DNA of 64,000 nt, from positions 935,544-999,543 of the forward strand of contig BCHH01000015.1 of the NCBI GenBank assembly GCA_001599595.1, written 5' to 3'. This stretch comes from Beverwykella pulmonaria (Eukaryota; Ascomycota; Dothideomycetes; Pleosporales; Melanommataceae). Both the position numbers and the translations under genes were made by a program. Every line of letters begins with the position of its first letter. Within the stretch, counting starts at the first letter, position 1. Shown here in pieces: positions 1 through 64,000 of the stretch. The notes beneath the pieces were generated by a model. It was not told the DNA's origin. It was given only the letters and a program-made list of their open reading frames with translations, and searched no databases.

Positions 1-369
1 ATGGCTCTTCCACCACATAATGTGGAGGGCTTGGCGGGTCGGAAGTTCCGCTAGTCAGCTTTTAGTACACCGATGCATTTGCCGTGCCGATGCCGGGGCC
101 AGAATGCATACCCTCAAAACGTCGTGTGGGGGACCTTAGCTCCGCAACGAAAAAGTGTAGATTCAACATATCGCATTGCAGGTTTGTTAATTGAGGAGTG
201 CGGAGCCGCTGGAAGATTGAATTCTCTGCTCTACAGCTTGTGATTCAATTTCGAGTCGACGCTCCAGTCTTGACCCCGGAGTCTTTAGTTTTGTAGTGTT
301 TAGAGCGCTCTGAAGCACTCTGGAGGGTTTGCTGCAGTTTTTCACGATTCAAACACCACAACACCCATA
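1..369. other. Upstream region of the CoA-transferase gene
   Basis: No coding region is convincing here. The stretch presumably contains the promoter and 5' leader of the downstream plus-strand gene that begins at 370. I see no clear TATA box or repeat. The short open frames in it have no recognisable protein features. Confidence 0.4.
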
Positions 370-2103
370 ATGCAACGCACATTTCTCTTCGCTGCGCGCC
401 GCAGCGGCCCAGCAACCCGTTATTTCTCATCTTCTTCCCTGCGCCCCGCAATCAACAAAATCTACCCTTCGGCCTCAGAAGCCCTCAAAGACATGAAATC
501 CGACACCACGGTCCTTGTCGGCGGCTTCGGCTTCTCCGGCGTGCCCAACACGCTCATCAACGCACTCCGCGATCGAAAAGACCTCAAAAACTTTACAGTT
601 GTCAGCAATAATGCGGGAATGCCGGGAGTGGGGTTGGGGCAGTTGCTAGATACCAAGCAGATTGGGAAAATGATAGCGAGTTATATTGGCGATAATAAGA
701 CATTTGAGAAAATGTATTTAAAGGGCGAGTTGGATTTGGAACTCACGCCCCAGGGGAGTATTGCGGAGAAGTGTGCGGCGGGAGCCGCGGGCGTGCCGGC
801 TTTTTATACACCAGCGGCTTATGGGACGATTGGTATGTGAGAACAAACCTAAATTTGATCTTGGATTTGGGCAGTTAGAGAGTGGAGAAAGAAGAAACAC
901 TAATGATCTCACAGTCCAAACGGGCGAACTCCCCGTGCGCTACAACACCGACGGCACTATCGCGAAAATGGCGCCTCCCAAAGAAACCCGCGAATTCAAC
1001 GGCAAAGCCTACGTGATGGAAGAAGCCATCTTTGGCGACTACGCCTTTGTCAAAGTCGCAAAAGCCGATAGATTAGGCAACTGTCAGTTTCGCAAGGCAC
1101 AGAACAACTTCAACGAAGCAATGGGCAAGAATGCAAAGGTCACAATTGTGGAGGCGGACGAAATCGTCGAGGATGGTGTGATTTCCCCTGAAGATATTCA
1201 CTTGCAGGGGATCTATGTAAAGAGAGTTATTAAGAGTACAGAAGGGAAGGAGATTGAGAGGTTGGTGTATTGGAAGGATCCTGAAGAGCAGAAAAAGGCG
1301 CTGTTGGAAGGGGGTAAGGATCATCTGTAACCCGCATATAGTCTTGATCATTATCTGACACCATCGGCAGGTTCATCAGAGACCTCACAGAAGCGCGAAC
1401 GAATCATCAAGCGCGCAGCCCAGGAGCTCAAAGACGGCATGTACGTTAATCTTGGCATCGGCATGCCACTCGCAGCTCCTGCCTTCCTCCCCGAAGGCGT
1501 CGAAATCATCCTGGAATCCGAGAACGGAATCCTTGGCATGGGCGGATATCCTAGACCTGGCGAGGAGGACCCGGACCTAATCAATGCTGGAAAGGAGACT
1601 GTAACGTTGATCAAGGGCGCGGCGACATTCGGGAGCCATGAGAGCTTTGGAATGATCAGAGCGGGACGGATCGATGTCGCGATGCTGGGCGCTATGCAGG
1701 TCAACACATATGGAGGTACGTCTCATCTATTCAACGCACGGCAGTAGATGCTGACTTGATTTGTTTGGAAACAGACCTCGCAAACTTCATGCTCCCCGGC
1801 AAAGTAAAAGGCATCGGCGGTGCCATGGATCTGGTCGCGAACCCCACCCAAACCAAAGTCGTCATCACCATGGAGCATGTGGACAAGAAGGGCAACCCCA
1901 AGATCCTCAACCAATGCACGTTCCCGCTCACAGGCCAGAAATGCGTCTCAACTATCATCACCGACCTCGCGGTATTTGATGTTGATAGACTTGAAGGGCT
2001 GACGCTCAAGGAATATGCCAAGGGCGTCACTGTGGAGGAGATAAAAGCGAAGACAGAGGCACCCTTCAAAGTTGCTGATGATCTGAAGGAAATGTCGATA
2101 TGA
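370..2103 (+). CDS. Succinyl-CoA:3-oxoacid CoA-transferase, mitochondrial (SCOT)
   Basis: The enzyme moves CoA from succinyl-CoA to a 3-oxoacid such as acetoacetate, the entry step of ketone-body use, normally in the mitochondrial matrix. I read four exons: 370-832, 915-1313, 1371-1715 and 1775-2103. They give 511 aa, close to the usual ~520 aa. All introns are GT-AG and the phases join exactly. The N-terminus is rich in Arg and Ser without acidic residues ([20 protein letters not shown]), as expected of a mitochondrial presequence. The A-half starts with [19 protein letters not shown], and the B-half carries NLGIGMPLA and SENGILGMG. In SCOT the Glu of the ENG motif (about residue 338 here) forms the glutamyl-CoA intermediate. 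[11 protein letters not shown] and GIGGAMDLV are also family signatures. The gene is intact and convergent with the next minus-strand gene. Confidence 0.95.
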
Positions 2104-2206
2104 GCTGTTCTTAGACTTTTTGCATTTGATATAGATTGTAGCGTTGGCGTTGGAACATTTTGAACAAAGCATTCTTCATTGTCTCTTTCATCTACTTTCA
2201 TCACCG

Positions 2207-3209
2207 CTATTTACTCCCTCCCTCCACCCCCTCCAACGTCAAATACGCCTTCCCCGGTTTATCCTCACTGATATCCCCCCAAGCACTCCAATGCTTTCCA
2301 ACCAACTTCCTCCCCTCAACCTCATCCGCAATTGCAATCGCCATATCCGCAACACTAATCCCCGTCAATCTCCCCTCGAACATACTCTCCCCCTCTTTCT
2401 GCTCCCCTGCCAACACCATATCATCCACACTAACCTCGTAGCTCCCCGTCCTCTTTCCGGGTCGATATAACGCAGAAGGCGACACAAAGCTCCACGTAAA
2501 ACTCGTATTCCCATCAAAGAACATATACGCCGTGCGCCCGGCTTTGATGAAATCCGTTGCTTTATCCTTCTTTTTAATCCCCTCCTCATACTCTTTAATC
2601 ACTTGCACATCCTGCGCAGTGACTTTTCCTTCTCGCTCAGCGATCCGTGCGTTGCGGTACTCACGCAGCGCGGTGCCCATGATCCCGAGCCGCTCTTCCA
2701 TGTACGCGATGTGAGCTTCGGAGGTGGCGATTGCGCGCCGGTACGCCATGAAGAAATCTGGGTGGTCAACGCAAGATTCCAGTGTGCCGGGAACGTGTAG
2801 GGAGCCGGCCCCCCCAACGAAGAGGAAATACTGCACTGGGGAGCGTTTTACTGCTAGCACCATTTTTCGGACAGTTTCTAGGAAGGGCACTGATTTTGTT
2901 AGCATCGAAATTCTGGAATTCGCAATTGGTGTAAGTACTGTATAGCAGCGCATCCGCGCCTGCGGTATGCGGACCGTATTCCGACACTAAGACATCGATG
3001 CCTTCAAATTGCTTTGCAAGTTCTGCAATTGAACCTTCGTCGATGTCGACGGGACGTGGGATGTAACGCGGGTGAGAACCGAGTTTTTGCGGGTTTCGCG
3101 AAATTCCAATGACCGTGTGGCCGCGGTTCAGTAGCTCGACGCAAAGGTAGGATCCCCCGAAGCCTGCGGGGCCGATTACGCCTACGCGGAGGGGTGTTGA
3201 ATGGGGCAT
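2207..3209 (-). CDS. Rossmann-fold NAD(P)-binding protein (NmrA/SDR-like)
   Basis: Two exons (3209-2939 and 2889-2207) join across a 49-nt GT-AG intron to give 317 aa. The N-terminus has the nucleotide-binding signature VGVIGPAGFGGSYL, followed by an acidic/basic turn (GISRNPQKLG) that usually contacts NADP phosphate. FEGIDVLVSEYGPHT and YFLFVGGAGSL follow the order of strands in atypical or NmrA-like SDRs. No classical YxxxK is visible, so it may be a redox-sensing or isomerase-type relative rather than a standard dehydrogenase. I chose the ATG at 3209; the same frame extends upstream only through a TTG. The gene is divergent from the 3-hydroxyisobutyrate-dehydrogenase-like gene at 3747, with about 540 bp between the starts. 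The substrate is unknown. Confidence 0.8.
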
Positions 3210-3746
3210 CGTGGATCGTGACAATGGAACGAAAATGTGGTGAGGCCGTAAAAAGTGTAGATATGTGCATGCGAAGTAACTGACGAACCTGGAAGTTGAT
3301 GTTTGATATGACGGTCTGAGATATACCTAGGTAAACGAGATACTGCCCCTGCATAGCGTACCTTTATGGAGATCTGCTGCCCCGCACTATGCATATATTA
3401 CTCCACGGCGACATCATAATTCACTGATGCTGCATTGCTCAGTGCTTACGGTAGCAAAGTCTAGATTCTTCAGAACTCTGTTGTGTAGTCATCTTCCGTC
3501 TTGAATTTGACTTTTACTGCTTTGTCAAGTCTTGATTGACAATTGCAAGAATGAAGATGTTGGGGTACAATATGGAGAAATGAGGGGAACATGTGGGGCA
3601 GAAGCTTGAACGTGCCTGGACTAGTTGCACCCAGACACTGACAGCATTTGCATTCATTGCATAAACATACAATCTGTAAACAATCAGATTTACCACTGAA
3701 ACTTTTTAGTATCTTCCACACAACTTTTTGAGCACCTGGGCTCAAC
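3210..3746. promoter_or_regulatory. Divergent intergenic region (putative bidirectional promoter)
   Basis: This 537-bp gap separates two head-to-head genes (starts at 3209 minus and 3747 plus) and must hold both promoters. I see no coding potential and no clear repeat. Co-regulation is inferred from geometry only. Confidence 0.4.
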
Positions 3747-4853
3747 ATGGCGGAAAACTACGCCTTCATTGGTCCTTCCTCCCATACTCACATACCAACC
3801 CCAACTAACCCCCCCAGGTCTCGGGGCAATGGGCTACGCTATGGCCTCCAATATCCGCAAAAAAGCGCCCTCGAAATCTATCCTCTACGTCAACGACATC
3901 AATGTCTCCGCCTGCGAACGCTTCAAAGCGGAATACGGCTCCTATGGCCCAATAGAAATCGTTTCCACCGCGCGCGAAGCCGCTGAAAATTCAAAAGTTC
4001 TGGTATCGATTGTACCAGGCGCTCTGGATGTGAAGAAAGTATTTCTAGATGAGAAGGACGGAGTGATAGCGAGTAAGCCGGACGAGGAAAGGGTCATGTG
4101 CGAGTGCAGTACTATTGATGTGAAGAGTACAAGAGAGGTGGGTGAGGCACTTATGAAAAAGGGGTTGGGGACTTATGTTGACACGCCAGTCTCTGTACGT
4201 CTAACATCCACCCCAAACCCTCCTCCACCGGCTAAACTACTCAGGGCGGCGTACCCGCAGCTGAGCGCGGCGACTTGAGCATGCTCATCGGACACACTCC
4301 TCCCAGCGCCTCATCGCCCAACTCGCAGCGCCTCGAACGCGTCCTCGGTATGCTCGGGTCCCCCTCAAAATTCTTCTATCTCAACACACTGGGTTCCGGC
4401 CTCACCGCTAAAATCTCAAACAACTACCTCTCCGGTACGATCCTGCTCGCGACAGCCGAAGCCCTCGCCATCGGCATAAAACAAGGCCTCGACCCAAAAA
4501 TGCTGTACAACGTGATCAAAGCCTCCACTGGCCAGAGCTGGATGTGCGATCACGTGCTGCCGATCCCGAACGTGGCCGAGCACTGGGTGCCGAGTAATAG
4601 CGGGTATAAGCCCGGGTTCAAGACGCAGATGATGATTAAAGATTTGGGGTTGGGGATTGAGAGTGGGAAGCAGGTGGGGATTAGACCCGTGATGGCGGAG
4701 GCCGCGATGGAGACATGGGTTGCTGCTAGTAAGGATGAGAAGTGCTTCGATAGGGATGGTAGTAGTGTGTATTTGCATATTGGGGGGCCGCTGCCTGAGG
4801 GGTATGAGGATAAGGGGAAGAAAGGCGAGAATGGAGAGTGGGTGTTTGAGTAG
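3747..4853 (+). CDS. 3-hydroxyisobutyrate dehydrogenase-like (beta-hydroxyacid dehydrogenase)
   Basis: Exons 3747-3771, 3818-4194 and 4245-4853 give 336 aa. The first exon is only 25 nt and encodes MAENYAFIG. Splicing completes the dinucleotide-binding motif IGLGAMGYAMA at about residues 8-18, which strongly supports the mini-exon. DTPVSGG (about 130-136) is the substrate-binding loop of the family, and K190 in GSGLTAKISNNYL is the conserved catalytic lysine. The C-terminal half has the expected FKTQMMIKDLGLG helix. Family members oxidise 3-hydroxyisobutyrate, tartronate semialdehyde or similar short beta-hydroxyacids with NAD(P). The fold and chemistry are clear but the substrate is not. Both introns (46 and 50 nt) are GT-AG with CT-rich 3' ends. 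Confidence 0.9.
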
Positions 4854-4972
4854 ATGGTCTAGATGGTATTTCTATGCGCTGTAGAATAATTGGAAATATT
4901 TGTGACAAATTATGCAGATAACAGACTTGAGAGATGAGATAGTGCGACAAGGAAATCTAATTGCGCAAATAG

Positions 4973-6037
4973 TCAGACACCATTGGCGCCCTTCTTCTTC
5001 ATCTTATCCGCATCCCAGCTAGTGTCCTGGCTGGCGAGAAATTCCTGGCCTCGAGCCAAAACCTTACTGTTCTCCTCTCCTAGCCATTGAGGCTCTAGAG
5101 ATTGTATCGCATCCTCAATCTCATACGCTTCGCCACCAGCGATCCATAGGATCTTGCCCGCGAACGGCATCTTAGCTCCCGGGTGTGTCCTCCCTTCTTG
5201 GCTTCTGTTCGCCGTCGCGCAAAGCACGATACTTCTTGCAACGTCTTCCGGTTCGTTCTCTGGGAGCCCTAGTTTGTGCCAGCCATCCTCAATTCCTTTC
5301 ACGAGCCTCGTCTCTGTTGCAGCTATTAGAGAATGTGGTAGGAACAAGGAACAAGGAACAAGGAACAAGGAGACGTACTTGTCATCCACGGACATATGAC
5401 GTTGATCCTAATACCCTCAGGAAACGCAGTCGTATGTAATCCCCTCATCAACCCTAGCACACCATGTTTACTCGCCGTATACGTCGCCAAGCCCCCGCTC
5501 TCCTTGAACCCTGCAATAGAGCTCACCAGCACCAGATCTCCTCCCTTTGACTTGTTCTTCCGCAGATAGTGCATGCCAATGCGAGCGGTGAAGATGGCGC
5601 CAGTCAAGTTGACGGCGACTTCTTTCATGCTTGGTTCGACAGAGATATCTGAGCTAGGGTCAAAGATATCCTTGTGAATTGCCATTCCAGCGTTCGCGAC
5701 AACGACATTGATGCGACCGAAGATTGACTCGGCTGCTGCGAAAAGACTCAATTGGTCTGAGTACGAAGAGGTGTCGCAGTGGAGATAGCGGACATTAGGT
5801 CCGAGTTTAGATTCAAGGTCGCGGGCGGGCTCTTCGCTGATGTCGCCGAATACGACTTTGCATCCTGCGTCTGAGAACTTGTTACAAGGAAATTTCGAAG
5901 AGGGTGTGACCAATTGCGCTCTCACCAGCGAATTGGGTGACGGTACTGCGACCAATCCCCGTTGCCCCTCCAGTTAACACGACGACTTGATCTTTCAGCG
6001 TATGCAGCAACTCTGGATTGAATTGAACATGAACCAT
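4973..6037 (-). CDS. Short-chain dehydrogenase/reductase (15-hydroxyprostaglandin-dehydrogenase-like)
   Basis: Three exons (6037-5926, 5870-5379, 5322-4973) give 317 aa. Introns are 55 and 56 nt with good GT-AG sites and matching phase. Classical SDR signatures are complete: cofactor loop TGGATGIG (22-29), VVVANAG at about 93-99, the Ser in VLVSSIAG (about 154), and YTASK with Tyr168 and Lys172. INVICPWMT follows beta-6 as expected. A C-terminal extension after about 200 (GIEDGWHKLGLPEN...) resembles fungal SDRs annotated near 15-hydroxyprostaglandin dehydrogenase. The reaction is NAD(P)-dependent alcohol/ketone interconversion; the substrate is unknown. The second intron contains a 7-nt microsatellite. 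The gene converges on the plus-strand dehydrogenase before it. Confidence 0.88.
5339..5371. repeat. GGAACAA microsatellite inside an SDR intron
   Basis: About four tandem copies of the 7-nt unit GGAACAA lie inside the second intron of the minus-strand SDR gene. The unit is not a multiple of three, so expansion would disturb coding only if the intron were retained. Confidence 0.85.
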
Positions 6038-6380
6038 GGTGCCAATAGATAAGATTTCTCTTCTTAGAAGATAGGAAAGAAGCCGAACTTATTGATTTAT
6101 TCCGATCTCTGAATATCAAAGTTTGAAGCTTTAGAAATATCAGTATCCCCGCATCCCCACATGGCACAGTCTTGGCAATGTCGTTAGCAGGAGCCTACGC
6201 GTCGAACTATAGCGGGGTAATTTGCGTTACGGGTCCTCCAACGACGTCAGCTCCTAGAAACTGCTTTTCATTGAAACTGCATATATCTGTTTCTGCGTAA
6301 TTATCGGAGAGCCGAGAAACTCAACGTGACGCGCACGCCTTGTAGCACAAACAGGCGCACCCCCTAGAAGACGACATGCA

Positions 6381-8207
6381 TTATCTGCCCTGAAAGAAGT
6401 TCTCGAAAACGCCCAATATGGTGTCGAAACCAGCCATTTCACCCAACTTGAGAACGTGGTCTCGTCGCCCTACTTCTTCCGAGTTCCCTGACGCTACGTA
6501 TTTGGCAGTGACGCCGGAGCCGCTTGAACCATAGACTCGGGCGCCAATCTTGCCACCTTCGACGGGCGGCCACGGGTCTTCGCCGTTGACAAACTTTATG
6601 AAGTCTGTGGCGTACGCGTGTGCCACCGCCTTCTGCTCGTCGTTCAAGAACTCGTTGAAGTTCTGGAAGAGGAAAGCGACATCGAGAATGTGGCCTGCTT
6701 CGCCTTTGAACCGACCCTCCCAGGGGTTTCCTTCGTTAAAGTGGTAGAGGAAGAACTTGTTTTCTTTCGTCTGGGGCCAGCCTTTGGCAAAAGCAAGCGC
6801 AGGCGCGTAGAAGCTGATTTCGGAGGCGAATCTCAATATCGATAGTAGCGCTTCGTCGTCGTCAGTAGATGGCGTAATTTTGTACGAGGAGAGTAATGCC
6901 GATGCTACTTCCGGGCGCGATGAAAGACTCTTGTTGACAGACTCCACGAACTTCGCCGCGATGCCCGGGTTCCTACTATCCAAGCCAATCCATGCCAGGA
7001 TATTTGCCTAAACAATGTAAGTCTCAATCAAGTAACCCTTCCGGGTTACACTTACATCTAACTGGGATTCTCCAATCATCAGCGCGGCACACCACTTCCG
7101 GCCTGGGATCGCAAAGGCTGGGTCATCTTTTTGGGATGCAACGGTGACAAAGTTAGGCTCCCCAGGAACCGTGTCTCCGTCAATGGACGGAAGCAGCGGC
7201 ACTCCCATGGGGACCTTTTGCCAGAGATCATCGACCGGCAAAGAAAGGAGCAACTTGATACGATCTTCGGGCGATTTGTCCGCGAGACCAAAGGCCTCGA
7301 TCACCTTTTGATAAGCCGCTTCGGCCACTACAGCAGGAATGGGCTTGAAGAGCAGTACGGCTCCTCCGGTGCTCAGGCATCGCTTCATGAGAGGCTCCTT
7401 TGACAGGAGGAACATCGTGACTGACACTGCTCGTCATGAATCTTGGGCTTTTTAATGCTCTTGAGTGGACTTACATCCTCCGGCGCTTTCGCCGACAACT
7501 GTGACTTCGTCTCCATCTCCTCCAAACCCCCCGATGAATTTCTGAATCCATTTCAGTGCCACACGTTGGTCGTGGAAGCCGTTATTCGCCTTGTACCCTG
7601 CTTTTCTGAGCTCCTTGGAAGTCATAAATCCCGTGACGCCCAAGCGATAACTGATCCGTTAGCTTTCATTATGCACAAGATATAGGAATGGTACCTACTT
7701 AATCGTGATCCCGATGATAGGTTTCCCTTGTTCAGCCGAGAGTTTGACTAGCGGCGTGGAACTGTAATGCGGATACCAACTCGAACCGACAGCGAATCCT
7801 CCTCCATGGATGAACACATAGACAGGCAGTTTGGTATTCGAGTCGACGGCTCCATTATTTCCCAGTGGCAGCGTAATATTTAGATTTAGTCCTTCGAGAT
7901 CCGAATGCGGTGGAACCTCTGGTATTGGCAGTGTATGTTGAATGAACCCAAATTCTCTCTCTATAGCTCCAATTGGCGAAACTGGTGGTGGCCTGTTTAG
8001 TCCGTAAGTTAATGTAACTTAGAATTTTCAAAAAGCATACCCATATCTCGACGCATCTGTTGTTGGCGATCCATATCTGGTCACCAGTTGAGGTGGAGCA
8101 AGACGATCTGCTAATGAGGCATATTTGAGCCCCAAGAACTGCACCGTTCCATCGACGACTTTGCCTTTCAGTTCACCCAACTCTGCATGTGTGAAGGTGG
8201 CCGACAT
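6381..8207 (-). CDS. Type-B carboxylesterase/lipase (alpha/beta hydrolase)
   Basis: Five exons (8207-8041, 7992-7699, 7650-7475, 7426-7056, 7007-6381) give 544 aa, a normal length for the carboxylesterase-B family. All four introns are exactly 48 nt and GT-AG. The N-terminus MSATFTHAELGELKGKVVDG lacks a signal peptide, suggesting a cytosolic enzyme. The oxyanion loop HGGGF is at about 118-122 and the nucleophile elbow GESAGG puts the catalytic Ser near residue 209. GVTGFM and GFHDQRVALKWIQKFI, flanking the active site, are typical. The exact Glu and His of the triad were not assigned. Esters or lactone-like compounds are plausible substrates. It is divergent from the lactonase-type gene at 8613. 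Confidence 0.9.
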
Positions 8208-8612
8208 TATGATTGTATGCTACTCAATGGTATTGTGTGATGGGGTGGAGATCTTGTATTGCTGAACTCGCTTACGTCAGTTCATACGAGAAATGAAACC
8301 TGCGCTAGCCAGGATATAATGAAATGCAATTCGACGAGAACGATCCAGGCCTTATGAGGAAACGATGCCCGAAACGAAGACGTGCTATGGAGCTAATTTT
8401 TGAATGGGCATCGGACGTTGACACCCCGCTATTGGAGTATATGAATGGTGGGGCCTAGCGCAAGATCACCTGCGCACGGTTGGGGGAATGTGGGGGAATG
8501 TACAATCTCGAATTTCAACAGCCGTCCTTGCTTAACGTGGCGGAAGTACAAGGAGAAAACCGTAGGTGCAAGCCACTAGGCATCTTCACCTCCTTCTGGC
8601 TGTACCTCTAAG
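8208..8612. promoter_or_regulatory. Divergent intergenic region between esterase and lactonase-type genes
   Basis: The 405-bp gap lies between two head-to-head hydrolase genes and presumably contains both promoters. No coding segment or strong motif is evident. Confidence 0.4.
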
Positions 8613-9715
8613 ATGCTAGCCGCAGACCTTCCCTGCGCTCCTTTACCGGAAACTGATGCGTTCGTGGACCTGTTTCTCCTCGATGGAGGAAGCTTCATTG
8701 GTGAATTGGGCAAACTCCACGCTGGAGTGACCAATGATAAGTATCGGATGTACAACTGGGCGTTCTACATCTCTCACCAAGGTCGGCACATCCTCTGGGA
8801 TCTTGGACTGGACGAAGTAGGTACCTTGACCATGCAAGCCAAGCCTGATACAGAAGCTCGCTGACATGCCAGGATCGTTCTTGCTACACGCCATGGGTAA
8901 ATCAACATATGCTTGAACACGTCAATCATGTTGGTCCTAGCAAGTCGATCGTTCATCAGCTAGGTGAACGAGGTATATCGGCTGCGCAGGTAGACACTGT
9001 ATTGTTCAGGTTACTTCCCTCAACTGCTTTAGTATATCCACAAGCTGACGGCTATGGCAAGTCATGCCCACTGGGACCATAGCCGGCCCATTCGTGACGA
9101 GTTTCCGAATGCTACAGCATTCTTTGGTCCCGGTACAAAAGAGGGATGTTCGCCGGGCCACATGGCGGATCCTAGTTTGCAGTGGGATGGGCGATTCTTT
9201 GACCCCGAACGTGCAACGGAAAGGTGGAGTGAGCTTCAGGGTCCTTGGATACCATTTGGTCCGTTCGATAAGGCTCTCGACTACTTTGGAGACGGAAGCT
9301 TTTGGATCATGCAGGCACCAGGCCATATGGCAGGAAATCTCTGTGCCGCCGCAAGGATACGGGGAGGAGATTGGGTCCTTCTAGGCAGTGATTGTTGCCA
9401 TTCAAGGTAGTACATTTGACCGATATTGTGGGACAGAATCTAATGTGCGGCAGAGAGCTGCTGGACGGTACATATGAGATCTCGCAATTCTGCGTTCCAG
9501 GTCTTGGAGAGATGTCGTTGCATGCCGATATCTCCGCCGCCAAAGAAACGATCGCGAAGATACGGATACTGGAAAAGAAGTGTGGGTTCCACGTCGCGTT
9601 GGCCCACGATGCGAGATGGTTGAAGGATGGGAGAGATGCAGTTCTTATGTCACTTCTGGATGAGCACATGAGGAAGGCAGCAAAGGAGCGTATACTCAAA
9701 GATGAAATCCCATAG
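8613..9715 (+). CDS. Metallo-beta-lactamase-fold hydrolase (N-acyl-homoserine-lactonase type)
   Basis: Four exons (8613-8816, 8873-9009, 9062-9406, 9454-9715) give 315 aa. Joining exons 2 and 3 creates the metal-binding motif SHAHWDHSRP (His115, His117, Asp119, His120), the HxHxDH signature of the superfamily. A further metal His lies in APGHMAGNL and the bridging Asp in LLGSDCCHS. Length and layout resemble AttM/AiiA-like lactonases, in which the N-terminal part starts with a short substrate-lining segment (FLLDGGSFIGEL). The likely activity is hydrolysis of a lactone or ester. Quorum-quenching is only one possibility and nothing in the sequence identifies the substrate. The gene is divergent from the carboxylesterase. 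Confidence 0.85.
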
Positions 9716-11559
9716 ATTGTGGTGCCGTTGCTTCTTGCAAACCCATCAATAGACTCGAGTGAAGCAAACAATGATCCTATCAGGTACCCACTGTGAAGTG
9801 ACAGGAAACCTTAGAAGGGCCGCTTGGAGAGTGCTACCAACAAGCATCGCCCGTAACCCAGCTTGCTACCTAGCCGGCGGGAAATCGGTCCCACGGTACA
9901 AAAAGCTCGATGAGACCAGGCGTCGATATGCCACCTGCTAAAGAAGCAACCGAGGAATGTTGAGGAACGTGACGATGGGATGGGATGGGATGGGACAATT
10001 TGATGAATTTGATAATAGGCGGGGCTGGCTGACTTAGGTTTGTGACCTTGGCGCATGCGTCGTCACTCGTTTCGAACCCACGAAGCTGCGCTGTCATTTT
10101 TGATAGCTTTCGAAACTCCTACGGTTATGATTACACGACAGCGGCCATTTTGCTTTCATTTCAGCAAGAAGTTCAGTTATGAACCTGTTAATAAAGAAGA
10201 CTCAGCACTTAGAGATGCCTCAGCCGCCGCCACATTGCTTGGCAGTCGATGCATCTACAAACCGCCATCAGAGCTCGCAAGGCTTTCGTGAGCCTTGACC
10301 TCCATAACGCAGTTACTCCTCATGAAAGAATGCACTTCTCCCCCTCCCCCTCCCTCTCTCCACTGACGAATCCTATGGTCTGATAAGTCTCTGTTTCCAT
10401 CCTCTATCATCTCACCATGAGATTAGGCCTACGAGTGTTCTTGGATACCGACAACCCAAAGTACAGTCATACTCAGGTATCAAGCAGTTGGAATGCGTCT
10501 GCTGCAGATTACACAAGTGGTAGACTAGCTGGGATATGAGAATTAGTAGCGAAAAGTGGACAACATATCTGGATGAACTCAGAAGTGGCGGATTATGGTT
10601 GACAGGATTGCGCGCTAATTCTTGACGCCGTCCTTTCGTATATAGCCCTAAGGCTGGACCTAGAGAAAATATATATCCAGATCAGGTCACAACCGAGGAT
10701 TAGGTCGCTTCATATCCACATCAATCCATGGTCCAGCCCACCTGAATTTATTGTTGAGCTAGAAGTTCTGCGTTTTGCTGTATGTTTGTTACTTTCTATC
10801 GTTTTATTGTGTTTGACCAGAGGCATTTGGAAGATGCTGGGCATGAATTTGCATACTCTGTGGCCAACGTACGTTTTCCCTTCAAGAATTTCGCTCAGCA
10901 TCATTCTTTGAGCCCGAGACTAACATAATACACAGATAAACAACCGATTGGCGAGAAGAATGCACCTAGTCAACAGCGCTGTGGTCCTGTATGGAACATT
11001 AGCACGCAACGGTTCCCATCCAGCGATACCTCTTCCAAAGAGACACTGCGGCTAGTAAGAAGATGGATCAGTGATTGCATACAAAATCACGACTCCTGCA
11101 AGATGTATTCAACCAATGTACTTCCCAAACAAATACTCAAACTTACTAAGGATACCGTCTACCTTCAAGAGCGCCTCAGAAAGCGAGCAGCATCCTCAGT
11201 TTAGCTCGCATTCTTCTACAACGCAGCTAGTAAGGGAGTAAGATAGATGTGTGTCGCTTAGAATTTATTGGCGCCCACAACACCATTCCCAAGGCTATTC
11301 AGCGGCAACATCACCTCTCCTATATATTACTCGTGAGCGTGCTCTCGCAGATCAACTGTTTATTATTTAGGTTACCTTTAGCATGTTAGTTTAAGGAAAA
11401 ACAATTTCCTAGGAATTTGCTACCCCTATCAACAAATTAATCCCTACCTTACTATTCAACATACTTGTAGAGACTTTTAAACGCTAAATTTAAACCTGTA
11501 GCCCTAACTCTGTTTACATGTTTTTTAAGAAGATTTACTACTTCTTTAACTCTTTTGTT
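9716..11559. other. Intergenic, no supported gene
   Basis: No ORF here has recognisable content. A short GGGAT-type repeat lies around 9973-9997 and a pyrimidine-rich tract around 10338-10362. The segment becomes AT-richer after about 11340. It may contain eroded repeats, but I cannot name one. Confidence 0.4.
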
Positions 11560-12110
11560 TCCTTTCACAACTCTCGCAACTTCTTCTGTGGGCGCGACTT
11601 CACCTCCCTACTGCTGAAGAAGAAACTTCATTACTGATTTCCCACTCTCTTAATTCTTGTTGCCGCTTCGATAATCTCCTTTGTAATCCTAACCTCACCT
11701 CTCCACTGCTGATGAAGAAGCGACATAGAGTAGGCAGCGAATGATCTCTCCAGTTCGGTAACAAGCCCTTGAGTAACCTCAAACCCTTCTAGGGCAACCT
11801 CCACCAGTCGCGTTAATGCCTTATCTGCCTAGGCATGCCACGGCTCCCACGCTTTCAACAAGCTCTGCGTTGCGAGCCGCACCAGCCGATGAACGCCAAG
11901 AGAGTTATCTATGTCACGTCTGCTGACAAACGAATACGCGTTCAGCATCCCCATATGATCTGTCTCCCTCTTCCAGGATGGCCTTAGTAGGAAAGAGTAA
12001 CTGCGGGATATCCTTCAGAGCCATGCACGACAAATATACAGACACAAGGGGTTCAAGCCGCTGGACGAGCTCAAACGATATCAGCAACTTGGTTAACACG
12101 AGATTCTTGA
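11560..12110 (-). pseudogene. Decayed NB-ARC/TPR-type STAND protein fragment
   Basis: Minus-strand translation gives LTKLLISFELVQRLEPL, then VYLSCMALKDIPQLLFP, then after a frame change MLNAYSFVSRRDIDN and LGVHRLVRLATQSLL. Fungal NB-ARC/TPR proteins have the same order: an ISFEQIQ-type helix, a LSFMA..DIPQSLLP segment, then LNAYSFV and MHRLVHLATR. The frame changes near 11960 and has an in-frame TAG near 11832, where the context suggests CAG became TAG, a C-to-T change at CpA as RIP produces. The segment directly follows the HET-NACHT gene on the same strand but belongs to a different STAND class. It is either a fused relic or a separate dead gene. Confidence 0.55.
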
Positions 12111-15100
12111 CGTCCTAGCATCAAGAAGCCTTCTCAGCCCATCAACATCCGATCCTAAATATGAGCGAAAAATCCCCAAAAGATCGCTAACTGCATACCA
12201 AGGCTCAGAATCTAGACTTGGATTCCACCCCACCGCCGGAACTACAGCCGGCCATCGATAGGAAAAGAGTTCCTCCGGGCTCATATCCCTTTCGAAATCG
12301 CCGTATGCGTAGTACTTATAATTGGTTTCGTATGAGAGCCAGGATTTGGGAAGTAGTGGAGCCGCGCCTGCGCGAATTAACATTTCCAGTGCTACAGTGT
12401 ATTCGAAATACGTGTCGTCCGTAAGTTCAGCAAACAAATCTGCCAAAAAGCACAAAAAGAGAGCCCAGACAGTCACAGATCCGTACAGTCCGTTGGGGTC
12501 GGCGCCAAGGTGAAGAACACCACCTAGAAATTCCAAATTCAGTTTTCTGTTGCCAATGCTGCACCCAGATAACCACACAAACCTCGGTCAAAGTATGTAA
12601 TCCAGGATTGGCCTTCCACGCTTCTCTCGAACGTACCCTGAAGTTAAGTGCGTCCTAACATAAGAACTCAGGTCGAAGTCGATTGCCAAGGTAACAAATG
12701 AGCTTTGTTCATGATACCAGCTAGCAATCGAAGGGTCAATGTACCAAACAGACTCCTCGAACCTGTGACGCTGGATAAATTTCTCCAGTATTGGTTGAAT
12801 GGTGGCCGCAGCAATCGCGCAAATTGGTGTGAATTTGTAAGTCGGTCGTGAGAGCGTACTTAGAAGATAGCTTGCAACGGCTACTGCATGTCGCTCACCC
12901 GTTCCGGCTGTCTCCAATGCGACAAATTGGGAAAGCCTGGAACAGAGAAGAAACATTCTTGAGTCATATGGACCGTGCGTGTATTGATATAGCAGAGTTT
13001 GAATCTCAGAGGTTAAAAGAAAGTCACGACACGATCGATGGAGAAAATCGACGGTCAGTCTGAAGACTGGAAGCGAATTGGGGCCTTGGAAGATTCGAGG
13101 ATAGATTGAGGGCTCGAAACTCTGGCCACTTCTAATCTCTTCATCTTGAGCATCCTGCCCTCCTTCTTCGATTGGCTGCGAAGCCACCAGGTCATACGGA
13201 TTTTGATCGACTAGTTGGCTAGGTCGATACTGACACTCAAGTAGGCCCATGCAACGACTGTTCAGTCGTCGCATAGTTGAATCGAGACGAAACTGGAGTC
13301 CTTCCCGATCTGTGAGATCGAGATTTTTATAGTTGTACCGGCCAGTAAGGGCGAAGTCTGGACACCCCTCATCAATAAAGGACAGGTCAATAAGACGAAG
13401 CGGATGCCCCGTCGCGAACTCATGTTCTGTGTAAAGCGCAATCTGTAAAAGTTCAGATGCTTCTTGGCGGTGAAGAGGACTGATAGAATCCATCATTCGT
13501 CTAAAATAGTCGTTCAAATCGCTGGGAATCTCCTCTAATCTCTGCCGCAGTACAATTATCCCATCTCCGTCTCTAAGGCCTTTTAGTAGCTCTCGCACCA
13601 CAAGGCGAACCCACAGAAAAACTCCAGCGGCCTTGTGAGTAATCTCCGAAATGAGACTCTTCGCATTCATCTGGTCGTACCGAAGTAGATATTGAAATCG
13701 TATGTGATTGTGAAGCTCTGTCTCCACGAAGTTGTTGATATCTCCGTGTGTGAGATCTTCAAGTCTCAGCTGCGGGAACTCTCCAAACGCATCTCGAAAG
13801 ATATTCCAGGGCCTGCTAGATAGGCATACTTTAACGTTTCCTAGACTGGCCATATTGATGAGAAGGCTTATTAACTCTTCACGCGCGTCATCGGAACCGT
13901 CGAGCTCGTCAAGTCCGTCGAGAAGTAAGAATACTTTAGCATAACTCCGTACGGATAAGATACATTCTTGTAGGGCGTGCTGTAACTCTGAATTTGTCCA
14001 GTTAATTGGGTGATTTCCAGGTGTTCGTGCAGCCGACCACTTCCTCGGATGGATTACTTGTGGAATCAAATGGGGTTGCTTTTCGAGAAGCTGCACTAAT
14101 AGAGCTCGTAGAAGACCGATCACAGACTTTTGTAACTTGTGTCCAGGGTTCCAAAAGAAGTACTGTGCACTTAGAACTGTTTTGTTCTCCATCCAAGGGA
14201 GCATGTGGTCAGGAATAATGATATTTTGATCTAGAAATTGCATCATCGTCGACTTTCCAGACCCTGGCTTGCCGTAAATCCAATAGATCTTTCTTGACTC
14301 CGTGGGAGAAGATAGCCATGCAATCAGGCTATCCCATTGCTGGTTTCGACCAGGCACAGACTGCAAAATCCATTGACAAGTTTCCTTGTGCGCTTCATGA
14401 ATCTGATGTCTGCGTTCCTGAATTTGGGGAAACCGGAGGCTATCTAAAATTCTTTGCTGAGCATCGACTATTTGATGCTCGTGTTCGAGGGTATCCGAAT
14501 CGTTGAATGGAATGCGGTATATATGAAGGTCTCCCGTTGCCTCCGGTGTCTCAGTCGTCGAAACACGGGATAGGTCAGGCCGGTTGTCCCTTGAAGACTC
14601 TTTTATCTCCTTCTCAAGCCGGATCAACGCCTTGTTCCGTCCCTCCCCATATATGAGAGGCATATGGACATCAAAAAGACCTAGCAGAGAATATGCCGCA
14701 TCCTCTTCGCGTTTCGTCTCGCGTCTTTTTGCCCACGACATCCGCTCATCAACGCTCAACTGATGCAATGCATGTCCTTTAAGAGCTTGGATAGAAATGC
14801 CTGTTGTCTCGGCAATTTCGCGCACCAGTGAATTTTTATCCCCAAGTCGCTCGCCCTCCGAGGAAAAGAATTCAACAGATTTCGGAGCGATAAGCTCTTG
14901 TAGTGTCCAACCCCGAGTAAACCATCTGCTCTTCTGAAATGACAGGTCGTTTCTAGCGATGCCACTGGTTGAAACATCGGATAGGTAAACGTAGCATTTG
15001 ACCGCTTCACGGTACCAGCGGAACATAGAATTGATTGCCTCTGAAAGCTCCGCACTACTTGATTTGTCAATGCAGCAGGTGTCAACCCAAAAGTATTGGA

Positions 15101-15308
15101 GACCGTCCTTTGCGGCTTGCTTTCCGCAGAAGCGAACCTTGCTATAACCAGCTTTGCTCTTGCCTGCACCATCGACTAGATCTTTAAAGGTAAACTCTTC
15201 ATCATCCGCTCCCCAGGTGTGGGAAAGAACAGCATAGTTCGGGGTGTTTTTGCCGACAGACTCGACCAGACTGAATTCGCCGTCATCTCCAAGACGCAAA
15301 AGACGCAT
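12093..15308 (-). pseudogene. HET-NACHT (STAND) protein, C-terminus broken by in-frame stop
   Basis: The main frame 15308-12588 encodes 906 aa without introns. Residues 25-225 form a HET domain: NYAVLSHTWGADDEEFTF, VDTCCIDKSS, RWFTRGWTLQELIAP, and SLLGLFDVHMPLIYGEG. A NACHT NTPase follows, with Walker A GKPGSGKST at 346-354, a Walker B region VFLLLDGLDELDG at about 459-471, and VCLSSRPWNIF as a sensor-like segment. HET-NACHT proteins trigger incompatibility cell death after ligand sensing by the C-terminal region. Translation stops at a TGA (12590-12588) but continues in the same frame for 162 codons to 12093 with coding character, including HLGADPN, an ankyrin-like turn. CGA to TGA is the simplest change. 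The product may still work as a 906-aa truncated form. The ATG at 15308 (MRLLRLGDDGEF) is the usual HET start. Confidence 0.85.
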
Positions 15309-16689
15309 GAGAGGATTGCTTGTGACTCTAGGGAGGGAAATGATGTAAATAAATGTCGGTGAGACGTGCGCACTACCGAACTGGGACTGCGGTAGCTGGT
15401 AGATTATGGAGTAAACAGGTTGGGATGATAGCGGGGCATGAGGCAGTTTCTCAATCTCATGTGGCTGAGTAAGCGTGCTGATAAGTATCGAACGGCAACG
15501 GAACCACTACCGCTTGTAGGGAGGATGGCTAACCCGTAACGACCACCCAACTTTACAACCTAGCAAATATCAGAAGCTGGCACCGTTATGGAATCATGAT
15601 GAACTTCTTAAAGATCCTGGAAAGCTTTCGTCATTCTAAAGCTACAGATCCATGCGACACGGTTTACGCACTCCCAGTCTCGCTTCTAAGGCTTACCAAA
15701 ACGGCATGGCTCCAGATTATTCACAGTCGCGTCAGTTTTCTTGGGTTTAGCCAAGCATGCAGTCCTCAAGGGGGACATCGAGCTGTTGTTAAGAAATGTG
15801 GGAAATTTTCAAACGATCTCTAGATTACCATCTTGGGTGCTTAGCTGGACTTGTGATTCGCGGGGCAGCTACCGAATCATCAACCTTGTTCCTCATTGAT
15901 TTTCCTTAAAAAATTCTGCCATCTCCTCTCTGCTAGACTTACTAAGGTGTTCGTCCACTTTTCAAGATAGAACCATATTCAGTCTAGTCGATTGCAAATT
16001 CGTCTTCTGATAAAGCTGCATGTGAGGCTTACCGCGCCACACTGTGGGCTGTGCAATCAGCCGCATCCTGCCTCGAGCTGAACTAATTCTAACTCTTTGC
16101 AAAAACAAAAGATATAGCAAGAATCTGCTCACATCACTCTTGCAGCGTCTCGCTTTCAGATGTGGATCTTCGGTATAGCTCAGCGTCCTATCTTCCAGTA
16201 TGCTCGCTAGCCTTGAGCAGTCACAGCAGGTTGGTTAACTGGGCTTGAGTAGGCGAAAGCCAGGGAAGGCGTGAGGTATCCACAGCGGGTGGCTGGCCAC
16301 AGACCAGACATCCAGCTAGCTCGCAAGCCTGCTCGGCGACCAGTCAGCGACTAGTCAACGGCGTCGTGAACACCATCCCTTCCTAAACTCGCAAGGCAGA
16401 CGTACAAGAGAAGATGTGGAAGATCAGGGAAGTCTGCGGTATTTGGTCATACGGGCTCTTACTATTGGTTAGGCACCCGTCCTCCGCCACTTCGCCTGAT
16501 GCTCCGCCCCGATCTGTGGCTCCACCTCCAAGAAGCTGAGCATTCAGAGTCTCTCGAGGCGGAATAAGGGTGATTTGACAAGGCTGTGACGGGTCAATCA
16601 AAAAGTCGGCGCGTTCCAGCCTGAAAAATATGAATACAATATTTCGCAGAGCTTCAGCTTCTCTAGTTCATCATAGCGCACTTCAAACA
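15309..16689. other. Intergenic between divergent HET-NACHT and vWA genes
   Basis: About 1.4 kb lies between head-to-head genes. Besides the HET fragment described separately, no ORF is convincing. The segment holds both promoters. An in-frame ATG at 16630 could extend the vWA protein by 20 residues. Confidence 0.4.
15593..15700 (+). pseudogene. HET-domain fragment
   Basis: The plus frame reads FLKILESFRHSKATDPCDTV followed by YAL. KATDPRDKVYALLGL is the highly conserved central motif of HET domains, so this looks like a surviving piece of a second HET gene. The Arg of DPRD is Cys here (CGN to TGC, a C-to-T change) and coding similarity fades within about 100 bp on each side. It lies in the opposite orientation to the neighbouring HET-NACHT gene. 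Confidence 0.5.
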
Positions 16690-19513
16690 ATGGAGGAATA
16701 TCGCCCGCGAAAGTCGCGAATCGTTATCCCAAACACTAGGGCCCTGCTCGATGTAGTAAAGTCTAGTAAGACTACCACACCACGCGTCTTATTTGTTCTC
16801 TTCGCTGACTTAGTTTTCAACTTCAGGATTTCGATCTGATAAGCCAAAAGGCTCCTTGCGAGGACTCTGGAGCGGAACTAATTCAAGGGCGAATTCGACT
16901 CAAGACCCTCAAGACAAAGATGAGAACCCTCGATTTACGATACCACCTCGCCCCCAAAATCAGGATGCATTGCCGCCAGATTGGAACAAGTCAACAGCTG
17001 ATTCATCGCATGCGCCGTCCCAAAAAATTTATGCTAGCGCTCAACTGAACTCGGCAGATAAACCTCCCAGCACAGAACCCACACAGAAATCCAATGAACA
17101 AGATGAGCCAGTAAAGTTCTATGACAACCATATTGCCTTTGCAATTGATTGTTCAGGAAGCACTAAAGGCCAGATTATCGCCACTGAGGTTGAAGCTGTC
17201 AACAAAATGGCTGACCTCTTGTCCGAAAAGGCAAAAGGAATTGTAGAAATTCTCCCATGGAATCACACAGCTTTGCCAAAATCCACATTGGAGAAAATGG
17301 ATAATTTTCAGGGGAGTGGCGGGACGGACCCTACGGTCCTAAATAGTCACCAGCCTTTCAAGAGGTCACTAGCCGATTCTTCTCTTTGGGTGCTGCTCAC
17401 TGATGGTGAGATTGGCCAACAACTCGTCGAGAAATTCGCTGTGGGTATTTCTTCCGCCGGTCTTCATGGAACTGCGTCCATTATAATCCTTTTTGGCAAT
17501 ACTCACAACCGGCCTGCAAATTGCAACATCTCCGTGGGACAAGCCGTATTCGCAGTGACTCCTAACTGTCTATTCTTGTACCATGACGTATCGTCTCACA
17601 AAGTTTATGTTCTCCAGTACAAGGGAAGTTTCAGGTCCTTACTTCCACAACATAAAGGAGGCATAACGTTGAATCATTCGGTTTCCTGGAACGATTTGCC
17701 AACGATCGAATATAGTGATCTTAAAGATTTGAGTATTCCAAAGCCCGTCCAATTGGAGAAGGACCGCATCATTCTCTCGAGCGGTCTGCAGTTTAGCTTG
17801 AAAGACATTTACAAAAACACTTTGGCTCCAGCCATTACCAGAGAAATATTCAGTAATAATGAGAATTTGAACACTCTGATTTTGACGGGGATAACCCGTG
17901 GCCGAGAACGTGACGTCCAACGCTGGATAGCCAAGCAGAATATCGACAAGGATGACCCGCTATGGACAAAGAGAGCAGATAGCAACGGTAACGCCCTGCG
18001 CCTAACGGAACAACTCATGGAAATGCAGAAAGATGGTAGTACAGCAAAACCAACAATGGAAAAGATCAAGACTCAGTTAAGAGAGGCTCACAAGACTAAT
18101 TGGGAGCTATTTGCACGAAGGACCAACGAGCTAGAAGCGATTGCAATGAGGCGCGACGTGGTCATCCGTGAAGCATCCGATCATATTTCTGCCAGCACTT
18201 GTGGCGACGATGATGACCGATTTAGCTGTGCCACATTGTCCAGACCCTCGCGGAGTCTTGCGGGCTGGGAGAGGGACGAAGGCTACGAGACAAGGGCTAG
18301 GCCCTCCGAGTGGAGGACTACACGCGACGAGCCGGCAACTCAAGATCCGACCCAAACCGGGAGAGCGGCCGAGCTAATTTATATCCCTGGATTCGAATTC
18401 AAAGCAAGCCATAGTGAACAGTCAGCCAGGAGGTGCAAAGAGAAACAAGGCCTTTACGGCTTTTGTGAGCTGTGTGGAGGCCGCAGCAACATGCTCTGTT
18501 TGCTACTCAAGGCTCCACCTCTAGGAATGTCAACTCCTGGATTCCCTCAAGCAGGTGGTGAACGGCCGAGGCAGAGATATCCACTGGCTCTTGGGAACTA
18601 CCCGGAAACCGACGTTATCGAAACGTCAATTTACTGTGATGCCTGTTCATATAATGTGTTACAGCTCGGTAAATCCGTTTACGGCGACAAAATCACGGCT
18701 GTACTACCACTTTGCGAACTGAACCACGATGTCAACCGCAAGAGCTGGCTGGCTAGCCTGGATACTGCTTTCCAGGAACGATTCCACGAGGACGATCTAA
18801 TGCTCATCTTTCTCGCAGTGATGTACAGCGCCATCAATCACTTAGCTTCCTTAGACGAGGACCACTTGACATTTACCATCCATGCACTCAAATGGGCCAG
18901 TGATAGTCTCATCAAGACGGCCGACATACCCATCGAGCTTAGCGCCACGCCCGAAGTGCTCTCTTCGGTCGGGGCATTGACAGTCAAGTGCTTCCAGACC
19001 GTCGTTCCAGACCGACTCGCTCGCTTTGGACCAGAGGACTGGGCGTTCCTGACGTATCCGCTGGACGGTTTTGAAGTTTTCGTGCACGCAATGTACGAAA
19101 TTGACCCAAGCGACAAAACTTCCGAAGAAGTACGCCGTCTGGTGTGGCTCCGCCTCCTGTTTTCCATAACCGAGCACATTTACCAGCTCCAAGCAGTTCA
19201 AGGAGCTGCAGCTGCTTCAACATCACTCTCTCAAGTTCTCTCAGAGCAAAGAGTGGTTGAGAATGCCGAAAAGGCAGAGTTCAGTCTGGATTCGTTAGAC
19301 GGTACGTTCATACTGCCCTCCGAACTTCCAAGCTTTCGGAAAATGCCACCTTTTGCAGAAATTCAGTCTAAAGGGCTGCAAAACCTTGCAGTCTTCTTGT
19401 ATGCTCTGGCTAAAGTTGATGAGACCTTTGACCGTGCAGAAGATCTTTTCGACTATCTCAAGGATCAATTTCATTTGCGCAAGGTTTTCAAATCTCCATT
19501 TGTTGATTGTTAA
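16690..19513 (+). CDS. vWA-domain protein with C-terminal CxxC pairs
   Basis: Exons 16690-16765 and 16827-19513 give 920 aa. The intron is 61 nt with GTAAGA, a CTGAC branch-like site and CAG. After a low-complexity N-terminus (about 40-120) comes a von Willebrand A domain with an intact MIDAS: Asp133, Ser135 and Ser137 in FAIDCSGST, Thr192 in GSGGTDP and Asp218 in VLLTDGEIG. Such domains bind Mg2+ and partner proteins. The middle contains a charged helical stretch (about 430-470). Two Cys pairs, CELC (572, 575) and CDAC (629, 632), could bind one zinc. The C-terminal third is helical with no recognised family. The alternative start at 16630 would add MNTIFRRASASLVHHSALQT. Function is unknown; a scaffold or sensor role is inference. 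It converges on the disordered ORF. Confidence 0.8.
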
Positions 19514-19820
19514 TGCTCACTATTCGACGTAAGTATATGGAGGGTCTGGCACGAATGTATGAATATCAAGCACTCATTTGCTCGTTGAAACTTAATTGCA
19601 GGTATTTCCTATGTTTATTATATATAACCTCAGTCAATTTTACACACAAACAAAATGAAGAAGTATTCTAAGTGTCATTTGATGTGGAAGTCGTAGTTTT
19701 ATGTTCTTGCTCTAAGAATCTTTGGTCTAGTAAAAAAAATCTTCTCTTACATTCCAATACCCAATCTTGCTTTGGAATATCATCATGATGTAATTAACAA
19801 CGTACGGTTCCAAAATTGCT
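19514..19820. other. AT-rich intergenic region between convergent genes
   Basis: This 307-bp AT-rich gap separates two convergent genes and should contain both 3' ends. An A-run (about 19732-19739) is visible. No defined polyadenylation element is claimed. Confidence 0.4.
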
Positions 19821-20465
19821 TTAAACGGAGCCTGTAGATGCCGCAGAGTATCCGGCGGGTGGCTTTGGCCTGGCTTCTCCAGAATGTGAACTGGAAGTTG
19901 TCGCTACAGAAGACATGCCTCTGCTGAAGGAAGACAAATTAGCTGAACCCGCAGACCGGGAGCCAGAGTATCCTTTGGGAGGTCGTGGCTTCGCTTCCTC
20001 GGATACTTGGCTCGCTGCTGAAGTGTCATCAGTGCGCAGGGTTGCGTCTTCGCGCCGCATCTGTGACCGTCGACCTGGCGGCGGTGGGGCGGGCGGGCGC
20101 TGAGGCATCACCGATCTCAGCGGCGAAATAATGGATTCGGCTTGTCGGACTGCTTTTATGGCCCAGTTTGGATTATAGGACGTGGAGTAGCCGGACTTGG
20201 TTCTGGAGGTTGATATTACTGAGGGCGCCTTATAATCAGGCTCTGAGCTCTCTGTTCTGGAAATTGGCAGACTGGATGGCAGACTGGATGGCGCTTCTGA
20301 TTTGGACGGGCTGATGTCAGGTGGTGTCGTTGACCGTGTGTCTGGTTGAGTGCCCGAGGCTTGTAAACTTGTGGGAACCAGCCATTCAGACATGAAAGAG
20401 GAAGAATACTTGCTACTCGCGACCGACAAGGCTAGCGGAGCTGGACGAGGAGGTGATTTGTCCAT
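19821..20465 (-). CDS. Hypothetical disordered Pro/Ser-rich protein
   Basis: The uninterrupted 214-aa frame is dominated by Ser, Pro, Thr, Arg and Gly and is probably disordered. No domain is recognised. It holds two related motifs near the C-terminus, AKPRPPKGYSGS and ARPKPPAGYSAAS, and a run APPPPGRR at about 128-136. The only ordered-looking part is YNPNWAIKAVRQAESIIS around residues 97-114. The proline motifs resemble adaptor ligands for SH3/WW-type domains, which is inference. Its tail-to-tail position with the vWA gene may be chance. The clean frame and absence of stops argue for a real gene. Confidence 0.6.
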   Translation of the reverse strand: MDKSPPRPAPLALSVASSKYSSSFMSEWLVPTSLQASGTQPDTRSTTPPDISPSKSEAPSSLPSSLPISRTESSEPDYKAPSVISTSRTKSGYSTSYNPNWAIKAVRQAESIISPLRSVMPQRPPAPPPPGRRSQMRREDATLRTDDTSAASQVSEEAKPRPPKGYSGSRSAGSANLSSFSRGMSSVATTSSSHSGEARPKPPAGYSAASTGSV

Positions 20466-20730
20466 GATTTTTTGGACATATCCGCAGCGAGAATGCTAGA
20501 GCTCAAAATGTATTTCAGATGTTCAATTGAAAGGAGGCACTAACAGCCCCATCGCCAAGCTTGCATAGCCACATTGTCAAGCATGCATAGCCACATTGTC
20601 GAGCATGCACAGCCTATGGTTAGGGTTGCACAGCCCGCCATTCTCATCACCACCTGCGGTTTCATCACGGCAACACAAAAACACGTACAAGAATCACGAG
20701 CATCAGCCAAAACAGAGATTAAATTCCACG

Positions 20731-22696
20731 ATGGCTTGGGTGTACAATATTCCAGACTATGAACCCGATATGTCAGTTGTCAGGGAGTGTTTTGAGGGTA
20801 CAGATCTCAGCCTGACCGTTTGCCTAGAGAACAAGCCAAAGAAACGAAAAAAGCGTTCGAGGACTTCGAATTGTCTCTTCTCTCGGATGAAACGGCTGTT
20901 CGTAGAAGTTACTGTGTTGTTGATGGCAAGCAGTATCACACCAGCATCCTCGATGAAGCACATTTAGCCGACGCTCTAGCAGTTCGTCCCATCTGCTCTG
21001 TAACACTGTCATGTATGTTGACCATGGAAAAACAGTCCGAAAGAGAGCCAAATCATTATGAGTTATTGTGCGTCATCTTTCCGGTATTCAGGCGTACTTA
21101 GCTAAGAATCTGAAACAGCTTCGTCTGTCGCCATCTCAAGGAGAAGAAGATTCCAAAGCCTTCAGATTCGCACAAGCTTCGAATAACTAGCGAAAGCTTT
21201 CAAGAGCTCGCAATTAAACGTAGCGTCCCGCCAGCATTCATATCTGCATTATGCCGACATTACCTTCCTGCAGGCCGTGGGCTGCGAAAGACATCCACCG
21301 AAAACTATTACGCCTGGCATCTCTTACCCGTCCGAGTGCAAGTCCGTAGTATAGAGACCAATCCTGGAAATGCCACCAGTTCAACGGCGAGCAACAATCA
21401 GATGAATCCTTTCCATTACTTACGTCTCCCTGATATGAACGTAGAGATCCGCGGCTCATCTATCGCCATTTTCTCGTCACACTGCCCAAAGAAAGCGTCT
21501 TCGACATTTATAGTCGTCAATTTCCTTAGCGGAAGCTGGCCTAAGGTTGTAGAAGAGCCGCGAGAACGAATAGAAGAGGCATTGAAGCACTCTTCGAAGC
21601 CAGGGGAGTCCGGAGATGGAATGTTTATATACCTAATCTACATTAGCACCACTGCTAGATGGTGGACAAATGCTCTCAATAGCGTCAACGAGCAGTTGAT
21701 AAGCTATGTAAGCCATCACATTCCACAGAATCTTGTGAGGGAAGGAGGCCCATATATCTAACCATCCACAGGAGGCACAATTGCAAGGTGAAATGGATAG
21801 CGACAGCGCTCCGTCTACGGCCTTCTATACCCGAGTTAACCGCTCTCTACATATCGTAGCGGCGCATCTTCATCGCTACTGCTCTGAGCTGAAGACGCTT
21901 GAAGAAACCATCCTCAGCCTCCGAGATCACCATGCAGTAATCTCGAACTGTATGCTGCAAACGGACAGCGATCGGGCAGAGCGTGTACAGCGCGGTTTTG
22001 AGCAGATCCTCTCGCAGGTCAAAGCCAGTTTGTATCTTGTCCAGGAGCTTGAGAAGAAGAGCACGAACATTCTTGCATTGGTATTTTCGCTTTTTTTTTT
22101 TAAATCCTAATATCATTCTGGGTCCGGATTGGCTGATGCTCCTCAAGCTCTTCAACGGTATGCACATCATCAGTGATCGCCAAGTGCTAGAGAATGGGCG
22201 TGCCATGCAGAAAATTCTGGCCGCTACACAAATGGAGACGAAGCTTGCGCGGCACCTCGCAAACCAGAATCAATGGTTGGCTGAGGAGATGAAGAAGGAT
22301 AGTGTAGCTATGAAGACGGTACGGTCTGCTCAAGTTATTTTGAACCCTACTGACCATAACGTGAAGATTGCGATAGTTACTATGTTCTTCCTACCTGGAG
22401 CGACGTTTGCCGTAAGACACTCTTGATTCTTTCTTTCATACGATGCGTTTCGAATTTAATTGCCATAGTCGTACCTAACTCTAACGTGATAGACACTCCT
22501 GTCGATGCCATTTTTCACCCAGAATCCCTGGCTACAGAACACTTCGAGATTGTGGATCTGGTTCACTTTTACAATTCCAACGACAATCATAGCATTTCTG
22601 TTCTACCTATATTGTCGAAGACGCGATAACAGGCGGCCAAAAAGAATGGATGCCGAAAGTTATGAGGATAGAGAGCTTGGGGATATGGATCAGTAG
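20731..22696 (+). CDS. CorA-like Mg2+ transporter family membrane protein
   Basis: Seven exons are proposed: 20731-20786, 20828-21067, 21119-21707, 21772-22080, 22148-22318, 22367-22411 and 22493-22696. They give 537 aa and all phases agree. The first intron would be only 41 nt and is the weakest join. The long N-terminal part is soluble. A helical stalk follows (RVNRSLHIVAAHLHRYCSEL..., AMQKILAATQMETKLARHLA). Then come two membrane spans typical of fungal CorA-like proteins: IAIVTMFFLPGATFATLLSM (the VTMxFLPATFxAxxFSM signature) and LWIWFTFTIPTTIIAFLFYL. A basic/acidic cytosolic tail ends the protein. The canonical GMN motif of true CorA channels is not evident, as in many fungal relatives, so Mg2+ transport is not certain. 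Confidence 0.82.
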
Positions 22697-23799
22697 ATTT
22701 AACCCTAAGCCCTCTGTTCTTAGAGTACATGAAGTTTTTAAATTATTAGAGATCTAAGTTGTGCACACCTTTGGGTGTGGTATGGCCTCGAGTCTTTAGA
22801 TAGGTTAGCGACAGCCAATACAAGGTTTCAACTGGTAGCATTTAGATATGGCTAGTGGCTAAACAAGAAACAAGACTATTTTGAGGGATACTTCCATTTC
22901 CCAGAGGGCCCGTGTGTCTATTGATCACGTGACACGTCATGTGTATAGTCTCTCCGAATCCTTTGAGTATCCTGAAGGTTTGATCTCGTCTCTTATTTAT
23001 ATTGATAGAAAGAGTCTATTTACATCTTATCTATTTTGTTAGTTCTGTTCTCTGCCAGTGTCACCTTTACAATTAAATCCTTCCTGCCACCCGGTAGTTA
23101 TGATGCCCGATTTTAGCTCCCGCAGTGAGCTCGCTCCGGATCGCCCCCATTTCCAAGCTCTAACCTATTGCCCATCAGGATTCTGCTATAGGAGATTCTT
23201 ATGAAGGTACTGCTGACAGATGCCGTATCTGCTTTGATACCCTCCAGCGTGTGCAATGTGGGTCTCTAACCCAACACATCTGCCCCGTTTCCTTTGTCGG
23301 GCCACGCTTTAAGTAGTTTTCGAGCCGGGGAGAAAAATAAGCAAATTAGTAAGATATAAGGTATCGGAGTGCGCGGTCACGTTATATGGACGAGATAAAT
23401 CAGGGACTGAGTTGATTTAGAAGCTATGGAAATCGACGAGTATATATATCCAGCTATGACTAATCGAGACATGTGACTAAGCGTACAGTACACGTGGTAT
23501 CCAAGATCATATAGTGCACGTGATATTCACGTGATATACCGTGATATGAGGTTATTTACGTCAAATACTATCAAGCTCTTACCTTTCTAGTCGACCAAAA
23601 GATTCTTAGTACACCGGCTCATCACATTCCCAGTGCATCTGCGATAAAGCTCTTATCTTTTAGTACTAATACTCGCGTGTAGAGCGGAGCCTTCTCCAAG
23701 TAGGCGTCGAAATCATCCATATCGACATGGTGGTTGGAATCATCTGTGCCAGCGCAGATATAATTAGATTCGCCAACCTGATATATCTTTCATGAGGGC
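22697..23799. other. AT-rich intergenic region with CACGTG-containing sites
   Basis: No gene is supported. CACGTG hexamers occur near 22926, 23492, 23518 and 23529, the last three within about 45 bp of one another. The stretch around 22920-23100 resembles a decayed retrotransposon LTR in composition, but a partner repeat is not visible in the window. Confidence 0.35.
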
Positions 23800-24262
23800 T
23801 CATTTATTGCTCACATCCTGCTTAAGAAATCCTGCTTCCGAATCAACAGCTGAGGCTGCAGCAATTCTAGAGTAAGCCGGAGCGGATTTGCCTTCCATAC
23901 ACGTGGTCTCATCCTCACAATCTTCCGTGATCCACTAAATTATGCGAAGTGAGACCTATATAACTAATGAGGAGGGGTCGGAGAAATCCGCGTAAAGGGG
24001 CCCACTGTGGCATTGTGAAGAATGAATTGATTACCTGGAAACTGCTAGTACTAAAATCCACCATGCGCATCTGAGAAGTGCTATCGCTTTGTCCTATAGG
24101 ATTTCCAGTGAATGAAGTTGTAGGGGACACGACGTTGGCGACACAATAACATAGCCCGTAGAAGTATTGAGTGGTAGGAGTAGGACTCATCATGGATGAT
24201 GGGGCCAGAGCAGAAGCTGGATGACTACTTGAAGTGGAAGAGCATCTAGATGAAACCGACAT
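23800..24262 (-). CDS. Hypothetical small protein (two exons, tentative)
   Basis: An ATG at 24262 opens a Ser/Thr-rich exon (24262-24035). It can be joined through a 100-nt GT-AG intron in phase 0 to exon 23934-23800, giving 120 aa ending in EAGFLKQDVSNK. The second exon has coding-like composition (DCEDETTCMEGKSAPAYSR). No family is recognised. The flanks are AT-rich, so this could be a young gene or a chance assembly. Confidence 0.3.
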
Positions 24263-24984
24263 TGTACTTTTGTGGGGTATTGGAGAGACCTCGTATGAGA
24301 CGGGTGGGAATTTCCATGACCAGATGAAGTCGATCGCCCAGGAAGGGATGAACAGTATCTAGAGCGTTTGACGCTAGGCTCCCGAAGGCGTAGCGCCGTC
24401 AGTCCGCGTCAGTACGCGACGTTCAGCCATAGGCACAATTAGATAAGTCGTATTGTGAGGTATAAGAGTGATGGGCAACCAAGCGAAAGGTGAGCTGACT
24501 ACAAAATATCTCAGAATTTTTTTACATAGGTTTACATAAGCGATGGAAGAAGCCGGACTTGAGCGTGGTCGAATGAGGTGCAACCTCGTTAGGGTTGAGG
24601 TCGCCATCGGGGCCCGGCACCATGTTCGGCAGGCCGCATGGGCCGCCCGGCAGCAGCGGGAACTAGCTAGGCGAGACGCTAGGATGTGATAAAAACTACT
24701 GTGTAAGTCCGGGATAAATGTCCCCCTCAACAATTCAAAGGGTTTTTTTGGTGCCCCTCAGACAAGATCCTGGCCATTTTTGCCCTGCTATCATCACTGC
24801 GATCTCTTCTTATTATCCACTGTGTTGGCTTTTCTACTACTTATCACATAAATATCTTGACAGTGCTCTTCTTATTCCCTATCAAGGTTAAATGTCAAAG
24901 TTCCTAGTTATAAAAGCGTCAGTTAGGTGCTATTTGCTACCTCAGAGCAAGCGTCTCCATAAGCTCTATGAATAATAACCAGTT
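24263..24984. other. Intergenic, possible eroded repeat
   Basis: A minus-strand frame at 24733-24374 ends in the peptide ADGATPSGA-like TRTDGATPSGA. I associate this C-terminus with repeated hypothetical frames in fungal genomes, so it may be an old repeat. There is no supported gene. Confidence 0.25.
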
Positions 24985-25074
24985 ACGGAAAGCGGATATG
25001 AGCAAACCGGCAACAATTCAAGCGAGGAAAATCAAAACGCAAAACGTACTTCGCAAAAATCAACAAACACATGC

Positions 25075-25615
25075 TGTTGGTATTGTTGCAACAGCGGTGA
25101 TACACTGCTGCAACAACTGCTGTTGTCAATTACAAACTGTGGGTTTAACGCTAGCTTAGCGTCTAAACCTCTACAGCCCTATAAAGCTATGACTCTAGAT
25201 AGACTGCGAAAGACAAGACGAAAATTATAACTGAATATCCTACACCCGATATAGCCACCAGACTCTCCTAGACTGTTGGCCCGTATCACGTAGAACCAGT
25301 GACTCCGCTTCAACAATGGATACACGATTGTGATCGTGATCCCCCCAAACCGATACNCGATTGTGATCGTGATCACCCCCGAAACGGATACACGGTCGTG
25401 ACCGTGATCCAGAAGTCGATACACGGTCGTGACCGTGATCGCAAAACCCCTTCCGCCAACCCCCCGCAGCAACCAGTTCCTTCCAGTTACTGCCCCGGGA
25501 ATCTTCAGCTCACGCTCAGCAACACCATTACGGTTGACTGTAGGTTGAGTAGGTTCGTGTCCATTTCACCTTACCGCTCCGACCTACCGCAGTAGGCCGA
25601 GTAGCCGGTATACCG
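25075..25615. mobile_element. 541-bp nonautonomous insertion with 8-bp target duplication
   Basis: The left arm is split between ACACATGC at 25067-25074 and a second ACACATGC at 25616-25623. The right arm carries the unsplit site ACACATGCACACCC. This defines a precise insertion with an 8-bp target duplication, the length made by hAT-type transposases. The insert begins TGTTGGTATTGTTGC and ends GCCGGTATACCG, so its inverted ends are short and imperfect (GGTAT core). It encodes nothing and carries a satellite-like array. One ambiguous base (25357) lies inside. Confidence 0.75.
25318..25441. repeat. Four-copy array of a near-palindromic ~23-bp unit
   Basis: Four units of the form GATACACGGTCGTGACCGTG plus ATC are spaced about 31-35 bp apart, separated by C-rich or AG-rich spacers. 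Two units read CGATTGTGATCG where the others read CGGTCGTGACCG, differing by C-to-T and G-to-A changes. The core is nearly self-complementary. Confidence 0.8.
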
Positions 25616-26044
25616 ACACATGCACACCCATTAATAATAACATACCACCAACACAGAGCAAGGTTTAAATACAGAAAGCAGATATAAGCAAACTAGCAAC
25701 AATTTGAGTGAGGAAAATACAAATCTAAAACGCACATTGTAAAATTAACAAACACATACGTACTTACAAATAACAACATACTAACATACTAACATAGAGC
25801 AAGGTTTAAAGTTATATCTTACAGTGTCCTTATGTTTGCAACGTACAGCAGACAGTAAAAAGAAAAAGTGACAAAATTTATTAGCTCTATATAAACACTT
25901 TCTAAACGTGTTTGAAACGTGTTCTTAGCATGTTCCTTAATAAATAGGTTTTAAAGAAAAGTTTGTTTGATCTTTACATTCTCTTTATATAGACTTTATT
26001 ATATAATTTAGCTATTGTTTTACTACTTTTAAAGTAAAAGTTAA

Positions 26045-26135
26045 GTATTATCTTTAATCTTACTAAAAACATGTTAGAAGCGTATTAAAAACACGTTCAG
26101 AACGTGCTTTTAGTAAGATTAAAGATTTTACTTTA
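26045..26135. repeat. AT-rich foldback sequence (MITE-like)
   Basis: Inverted arms ATCTTTAATCTTACTAAAA and its complement flank a centre containing CACGTTC-A-GAACGTG, a smaller palindrome. The arms continue with weaker matching for about 20 bp outward. The structure lies in the left flank of the CGGGGAAAG box and has no counterpart at the right end, so it is probably a separate small insertion. Confidence 0.7.
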
Positions 26136-26147
26136 ACATCTCTTTTG

Positions 26148-26165
26148 TATATCGGGGAAAGTTTT
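26148..26165 (+). repeat. Left copy of the 18-bp CGGGGAAAG inverted box
   Basis: TATATCGGGGAAAGTTTT is the exact reverse complement of 44372-44389. It may be the true terminal repeat of the transposon or an internal transposase-binding site. Confidence 0.85.
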
Positions 26166-26369
26166 TTCGTGGCCAAATTGGCTCATGCCTGGCACGCGAT
26201 TGTGAGGCATAGTATGAATTGAATGCGCCTTGCAGGTTGAGTTCTGAACGTTGAAGTAGCTTCTACAACTAGCATGCGCCTGCAATGTTGTTGCGCATCG
26301 TGTTCCGCTTGTGCGATTAATGCAATGGCTGTGCTATGTTTTGGCGGGTGTTATTGTGCGCGCCCCACG

Positions 26370-26450
26370 GCCCTAATGTTTGCTCCTGACCCCCAATGTT
26401 TGTCCCACGACCCCAATGTTTGCTCCACGACCTCCCAACGTCGCTCCACG
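26370..26450. repeat. Left subterminal CCCCAATGTTTG repeats
   Basis: Several short repeats of the form CCACGACCCCAATGTTTG lie about 220 bp inside the left box. Matching CCCAATG elements occur in inverted orientation inside the right box, as expected of subterminal transposase-binding sites. Confidence 0.6.
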
Positions 26451-26734
26451 CCTGCCACGCCAACAACGATTCTGCTGCTAGCATTATATTGCCCTGCCAC
26501 ATCTGCCAGGAATACAGTCTTTAGCATACAGCATATAACATTAAGCTTTGTTTGTCGTGTTTACGCTGTGCTCTCGTCCACAGTACACTCTGTCTTTAAT
26601 GTTATTGAATAGAGCGTTCTTGCATTCACAGTTCACTTTGCATGCGATTGCGCACTTGTGTTAGAAAACGCTTGTGCAAGCTATAGCATTGCTCGTCATC
26701 CATATCTAAACCGCACTCTCCTCCACAGTATACT

Positions 26735-27940
26735 GCTATCTCTAATCACATTGCCGTCTTACATACAGCCTAGCTGCATGCTGTATTGCAAACCTACACC
26801 AAATTCTTTGCTTCTCAATCACGCTGCTCCTTTAGTAGACGCTTTTCCTAATTAGCATTCTTCCTCATCAGCTCTTCAATCTGCCTAGCCTGGCACTCCT
26901 TCGCCAACTCGTTCTACATAGCACAGAGTGACACTGTCAAGGGTACTGTACTCTACGACACAGTACCTCCAAACAACAGTCCTGAAAAGTACTGTACTTT
27001 ACGACACAGTGCTTCCTAAACAATGGTCCTAACAAGTACTGTACTCTACAACACAGTACCTCCTAAACAACAGTCCCAACAAGTACTGTGCTTTACAACA
27101 TAGTACCCTTCCAACCAACAGTCGCAACAAGTACTGTCCTCTACGACACAGTACTCTCCAAACAATAAGCTTAGCAACTAGCCAACCTAACCTAAAATGT
27201 TTAACTGAGCCCCAACTAGGCTTAGCCAGCGCACAAACTAGACCCTAGTGCGCAAATTATGCCAAGCACTTATTAAACGCGAAGGACCTCAGGATAACCT
27301 TCTTATACAACGTCTTATATAATAATTTATCGCACCTAAGATTGCATCTATAAGCATGCCAAACTTAGTTTAATTGTTGGCGGGCTCGCTAGAGAATGTC
27401 ATACACATCCTAAAGTTGTTCACCGCCTGTTACTAGTGGGGCTAAACTTCTATCTCCCTATTATCTACAAGGGATTCTATTAATTAATCCCTCCCTACAT
27501 TATCTCCATCTAGGTAGCTCTTCAACATCGCGACTGCTGTAGACATCAACTAAGGTGAGATATGTTCTGACGCGCCAAATGCCCACAAACGTGTAATGCT
27601 GTGGATATGTGAGAGGTTGAGCAGGGATTGCAATAAGCTGTGGCGCAGAGGGTGAGCAGGTTCAAGGCGTAGGGGGCTTATTGGATTGTTTAAGGTTTTC
27701 TAATGAGCTCGCCGCATTGTATACACTGCAGTGGTGAAGGTGCAAACGACCTGTCGCATTTAAGTGTGCGTAATGTAACTAGTTGCAGAGCATTGCGACA
27801 TAAGGACAGGCGCACAGGCGCAGGCACATCCCTAGAGTGCGTGGTTGTTTATACCATGGGATTTCACGCGTTGCTGCAGCTAGTATATTTAGACTACAAC
27901 AGGGATGGATTAGGCTAGATGCTAGTTTAGTAGTACACAG
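26735..27940. repeat. Internally deleted second copy of the minus-strand transposon gene
   Basis: Three blocks align in order with the larger region to the right: about 26740-26920 with 29150-29335, 27351-27530 with 34662-34830, and 27629-27915 with 35651-35940. The long intervening coding stretch is missing or replaced by the tandem array. The copies differ mainly by transitions. This is a deletion derivative sitting next to the longer copy. Confidence 0.65.
26943..27175. repeat. Five-copy ~46-bp tandem array with TACTCT-N5-ACAGTA core
   Basis: Five units contain GTACTGTACTCTACGACACA followed by GTAC, then CTCC(T/A)AAACAACAGTCC-like spacers. Each carries the 17-bp dyad TACTCT-N5-ACAGTA with one or two transitions. 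The same dyad is scattered through the rest of the element in both orientations. Confidence 0.8.
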
Positions 27941-27949
27941 CGTTAGCTT

Positions 27950-29209
27950 GTCAACTTAGACTGTAAGGTCTTAGGTTTTTAACTACGCAAAGGCACCTTT
28001 ACTAAAGCTAGGCCCTATACTACACTAGAACAAGTTACTAGGGGCGTAGATCCTACTAACTTAGGGCCCTAATAGCCTTCTCTTACAGCAACGCAGTTCC
28101 ACAGTACCATTATTCTAGCGCTGGGGTTGTTGTTGCTGCTAGTAGATTGTAGGGTAGTTGATTAGACGTGTTGCTAAAGAATTTAGTAATTTAGTAGAGG
28201 TGGTAAATCTGTTCCTGGCAGTGAAATTTTAATTATGTGGGTTGGCAGAATTGTGACGTTGTGACATTATAGAGGTTGGTAAAGGTAAGGCGGTAATGTT
28301 TTGCCCTTGCGTGCTCAAGGGCTGGTGTCCCTAGCTATAGGAGAAGAGTTGTGAATTGTGTGATATAATCAACGTAGGCTTAGTGTGAGACTGTATCTAG
28401 TAGTTGTTGAGGGCTCTGCAATCACGGCGGGGCTATTACAATAGGAGAGGTGTGGGTATAGTCTATGTCCCTACAAATACATCTAGTCCTTTAAGAGGAG
28501 TCTGCTGTAAACTTAAGCAATATCACTAGCAGGATCTTCGTCCTTGCGTAAATGCACTTATACGTTAGGCTCTAGGGTGTCCTCTGTGGTCTTCCACTAG
28601 AGAGGGGGTTGCGTCTGTTTTAAAGGCTTTGTCACGCTTTGCTAGCTATAGGTGTCTTGTGTTACGCAAGTTGTTAACAATTGGTTAGAGGAGAGTTTAG
28701 GGGGGGGGAGAGGGGGGGGATCCTACTTAGTTAATCTGCGTATGTTTAAAGCTGCGTCTAGCGTTGCTTAGTAACCTAGTTAGATATGCTAGACAGCTAT
28801 TTGAGCAGAGAGCTAAAAGTAGGTTAGCAAGGGCATGTGATAGGGTTGTTATAAGCAGAACAGTATTGCGACAACAACAGTCTGGTAACAGTGCTAAGTA
28901 CAAGAATATGCCAACAAGGCAAAGGGCAACAATGGAATTACGCTATTCTTCCCTGGCATTAAGTCTTGGGAGAGGCCAAGAGTACAGATGAGATTTAAAC
29001 TCTTACCTACAACCTAGGTTATGTCAAGAGTATAGACAAGACTTAAACTCTTATCCACAGTTTAGATAATTTTACAGTAACAGTACTAATGTATTGCATA
29101 GTGTCTCCTTAAACTGTACTCTTATTTACAGTTCTATTAGCAGGTTCTCCGCCACCTATAATTGCATTACTATCCTATATCCAGCTTAATTGCATGTCGT
29201 ACCGCAGAC
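27950..29209. other. Noncoding interior of the large transposon
   Basis: No protein similarity is visible. Poly-G runs occur near 28690-28720. Copies of the AGAGTA/TACTCT dyad occur around 28975-29130, for example aACTCT-TATCC-ACAGTT near 29048. Confidence 0.4.
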
Positions 29210-32200
29210 CTACGCCATCTCCTCCCTAACTCTAGTGCGCTGCTCCTTCTGCAGGCGCTCTTCCTCTTTAGCGTTCCTCTTTAGCAGCTCTTTAATCTCT
29301 GTATTCTTGCACTTGGTTGCAAACTTGTTCTTCACTTTGTTCTTCTTGTAAATGAGACTCTCAACGTAGGATTCATAGTGTACGAGCCAGTTCACGTTAA
29401 CAAGCGGTGCTAGTTGGCCAATTCAGTATCCGCAGTTGTTGAACTAGACTGCCTTGGCGTTGATGGGGTGGGGCTCAAGTCCTTTGAACACATAGCCCTG
29501 TACTAGGTTAATAGACTAGCACACTACCTTCAATCTGGCAACTATAATACCCACGTTATTTAGAACCTCATCTGTCTTGTTATCCCACACTTTCCCCCAC
29601 TTCTCTACTGTGGCGTCTCTGTCTGTGCCCTTGCCAATCCAAGCAATTGCTCCTGCACTGTACTCTTTAGCTAGCTTCTGTGGAGCTATTAGTACTGTTG
29701 CAAGAGTATAAGTATATTCCTTAATGTGTACTTACTGCATAGAGGATGGCCTTGCAGATTCTAGAATTTGTCACAACGCAGTACTTGCTCCTGTATTCTA
29801 GGTATTCTCCAAGACTCTTTAGATTAGGGTGTGGGATTCAACTTGTTGTTGCGCACGTCTCTGCTAGTGTTAACAGAATGTGGTCCATCTTCGCGGAACC
29901 CTTGCAAATATTGCTAATAATAGTGTACATCTACAACCCCCTAATTTTTGCCAGGTCGTCAATAATTTTATCTAGCGCGTTATTGTCCTTACCCAGCTAA
30001 TCCTCCTATTTTGCCTTCTTTCTAAGGATTGTAGGTGCTTCTAGGTGGTCAACCTAGTACTTCTCTACAGCAGTAAGAAAGTTTAGGAAGCAGGCAAGTA
30101 TACAAGCCTTTGAGTAGCTCTAAGGATTAACCTTTAAGGCCTGCTTAGGTTTTAGTTTGGGGTAGTTTAACTGTGCTCTGCCAAGTGCTTCCCACTCTTC
30201 CAATACTTTGTAGTTAGCTTTAGCTAGCTGTGTCTTAATGTTGTTCTTAATTTTAAGTAGTTGAGCGTGGGGCTTATCCTCAAACTGTACTAGCTTGTAT
30301 TCCACTTTTAGTTTACTATTAAGTAGGTCTAGTTTTTTGCCCTACAGGTTAACTAATCTGTATTTACAAGCAACAAAGTATTCACGGATGACCCACGCGA
30401 ACGCGTTAAGTAGTTTTGTCATAGACGTGTTAGTTTTAAGCTGCGCAGTGATTAAAGTGCCTTTGCTCTTAGAGCTAGTTTGTATCTTCTTCTTAAAATT
30501 CTTCTAGGTTGCTATTGAGGATTTTAAGTCCATATCTAACAGCGCCTTAAGTGCCAGATTAGTATGCCCATGCGTAGGCTCGCGCTTGATACACTTTATA
30601 GCAAACACTATTGTGGTGTTGATACTGTTGGCAAGTGCTGAGCTGGTGATACCTATAAAAGACAGCGTTAGTTCTAGATGCACCTTGTTCTTTATAGGGT
30701 CCACAATCTGCTTGTAAGTGATGGTGCCAGCGCTCCCTGCTAAGTGCAGCTTATTAATAACAACCTATGCAGCATAGAAGAGGTTATATACTATTGTAAT
30801 ATTCTTAGTCACACTAGCATAGTTGGTATACTTTGCCTAGCGTTAAGCTTGGTTTATCTGAAATCCATTATACTTGCTGCTCTTGCTGTAGAATTGCTGG
30901 TTGAGCATCTTCCGTGCCTGCTCTTTTAAGTCTCGCAACTGTTTTACGTTCCTCTCTAGCGTCTGCTTGAGCTTCTTCTGTACCTTATTATAGTCTTTTG
31001 TTAACTTGTCTGTCCTGTCTAGGTCAAGCACATAGTACAGCTGGGTTTCCCACAACTTGTTTGTAGTTATAATAATAAACTGTGCGCTTGTAGGGCTCAA
31101 CGTTGTAGTTATGGCTCCTTTTATTGTACCCTAGCTAGAAGGTCTAGAATAGTCAACTTCTTCTGCACTTAGTTTATCTGGACAGCTATACGCTAATCGC
31201 GCCTTTGCCTAGTCTAGTTGCAGGAATATCTCCCTAATGTCCTCCTCTGTCATCTAGTAGTACAGTCTGTTCTGTTCACCTCTATATCACTCACAGAACT
31301 TCCTGCCCTTGTGATGTAGGACAATTATTTTAGGCTTCTACTTGGGTTAAGTCTTATTTATTAGCCTGCTGTCCTTAAACACCCTTACAAACTCCTTTGG
31401 GAATGGCTCAACGCCATTAGGGAAGGCAGATATAAAGGTTGCTCTAGTTTGTGGTTCTCTACCTTTAAATGTGCTGTCTAGTCTAAGAGACAGATGCTGT
31501 TTGGGGTGCAGCTTACCCTTGTACTTCTTAAGCACAAGAATAAGGTTGAGGCCCTAAGTGCACACAGTTATAAGCGTCTTCCTAAATCCCATATTATTAC
31601 CCTGCATACAGGCACGTTTTGGCCCAAACAGCATATTATGCATAACATCAATTCTAACATATTAATAGGCTATTAGGCTGAGCGACAGACTGTAGCTTAT
31701 GTCCTCATGGATAGGGATGTAGCGCGGCGTGTTTTAGTTTAATTGCTTATAGAGCGCCTTTATAGAAACCTTAAACGTGCTTGATGCTGATTGCTAGTTA
31801 TTAATGGAGGCCCTCATCACTGTTACGCCCGCACTTGACTCTGCAACTCTTGTGCTCGTGCTGTGTATATTAGTAATATACTGTGCCTGAGAGTAAAATC
31901 CACTTACTACTTGTTTATAAAATCCTTAACATTGTTGTCTAGGTTGAGATCTGGGTCAAGATCTAGGTCATCCTCTTCTCTAGGGTCTATCTCCTCTGTG
32001 GGAAGTAGGGCAGCATATCACAGTTTCTTTAGCTTCACCCTAGGGTCTGATTGCTTACTGGTCTCACTCTTTTTTGCGCTTTGCTTGCTGTGTACTAGGG
32101 GGGTGTCTGTTCCTAGGGCACTATTTAGTTTCTTTGGAGTAGCTGGTGGTTGTGTATTGCCACTTCCACAATTAGGACTAGTAGTTGGACCACCACTGCC

Positions 32201-35200
32201 GCTGCCACTACCGCTGTGTGGTTCCCCGCCGCCGTTGCTTCTCTTATTATAAGGGCTAGGTATGGTGGGTTGTGGTATGGGCGCACTGTGTGGTGCTGGC
32301 GCGGCTTGTGGGCGCAAAGGAAGGACTAGCAGCGCATTAGGCATGCTTCAACTAGCTGTTGAGTCAATGTTAGTGTTGTACTGTGGCGAGAGTATGTGAA
32401 ATAGAATACGTACCTTTCCAGCCTCGCTGCTCACCCATCACCACCAACTTGAGCACGAACTAATTATCCTGATAGATGCTGTTGACAAAGTCATTAAGGG
32501 CTGCCTCAAGCTTGTGTTGGCTCTGGACATTATTATTATTGTATTGCATACTATTGCTCCTCTAGTTGACAGCATGCTGGGCGTTGATTGCTATGCGAAG
32601 GAGTTCGTACTTTGGGTTGGCAGGCGTGATAGGCCTTGTTCTGTTGCTCTCCCAGTCTTCAACTGTGCATAATTGCTTCATTAGAATGCGCGTAAGGACG
32701 GCACTAGACAGGTTGCGCACTACAATGTTCTGGTTGCGGAGGTCGCGATCTTTAAGAGCGGGCTGCTTGACAATGCTTATCCAACCAAATACACTTGCAG
32801 CTCTGCTTGCGTATAACTAGGTAGGTGACACTGTGGTAGACGCGCGACTAGCCCTGCTGTAGCTAGTGCCTAGTTCCTGTCTGATTAGGGGCAAGATCCT
32901 ATATGTGCTGTAATTTAATCTAATCTTATCCCGCGCATCTTGTAATATACGTAGCAGCGCCTCTTTCTTAACTAAGTCTAGCACAACATAATTGTCTGTC
33001 CTAAGCAGATTGGGTGTTGCCTACGTTAACTTATTTGTAAGGAATTCGTGAAGGGCCTTGCGCGCAGGCTGCTAGTACAAGGAATTAGCTTCACCTTAGG
33101 CTCCTTTAAGACATTTAGGGTCACTAGCAAGGAACTCAACTGCCTCACGGACAATTGCATTGTATTGTTTCCTAGACACTTAATAGCACTTAAGCAGGTG
33201 TTTGGTGTACAGAGGGATTTGTCCTGCTTTTGTGCCTTGGCTAGTAAGGAGCTGGAGGTAGGCGGCTTTATTATTAGGCGCGTCCTGGATATTGATCAGC
33301 TCGTTGTCTAACACGTCTAATTCTATAAATTGTGATGTGTTTGCCATTGTTGCTCTATGCTGCCAAGGGGCGTAGTATAGGTCAGGCTAGTAAGATGTGG
33401 GCCTCAATTACTGCAGGCACTATAGCAGACAGGGTTAGGACTAGGGTGTGATGCGGGTCTGGTGGAATAAGGAAGGTGGCGCGCTAGTGTTGTGTGGGAG
33501 AACTCTGTTAGCTAAGCGCACAGACAATTAACCTAGGCCTAGTCTGTTTTTGGCAGGATTCAAGAGACTTTATACTCTGTGCAACAGTTTATTTTACAAT
33601 TTTGGATTTTAACTTCCTTACTGCACGGCCACCTCACACATATTTGCAAGTATAGTATTGTTACTCTGTTGTAGGACGCATTTGCACTTAGATAGCATTA
33701 GTTGCTTATACAAGCAGGCTGTACTATTCCTGCATACTCTTGGTGAGAGTATATTTACTTACTAATGCAACTGTAGGCTGCAAAACCTAGCTGCAGCTTA
33801 CACTGCGCAAGAACAATAGTGCTTGCTGCGCAATAATTCCCACCCTACCTATGCCACACGTCCGCCCAATGTCATATGCTAGGTACCTATTCCTTGCAGC
33901 CCTTTCCCTTCTTGTCCATCATGCTGCTTAATCTGCTGATTAAATTGCGATCATCATCGTCTAACTTAGCCTTGTTGCTATGCATGCTCGCTTTATAATC
34001 GTCCTCCCCTGCTCCAGCATACGCTGTGTCTTTAAAATCCTCAACCTCTTCTTTAGAGATCTCTAGTAGCTCTTCCCTGGTCAGCTTGGTCAGATTGGCC
34101 ATAACTGCTGCTATCTTCTTTGCGCTCTCCTCGCCCTTCACTCTGGCTCCCCAAAGGGGTCTGGCTGAGGGTGTGTGTATATTGCCTTGTGGCATAGTAG
34201 TCTCTCTAGCTGCACTAGTCCTGTAAGACGTTGTAGATTTGCAAGGTATCTAACTGTTGGAGAACTTCCTCCTCTTCTTAGGTAACTCTTCTAGTGTTTT
34301 GTGGCCATTAGGTGCGGCAAACTGCACACTTGGGGAAGGAGGAGGCGCAGTCTTGTAGAGAGGAAGTGACAGCATTAGGGTTGTAGTTGAATTGTCCATG
34401 TCTACGCAACAATACTGTTAGCTAGAGTATACTTTGCTACTAATTACATTATCAACATACTATAGTCACCCTCTCTGTCTACGTCTATTTGTTGAGGTAG
34501 GCTGACAGGGTTATAAATGTCTGTAGTTATACTGTCAGCAAGAGTGCGGAATAAATCTGTGGCGCTACTGTCTGTACCCATTGCATCTTCCTGTGCCAGG
34601 CTAATGTCAAGCGTTAAGCACATGTTAGTGTGCCGCTAAGGACTTGTAATAAAATTATTAATAAGCATACTAAACTAAGTTTGGTCATTGGCAGGCTCAC
34701 AGAAGAACGTTGTCCACATCCTAAAGTTGTTCACCACCCATCACTAGTAGGACAGAACTGCCATCTCCCTATTATTGATGAGGAACTCTATTAATTAATT
34801 CCTCCCTACATCATCTCTGTCTAGAATTGCACCCTCATTGGCTAGAAGCTCCTTGTTCCCAATGAGCAGGCGGAATAGGACGCAAGTAATAGTGGTGAGT
34901 GACTCTGAGTCCAGAATCCTAATATTAAAGTGCCTGATGCTTGACAGCGGCATCTCCAAGAGGCAGTAACCTGCGGATACCTTGGCTTGGGGACCAAGCC
35001 TGACAGATAAGCTGCTATAGTGTTGGGCGTGTGGATGCTGCGGGGTTGAATTACGTAGAGCGGCATTTGGGAATTGAGCAAATGGATTCTGTTGTGGGGT
35101 GGCGGGTGTGGGTGTCTCCTTGAACTTTTGCCTAATCTCTTTCTCTAGTTTCTTAACTTGTTCTGTGACCTTGCCCTTCGCCTTAAACACAAGCGTGCGC

Positions 35201-35595
35201 ACAGCCTTAACCTTGTGCTTCTCGCTTGCTACTGTGTTAGCGTCTCCAAAGACGTTGGCCAGCGCGCTCTTGGTCTGCACCTATTTCTCTAGATCCCTAA
35301 CGTATCTGTCCACCTGCCTCTAGTCTAAAGCGCTCTTGTTTAACTTATCTCCCCTGCAGTTTGCTATAAGGGTTGCCATTCTAGGCTTGGCGTTTATCTT
35401 ATCCACAAGCACTGTACCCAACGCTTCTAGTTGCTTGCCCTTAAGTTTAAAGGCCCATTTTATATAGTCTATTTGCATTTAGCCTTTTCTGTCCTCCTGC
35501 AGTGTATAGAGCCAGTCCTTATTAGTAAGTAGGTATCTGGGTGGATTTGGGACAGGATAACTAATCTTAGTTGACTTAGATAATTTAGGCGGCAT
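29210..35595 (-). pseudogene. Long unrecognised transposon-encoded ORF(s), degenerate
   Basis: A series of minus-strand open segments shares coding character and is separated by stops. They start at ATG 35595 (MPPKLSKSTKISYPVPNPPR) and end near 29210 (RVREEMA). Recognisable textures are a basic coiled-coil (KVQKKLKQTLERNVKQLRDL), a Gly/Ser and Pro linker near 32150-32340, an acidic helical segment (LTREELLEISKEEVEDFKD), and a charged C-terminal coil (KRNAKEEERLQKEQRTRVR). I cannot assign a family. It may be one very large accessory protein or two. The many TAG/TAA codons fit RIP. Its position opposite the transposase suggests an accessory transposon protein. Confidence 0.5.
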
Positions 35596-36354
35596 CTTGA
35601 CTGCTGCAGGTATTGGCTGAGGTGAGGTGTTTTCTGCAGTTAAGTGAGAATTGTAATAAGCTAAAGCACAAAGGGTAAGTAGTTTTGGGGCGTACAAAGT
35701 AGCTAGGATTGTTTAAGGGTTAGTAAAGAGCGCGCCGCATTGTATATACTGCTGTAGTAAAGTGAAGGTGACCTATCACACTTAAGTGCGCGCAGTGAAG
35801 TCGGCCGCAGAGCATTGCAACGTGAGGACAGGCGCACTAGCGCAGGCACATCCTAGAGTGCGTGGTTGTTCATACTGTGGGACTTCATGGGTTGCTGCAG
35901 CTAGTATATTTGGACTACAGCGGGTTTGGATAGGATGCGTGTATAAAGGTAAGGTTGCGCGCACAATAGCATTAGCTGAGGGTTAGTAGGTGTTTGGGAT
36001 AATCCAATGCGCCAAGTTGCGCTAGTGCCAAACATACTCTAGGGAAGAGTTTGGGCGTCACGCGACTAGTTGACGTACTCTGCTAAGCCTTATAGCTAAG
36101 ATTGTACTCTAGGGCAGAGTTCGCGTGTGGATAATGCTGTATGTATATAATAATAATTGCTAAGCCTTCTAAACAACTACATACTCTAAAGCACAGCTTA
36201 GGATTAATTATACATCACAACTAAGCGCGTGCCCTATGATAGAGTTTTCTAAATGGCGTGCCAAGATTTGTTGACGCGTATTCTGACTTACAGTACAAAT
36301 TAGACCCACCCTGCGTGTAGGCTGCACTGTTCTATTAAGCTGTTATTGCGCACA

Positions 36355-39300
36355 ATGGGTCTAATTGATTGCTTGTGTTGGTTTTGCCAGAAGAGAACAG
36401 CCTTATATGGGGGTATGACTAAGCACATTCGCGCGTGCAGGAAGAATCTAGTTAATATTATAATACGACGCCTGTTGCAGCGCATTCCAAATTCACAGAA
36501 CAGACAAAAGGCTGTAGCACACAATTATGCCAATGCCATACTTGCCGCGTATGCTAGAATAGCAGAACGTGGCATGACTGGAGGGGAGAAGAGCGACCAC
36601 TAGCCTTACGTGGGAGAGGAGGACAGCAACACAGCGTCAACGTCACAGGACTACAAATTAAAAGACGCTGATGCTGACAGGGCAGCAGACGACAATGGAA
36701 TTGAGCCACCTGTTGGTCCTGACGCTAAGGCTGGGAATGTTGACGTCAACACAGTACAAGACACTGGAACAAAGGCGCCAAAGTCCACAACTAAATCGCG
36801 CGGAGACAGATTACTATTAGCAACTTCAATGCAGTCTCTCTATAGGGTTATGTATAAATACAACAAAAAGGAGCGTGCAGGTGCTGGTACAAACAATAGG
36901 CATGCTATGCCAAGGTAGGCGCGTATGTTTAGATTTGATTGAATAGAGACTAACAATACACTACGCAGTGTGGACACACAGGACTTTACAGCGCTTAGAT
37001 TTAAGTCCTTGTTTAACTACGCGTTTGCATGTTGGCTATTAAAGACACAGTGCACTTAGGGAGACGTTAACGTATTATTTGGTGATATGCGGATGGAGGA
37101 ATTACACTATATGCTGTCCTTTAAGAACAGCAAACAATGGACCACACGTTTAGAGTGCATGCCCACTGGAATTACTAGACGCGGGTTTAGTGCTGTAGAG
37201 GTAACAATTAAGCCAGAGGAGGAGGACGCTCCACTATTAATCACAGAGCTTGTTAGCAGAGACGCGGCGGAAGTCGTCTGATTCCTAATTGGCCATCTGC
37301 TATTTAGATCTGCACTTCACTACAAGCCCGTTAAGTTTTACAGGGACAATACGTGTGAGACAAGAGTATACAACAAATTGTACACAGGTGATTGGTGGTG
37401 GGAAACTTAGGGGAAGCTACCCCTAGGGTCCACTGTAATTCCCATACTAATAGCAGTTGACAAGACACTAATAACAATACTACACGGCAACATTTCATGT
37501 TGGCCAGTTTACCTTACAATAGGCAACCTAGACTAAGACGTGAGAAGGGCACACAACAGATGTGGGATTGTGCTAATAGGTTTTGTCCTAATTTTGGGTA
37601 GCAAAGAAGACGGCACAAAGTTTAAACTGTATTACAAAGCAATGACACACATATTAAAGCGTACGTGCTACTCCTAGTGAGACAGGTATGTTCTGTACTC
37701 TGCCGCACAGTATGTTTGCTAAATGTTAACACGCGTGCAGCCCTTGAGAAATTAACTGCTAAGGGTGAGAATATAACATGCGCAGACAGTCTAACCTGCC
37801 AATGCTATCCTGTACTGTGCAGTATTATCACAGACTATTAGGAACAGACACTAATAACTAGTGTAAAGAATAACTGCTACTGTACTATTTGTAAAGTCCC
37901 CCCTAATATAAGGGGGGAACTGTTAAAAGGTCTGTAGGAGTTTAGGACACACAAAGATACGCAACAGCAAATGAAACAGCAACGTGAGGCACACATTAAA
38001 CCATCTAATAACAATTGGGTCTATAATATGACATGCTTTGCATGGCGCCACAAACACTTTAACGTACACAAGGGCATGCTTGCAGATACGCTCCACCAGT
38101 TGCTAAAAGGACTTGTTATGTATACTATTAAATGGCTGCAGGCACTAATAGGGGACGTGGTGCTGAAGAAGTGGAAACATAAGGAGCAGAGGTTATTAGT
38201 TGCTGGCTGAGGAGGAAGTGCGCAATTAGACTAGCGGTTTAGGGATATACCTATGTACACTGCGCTACGCTGGTTCGTGCGAGTTGACTTTAGCAAGGTT
38301 ACGCAATGGACTAGAGACGAGCAAAAGGCAATTGTACAACAACTTGTGGCTGTCATTACTCTAATACTGTGCAAAAAGGCACTGTACGCAGTCTATTTTA
38401 TAAAGGCAGTATGCAATTTTGTTATAATTGCACAGTACAGGTCGCATGACAATGAAACACTGTTGTATCTCAACAACGCAGTAAGGCGGATTGATGCATT
38501 AAAGCATGTATTTGAATTATTCTGACCTCGTAAGAGGGATGCGCCTGATATAGGCCATTTTAACTTACCTAAACTACACAGCATAACACACTAGGTGCAT
38601 TTTATTAAGACTAGGGGCGCTCTAGATGGTTATGATACTGGTCCAAACAGGGAGGCTCCACACAACTTCCTACTTAAAGAGGTGTACAAATTAACTAATA
38701 AGAAGGACTTTCTTATGCAGCTGGGAAGACTAAACAATTAGATGGTTAATGTGCTGGCTATAGAGGCGCATGTTCTAATAAATTTAAGTAAAATTACTAG
38801 TAAGGCAACTAAGAAGGCTAATAATGTGCATGTTACTGCCGCCTTAACCCTAATACAATTGCATAAGATTGGATAGGGCAAAGGTTAGAGATCAAAGGTT
38901 AAAGGTAGTGGAATTGGAAAACAGCAGCTTTTAACAGGCACCTGGATACCAATTAAACAGGCAGCGGACTTTTCTGGCATAATTAACCTACCTAACATCC
39001 TGGCTGTCTTTGTGCAAAACCAACAATTAAGTCGCAGACATACACAGCAAGGTGACAATCCTATGGCGTTAAACAACAAGCAAGTAGAAGTGGACAGTCC
39101 CTTGTAGATGGAAAACGCCGTACTGCAGGTGCATCTGTCCATGCAATGTTAGCGGCGCGAAGGGAAGCATCCAACAGACACTAAACTAGCTACCTAGCAA
39201 TTAATCTAATGCTGACCATAGGGGTTAGGCTGTAGATAGAGGAAAGACTACGTGATCGCGACTGAGTTTGGCTCTGTTGCAAGGCCACGTCCTCATCCAA

Positions 39301-39647
39301 CAGATAACACCCAGCGCCTGCACAGCAAAACTGTTGGACAAGTCAAGCTCATATTCACTATTCAGATTAAAGAGACAAACGCAGAAGGAAGGACTAGTAC
39401 GCTAACGTACACAGGAGCAGTACTCAACAGACTGTCTATGGTGGATGAAGGTCAACCACACCTAGTGCACGGGATGATAGAAGTGGAGCAAAAGGACGTG
39501 CTGGCTTGTACTGCAGAGATGACACTTAGTAGCAAGAAGGCATTTAGCATGCCTATAATTTGGAGAGGCATACATGTAGTCCCAGCACAACAAGACTCTA
39601 CTATTCTATATATTAACAACTACATTGACTTTGAAATGTACAACTAA
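36355..39647 (+). pseudogene. Plavaka/CACTA-like transposase, degenerate
   Basis: The N-terminal frame has a zinc-finger-like motif CWFCQKRTALYGGMTKHIRA followed by Cys, as in Plavaka-type transposases. Downstream in order are SALHYKPVKFYRDN, LYTGDWWWET, IPILIAVDKTLITILHGN, CWPVYLTIGNLD, FKLYYKAMTHILK and HKGMLADTLHQLLKGLV. The last three blocks correspond to the catalytic core region and the LHQLLKG helix of this family. The C-terminal segment ends in VPAQQDSTILYINNYIDFEM plus YN, also a family feature. Dozens of stop codons (the first at 36601-36603) make the gene dead. The family call rests on motif order recognised by eye. Confidence 0.7.
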
Positions 39648-40217
39648 TTTTATTTGCTAATGTTTGAGACGGACGGGGATTGAACAATCAAGGAGTTCTA
39701 GGCTTTTTAGGAGCGTGAGGCGACAGAGTCTGTCACAGTACAGGATACTAGACGCTTAGTAGCATCTGGGCTTAGGAAGGGGCGCGCCACAACCTAAGGC
39801 AGAGGACAGCTAGGAAAAGTAGCTGTAACTTAGTACCGCGATTGTACAATGCAAGACCCTGTAACAATATCAGACGATGTGGACACCTGCCAGCTGCGCG
39901 CTACCAGACGGAGAATAGCAAGGCAAGTAGTTGACAGTGACAGTGATAAGGCGGGTCAACCTGTGCATAATAATGTGGATAGTCAACCTAGGTTGTGTTA
40001 TGCCTAAACAAGGTGTACATTAAGTTTACAAGCAAGCTGTACAACATGAATAAAATTTTTTACAAAGGCGCTGCAAGAAGATAACTACTACAGTATTGTA
40101 GAAAGTTTAGAAGACGTTGGAAATCTAGGAGGATGCTAACTCAGGCGCGTCACAACAACTGCTACAGCCTGGCACACAACCTAGAAATTTACAATCCTCA
40201 CAACACATAGCAAGTTA
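39648..40217. other. Transposon interior without clear coding signal
   Basis: This stretch follows the transposase remnant. Short open pieces on the plus strand are interrupted by stops and have no recognisable motif. Confidence 0.35.
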
Positions 40218-43200
40218 TACTGTTGATGAGAGTGCAGATTACGTGCAGACTAAAACTAGGCACAAAGTTAAAGGTACTGTGGGTGAGAGTACGCACCGCA
40301 TTACGCTAACCAGATTTGTACATACTAGTAAGTGTATGATACGCGACAAGCTTTGTGTTCGCGCGAACAACTCACCACCACCACCACTACCACTACCACT
40401 ACCACCACAACCACACAAGATAGTAATGAAATACGAACCTAAACACCCCCACAGGCAACACCCCCTAATTGTTGTGTGTCAACCTAGCTAGTCACTACGC
40501 TAGCACAACATGCTAGAAGCACAAGCAACAAAATTAGCTGACGTTGTCAAATTTGAACTTAGCCTAAGCAACGCGCAGTACAAGGCAATATACAGAGATG
40601 TGGCAACAATAATGCGTGAGAGGGGAATACTTAGGCACTAAATGCAAAGCATACAGGCAAAAGCAGAGGCAAGAAGGATAGGGTTAGATATACAACGCGA
40701 CCACCGCGAGACGCTGGGCGGAGTACTAGACACAATATTTGATAAGAACATGTTACAAATAGCGCAGAGAATTAACTACAACGTCCGTAGGGTCAAGCGT
40801 TGGACACAGGCAAACACAAGGTTAAGGGCGGAGGGAGAGGAAAGCTCTTTAAGGCAAACAAACAGTCTAATGCTGCATATGCCTAGTATAATAACACCCA
40901 AGACTAAAACACTATCTTGATTTGAGGAAGAGGACAAGAGTGCAACAGCAGGCACAATCCACGTGGCATCCCTAGAGTTATTAACAGAGCTAGACATTGC
41001 ACGGAAGGACTGAAGCAAAGACGCCGCAGACGAGTTGCATAATATGCAGTGCTGTACACTGCGTACATTAGAAGGTAATGCTAGACTAAGAGTCTAAACT
41101 GCAAAGATTTTAGGAGACGTGACACATAACAAGAACTTAGGAAGAGACAAGGAAACAACGCAAAGGACAACATAACAGAAGCAAGCAGAACTATAATAGA
41201 CAGTATAATATTATTCTAATTAATTGGACGGAACAATTACTGCCTAAGTATTAGCCAATAAACACACACTAGATGTGTTTAAATGTGCCATAACTAGGCT
41301 GTACCTGTCCACAATAGGACCACAACTAACTGTAATTGGACCTTATTTAGCCACAACAAGCAGAACTGCAACTTAAGTAAAATTAGGACACATTTCTTAT
41401 TATACGCAACCCCTTAACTTAAACAAAGTCCATCACACCCTTATTAGCAAACCTAAAACTACAACACACTAGCGCAACAAGCAAGATGCTAAATAACAGC
41501 AGTTGGAAGAAAGGAACAGGAAAGGTAATTAAGTACGCTAAGAGTGTGGACAGATACTAACAAGTCCTAGGTAGGAGGCAGGACAAAGAGGCGACTAACT
41601 GTAGCAGACAGAAGCAACAAGTTACAGAAGCAAGTAAAAATAACGCCTGCGCTGGAGCAGCCAACTGACAATTTAAAGGTAAGCAATACTTACAACTTTT
41701 AATAGTGCTAACCTGTACTAAACAGACAGAGGCAAACAACACAATAACACTATTAGGTTTGTCATTTAACACAAGCTTTACATTAACGTCAAGTCCTTAT
41801 ATAACCTAACAAGGTATAATAGGAACAGACCTAATGTTGTTGTTTGAACTTAATCACAACGCAATAGAGCCAACCCAACGCACAACAGCCAAGGACATTA
41901 GGATAACACAGGTTGCTGAATACCTGGCCGCGCAAGACAAGCTAACAATAGCGCCAGACGTATTTAGTGAAGGCAGTAAATCTAACAACACTAACTAAAA
42001 GGCAAACAACGTGGACGTGGTGTCAGAATGTACAACAGGGGCCAACCAACAGACACTTATTAGGACAATCACAAAATACTAATATATCAAGCCAAATGAT
42101 ATCCTATTGGTGAAGATAGCACAGATAGTATTGCTAAGTAGGATGGTGCGAGGTGAGAGTATAGATAGTTATACTGTTAACCTATAGTTCTTAACCAACA
42201 AGGAGTTGTTTATCAACTTTGCAGTGTCTGCCTGGGCAGGCGCGCGACAGGAGCTATCTATTTAGATATGGGAATACACCACTGAGATTCCATATATGGC
42301 AATTGTAGAGCACGTAAGTTGAGGAGCCCTGTTGTACTGTGAGCAAGAGTAACACAGCATAGTTACAGAAACAACCCATCCCATTCAGAACACAGCTAAT
42401 GCACGCAGCACGACGTGTCACACAGCAAGCATACGGCCTAGACAAAAGCAAGCCTAAACAGACGGGTGAAATGGCAAGAGCGCTTTGTCACAATTTTAGC
42501 TTCATTGCAGAGGACCCAAGAGAGGTAAATTGTGTTAGTAACAAATAGACACTAGCAACTAACCTGCACAAGCCAAATAAGAGACAGTTCCTTAACCGCG
42601 GCGTGGCGAAGGTTCTGTCAGCAACCCTATGGGGCAAAACACAGGAATCACTGGCTGTTATGCCTGGAGGAAGCCGCTTTTTCAAGCAGCTATCTAGGAC
42701 CACAATCTGCTTCATCTGCTTACTAATATACTAGTTAATTAAGGAATGGGAAACAGGCGCAATAAAGGTGGAGACCTGCCTCAGCACATTAATACAAAGT
42801 AAGAATTTAGCAACAAATTAATTAGCACTAACCTAAGACAGAACTATTTAACACACTACTGTCACATTAGAACAAGCAGAGCCTAGAGCGTTAAACAAGG
42901 ATTACTAAGATAATTACGCTTGATGTTAACAAATGCTTGCAGAAACCTAAGGCAATAGCTTGTTATATGCTAATTGCGCAGAACAACTTTATGGACAACA
43001 TAGATAACCTAGATAATGACAGTAACAATCTCGCGAAAGCTACAATTACACACGTGTCAAAGGCAAGTATCCTAAGCATAACATTAGTGCAGGGCTAACA
43101 ATATAATAGCACTATAGAAACACTAAGACAAACCTAAACAAATAGTATTGGCAAACACGCAGATAGTTTTAGTGCAACAATTTAATAGAGTTTTGCATGA

Positions 43201-43486
43201 AATAAATGTACGCAGAACAACAACTCTAGCAACGCTAAAGGACATGTGTAAGATACAGTCTAAAGACATTGTAGTGTGGGATGAGGATACAGTTGTCAAT
43301 GACAAGGAGCAGATAAGAGCTTTTATCACGAGGTTGTGGGAGAAGGAGTCAACCTCCACAACCACAATAACACTCAACAGGTGGGCGACTGTGGACAACA
43401 ACAAGATAGTGGAGATCTACTACAATAGTAAGAAGGACAGGACGTCAATTCTAGGCGACTCAGGCAGCAACAATAGCATAGAATAG
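40218..43486 (+). pseudogene. Degenerate plus-strand ORF remnants, unrecognised
   Basis: Open segments on the plus strand look coding and are divided by stops. They include 40642-40920 (IQRDHRETLGGVLDTIFDKN), about 41830-42000 (LFELNHNAIEPTQRTTAKDI) and 43148-43486 (KDIVVWDEDTVVNDKEQIRA). They may be exons of one further accessory gene of the transposon downstream of the transposase. No domain is recognised. Confidence 0.4.
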
Positions 43487-43490
43487 CAGC

Positions 43491-43562
43491 GTTGAACAGC
43501 AGGCATAATAGTCATACAGTAGATGCGTCAAACAGCAGGCATAACAGTCATACAGTAGATGC
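43491..43562. repeat. 36-bp tandem duplication
   Basis: Two adjacent copies of a 36-bp unit, each containing CAGGCATAACAGTCATACAG, with two or three differences. Confidence 0.8.
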
Positions 43563-44179
43563 GGTATTGTCAATAATTTAGGATAAACACATGTACTGTC
43601 ACAACAATACAACTCATGGAGGCAACCTCCACGGAAATATTATGCAAGCAACACGTAAAAGAGAGGACAGGCCTACTGCAAACTAGGTCCCAACAACTAA
43701 TGCAACCCTTGCAATAAACACAATGCATGCAATAAGAGTTATAACAACAACTGCGCTAGGGAATAGAAGGGTATCCATGTAACGTACGCATAGTTACAAA
43801 GTGAGTAGTACTGTGGATAAGAGTATTAGCAGCGCTTGATGAACTTGAACATTAGGAATGAATACTATAACCTAAATGAAAATGCAATTCAAACTGTTTA
43901 TAACAATACAGCAAGCCCTTCAATTACCTGAATGATACTAATCACAGCTAGTACTTCAATAAAATTAAGGACTGGCGTGCCTAACATTTATGTGGTTTGT
44001 GATGTTAATGCGATTTGTACTCTAGCTATCAGTACAGGGATTGACGGTAGGAATCTGATTGATGGCACGATATCCACGCTTACAACATCGCTTGATTTCC
44101 TAGTACAAGAGGAATGAATAGTAGAAGGTCGATGCCCGACACAAGCGCAACGCGTTCCATGCCTTGCGCCGTAATATGG

Positions 44180-44310
44180 CAGGCGTCAAGGGCGTTGAGG
44201 GCGTTGAGGGCGTTGAGGGCATTAGGAAAACGTTGAAGGCATTGGGAAAACATTGGGGGCGTTGGGCGCTCCTGCAATAAGGCGACTTGGGATTGGCACA
44301 TTGGCAACGT
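44180..44310. repeat. Right subterminal repeats (GGCGTTGAG/CATTGGG)
   Basis: At least four copies of GGCGTTGAG-like units are followed by GAAAACATTGGGGGCGTTGGG-type repeats. Their complement, CCCAATGTTTTC, matches the left subterminal repeats. Confidence 0.65.
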
Positions 44311-44371
44311 TGGGAGCGTTGAACGCCCGTGGGACGCGCGTGGCAGGGATCAAAGTCCTGAAACCTGGGAC

Positions 44372-44389
44372 AAAACTTTCCCCGATATA
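44372..44389 (-). repeat. Right copy of the 18-bp CGGGGAAAG inverted box
   Basis: This is the exact inverted partner of 26148-26165. Both copies are followed on the inner side by CCAATG-rich subterminal repeats. Confidence 0.85.
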
Positions 44390-44497
44390 GATAATAGTTA
44401 TTATTAAGGTAACAAAGCATATTCAAGAAGAATATAAACATAAAAATCTAGATAGTTGTAGTTCTGCAGGCGGTTAATCCTGTGGTTCTAATAGGGC

Positions 44498-44673
44498 TAA
44501 TAAATTTTGTCCCTTTGCCCTTGAACTACCCGCTGCACATTACAAATAAAGGATGCTGTAGGATATTATAGCTTTAAACCTTGCTCTGTGTTGATATGTT
44601 ATTATTAATGGGTGTGCATGTGTTTGTTGATTTTTGCGAAGTGCGTTTTGCGTTTTGATTTTCCTCGCTTGAA
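44498..44673 (-). repeat. Right inverted arm of the large transposon
   Basis: The reverse complement reads TTCAAGCGAGGAAAATCAAA at its outer end and continues through AACACAGAGCAAGGTTTAAA to AAATTTATTAG. It matches the left arm without the 541-bp insertion, so it shows the ancestral state. Confidence 0.8.
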
Positions 44674-44827
44674 CCAGTCCGGAATTATTATTATTATTAT
44701 AGTAAATACACTTTGTTCCATGTAATTGCGATCCACCACACTCTGCCAAAAGCATGCGGATGATGGTTTGGTAACACCTGCCACGCTTCAACTGACTGTA
44801 AACATATTGATCAAACTCTTAATATAT

Positions 44828-46355
44828 TTAGACCTGCCTCTCGAGTTCTTTGATAACTTGGCCGATCATAGCATGCTTAGCATTGACCTTTGGTCCTTTA
44901 AACCACTTGTGGGCATCAACAGCGAACCAGAGTAAAGCAACTAACATTGGAGCCCCGTACACAAGAGAGGTCCAATTCATATTGGAAGAGCTAACAATCC
45001 AGTCAATAACTCTTCTGTATACGATAGGGTTTTGAGACACTTACTTGAGATTACGTCCTGTATTGGTAGGTAAACACAATATCGGAACCATTAATGCGAC
45101 AAATCCAACAGCAGCAGCTCCGACCGGCTTGCCAAACTGTCCGAGATGCCAAGGGCCCTTTCGGAATCTACTGCCGACAAAAAATACTCTCAAAGAGATG
45201 GGGATCGCGAATGCAACAAAGCAAGCAATGGCGCCGACGGAGAAGATGGCTAGAATAGCCACCTGACCAGCAAATATAAGACAGCAAAGTAATACGCCAA
45301 CGAGACAGTTGAACCATACCGCATTAATCGGTGTCTTTGTGACTTCGTTCACCTTTGCCCAGTATTTTGACTTGGGAAAGCAACCGTCACGGGCGTAAGC
45401 GTAAGTGACTCGAGACGCCGCAACCATGCAGCCTTGACCCATGGAGAAGCCGGCTATTATAGTCAATGCGAGAGCGGCAAGTACAGTTTTCATCGGCAGA
45501 ACCTGGAGCAAGTAAGCCGCCCACGGCTGGCCAAGATCAGACCCCAAGACCGCTTCAATATCGACGACTGTGTAGGCAACCACAGCTTGCAAGGCCCAGC
45601 CAAATATGCCGCCTATTGTAGACGTCAAAACAATGGCACGCGGAGAGGCGACATCAGCAACGGCGCATTCCTCGCTCAGATGAAATGGCGCATCGAAACC
45701 CGACATCGCCCACATTGCGCCAGTGAAACTCATCAAAATAGCGATACCATTAGGGAAGTCTGTACCATTTTCGATGTCGCTCCAAACTCGATGAGTAGGT
45801 CTGAATTTGGGATCTGTTACGGCAGCCGTAGGTATGAGAATGATAACCACGATAACTGCCACCATGTTGAAACTGGAGCCCAGAGAATTGAAGACGGCGA
45901 TCCATTTGGTTGGCATGCTGCTGAGGCAACTTTGGACGATCATGAGGAACGTGGTGAGGAGAAACAGCTGGTAGTTCTTTGATTCGAAATTTGAATCGAT
46001 AATCGACCGGGCCGCGAGAATCATTGCTGCCACGCCATAGTTGACCGATGGTGCGGCTGTGACTTGTCCGATCCAACTGGACCAGCCAGTCGCCCATGCT
46101 GCAACAGGACCCCAGCCTGGGGGGGCAAGAACGGCCGACGCATAATAGAGACCACCACTATGGAGAAAAGCGTTAGATTATGCTATATGACAGATGGGGA
46201 ATGCAATTCTGACCTTGTTGGCATCGACGAGCAGAGTTCGGCTAAGCTTAGGGCGACGCATTGAATGAAGACCATGGCAATTATCCATCCCCAGATCATG
46301 CCTAAAATAGGGATGATGTCAGCTCCATTTTTCTATCAAACAGTCGAGTATACTA

Positions 46356-46391
<36 letters not shown>

Positions 46392-46607
46392 GAGCAACGC
46401 ACCCGCAGTTCCAGCGGAACCCATGCCAAAGAACATGGTCGACGCGAAGCTTGGAAGCAACCCCAAAACGGCGAAGCTGACACAGAAGGCGCTCCATAGA
46501 CTGAATTCTCTTTTGAATTCTTGCTTGTAACCCAAGGACAAGAGGACCTTCTCATCATGGTTAACCGGCAGCTCGTCTTCAGTGGGTTGTAGCAGAACAG
46601 GTTCCAT
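44828..46607 (-). CDS. Amino-acid/GABA permease (APC superfamily, fungal AAT type)
   Basis: Four exons (46607-46403, 46301-46214, 46157-45045, 44990-44828) give 522 aa. Introns are 101, 56 and 54 nt with exact phase joins. The N-terminus is hydrophilic with an acidic stretch (PTEDELPVNHDE), then GYKQEFKREFSLWSAFCVSF begins the first span. Family signatures are GTAGMIWGW (restored by splicing), AELCSSMPTSGGLYYASA, and SGFDAPFHLSEECAVADVASP, the conserved loop of fungal GABA/choline/amino-acid permeases. About twelve membrane spans are expected. C-terminal NMNWTSLVYGAPM and HKWFKGPKVN are also typical. The start is ATG 46607; the upstream in-frame codon is TTG. The protein presumably imports an amino acid, GABA or a related amine at the plasma membrane; specificity cannot be read from sequence. 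Confidence 0.93.
46355..46390. repeat. GAT trinucleotide microsatellite in permease intron 1
   Basis: About eleven GAT repeats lie within the first intron of the minus-strand permease gene and lengthen it to 101 nt. Confidence 0.9.
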
Positions 46608-47505
46608 CGTGGATCGTGTCAATTCAGCCTTGTTGACGCTCGGATTTTACAATGCACAGCCGGCTAGTGTGATACAACTATGGGGATTCGAAAATTGTTC
46701 GTTAGTATGGAGGGTGTTCGGTGGATAAGGGGTGCTGGAAGTTACGGTATATAAGGGATCTAGAGAATACAGGAAACAGGGCGCCCACTGATTAAGCCAT
46801 CACATGTTTATACTGGAGAGCCGCAAGGCAATTCTTGGAGGGAAAAGGCAAGCGAGGAGATCTACCCCTTTATCAGCCTCGCCCTGTGTGGGGGAATGAG
46901 CATCACCGCAAGACCCACTTGTCAACGTAACTCAGCCTCCGGACAACATCTGCGGCTCTAGAAGCACTCATATCTCAGTAACACAAAGGCGTTTGAATAT
47001 ATTGAATCTAGCGAGTAGCTGAGAAGATTTAATCAAAGCCACCGGAGCGCTTCATATTCAGCTCCTCAAAAAAGCGCCACTTTCCATATCAGATTGTAGC
47101 ATCCCTATTTTGTAGCCTAGGCGACTCGGGCTCCTTTGGTCATAATGCTCCATACTCAGTTCCATCGATTCCAACATATCTAAACTATTGAGGCTCTTGT
47201 TTGCGCCGGCAGAGTGTGTGGACCTGGGGTTTTTCCCGACTCTCTTGTTAATTAGATTCAGATCTGACCTGGGCACTGTTGCAACTGGAGACGAAGGGCG
47301 TTTTCAGAGACGCACTGGGTACTGGCACGGCGACAAATGGGGCAAGTAGTGTCAATTCACTCAGGCTTTCTTAACCGCCAAAATATTCGGCGTTGATTGG
47401 GGCGGGAGTTGCCGGGAGGTAGTAAAATCCCGAGACATTGACGAAAGAGTATTCAGGCCTACACCCTCCACCCATGAACAGACTGTTAGCGTCGCACGGT
47501 CTTTG
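46608..47505. other. Upstream region of the permease gene
   Basis: About 900 bp without a supported gene. It contains the permease promoter. No strong repeat is visible. Confidence 0.4.
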
Positions 47506-48950
47506 GGCCCGTGCATATACGTTGTATGAAGCTTCTGGAAAAATTACACGGTTTCATAAAGGGTTCCTATACAATTCTATGTATTTTTTCTAACGCAGTC
47601 ATCCACCCGCAATGCCAAAAACACCTAGACGTCGTCTTAGCTACAAGGAACGCATCCAAATCCATACTCTAGCCAAGCTTGGAAGGACACAAACAGCAAT
47701 TGCTTAGAAGCTTGGGATCCCTCAGAGTACAATTTCTAATTGTCTTTGATTGCCTAAGACTCCTACAAAACCCAATGGTTGAAAACCTATAATAAATACG
47801 CCTCTTTAATACCGTGTCGGTATACCCGCCCGTGAAATGGGAAGGTCCTATAGACGCTGTTAATCGACTGCCCGTGGGTTTCGCAGAACGCTAATCCACG
47901 GCGGTGCAAGAGCGCAGGGTACGGTTGGAAGAGTATGTATTGCTTGTGACCACGAATCTTCTACGTAGCAAGGGCTAGCAGCGACGTCGAAGTCCTCTGC
48001 TAGCTTGCCAATTGTAGGTTTTGATTCTCGGGTGTGTTCTCCTTCTAAATTGCCGGGGCCGTATATTTATGCCTGTGCGGATCGCTCGCTTAATCCACCC
48101 AGTCCTCCTTCTGAGTCATTGTTATATACCGTGCAATCCACTGTAATACCAACATACCGTCTTGTTTGCTATACTATTAAAAACGCTAAACAATGCTAGA
48201 AAACTTGCGAGATTGCCTAACAGCTAATCAGGTACAGTGGGCATAGGAGCACATATCTTGGTCAGATGAAGACTGGGCCTGTGTTGGCTAGAGTAATAAG
48301 ATTGTTGCTTGAACAGGCGCAGGAGAGCGATACGTTACGCGGAGACCTAAGGACGTTTGGTTACCTAATTGCTGCGCGCCTTAATTTAAGGATTTTAGCA
48401 GCTGCATGGAGTGGTCTATTATCTTAATAGATGCTAAAGGGTCTCTTGTTATCTTTGAAAAGGCTTAGTGTACAAGTAAGAAAAAGACTGTTAACTTAGA
48501 TGTCTATATCTACTATATATTACTGCTTATTCAAACCTTTCAAGAGGCGTACAAAACCTATATAGCCAGAGACCTTATTTATATAGAGGATAACGCTTCA
48601 ATCCATAACTTAAAGGTGATGACCTCTGCTTATCACGCAGCAGGAATCCAGAAAATGTAGTGGCTAGCCAACTCGCCCAATCTTAATCCAATTAAAAATG
48701 TTTGGCAGTTACTACAGGCTAGCAAAGCGCTTTCTACAAACTAATACTAAGGTGAGGCAATTTCTATTAGAGGAGTGGGAGAAGATGCAAATTGATGACT
48801 ACACAAAGTATATCGAGTTGATGCGAGAGCGTTGTTGGGCAGTCATCAAAGCAGGTGGTAGGCCTACAAAGTGGTAGATGACAGTTTGGTGATATTTTGT
48901 ATGTAATTTACATTGAAAATTACATTTCTTTGACATTCTATGCACGGGCC
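47506..48950 (+). mobile_element. Decayed Tc1/mariner-type element
   Basis: Inverted ends GGCCCGTGCATA (47506-47517) and TATGCACGGGCC (48939-48950) flank 1.4 kb. The plus strand from 47612 reads PKTPRRRLSYKERIQIHTLA, AKLGRTQTAIA and KLGIPQSTISNCL, the N-terminal HTH of fungal Tc1 transposases. Near 48585-48710 it reads YIEDNASIHNLKVMTSAYHA and WLANSPNLNPIKNVWQLL, the DDE-domain blocks (ED-NA and SPDLNPIENVW). Many stops and frame changes intervene, so it is dead. The length fits a full Tc1 copy. Confidence 0.8.
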
Positions 48951-49402
48951 AATGTCGGTGGACCTCAGCGCGCGCTAACAGTCCGTTCATGGGTGGAAGG
49001 TGTACTCTTCCTGGCAGAGGCACTCGGTGAGTTCCGTAGGCGCTGTGGATATCATACTGTGTAGGATTCATTGAGCCGTTTCGAGATTTTTGGTGGTGGT
49101 GGACTACGTGGGGGGCCAATCAAGCCGTGCGGAATTTGTTTTTCTACGGTCTGGGTCTAACGGTAGGCTCAATTCTTTTATTAATATATTAATTCGGTGG
49201 GGGTGACTGGTCTATCGAAGCCCTATTGAACCTAATCCGGCGACCACCCTTAAGCCACAAGCCACATAGGCGTACTTGTTCCAAGGCCTCAAATAATCGC
49301 ATGACCTGAGTTTCTCAGCCGCACCCAAAGGCTTTCTGCTGTTGGGTGCCCCGTACACCGTAACATGATTGCACCTACTTGGTATCATCCTCGCGACGGA
49401 CG
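48951..49402. other. Upstream region of the ankyrin gene
   Basis: About 450 bp between the Tc1 remnant and the ankyrin-repeat gene. No coding signal is seen. It contains the promoter of the gene starting at 49403. Confidence 0.4.
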
Positions 49403-51210
49403 ATGGATCCGCGATCGACGGACCCGGCGGCATCATCCCTCCTCTTCTACTCAAACATTGCAAAAGCGATAAAAGATGTGACTGAAGGATATAATGCAGC
49501 ACCGACGACATTATCCATCAGTGCTGAATGCCTGGCCATTAGCGGGGCATTGATGGACATCCAGTTACTGCTCACCCAACCTCATGCCCTCTTCTCACGT
49601 ATCATCTCACAGAGTCAGCTTGCCGAAGCTTTAAAGAGCGCGCAGAATTGCTGCAACTTTACGACTTCTAGGCTAGTGGAAGAAGTGGGAAAATGTATGC
49701 GAAATCAAACAAGCACGGGAAAAGGCCCTGGCACCTGGAGCATGACGCATTCATACGACGAAGTACTGATAAAAGGACTCCTGCAGCAAACGCAGAGGCA
49801 GTTAACAGATGTCAGCTTGCTGATTGCGGCAGCACAAAGGTAATCAAAATCTCCAAGTCTCAAGCTTCGTACACTTGAAGCAATGCTGATTGAAGCAATG
49901 CTGATAACATTAGAAATTCTACTGTGGAAGTTCGGCAGCTCCTCCAAAATGACACCTTTATTGGCCACTTCGACAAAAGGGATTCAATAGATACCCCGAC
50001 TTCCAGCCAGCCTGGTGGATACGGTCAACCTCATTGGGAACAACTTTACGCCGACACGAAGTCCATCTATACTCAAACCTCCGACGGTGTATCTGTCTAC
50101 AACTTCCACACTGGTCAGGGTGAACCATATAGTGAACTTGACTGTGACACCGCGTCGGTGATATCCAAGTCGCAGTTCACACCATCACTATCTGACAAAA
50201 CCAAGAAGGTACCGCGTGCGCAGATGGGATCCTTATTTTTCAAACTTTTCAAATCCAACACCGAGTTACACCGTGCCGCAAAGAAAGGAGATGCGAAGAA
50301 GATAAAGGCGCTCTTAGATTTGGGTGTGGATGTCAACTACGAGGGTTCGTCTGGATGTACGGCGCTGCACCTGGCAACCGACTGCGGCCACGAAACAGTA
50401 GTTCGAGTGCTTCTGGACAATGATGCGGATCCTTCGGTAAAGTCGAGTGAGGGACGAACTCCGCTACATAGTGCAGCTCGCACCGGTCACACAGCAATTG
50501 TCCAGCTGCTACTAGAGAAAGGTGTTGATGTCCAAGCCAAGGATCCCTCCGGGTCTACTCCGCTTCACATAGCAGCTTACAACGGGCAAGAGTCCGTGGT
50601 CCAGATTTTGCTCAAGAAACACCCCGTCGTCGAGGTACCGGGACCTTCTGGATTTACGGCACTGCATGTTGCGGCTTTCAACGGACAATCGGCAGTAGTA
50701 CGTCAGCTGGTTGAAATGGGGGCGGACCTCGAAGCACGAAGTGACACGGGACGGACAGCGCTACAGCTGGCAGCGGAAAAAGGGCACGAGGCTGTGGTGC
50801 GGCACCTGTTGCAGCATGGAGCCAACGTCATGACGAAGGACAGTATGGGGCGAACGGCGCTACAGGGCGCGGTCTCAAACCAGCACGGAGTGGTGGCACA
50901 ACTGCTATTGGACAACTTAGTGGTACCAGAGGCCCACTCACATCGGCCGCCCCAACGAGGTTCTGGGTCAGGACCATTATATGGATTAAATGCAGTCAAT
51001 CCAGACCTTAAGATGGCAGAATTGAATGCGCCTAATCCGCCCACGTGGCCGCGACAGGTCTCGAATGTACCGATATATGAGCTTCCCGCTTCATCGTTTC
51101 AGTTGGCGGAGTTGCCAGCACATGATAAGAACGTAGGGCTAATGACTCCGACGTCAACAACTCAACGGGCGGCTCTACTATCACATCAAAGAAGAGCAGG
51201 AGGAAGGTGA
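49403..51210 (+). CDS. Ankyrin-repeat protein with helical N-terminal domain
   Basis: Exons 49403-49839 and 49914-51210 (74-nt intron, phase 2) give 577 aa. The N-terminal ~145 residues are helical and resemble the N-domain found in front of fungal STAND and ankyrin proteins: SLLFYSNIAKAIKDVTEGYN and LTQPHALFSRIISQSQLAEA. A Ser/Thr-rich linker follows. From about residue 255 there are seven ankyrin repeats, starting TELHRAAKKGDAKKIKALLD and including TPLHSAARTGHTAIVQLLLE and TALQLAAEKGHEAVVRHLLQ. The tail is Pro-rich and disordered. No NTPase or enzyme domain is present, so it is probably a binding or adaptor protein. The start ATG gives MDPRSTDPAASS; the frame upstream reaches only a TTG. 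Several repeats are close to consensus and similar to each other, as in recently expanded arrays. Confidence 0.88.
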
Positions 51211-52355
51211 TGGTGGAGCTGGAATCTGTCCTTACGATTATTATTTTTGAACATAGGAGAACCATAGCAGACGGCTTTGGGATGGGAGTGTACAAGAGCT
51301 TTGGACAAGAATCATGTACACAATGAATGGAAAGCGCCTCCATAGTTTATTGTCGCGTTATGAAACTTTGTAACACATCACAACACCGGGTATACTTATC
51401 TGTCATATGCAAGGGGACCTCAGAGGGCGGGTCCGAGTTGTGCTGGAGATTGCTCATAAATAAGGTTTGTCTAAAAGCCTCGTGTTTTCATATCTGAGGA
51501 CATCATGATTTTATAATCATTGGTGGAGGCCGGAACAATAACTCGATAAGCTACCAGAAAATCTATTCAAGGGTATGAAAGTAACTCGGCTCCGAAACAT
51601 GACGATGAAGAGCTCGGAATCGGGCCTCGAAGACGGCTTCTGATCAACTATTTTCAACCAACTAATTCGTATCAAATAAGATCCAGATCAAAAACACGGT
51701 CAAATTTATGTTTTGTTCCATACTTGGTTAGGCCGCCAAGCTTCTCAGCAGAGTTCCTGAGTCGATCCCAGGATGTCTCAGAGCCTCAACCATCAACTAT
51801 CAGCAACCTCATCAAGCAATCAATTCGGCCCCAGATTGTACAATTCTACGATCCCGCCCACTATCCCATAGTTCTCTGTTTTTGCCCGTTGTAGATAGTT
51901 ATCGCGCTTTTCACTCGGCCGAACAGCTGGCTCACGATTGACGCGCTGAGTGAGATTCAGGATCAGGTATTGACGCTCACGGCAGCTCAAGAACATGGTC
52001 AAGATAGCTGAATCTCCCTTGATGAGGTTTGACGCTCACGGCAGCTTAAGAACCTCATCAAGATAGCAGTCACGTGAACCCACTTCGAGCCTACGCCCCC
52101 AAATATAGCCTTGTTTTTCTCCAAAAAAACAACCACCACACCTTGCTCGGGCCGATGAGATTGTATAGATCTCTCGCGTTAGTAAGCCCTGGGTGCAAGA
52201 TCAGTGTCTTATGGCAAATAGAGTGAGGTACCGCCCAGGTGGTGCCTCGCGATTTACGCGAGACAGATATAGCACCCACCCTCTATCCCCACTCCCTTCT
52301 ACCTGCTCTTCTCCGCATTTACTTTGAAGAACTGCACTAACTTTGACCCATCACT
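51211..52355. other. Intergenic with a 39-bp direct repeat
   Basis: No gene is supported in 1.1 kb. A 39-bp direct repeat is annotated separately. The segment beyond 52080 could be the 3' side of the short P-loop ORF. Confidence 0.4.
51970..52067. repeat. 39-bp direct repeat, two copies 59 bp apart
   Basis: Copies at 51970-52008 and 52029-52067 both begin TTGACGCTCACGGCAGCT and end CAAGATAGC, differing at a few central positions. Confidence 0.85.
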
Positions 52356-52763
52356 TTAAAGGCATTTTCTCTCTTTTACTCCCAATATTTCCAATTCCCG
52401 AGGGACAACCTTCAAGCCCGTCACAGTCTCCTTTCTCCTCTCCATGTCAAAGTGAACTTGGCATGACACGAATACGAACGGTCTCTTGGGTGTACTCTTG
52501 AATAGGAGAGAAGCAGAGAATCGTGCAAGTGAGTCGGTCGCGGAAATTAGAGTGAACGACTTCCCGCTTCCGCTGTACCCGTCAGTCATGACACAGATAG
52601 AGGCACCTCCCAGAATATATCTGGTCAAGGGCTTGAAGAAGTTGTTTACATCGTCGTTCCTCTTATCTTGTTCCCAGACAAATTCGAAAGGGAGTTTGCG
52701 GGGATGGCTTGGGTATACCAAGAGCGCAGACTTTCTCCTCGAATAATTCACTTCATTCGACAT
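52356..52763 (-). CDS. Kinesin-motor-like P-loop protein, short
   Basis: The intact 135-aa frame carries FVWEQDKRNDDVNNFFKPLT, LGGASICVMTDGYSGSGKSF and TLI. This follows the kinesin motor layout: an F.VF....Q..V.....PL helix, then G.N..I.AYGQTGSGKTFTM. The P-loop GYSGSGKS is at 62-69, with Thr replaced by Ser at the last position. A normal motor domain is about 330 aa, so only the nucleotide-binding half is here. The switch I/II motifs (NxxSSRSH, DLAGSE) are absent. It may be a truncated gene, one exon of a longer gene, or one of the short kinesin-like P-loop proteins seen in fungi. The ATG at 52763 opens MSNEVNYSRRKSALL. No continuation was found downstream. Confidence 0.5.
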   Translation of the reverse strand: MSNEVNYSRRKSALLVYPSHPRKLPFEFVWEQDKRNDDVNNFFKPLTRYILGGASICVMTDGYSGSGKSFTLISATDSLARFSASLLFKSTPKRPFVFVSCQVHFDMERRKETVTGLKVVPRELEILGVKERKCL

Positions 52764-53611
52764 TAAGTGTATTGGGAATGCAAATCCTGCTCTATACCAG
52801 AAGAAAGCAATGCCAATATGGACTGGGTGGCAGACACAACGTATGAGTCAAGGCTTATTCATGCTCTGCCATTTGGTCATTGGAGCGGAGACGCCGTCGT
52901 AGATTAGAAAAAGACAGTCTCTGAATTCACTAGCTTGAGACTAACGTACGAGAGCGTCCCACATACCGTCCTAGAGAATAGCCATCTCCTCTCCGCCATC
53001 CGATCGCGCTCGTAGTCCCCAGAGATCGTCTTACTCGACCTCAACGCACTCGATGTTCCCAATTGCTGGGCCATCAGCGTCAGTGGCACGTGTCCGTACG
53101 TGTCCGACATTGACACTGACAAGGTTCGCGTTGGGGTTGTTCCGAAGGTCGCTGCCGTGATTGTTTTCGTCGTTGCTGCTCTGGCATTCCTTGTCAACTG
53201 CGCGGAAAATCGAAGAGAGGATAAGTGGGGAAGGAGAAAGAGGAATGTCGGCCAGTAGGAATGTCGGCCGGTAGGAATATGAGGGAGTCCCTAGTTGAGT
53301 ATATAAAGCTTGACTATACAAAGGTTGTGAAACGGAAGTAGCATGACTGCATGGGTATGGAGAATGTCATCATTTGTTCTCCTTTCTAGTAAACAATTTT
53401 CTTCTCACTTATGTACAGTAAATACGTGCACGAGGCGCATTGAAGGATCTCATTTAGGTGGAACTTTGGGTGTATACACAACTTCCTTCACTGCAGCCCT
53501 CACGGGTGATTGTTCTCCCAATATGCCACCTTCACTCTAGCAGTATAGCAGAATCGTCGCTTCCTCTACGTTGGCGGCTTGTTATACATAATGTCAATCT
53601 CAAGGTCAATA
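52764..53611. other. Intergenic, possible undetected exons
   Basis: Two overlapping minus-strand frames (53321-53031 and 53197-52904) have mixed composition and no family match. They could be exons or noise. No splice model joins them convincingly to the P-loop ORF. Confidence 0.3.
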
Positions 53612-56032
53612 TTAACTTATAACAGCGTGCACGCGACATTTTTTGAACTCTTTAACGTCTCGCGACAGACGTCTCCCAAGCCCGCGCGGAATACCCAAGT
53701 GATCCCAATCCGAGTTTGTCATATGTTCCACGACTTCTAAGTCGTCCTCCTCTTTCTGTAGTGCAGCTAGCGCTTCGTCGAGGCTCGACCTCCTCGATGG
53801 CGCCTTGTTACTCTTGTACCATTCGATGTATTCGACGAGGAGTTTGTCAGGGTCCTCCATAATAAATTCAGAATACTGTGTGTTTGTCGAATTGAGATCG
53901 TCGCTCGGATTCTCTGGGCCTGGTTTGATCACTCCAGGTAACCGAACCGTACGGATTTTAATATCATGAGTTCTCCATAACCCAGTGGTAGTTCTCGCAA
54001 GACGCGATGGAGATGTCAGCGTTTCCAACAGTGGTTCCAGATCAGCTCCACGAGTATCATCCTGTATGCGTCGGGGATTTCCCTGCGCGATGCTTCCCAG
54101 CTCCAGGCACTTAAACGAAGTCGATTGGAGCGTCACAAATGCCTTCAAGACGTCGACTAGTTCAGATTCACCATCTTCGATAAAAGACTGTGGAATCTTC
54201 ATCTGGAACTGTAGTGCTTGACTCTGGCCCGCAGGTACCTCCTCGGAATCTCCCGCTCCGTAAGGGTGGATCTGCGAAATGCCCCAGTCCTGCTTGAGAT
54301 TGAGAACAGTCAAGTAGACTGGCTCCGATCCTCGGTTTGTGAACAAAATGTTGACGTATTCATGATCATGAACCTCGTACGAACCATCGGGTCGTCGCGG
54401 GTTTCTTGATTGCTGTTTTGTGGATGGTGATCGTACCTGGGGCATTGGCGGTGCTTCGACCGGCTTCTTACTCGTGCTGGTGATCTGGAAAGTAGTCGGA
54501 CCAAAAGATGAATATCGGGCAAGTCTCTCGACCCTTCGGTATTTGATCACATGGTTAATGTAGCTACTGATGATCATTGTTGAATTCGGGTCCGATATAG
54601 GAACAGCTGGTAGGTTCGGAAATCGTCGATTGGCACAGTCCCTGAGCTCGTACTGAAGCAGGTCGTTGATGGTCACTAGGAATGGCGCAAGGTCTTGTTC
54701 AGATTCTGACAGTTGCCATGGAAGTGGCTCGCCGCCTTTTTTTCTGACAAAATCTTTGATCTGCTTCAGGCCTAGATCATGCTGGAGCTTGTTGATTGTT
54801 GCTGTGTTAGGAACGAGTCGCACTTGGACGCATTCGTGGGGACTCGTCTTCGTCAGAACAGCTTTCAACCCAATAGCTGTCGACCACAGGTCGTGTCCTC
54901 TAGATGAAATCAGGTCGGCTATTGCGGCAAGATCGGACGTCTCTCGTACTACTACTGTCATCAAACGGCCTTTGCCATCTTCCTTACTTGAATGCACCTC
55001 GTACTCTTCCCCCACTGCCACCCCATGCAGATACCCTGCGTTCAAGGTAACAGTTCTCGAGCGTTGGTCAATATCGGTAATCCGGACTGTGTGGCTATAA
55101 TGGCCTTTCCTAAGTCCGAAGAACACTCGATCCGGGTCTCCTTGGATGACTGGCGTTTGCTGGACAAATACACTGCGAACCAACGTACAAACCTGGCTGT
55201 GCAACATTTCGTGCGTGATGTCGCCTGTGCTATCTCTCAGTGCTTCTATCAGGTAGTATGTAAACGCACCGTTGATTATTCCATTTTTGAGGCCGACTTC
55301 GTGAGCACTCTCATAGACACAGCACGCAGCGAGGTAGGTATATCCCTTTGGATCCAATAACCAGGTTTGACGCCCAGTAGCTCCTCGTATATTGCCGCTG
55401 TTACCGTTACTGATATCGGGCAGGTCTGTCTTGTCGGTTGGTAGAACGGTGAAATCTACTTCTCCGATCCCGCGCGTTTTTGCCCCACCGTCGGAGCGCA
55501 AGACGCTCCCAGAATGGCAACTGTCGACAGTAACCGTCACAACCAACTTCTTCTCGACCATTTTCTGCAGGAGAAACGCAAGTTCGACATCTCTGATGTA
55601 TCGCCCACCTGGCACCTCAATGTTACTGGGCACTAAGGCCTCGTCGTACCCATTGTCCCCTTTCAAATCTTCAAATATCGTCCGTACTCGTCCTCCATGT
55701 CCAGAATAGTGAATGTACACCAGATCCCCAGGCCGAGCGGATCGTGTGATTTGTTCGAAGGCAGAAAGGATCATCTCGCGAGTCACACCTTTCTTTTTGC
55801 TAGGAAGAGGCACAGCCGAATCACTGCCCAGGTTTGGAGCAGTCAATATCCACATGTGCGCTGTGGGGACGTTGACACCTTGAAGAAATTGCACCACCAG
55901 CCGGATATCGTTGACGCAGCCGCCTAATGATGGATAGTGGATTGTACTTCCGTGTTCGTTCTTTCTGAGATCACCGCGGAGATATCGGTCGATTCCGATG
56001 AGCAAAGCCCATTTGCTGTGTGTATATGACAT
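53612..56032 (-). CDS. Caspase-fold (peptidase C14/metacaspase-like) protease with SAM-like C-terminus
   Basis: The single-exon frame encodes 806 aa. The N-terminal domain begins KWALLIGIDRYL, the first beta strand of the caspase p20 fold. The catalytic dyad is intact: His112 in YIHYSGHGGR and Cys172 in VTVDSCHSG. DNGYDEALVP at 126-135 matches the metacaspase-like substrate-pocket loop. The domain continues to YLAACCVYESAHEVGLKNG and INGAFTYYLIEALR. After about residue 310 come a beta-rich region (VRITDIDQRSRTVTLNAGYL) and a domain with VNILFTNRGSEPVYLTVLNL and WGISQIHPYG, resembling the DUF4384-type domain that follows caspase domains in some proteins. The last ~80 residues (LVEYIEWY, NSDWDHLGIPRGLGRRLSRD) look like a SAM domain. 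It is probably a cytosolic cell-death or regulatory protease. It is head to head with the TPR-CHAT gene. Confidence 0.88.
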   Translation of the reverse strand: MSYTHSKWALLIGIDRYLRGDLRKNEHGSTIHYPSLGGCVNDIRLVVQFLQGVNVPTAHMWILTAPNLGSDSAVPLPSKKKGVTREMILSAFEQITRSARPGDLVYIHYSGHGGRVRTIFEDLKGDNGYDEALVPSNIEVPGGRYIRDVELAFLLQKMVEKKLVVTVTVDSCHSGSVLRSDGGAKTRGIGEVDFTVLPTDKTDLPDISNGNSGNIRGATGRQTWLLDPKGYTYLAACCVYESAHEVGLKNGIINGAFTYYLIEALRDSTGDITHEMLHSQVCTLVRSVFVQQTPVIQGDPDRVFFGLRKGHYSHTVRITDIDQRSRTVTLNAGYLHGVAVGEEYEVHSSKEDGKGRLMTVVVRETSDLAAIADLISSRGHDLWSTAIGLKAVLTKTSPHECVQVRLVPNTATINKLQHDLGLKQIKDFVRKKGGEPLPWQLSESEQDLAPFLVTINDLLQYELRDCANRRFPNLPAVPISDPNSTMIISSYINHVIKYRRVERLARYSSFGPTTFQITSTSKKPVEAPPMPQVRSPSTKQQSRNPRRPDGSYEVHDHEYVNILFTNRGSEPVYLTVLNLKQDWGISQIHPYGAGDSEEVPAGQSQALQFQMKIPQSFIEDGESELVDVLKAFVTLQSTSFKCLELGSIAQGNPRRIQDDTRGADLEPLLETLTSPSRLARTTTGLWRTHDIKIRTVRLPGVIKPGPENPSDDLNSTNTQYSEFIMEDPDKLLVEYIEWYKSNKAPSRRSSLDEALAALQKEEDDLEVVEHMTNSDWDHLGIPRGLGRRLSRDVKEFKKCRVHAVIS

Positions 56033-56379
56033 GATTGTGCGCGGCTAGAAAGACGAACAGCCAGGGAGACGCCAAATCTGAAATAAATTGTCCTATGGAA
56101 AGATTTGGCAAGGTAGGAGATAGAATCATCGATTGAATCATCTCACATTTTAAAGGTTTAATCATGTTCCAATACATGACGTGAGTTAGGAAACACTGGT
56201 GGTGCGATTGTGGGAGTGGTGTGAGCGAGGAGGTCACCACCTATCAGAAATGCAACCACTACCTATGGTCTGTCCAAAAGCAATTATAAAATCGCCAGAC
56301 CATAGTCAGGCCATACACCACAACTTATCACCATACCTCAACCCCATTTCTCCCAAAAAAAACACCAGCATTAACCAAA
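56033..56379. promoter_or_regulatory. Shared promoter of the caspase-like and TPR-CHAT genes
   Basis: Only 347 bp separate the two start codons. A TATAAA (56285-56290) about 90 bp before the CHAT ATG is bracketed by the perfect 10-bp inverted repeat CTATGGTCTG (56263-56272) and CAGACCATAG (56296-56305). This operator-like structure could bind a dimeric factor over the TATA box. The CHAT leader just before the ATG is A/C-rich. Shared control of both genes is inferred. Confidence 0.55.
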
Positions 56380-59300
56380 ATGGAAACTTTCATCGTAGAC
56401 CCTGGAATCGCAAGTCTCATCAGGGACATGAGTCGGGAAGAGCTTGAAGCCTTCGCTGCTCGCCACGATGGCCCAATTCTGGACGAAGACATCGAAATAT
56501 CCGTGTACGCGTTTCTCCTCATGTTTATCCATTTTGGCTCCGAGGATCATCGAGCCAAAGCCTTGCACCTTACAACCTGCTGGCTAAATGCTACAAAGGA
56601 AGATGATCCGGACCGACAACGCCGATGTAGACTCCAGAAAGTCATAGAATCGAGCAAGGTTACAGGGAAGAAAGACATTGGATTAGAGGCAGCTATCTGG
56701 GCACAAAAGCTTCAAGCACAGTACAAAAAGGAGGAGAGGTCGGACACCATTGACCGCGCCATCCAATATGCCATGACTAGTATCGCTTTCACCGTTCCAC
56801 CACATCCTGATCGACCATCCCGTTTGAATCTCCTTGCCAATCTTCACGGCCAACGCTATAAGCTCAACCCAAATCAGAATCTAGAAGACTTGAGCGCCGC
56901 TCTCTGTTATCTAGGAATGGCAGCCGATGAGCCTTTCTATGATGCCGACCCAGACAAATGGATGTGGCTTTCAAATATGTCAACATGGCTGCTCGAGCGC
57001 TGGGAGAAGGGAGAATTAACCACTGACCTCGAAGAAGCCATTAGACGCGCTGAAAAAGGCCTAAAAATCTCGCCCGAGGCTTGTAGGAATGATTGCCGGA
57101 TTGCGCTTGTCAATGGGCTAAATGAAAGATACAAACTGCAAGGAAGGCTCGAAGACCTCAACAGAGTCATTGAATTGGACGAAGAGGCCATTGCACGGAG
57201 ATCAAATGTAGGACTCAAAAGAGCGACATATGTTGCCGATCTAGCTCTATCTCTCGCAAAGAGATACGAAATTATTGGCTCGTCAGCAGATGTCGATCGG
57301 GCTTTGGAATTGGCCGAAGAGGCGTTGGAGGATACACCAATGGGGGAACCTGGTCAAAGAGCTAGTATAATGAGCGCTTTGGGTGTGAATCACTTGCTGA
57401 GATACTCTCGACGCCATCTGAAGAAAGACCTTGAAGAAGCATTGAAATGCTCCAAGCAGGCCGTAGATATGACACCGGACTCTCAAAGTCCAACCCTCGC
57501 TTTTCGGCTGGTGCATCTGGGGATGTGTTATATCCAACTCAATTACGTCATCGAGTCTTCCAACGACATTAGCCTAGCTATCCTCAACATTGAGAAGGCA
57601 CTGGATCTTTCTACCAAGAGCACGGCCGAAAAGAGTTCGTGGCTAGAAACCCTCTCGCTGTGTTATTCGCAACGTTTCAAATTGAAAAAGGAGAAACCAG
57701 ACATTGACAAAGCAGTCCAGTTAGCCACAGAAGCTGTTGATGCACTTCATATCACTGAAAACGCAAAGGATATGCTACCACAATCTCTCCGTGTGAATCT
57801 CAGCACTCTCTTCTCGCTGGGAAAAGTCTTAACCGAGAGATACGAAGAATACCAAGATATCATAGACAAGGAACATGCAATAGACGCTTACATGAAGGCA
57901 TGGAAGTGTTCCGATGGTCCGTCGGTGATAAGAATTAAGTGTGCAGCACAAGCCGCCATGGCGTTTGCTACTGAAGAGAGATGGGACATGGCCAACAGTT
58001 TGTTGCGCGACGCTGTATCCCTACTAAGCAACGTCAACCCTAGAATGTTGAGACCGAGCGATATGCAATATACACTGGCTGGATGTGAAGGCTTGGCCTC
58101 AATGGCGGCGGCAGTTGCACTGAACGCCCGCTCTGATCCATATCAAGCACTCAAGCTGCTAGAGATAGGACGCGGTATCATTGCAGGCACGATAATGGAT
58201 ATGAGAATTGATCTATCAAAGCTGATGCAGCTACACCCAGACTTAGGGCAGAAGTACTCCGATTTAAGATGGAAGCTGGTAGACTTTCCGGCCGCCTTGA
58301 AGAACGTCTCCTTCATCAATCTTTCGTCACAAAACACCTCCGAGGCACTCTTACGTGATACCAGAGACGCAGAATTCAAGTTCAAGAAGCTTATTGAGAC
58401 GATCCAGGCCCACAAAGGCTTCGAGAAGTTCTTACTCCCTCCGGACCGGGAGGAAATAGCCCGTGCGGGAGACATGGGTCCAGTCGTCACAATCAACGTC
58501 AGTCCATATCGATGTGATGCCTTCATTGTCGCCAAGGGGGCCATTTCTGCCCTTAGACTTCCCAATCTCAATATCACCGAACTTAGAGCACACCTTCAAG
58601 TCCGGAATACCATGCCAAGCTCTCCACCATTCGGCATCAAGAACATGAAGCTAGCAATGGAGTGGCTGTGGGATGTTGCTGCAGACCCCATTCTATCCCA
58701 CCTCGGATACAAGGATACCATATTTACCAAAAATCCTCCACATATTTGGTGGGTACTCACTGGCCTGCTCAATCGGTTTCCATTCCATGCTGCTGGATAC
58801 CACGACGCAGGTTCTAAAAATACAGTTCTCGATAGAGTCATGTCCTCCTACGCTTCGAGCATTCGGTCTTTGATATTCAAACGCCAAAATCAAATATGTA
58901 GACTCGGTACAAGTAGTGACGATAAGCCTGGCACCGCTGTACTCGTGGCCCTGAGCCAGACACCAGAACAACGACCATTGCCGTTCGTTTCTGCCGAAGT
59001 GGTGGTGGTAGACGAGATATTACGTGAAATGGGGCTCAATATCGTGAGGCCCCCAACAAAGTGGAAGTACCGTGTACTGCAGAGCATGCGGGACTGCACA
59101 GTCTTCCATTTCGCAGGCCACGGAAAACCTGATTCATTTGACCCAGCAAGAAGTTGCTTGCTATTGGAAGACTGGAGAACGGACCCTCTAACAGTTGACG
59201 ACATACGGGACAACTGGGTCCATGGACCAGCAGCATTGCTCGACCAAAAAAGCCAACATTCGAGAGGCAAGGAGCAGCACCCTGAGGCGTTTAAGCCAGG

Positions 59301-59730
59301 CTCAACACCGTTCATGGCCTATCTGTCTGCATGCTCGTCAGGATTAAGCAAGGTCGATGAGCTATCGGATGAGGGAATACATCCCGCCAGCGCCATGCAG
59401 CTTGCAGGATTCCGACATGTCATAGCTTCTCTTTGGGATGTGTCAGACAGATACTGCGTTGACGTGGCACGGAAAGTTTACGAGACTTTGGGAAGTGAGG
59501 GTTTCACAGATGAATCTGTATGCCATGCTCTTTATAGGGCCGTCAAAACACTAAGAGATGAATGTGTTCGTAGCAAGAGCAATGCTCAATCACTCCCGAA
59601 CCAAGTAACCGCTGCATGTTCGGATGACGCTTTGCAAGAGAGAGATGCCATACCAGTAGGATACAAGACCAAAGAGGCGGAGACAGAGCTAGATGTGGCA
59701 TGGATGCCGTTTGCGCATTTTGGTGTCTAA
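56380..59730 (+). CDS. TPR-CHAT protease (separase/caspase-clan)
   Basis: One uninterrupted exon encodes 1116 aa. A helical head (1-60) precedes an alpha-solenoid of TPR-like pairs to about residue 600, with repeated D..RAL.L.EEA...P-type helices (DLEEAIRRAEKGLKIS, DLNRVIELDEEAIARR, DVDRALELAEEALEDT, DLEEALKCSKQAVDMT, DIDKAVQLATEAVDAL). Residues ~700-1116 are a CHAT domain. Its conserved His is H914 in VFHFAGHGKPD and its Cys is C985 in MAYLSACSSGLSK. PASAMQLAGFRHVIASLWDV and the terminal WMPFAHFGV complete the family pattern. CHAT proteases belong to the caspase/separase clan; the TPR part usually senses or binds a partner. In bacteria TPR-CHAT proteins act in immunity, for example with gRAMP. 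Here the partner may be the divergent caspase-fold protein. The gene shows no damage. Confidence 0.9.
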   Translation: METFIVDPGIASLIRDMSREELEAFAARHDGPILDEDIEISVYAFLLMFIHFGSEDHRAKALHLTTCWLNATKEDDPDRQRRCRLQKVIESSKVTGKKDIGLEAAIWAQKLQAQYKKEERSDTIDRAIQYAMTSIAFTVPPHPDRPSRLNLLANLHGQRYKLNPNQNLEDLSAALCYLGMAADEPFYDADPDKWMWLSNMSTWLLERWEKGELTTDLEEAIRRAEKGLKISPEACRNDCRIALVNGLNERYKLQGRLEDLNRVIELDEEAIARRSNVGLKRATYVADLALSLAKRYEIIGSSADVDRALELAEEALEDTPMGEPGQRASIMSALGVNHLLRYSRRHLKKDLEEALKCSKQAVDMTPDSQSPTLAFRLVHLGMCYIQLNYVIESSNDISLAILNIEKALDLSTKSTAEKSSWLETLSLCYSQRFKLKKEKPDIDKAVQLATEAVDALHITENAKDMLPQSLRVNLSTLFSLGKVLTERYEEYQDIIDKEHAIDAYMKAWKCSDGPSVIRIKCAAQAAMAFATEERWDMANSLLRDAVSLLSNVNPRMLRPSDMQYTLAGCEGLASMAAAVALNARSDPYQALKLLEIGRGIIAGTIMDMRIDLSKLMQLHPDLGQKYSDLRWKLVDFPAALKNVSFINLSSQNTSEALLRDTRDAEFKFKKLIETIQAHKGFEKFLLPPDREEIARAGDMGPVVTINVSPYRCDAFIVAKGAISALRLPNLNITELRAHLQVRNTMPSSPPFGIKNMKLAMEWLWDVAADPILSHLGYKDTIFTKNPPHIWWVLTGLLNRFPFHAAGYHDAGSKNTVLDRVMSSYASSIRSLIFKRQNQICRLGTSSDDKPGTAVLVALSQTPEQRPLPFVSAEVVVVDEILREMGLNIVRPPTKWKYRVLQSMRDCTVFHFAGHGKPDSFDPARSCLLLEDWRTDPLTVDDIRDNWVHGPAALLDQKSQHSRGKEQHPEAFKPGSTPFMAYLSACSSGLSKVDELSDEGIHPASAMQLAGFRHVIASLWDVSDRYCVDVARKVYETLGSEGFTDESVCHALYRAVKTLRDECVRSKSNAQSLPNQVTAACSDDALQERDAIPVGYKTKEAETELDVAWMPFAHFGV

Positions 59731-60431
59731 CAGTAGCATGAGCATGTGCAGTTGTTGTACGTTACAACGACGAGTTCCTTTTTTCCCACCATGCTGGGCA
59801 GGATAGCAATGCGACCGTCGAGGAAGCTGAGTCGTGGGACTGGCGGGATGGACAAGTGGGGTAGTGAAGGAGGGCATTATTTATATTCCGCAAGTATTTG
59901 ATATCCAACGAGGTGACAATAGATGGTTTCAGAGAGCTTCACTAATATAAAAACCAAAACTGGGGATGTAACGCGTGGTGAGTGTGCGGAGGGCAACCAA
60001 ACTGGGCGGAGCACGAAACAGGAAGGCCAGAAGAGACGCGCAACGCGAAAAGGAGGCAACAGAGTTGCGGGGTCAGGTGAAAAAGGTGCAAAGAAGCTGG
60101 CGCGACGTCACGTGAAGAGGTTTGAGGGGACGGACACTCTAAGGAGCCTTTCGTCTCTTCGTTCCCCGAGGCACACGTTATATCAGACACCTTTCTGAGA
60201 GTACAAATGTGACGGTATCAACCTGCTACGCCGCTTCCAATGTTATTTTTCCGCCATCACTCTTATGGGTCTAGCGCCTAAGGTCAACAATGTACCCCGC
60301 CCAATCAAGTCACGATTGCTGAGATGACCAACAGACTAACTTTTGAGCTCAATATACCTACCACCGTGCCACCTAGGTGCCTTCCAGCGTCTTCAACTTT
60401 CTCCCCCTTCCACCTAGCTGTATTCTGGACG
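59731..60431. other. Intergenic between TPR-CHAT gene and P450 remnant
   Basis: About 700 bp with no supported gene. Open frames on both strands at 59920-60200 are mutually overlapping, basic in composition and without motifs. The promoter of the P450 remnant should lie here. Confidence 0.35.
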
Positions 60432-60847
60432 ATGATGGAGTCCTCCACATTCGTGGCATCCGTGGCAGCGGTAGGCTTTGCCTATTTTGGGATGAAACTC
60501 ATCCAACATCGTCACGCCTACAAAGACCTGGTGAGTACTTTGCTATTTTCATGCTACGGTAGCACAGCAGAGCCTAGCTGCCCAGTGTACTTTTCATCTG
60601 ACTCGCTAAATAGCCAAAACCGCCATACTCCTTCTTATGGGGACACCTCAAACTGATGGGCGATAGATTTGCCCTTTTTCCAAATAATCCCCACTTCCAA
60701 GTCGCCGTCACGACGTTGTCGCAGAAGTACAACCTCCCTGGCATCTGGTATCTCGATCTCTGGCCTCTTGGGCCCCAACAGATGATCATTACGGACCCTG
60801 ACTTGGCCTTACATATGACCGTAGTGAAAAACCACCCAAAGCAGTGA
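60432..60847 (+). pseudogene. Cytochrome P450, truncated N-terminus
   Basis: Exons 60432-60530 and 60614-60847 encode the first ~110 residues of a fungal P450. There is an N-terminal membrane anchor (TFVASVAAVGFAYFGMKLIQ) and, after an 83-nt GT-AG intron, the proline-rich hinge PKPPYSFLWGHLKLMGDRF. Then come YNLPGIWYLDLWPLGPQQMI and ITDPDLALHMTVVKNHPK, matching the first beta sheet region. The frame ends at once at TGA 60845 where the sequence changes to AT-rich repeat-like DNA beginning CAGTGACATCGGG. The I-helix, ExxR and heme-Cys regions are missing, so the gene is a 5' remnant cut by an insertion or rearrangement. Confidence 0.8.
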
Positions 60848-61214
60848 CATCGGGAATTCGGTTAAATTTTCCGAACCATGTACTAACCATGGTTAACCAC
60901 AGGTTACCAGACAAACCATACAAACCATACAAATTATAAAAAGTTTAATATTTAATATAATGCCTTTTTGTTATAAACATGTCTCAAATCATTTAGCCTT
61001 GGACGCCGGTCTTGGGGTCCATTGGCTCGGAAGGCAATACTGGAGAAGAGTACGACTTCGGAGAAGTATTACTCCAGCATACTTGTGCCCGGAGGTGACC
61101 ACCTTATCACTTGAGCCTCACTTGAACCTCCTAGGTTTTATTGTGCTATCACCCTGCCTTACCACCTGACGTCACCTTTCGGCTCTCCTTCTCATCCTCT
61201 CCCATCCAGGGTAC
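60842..61214. other. Repeat-like sequence at the P450 breakpoint
   Basis: The segment begins CAGTGACATCGGGAATTCGG and contains the inverted pair TTCGG...CCGAA and several AACCATG/ACCATAC repeats. Ends starting CAGTG are common in hAT transposons. No partner end is visible in the window, so the call is tentative. Confidence 0.35.
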
Positions 61215-61595
61215 TGCCACCCGTAAGAGTGGGTTGCTTGAGGGTCTCTGTTGCGCATCTTCTATGTACTTGAGTTTCCCCAGCAAGTTGATTGGGGTTT
61301 ATTACTACTGAGCATCCTTAATGCAGGTGAGTTTCTTTTACGTGTTTGTTGAGGATCTCTGACGGGCACCCTCTACGTATTTGAGTTTCCTTGGTGGGTG
61401 GACTAGGATTCATCAACAAGCATCCTTTATGCATTTGAGTTTCTTCAGTGGGTTGATTAGGGTTTGTTAACAAGCATCCTTTATGTAGACGAGTTTCTTT
61501 GGTAGGTTAGTTGAGGGTTTCTCACAGCTATTCTCCACGCATATGAGTTTCCGTGTTGCATTACTTAAGGATCTTTGAAAAACAAGCATAATGAC
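61215..61595. repeat. ~54-bp tandem repeat, about six units
   Basis: Units begin GAGTTTC at about 61272, 61330, 61383, 61437, 61492 and 61545, with spacings of 53-58 bp. They share TGGGTTGATTAGGGTTTGTT and AACAAGCATCCTTTATGC-like cores and have diverged by up to a third. The array lies just beyond the 3' end of the SNF2-like gene. Confidence 0.85.
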
Positions 61596-61710
61596 ATGAA
61601 AGAAATGTTGAATTGTCTANCTTAATCTGCTAGCAAAACCGTGCTGCAATAGTATTTATCCCTTCTTTGGTGCAACATCTTCGATCTCGCTTATATGCTT
61701 TAACCGCGCC

Positions 61711-64000
61711 TTAGCCCAGCTCTAAAGTATCTGCCTCTGCCTCCTGCACAATCCTATTAATTAGCTCTGCAAACTTGCCCCTCTCCATTAATGCGTCCTC
61801 AACCTCTACACCCTTCATGTGTAATGAGTATATGTGGACCTTTTTCTTTTGCCCAATTCTGTTCTGGCGGAACCTCTGTTGTTTGCTTAGTTGCTGGTTA
61901 ATTAATGGCTCTATCTCAACCATCTGAGCAGAGCGCTGGAGGTTCAGACCTGTCCCCATTGTCTTTGATGTAGCCACAAACATAGAGGGGAAGCAGCCTT
62001 GGTGAACAAACACTGACTCACCCTCGCCCGTGGTCTGCTTTTCAGCTTCGACAAACTTGGCAATATTTTCGCGTCGTACTTTCGTTGACAGCCATGACCC
62101 ATGCTGATACCACTCCTCATTTTCAAATTCCCTCCTTAGCCATCGTTCTAGGATCATCACCACGAACCCGAACTCTGACACGATGACCAGCTTTGACGTC
62201 AACTCGCCCGCCTTTTCTTCTCTTTTCCGGTCCTCTACCAGGTTCTTAATTATCTTTCTTAGCGCATCAAGTTTCGGGGCGTCCTTGATAATGCACTCAT
62301 AGTGTTCATCAATGAAGTCTGTGACAAACTGTCCAGCTCCATCCTGATCCTCATCGTAGAGCATCAATTCACTATCAGCTTCAGTCTGTTTTCGTGGTCG
62401 CAAGTCTTCAAACCACCTCATTTCGCAGCACTTGTCCTGCGTCACATTGTGCCCCTTCTGCATGAACTCATTCCAGATATCTGCTAGTCCTGGAAACGTT
62501 GGAAGAATCCTCGCAATGTGGCTGCCTGAGATGATGTTCCGCGCGGTGTTCCGAGCATCCTTGTCCACCCGCTTATTCCTCCGAATAGCGTCGTTAATCG
62601 CCCTCGCTGAGTCCTTCGCCTTNATTTTCAGGGTTGCTAGTCTTTCATTGCAAGCCCTTAATTGCTTTTCGAGTGGAATTACCTCTACTGGTATTAACTC
62701 CATGCCAGGCAGCTTGACAATTGGATCTCCGTTACCCATCCTAGTGTCGTCTGTGCGGCGGATACATACTCTTGAGAAGTAAAGGCTCCATTCTGTTGCT
62801 AAGAACCTAAGCGAATCTTGATTAAAGCTGATGCCTTTCTTCTTTAAGTTCTCAAGCTCCCTAAACCGTGTTGAAAAATTCTGCAGGCTGTNCATGTCTA
62901 TTGCGTTCTTCTTGTCCAGTATGTCATCAACAGGAAGGAAATCAACAGACTCTCCATCTTTAATCATCCCCTCCACAGTCCATCTAAGCTGGCGCTGGAG
63001 CTCAGAAAGCGCAAACCACCAGGGAGTGAGCTCCTTTGGGTTGATTCCAATAGGAGTCCCAGAGAGCATGATTAGNAGGGGAGGCACGCCCTTGGTGTAC
63101 ATTAGGGCTTCACCTGCTGTGTGTGGGTTGTCCCAAGGTAGCAATGTCCAGATTATGTGTTGGAATGTGCGCGTATCGCCTGTTTTCTCAAGATGGGCTT
63201 CGTCAATGAGTATTCCAGCAAACCTCATTGCACTAAAGCCAGCAACCTGGGATGGGCCTCGTACCCACCCAGCTAGATTACCCTTTAGTCTTACTGCAGA
63301 GAAAACTGGAAATTCGGTAGTTGTTGTNCCTAAGAACGCATCGTTGATCTTCTTTGCGTAATTTCGCACGCATCCCTGCGTGCTGAGGATTATCGTGCAG
63401 TGCTTTGGTGTAGTAGTGAGCCATTCTCCAGTCTCTGGAATGCATGCTAGGTCGCGGGGATTNATCTCCATACTGTTTGTGCCACCATACCCAAGTGTCC
63501 ACACCTCCCTATTTGCCACATGCTGGAGGCTGTCATTATGCTCAATTACAATTTGCAGGCGTTGCGCTGGGAATGTATTGAGGATGTCGTCAACCCATTG
63601 TGGTATAACTGATGTGACTTCACAGATAACCATCCATGGACCTTCTCTTGCAACCCATTTTGACGCAAGTGAATCATGCTCACATGCGCAGCGGAAAGGG
63701 GTGTGCTGATTTGTAGATGGGCATTTCAGTCCAGGTTGGGCCTCAACAANATGCTCTGGCCCGTTAAAATCTTGATNATTGTGCCTTTTTGCTTTTGCAT
63801 ATGCGGCCATCTCTTCTCGCTGTTCAAGCACAACGCCATTAAACCATGCGATCATTACCGACTCGACTGATTTCCCTAGCCCTTGAAGATCGGCAAGCCA
63901 GCCACCGCATGTTGTCCGTGTCCGCTCGCAGGCCCACAACAGCAGGACAAGTTGGTGCAGAAACAATTTGCGCTTAAAGCCTCGGACAGGGATTGGGTCG
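61711..64000 (-). CDS. SNF2-family helicase/ATPase, 5' end beyond the window
   Basis: The minus-strand frame is open from the window edge to TAA at 61711, at least 760 residues. The helicase signatures are in order: HQLVLLLWACERTRTTCGGW with the P-loop LADLQGLGKSVESV, the DEAH box GILIDEAHLEKTGDTR, the motif III region LIMLSGTPIGINPKELTPWW, and the C-terminal RecA lobe with VIVSEFGFVVMILERWL, TSKTMGTGLNLQRS and QRFRQNRIGQKKKVHIYSL (motifs V and VI). It is therefore a DNA-translocating or chromatin-remodelling-type ATPase. Seven ambiguous bases fall inside the frame, yet no stop is seen. The methionine-like start inside the window is a TTG, so the true start is upstream of the edge. Being next to tandem repeats and ambiguous bases suggests a multicopy, perhaps transposon-carried, gene. 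Confidence 0.85.
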   Translation of the reverse strand, partial: DPIPVRGFKRKLFLHQLVLLLWACERTRTTCGGWLADLQGLGKSVESVMIAWFNGVVLEQREEMAAYAKAKRHNXQDFNGPEHXVEAQPGLKCPSTNQHTPFRCACEHDSLASKWVAREGPWMVICEVTSVIPQWVDDILNTFPAQRLQIVIEHNDSLQHVANREVWTLGYGGTNSMEXNPRDLACIPETGEWLTTTPKHCTIILSTQGCVRNYAKKINDAFLXTTTTEFPVFSAVRLKGNLAGWVRGPSQVAGFSAMRFAGILIDEAHLEKTGDTRTFQHIIWTLLPWDNPHTAGEALMYTKGVPPXLIMLSGTPIGINPKELTPWWFALSELQRQLRWTVEGMIKDGESVDFLPVDDILDKKNAIDMXSLQNFSTRFRELENLKKKGISFNQDSLRFLATEWSLYFSRVCIRRTDDTRMGNGDPIVKLPGMELIPVEVIPLEKQLRACNERLATLKXKAKDSARAINDAIRRNKRVDKDARNTARNIISGSHIARILPTFPGLADIWNEFMQKGHNVTQDKCCEMRWFEDLRPRKQTEADSELMLYDEDQDGAGQFVTDFIDEHYECIIKDAPKLDALRKIIKNLVEDRKREEKAGELTSKLVIVSEFGFVVMILERWLRREFENEEWYQHGSWLSTKVRRENIAKFVEAEKQTTGEGESVFVHQGCFPSMFVATSKTMGTGLNLQRSAQMVEIEPLINQQLSKQQRFRQNRIGQKKKVHIYSLHMKGVEVEDALMERGKFAELINRIVQEAEADTLELG

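What the first reader, a model, noticed from the sequence alone, without database searches (positions are those of the whole stretch)
53612..59730. Head-to-head caspase-fold and TPR-CHAT protease pair: candidate two-protease cell-death or immunity module
Two proteases of the same clan, both with intact His/Cys dyads (H112/C172 and H914/C985), are divergently transcribed from a 347-bp promoter. The surroundings hold HET/STAND remnants, an ankyrin adaptor and a kinesin-like P-loop ORF. Known: TPR-CHAT proteases act in bacterial immunity and caspase-fold proteins in regulated death. Inferred: one protease senses through TPRs and cleaves or activates the other, as in a cascade. I do not know of a described fungal caspase-CHAT gene pair of this type.
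Basis: partly seen in the sequence, partly recalled or inferred. Interest (0 to 1): 0.88.

Follow-up and report, generated by a model that had tools for sequence, protein, structure and literature searches.

The report
Paired fungal caspase and CHAT proteases
This fungal genome repeatedly carries two caspase-type protease genes side by side, one with a sensor-like repeat arm, and relatives of the same caspase in bacteria often sit beside sensor genes, which suggests an old plug-in cell-death or defence module.

Summary
Window 53612-56032 (-) is an 806-aa metacaspase-type C14 protease, 56380-59730 (+) a 1116-aa TPR-CHAT protease; 347 bp separate the start codons, and both His/Cys dyads are invariant in the homologues aligned (78 and 46 rows). 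The linkage is not chance: 7 of 9 C14 genes in this 45.6-Mb genome lie within 8 kb of one of 12 CHAT matches, in three orientations; the two canonical metacaspases do not. The C14 protein belongs to a 700-aa family shared with bacteria. There it lies beside a CHAT ORF in 9 of 39 loci (0.22 expected in the 37 genomes searched) and beside an nSTAND1 gene in 13 of 39 (12 of 30 testable; 0.17 expected). Two bacterial neighbours fuse C14 and CHAT domains, one weakly. I read this as an executioner caspase with interchangeable sensors, CHAT being the fungal one. A cascade (CHAT activates C14) is likeliest, with precedent in SAVED-CHAT systems, but is inferred. Against: partner distances do not co-vary significantly, fungal and bacterial partner CHATs do not group, half of the bacterial partner CHATs lacked a recognisable motif, and linkage in other fungi was untestable. 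Nine literature searches gave no description of the pair.

The parts
53612..56032 (-). C14 (metacaspase-type) protease gene, 806 aa, single open frame
   Evidence: Pfam Peptidase_C14 55.9 bits; PADLOC 'caspase' PDLC02987 E 2.8e-27
55103..56032 (-). Caspase domain (residues 1-310); catalytic H112 (55697-55699) and C172 (55517-55519)
53933..55087 (-). C-terminal, largely beta region (residues 316-700) shared with the bacterial 700-aa family; function unknown
   Evidence: alignments, model; weak FlgT_C match in 9 of 15 bacterial members, best E 0.0012
53612..53860 (-). C-terminal helical tail (about residues 725-806), seen in the window type (also P0001-P0003); single copy in the genome
   Evidence: (mean pLDDT 86-91 per block over residues 731-800); no Pfam or PDB sequence match
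56033..56379 (.). 347-bp divergent intergenic stretch
56380..59730 (+). TPR-CHAT protease gene, 1116 aa, single open frame
   Evidence: CHAT 97.1 bits
56677..58239 (+). TPR-like helical solenoid (about residues 100-620), presumed sensor arm
   Evidence: model secondary structure; TPR_MalT E 1.8e-4, below its cut-off
58657..59565 (+). CHAT protease domain (Pfam residues 760-1062); catalytic H914 (59119-59121) and C985 (59332-59334)

Best explanation
The pair is one functional module. The C14 protein is an executioner-type caspase-fold protease of a 700-aa family shared by fungi and bacteria. Its genetic partner is a sensor: in bacteria either a STAND protein, mostly with WD40 repeats (NLR-like) and at times with its own caspase domain, or a TPR-CHAT protein; at the linked loci of this fungus it is a CHAT protein homologous to the window's. 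Most likely mechanism (inferred): the TPR arm binds a trigger, the CHAT domain becomes active and cleaves or recruits the C14 protein, which then cuts further targets and kills or arrests the cell, as immunity or allorecognition. Shown: domains, intact dyads, folds, recurrent linkage, fusions. Inferred: direction of the cascade, trigger, targets, cell death.
For: Dyads invariant in both alignments; both motifs present in all 7 C14-linked CHATs of this genome. Linkage: 7 of 9 C14 genes within 8 kb of a CHAT match, plus a C14 copy in pieces beside a further CHAT (C5c); orientation varies, so proximity rather than a shared promoter is kept. The C4 and C6 pairs are sisters in both trees, the C6 CHAT being a fragment. 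Bacteria: CHAT ORF within 700 bp of the 700-aa C14 in 9 of 39 loci (8 lineages, L057 and L075 being near-identical), 0.22 expected over 37 genomes; in the genome of L038 only one CHAT match was found in 3.5 Mb. nSTAND1 gene within 1.1 kb in 13 of 39 loci, and in 2 of 3 plasmid loci, the third being the same place as L040; 12 of 30 testable loci against 0.17 expected. C14-CHAT fusions in L045 (CHAT 210.8 bits) and L074 (CHAT 27.0 bits, cut-off 24). [quoted passage not shown] a TPR-bearing CHAT protease activates a fungal gasdermin (PMC12881547); one hetB allele of A. fumigatus codes a CHAT protein (PMC11138114).
Against: Distances between partners do not co-vary significantly (n=6, r 0.22, P 0.24; n=5, r 0.62, P 0.10). 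Bacterial partner CHATs do not group with fungal ones, and none of the 3 actinobacterial CHAT loci fetched as nearest to the fungal type had a C14 nearby, so common ancestry of the pair is not shown. A crude motif scan found both catalytic motifs in 4 of 8 bacterial partner CHATs (L045, L054, L057, L060) and one or none in L037, L038, L070, L074. Five of 12 CHAT loci in this genome have no C14 in the 9.5 kb read. The distance limits were chosen after seeing the loci. No expression, binding or cleavage data.
Confidence: 0.55

Rival explanations
1. The two proteases are linked but act side by side or in the reverse order: C14 processes CHAT, or both are independent effectors under one trigger.
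For: C14 is the common element and partners vary, so C14 might equally be a shared activator; in L045 and L074 both domains sit in one chain, which fixes no order.
Against: The variable partners carry repeat or STAND parts that are sensors in characterised systems (recalled), which puts them upstream.
Confidence: 0.2
2. The pair is the protease half of a membrane-executioner system: the fungal C14 acts on a DUF6594 membrane protein, as other proteases act on gasdermins.
For: DUF6594 matches lie beside C14 at C9 and C5a; DUF6594 is fused to C14 in P0278, P0306 and P0321. Its membrane nature is judged by eye from hydrophobic stretches.
Against: No DUF6594 match lies near the window, C2a, C4, C6 or C5c pairs; the family is large here (49 matches), so two neighbours alone are weak, and both neighbours read with stops inside, which may be introns or decay.
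Confidence: 0.15
3. Linkage is a by-product of segmental duplication of one ancestral pair or of clustering in fast-evolving accessory regions, with no joint function.
For: Paralogous pairs in one genome are not independent; the window pair ends about 4.3 kb from a contig end.
Against: The linked paralogues are far apart in sequence (caspase domains 17-39% identical, CHAT domains 30-54%) yet stay close through changes of orientation; bacterial adjacency with different CHAT and STAND partners is independent of fungal duplications.
Confidence: 0.1

Closest known systems
SAVED-CHAT protease cascade of type III-B CRISPR (Steens et al. 2024, not held; cited in PMC11229360 and PMC11417357, passages)
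   Same: A CHAT protease described as giving immunity through a cascade of proteolysis; that the next enzyme is a caspase is recalled, not read here.
   Different: No SAVED domain in the Pfam scan of the window CHAT; TPR arm instead; eukaryotic host.
Craspase TPR-CHAT (Csx29)
   Same: Best-ranked solved fold for the window CHAT model.
   Different: Craspase TPR-CHAT works with Cas7-11 and crRNA (PMC9935389 and PMC11089037, abstracts in listing); here the partner gene is a C14 protease. 11-13% identity.
Fungal CHAT-gasdermin two-gene clusters (PMC12881547, PMC10197012, PMC10989679, passages)
   Same: CHAT protease gene beside a dedicated target gene in fungi.
   Different: The neighbour here is a second protease, not a recognised gasdermin.
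Bacterial EACC1-caspase and STAND/caspase conflict systems (PMC7159879, passages)
   Same: Caspase-fold protease genes tied to STAND or repeat parts.
   Different: The EACC1-type caspase model is far below its cut-off (16 of 140 bits); the word CHAT does not occur in that paper's main text.
Metacaspases (yeast Yca1, plant MCA4 and MCA9)
   Same: Fold and dyad.
   Different: Extra C-terminal region of about 380 residues and, in the window type, a helical tail; linked to CHAT, unlike the two canonical metacaspases of this genome.

Membership tests
Peptidase C14 / metacaspase-type protease | Pfam PF00656 over its cut-off | tested here: met
   55.9 bits, cut-off 21.4
Peptidase C14 / metacaspase-type protease | His/Cys dyad and caspase fold | tested here: met
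Peptidase C14 / metacaspase-type protease | Acidic S1 pocket for Arg/Lys (positions recalled from metacaspase structures) | tested here: inconclusive
   D42 in 77 of 78 (one gap) and D170 in 78 of 78 rows; pocket role is recalled, specificity not measured
TPR-CHAT protease | CHAT domain PF12770 over cut-off with His/Cys dyad | tested here: met
   97.1 bits, cut-off 24; H914 and C985 in 46 of 46 rows
TPR-CHAT protease | TPR solenoid N-terminal to CHAT | tested here: met
   Helical repeats in model, Foldseek to TPR-CHAT; single Pfam TPR models stay below their cut-offs
SAVED-CHAT cascade | SAVED sensor domain on the CHAT protein | tested here: not met
   Pfam scan at E 0.1 shows only CHAT and TPR-type matches
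SAVED-CHAT cascade | CHAT cleaves and activates a neighbouring caspase | not testable with these tools
   needs biochemistry
Fungal CHAT-gasdermin cluster | Gasdermin gene within 10 kb | tested here: inconclusive
   Short ORFs beside the pair were listed; besides the pair, three window ORFs and seven ORFs or parts were scanned with Pfam, none named gasdermin; no fungal gasdermin model was searched and introns were not modelled
EACC1-associated caspase | NF047832 over its cut-off | tested here: not met
   16 bits, cut-off 140
Bacterial 700-aa caspase family (alignment A1) | Homology over the full length, not only the caspase domain | tested here: met
   Hits named as bacterial: 32-35% identity over 79-87% of the query

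The most novel reading that the evidence does not exclude
A single executioner-caspase family is wired, across bacteria and fungi, to exchangeable sensors: NLR-like STAND proteins in one branch and TPR-CHAT proteases in another. The fungal pair would then be a eukaryotic two-protease death cascade in which a CHAT protease takes the place of the NLR, with type-specific add-ons (DUF6594 protein, a 65-aa protein, or the helical tail of the window type).
Probability: 0.4. Interest if true: 0.85.

Novelty: new variant of a known kind. Interest (0 to 1): 0.72.

Why it matters
Fungi have metacaspases but, to my knowledge (recalled), no accepted caspase cascade. A recurrent CHAT/C14 pair, with bacterial relatives in which the same caspase is often beside STAND sensors, offers a concrete candidate and makes the question whether fungal regulated death uses protease cascades directly testable in tractable species: Trichoderma and Podospora didyma are among those with C9-type C14 proteins.

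Tried and rejected
Co-evolution test by distance matrices: not significant. Transfer of the pair as a unit from bacteria: not supported; fungal CHATs lie apart from the bacterial partner CHATs, and 0 of 3 actinobacterial CHAT loci (all that passed E 1e-80 in 396 genomes) had a C14 nearby, one of them on a 6.4-kb contig. Origin of the window-type C14: it groups with bacteria rather than with C9-type fungal C14, but at SH-aLRT 80 only, with C2a on a long branch; left open. A shared contig between CHAT and C14 hits of other fungi: I compared the listed contig lengths by eye and saw none equal; these lists are capped, so this is no test. SAM-like nature of the C-terminal tail: suspected from sequence, not confirmed. 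DUF4384 for the C-terminal region: suspected from recall, not found. Extra gene shared between the window locus and others: none found. Sampling more bacterial genomes: the 700-aa family was found in 2 of 297 genomes of one phylum and 1 of 301 of another at E 1e-60, the query's own genome included each time, too rare for a second test. Phages: one weak match only. Controls: the CHAT search rang in 1 of 14 control genomes, the nSTAND1 search in 13 of 14 (over cut-off in 3), so nSTAND1 counts at E 0.001 include looser relatives, which raises the chance expectation. Statistics use distance limits chosen after seeing the loci and treat loci as independent.
Full report
What is there. The window lies in a 45.6-Mb genome of 31 contigs, at the end of contig C15; hits point to a filamentous ascomycete. 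The ORF 53612-56032 (-) codes an 806-aa protein with a Peptidase_C14 domain; 56380-59730 (+) codes a 1116-aa protein with a C-terminal CHAT domain. The start codons are 347 bp apart. H112 and C172 are invariant in 78 aligned C14 proteins, H914 and C985 in 46 aligned CHAT proteins. AlphaFold models show a metacaspase fold plus a largely beta C-terminal region of about 380 residues and a helical tail in the first, and a helical solenoid plus CHAT in the second; the nearest solved structures are metacaspases and Csx29/TPR-CHAT, with separase also high in the list.

Linkage in this genome. A search for CHAT gave 12 matches, for C14 10 matches, which I take as 9 genes (two exon rows on C1 as one). 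Seven of the 9 C14 genes lie within 8 kb of a CHAT match: C15 (window), C2, C4, C6 (two C14 genes), C9 and C5. A further C14 copy, in pieces over several frames, sits head-to-head with another CHAT on C5 (locus C5c). So 7 of 12 CHAT loci have a C14; the other five (C3, C2b, C5b, C2c, C5d) show none in the 9.5 kb read. The two unlinked C14 genes are on C1 and resemble canonical metacaspases. Five of the seven loci are head-to-head (C15, C2a, C4, C6, C5c), one tandem (C9), one tail-to-tail (C5a). Under random placement P is about 8e-16, but paralogues share history. The 7 C14-linked CHATs all show both motifs, though the C6 CHAT is split into separate frames. In trees, the C4 and C6 pairs are sisters for both proteins, yet distances as a whole do not correlate significantly.

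The family beyond this genome. The window C14 has relatives at 46-50% (Cosmosporella, Fusarium nematophilum and one of unnamed origin) that share its C-terminal tail, and many bacterial relatives; those named as bacterial in the list of 120 show 32-35% identity over 79-87% of its length. The C9-type C14 occurs widely in Pezizomycotina: Mytilinidion (71%), Zopfia, Monosporascus, Cenococcum, Podospora didyma, Xylaria, Trichoderma, Beauveria, Alternaria and Lasallia are among the best 120 hits. The window CHAT has listed relatives at 32% or less, in Fusarium, Nannizzia, basidiomycetes and Streptomyces among others; of the 75 compared with the CHATs of this genome, none has the window CHAT as its best match, most having C9 or C5c. 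Whether these fungi keep the pair linked could not be tested.

Bacterial neighbourhoods. A scan of bacterial and archaeal genomes with 15 members of the 700-aa family (A1) gave 47 loci, 39 of which I count as the full family (L037-L075; the 8 others match less and were not used). L075 and L076-L083 differ in this: L075 holds only the C-terminal half at a contig end. With a CHAT profile built from about 78 aligned segments, a CHAT ORF lies within 700 bp in 9 of 39 (L037, L038, L045, L054, L057, L060, L070, L074, L075) and within 10 kb in 12 of 39. Pfam agrees for the six of these nine that I scanned (27.0 to 239.9 bits; L037 and L074 are weak); L057, L070 and L075 rest on my profile alone. CHAT counts for the 37 genomes searched (38 handles given, L041 not held, L051 left out as the same genome as L039) put the chance expectation at 0.22. 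In L045 the neighbour is a 2184-aa protein with a C14-family part over model positions 3-700, TPRs, CHAT and an AAA/STAND part; in L074 the neighbour joins C14 stretches, a weak CHAT and TPR. A crude motif scan found both catalytic motifs in 4 of 8 of these partner CHATs.

Sensors are exchangeable. I scanned neighbouring genes with Pfam at 24 of the 39 loci. An nSTAND1 gene, mostly with WD40 repeats, lies within 1.1 kb at L041, L046, L047, L049, L050, L051, L053, L055, L058, L059, L061 and L063; L048, not scanned, is added because a matching nSTAND1 place was found in its genome. That is 13 of 39. Expected by chance among 30 testable loci: 0.17, observed 12. The nSTAND1 protein carries its own Pfam C14 domain at L041, L050, L051 and L063 and at the plasmid loci L088 and L089; by my C14 profile also at L046, L048 and L055; none was seen at L047, L049 and L053. 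Other arrangements among the scanned: a further C14 gene (L043, L073), a C14-kinase-TPR fusion (L064), a C25/CHAT-like neighbour below the CHAT cut-off (L071), no match (L072). The remaining unscanned loci stay open.

Add-ons in fungi. Beside C9-type C14 genes there are two more elements. DUF6594 matches, with stops inside that may be introns or decay, lie next to C14 at C9 and C5a, and DUF6594 is fused C-terminal to C14 in Lasiosphaeria miniovina (two proteins) and Periconia. A protein of about 65 aa gave exactly three matches in the genome, each within about 530 bp of a C9-type C14 (C9, C6, C5a). The window pair has neither; its C14 has the helical tail instead.

Mechanism. Shown: domains, dyads, folds, recurrent linkage, fusions, exchange of partners in bacteria. 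Inferred: TPR-CHAT as sensor, C14 as executioner, proteolytic relay from CHAT to C14, cell death or defence as outcome. Precedents, read as passages: SAVED-CHAT immunity through a proteolytic cascade (PMC11229360), CHAT activation of a fungal gasdermin and clustering of CHAT with gasdermin genes (PMC12881547; PMC10197012; PMC10989679), a CHAT protein coded by one hetB allele of A. fumigatus (PMC11138114), C14 and CHAT proteases near bacterial gasdermins (PMC9612521).

Novelty. Nine paper searches and the passages looked at gave no description of a fungal C14/TPR-CHAT pair nor of the bacterial 700-aa caspase with TPR-CHAT; one cyanobacterial orthocaspase with a CHAT domain is counted in PMC8283722. 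The library holds open-licence papers only and no paper was read whole. I rate it a new variant of a known kind: protease-bearing sensors paired with a dedicated target are known, this partner combination I did not find.

Noticed in passing
G000:C9:1615000-1615827 and C5:791776-792606; P0278, P0306, P0321: DUF6594 matches beside C9-type C14 genes and DUF6594 fused to C14 in two genera: candidate target of the protease; no paper naming DUF6594 or PF20237 in the library.
   Followed up: partly
G000:C9:1616811-1617035, C6:1847305-1847496, C5:790995-791180: A small protein of about 65 aa with exactly three matches in the genome, each next to a C9-type C14 gene.
   Followed up: partly
window 49364-51210: Ankyrin-repeat gene (49894-51210) with an open frame before it (49364-49843) that has no Pfam match.
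   Followed up: partly
window 52356-52763: Part of a kinesin motor domain (profile 40-116 of 327), probably a broken gene.
   Followed up: no
window 60282-60850: Short frames that look by eye like the start of a cytochrome P450 gene, probably a remnant; not confirmed by Pfam.
   Followed up: no
window 61711-63855: Open frame with ambiguous bases near the contig end that looks helicase-like by eye; no Pfam match.
   Followed up: no
window 12588-15506: 972-aa open frame with HET, NACHT-type and DUF7791 domains, apparently intact.
   Followed up: partly
P0022, P0023, P0043 and others: 700-aa-type C14 proteins of about 1150 aa that also carry a metallophosphatase domain (PF00149).
   Followed up: no
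P0011 and P0334 (Madurella fahalii): A window-type and a C9-type C14 protein on contigs of one length, 26 locus tags apart.
   Followed up: no
window 22000-44000: Lower G+C (0.41-0.46), partly strong AT skew and few long frames, perhaps a repeat-rich block.
   Followed up: no
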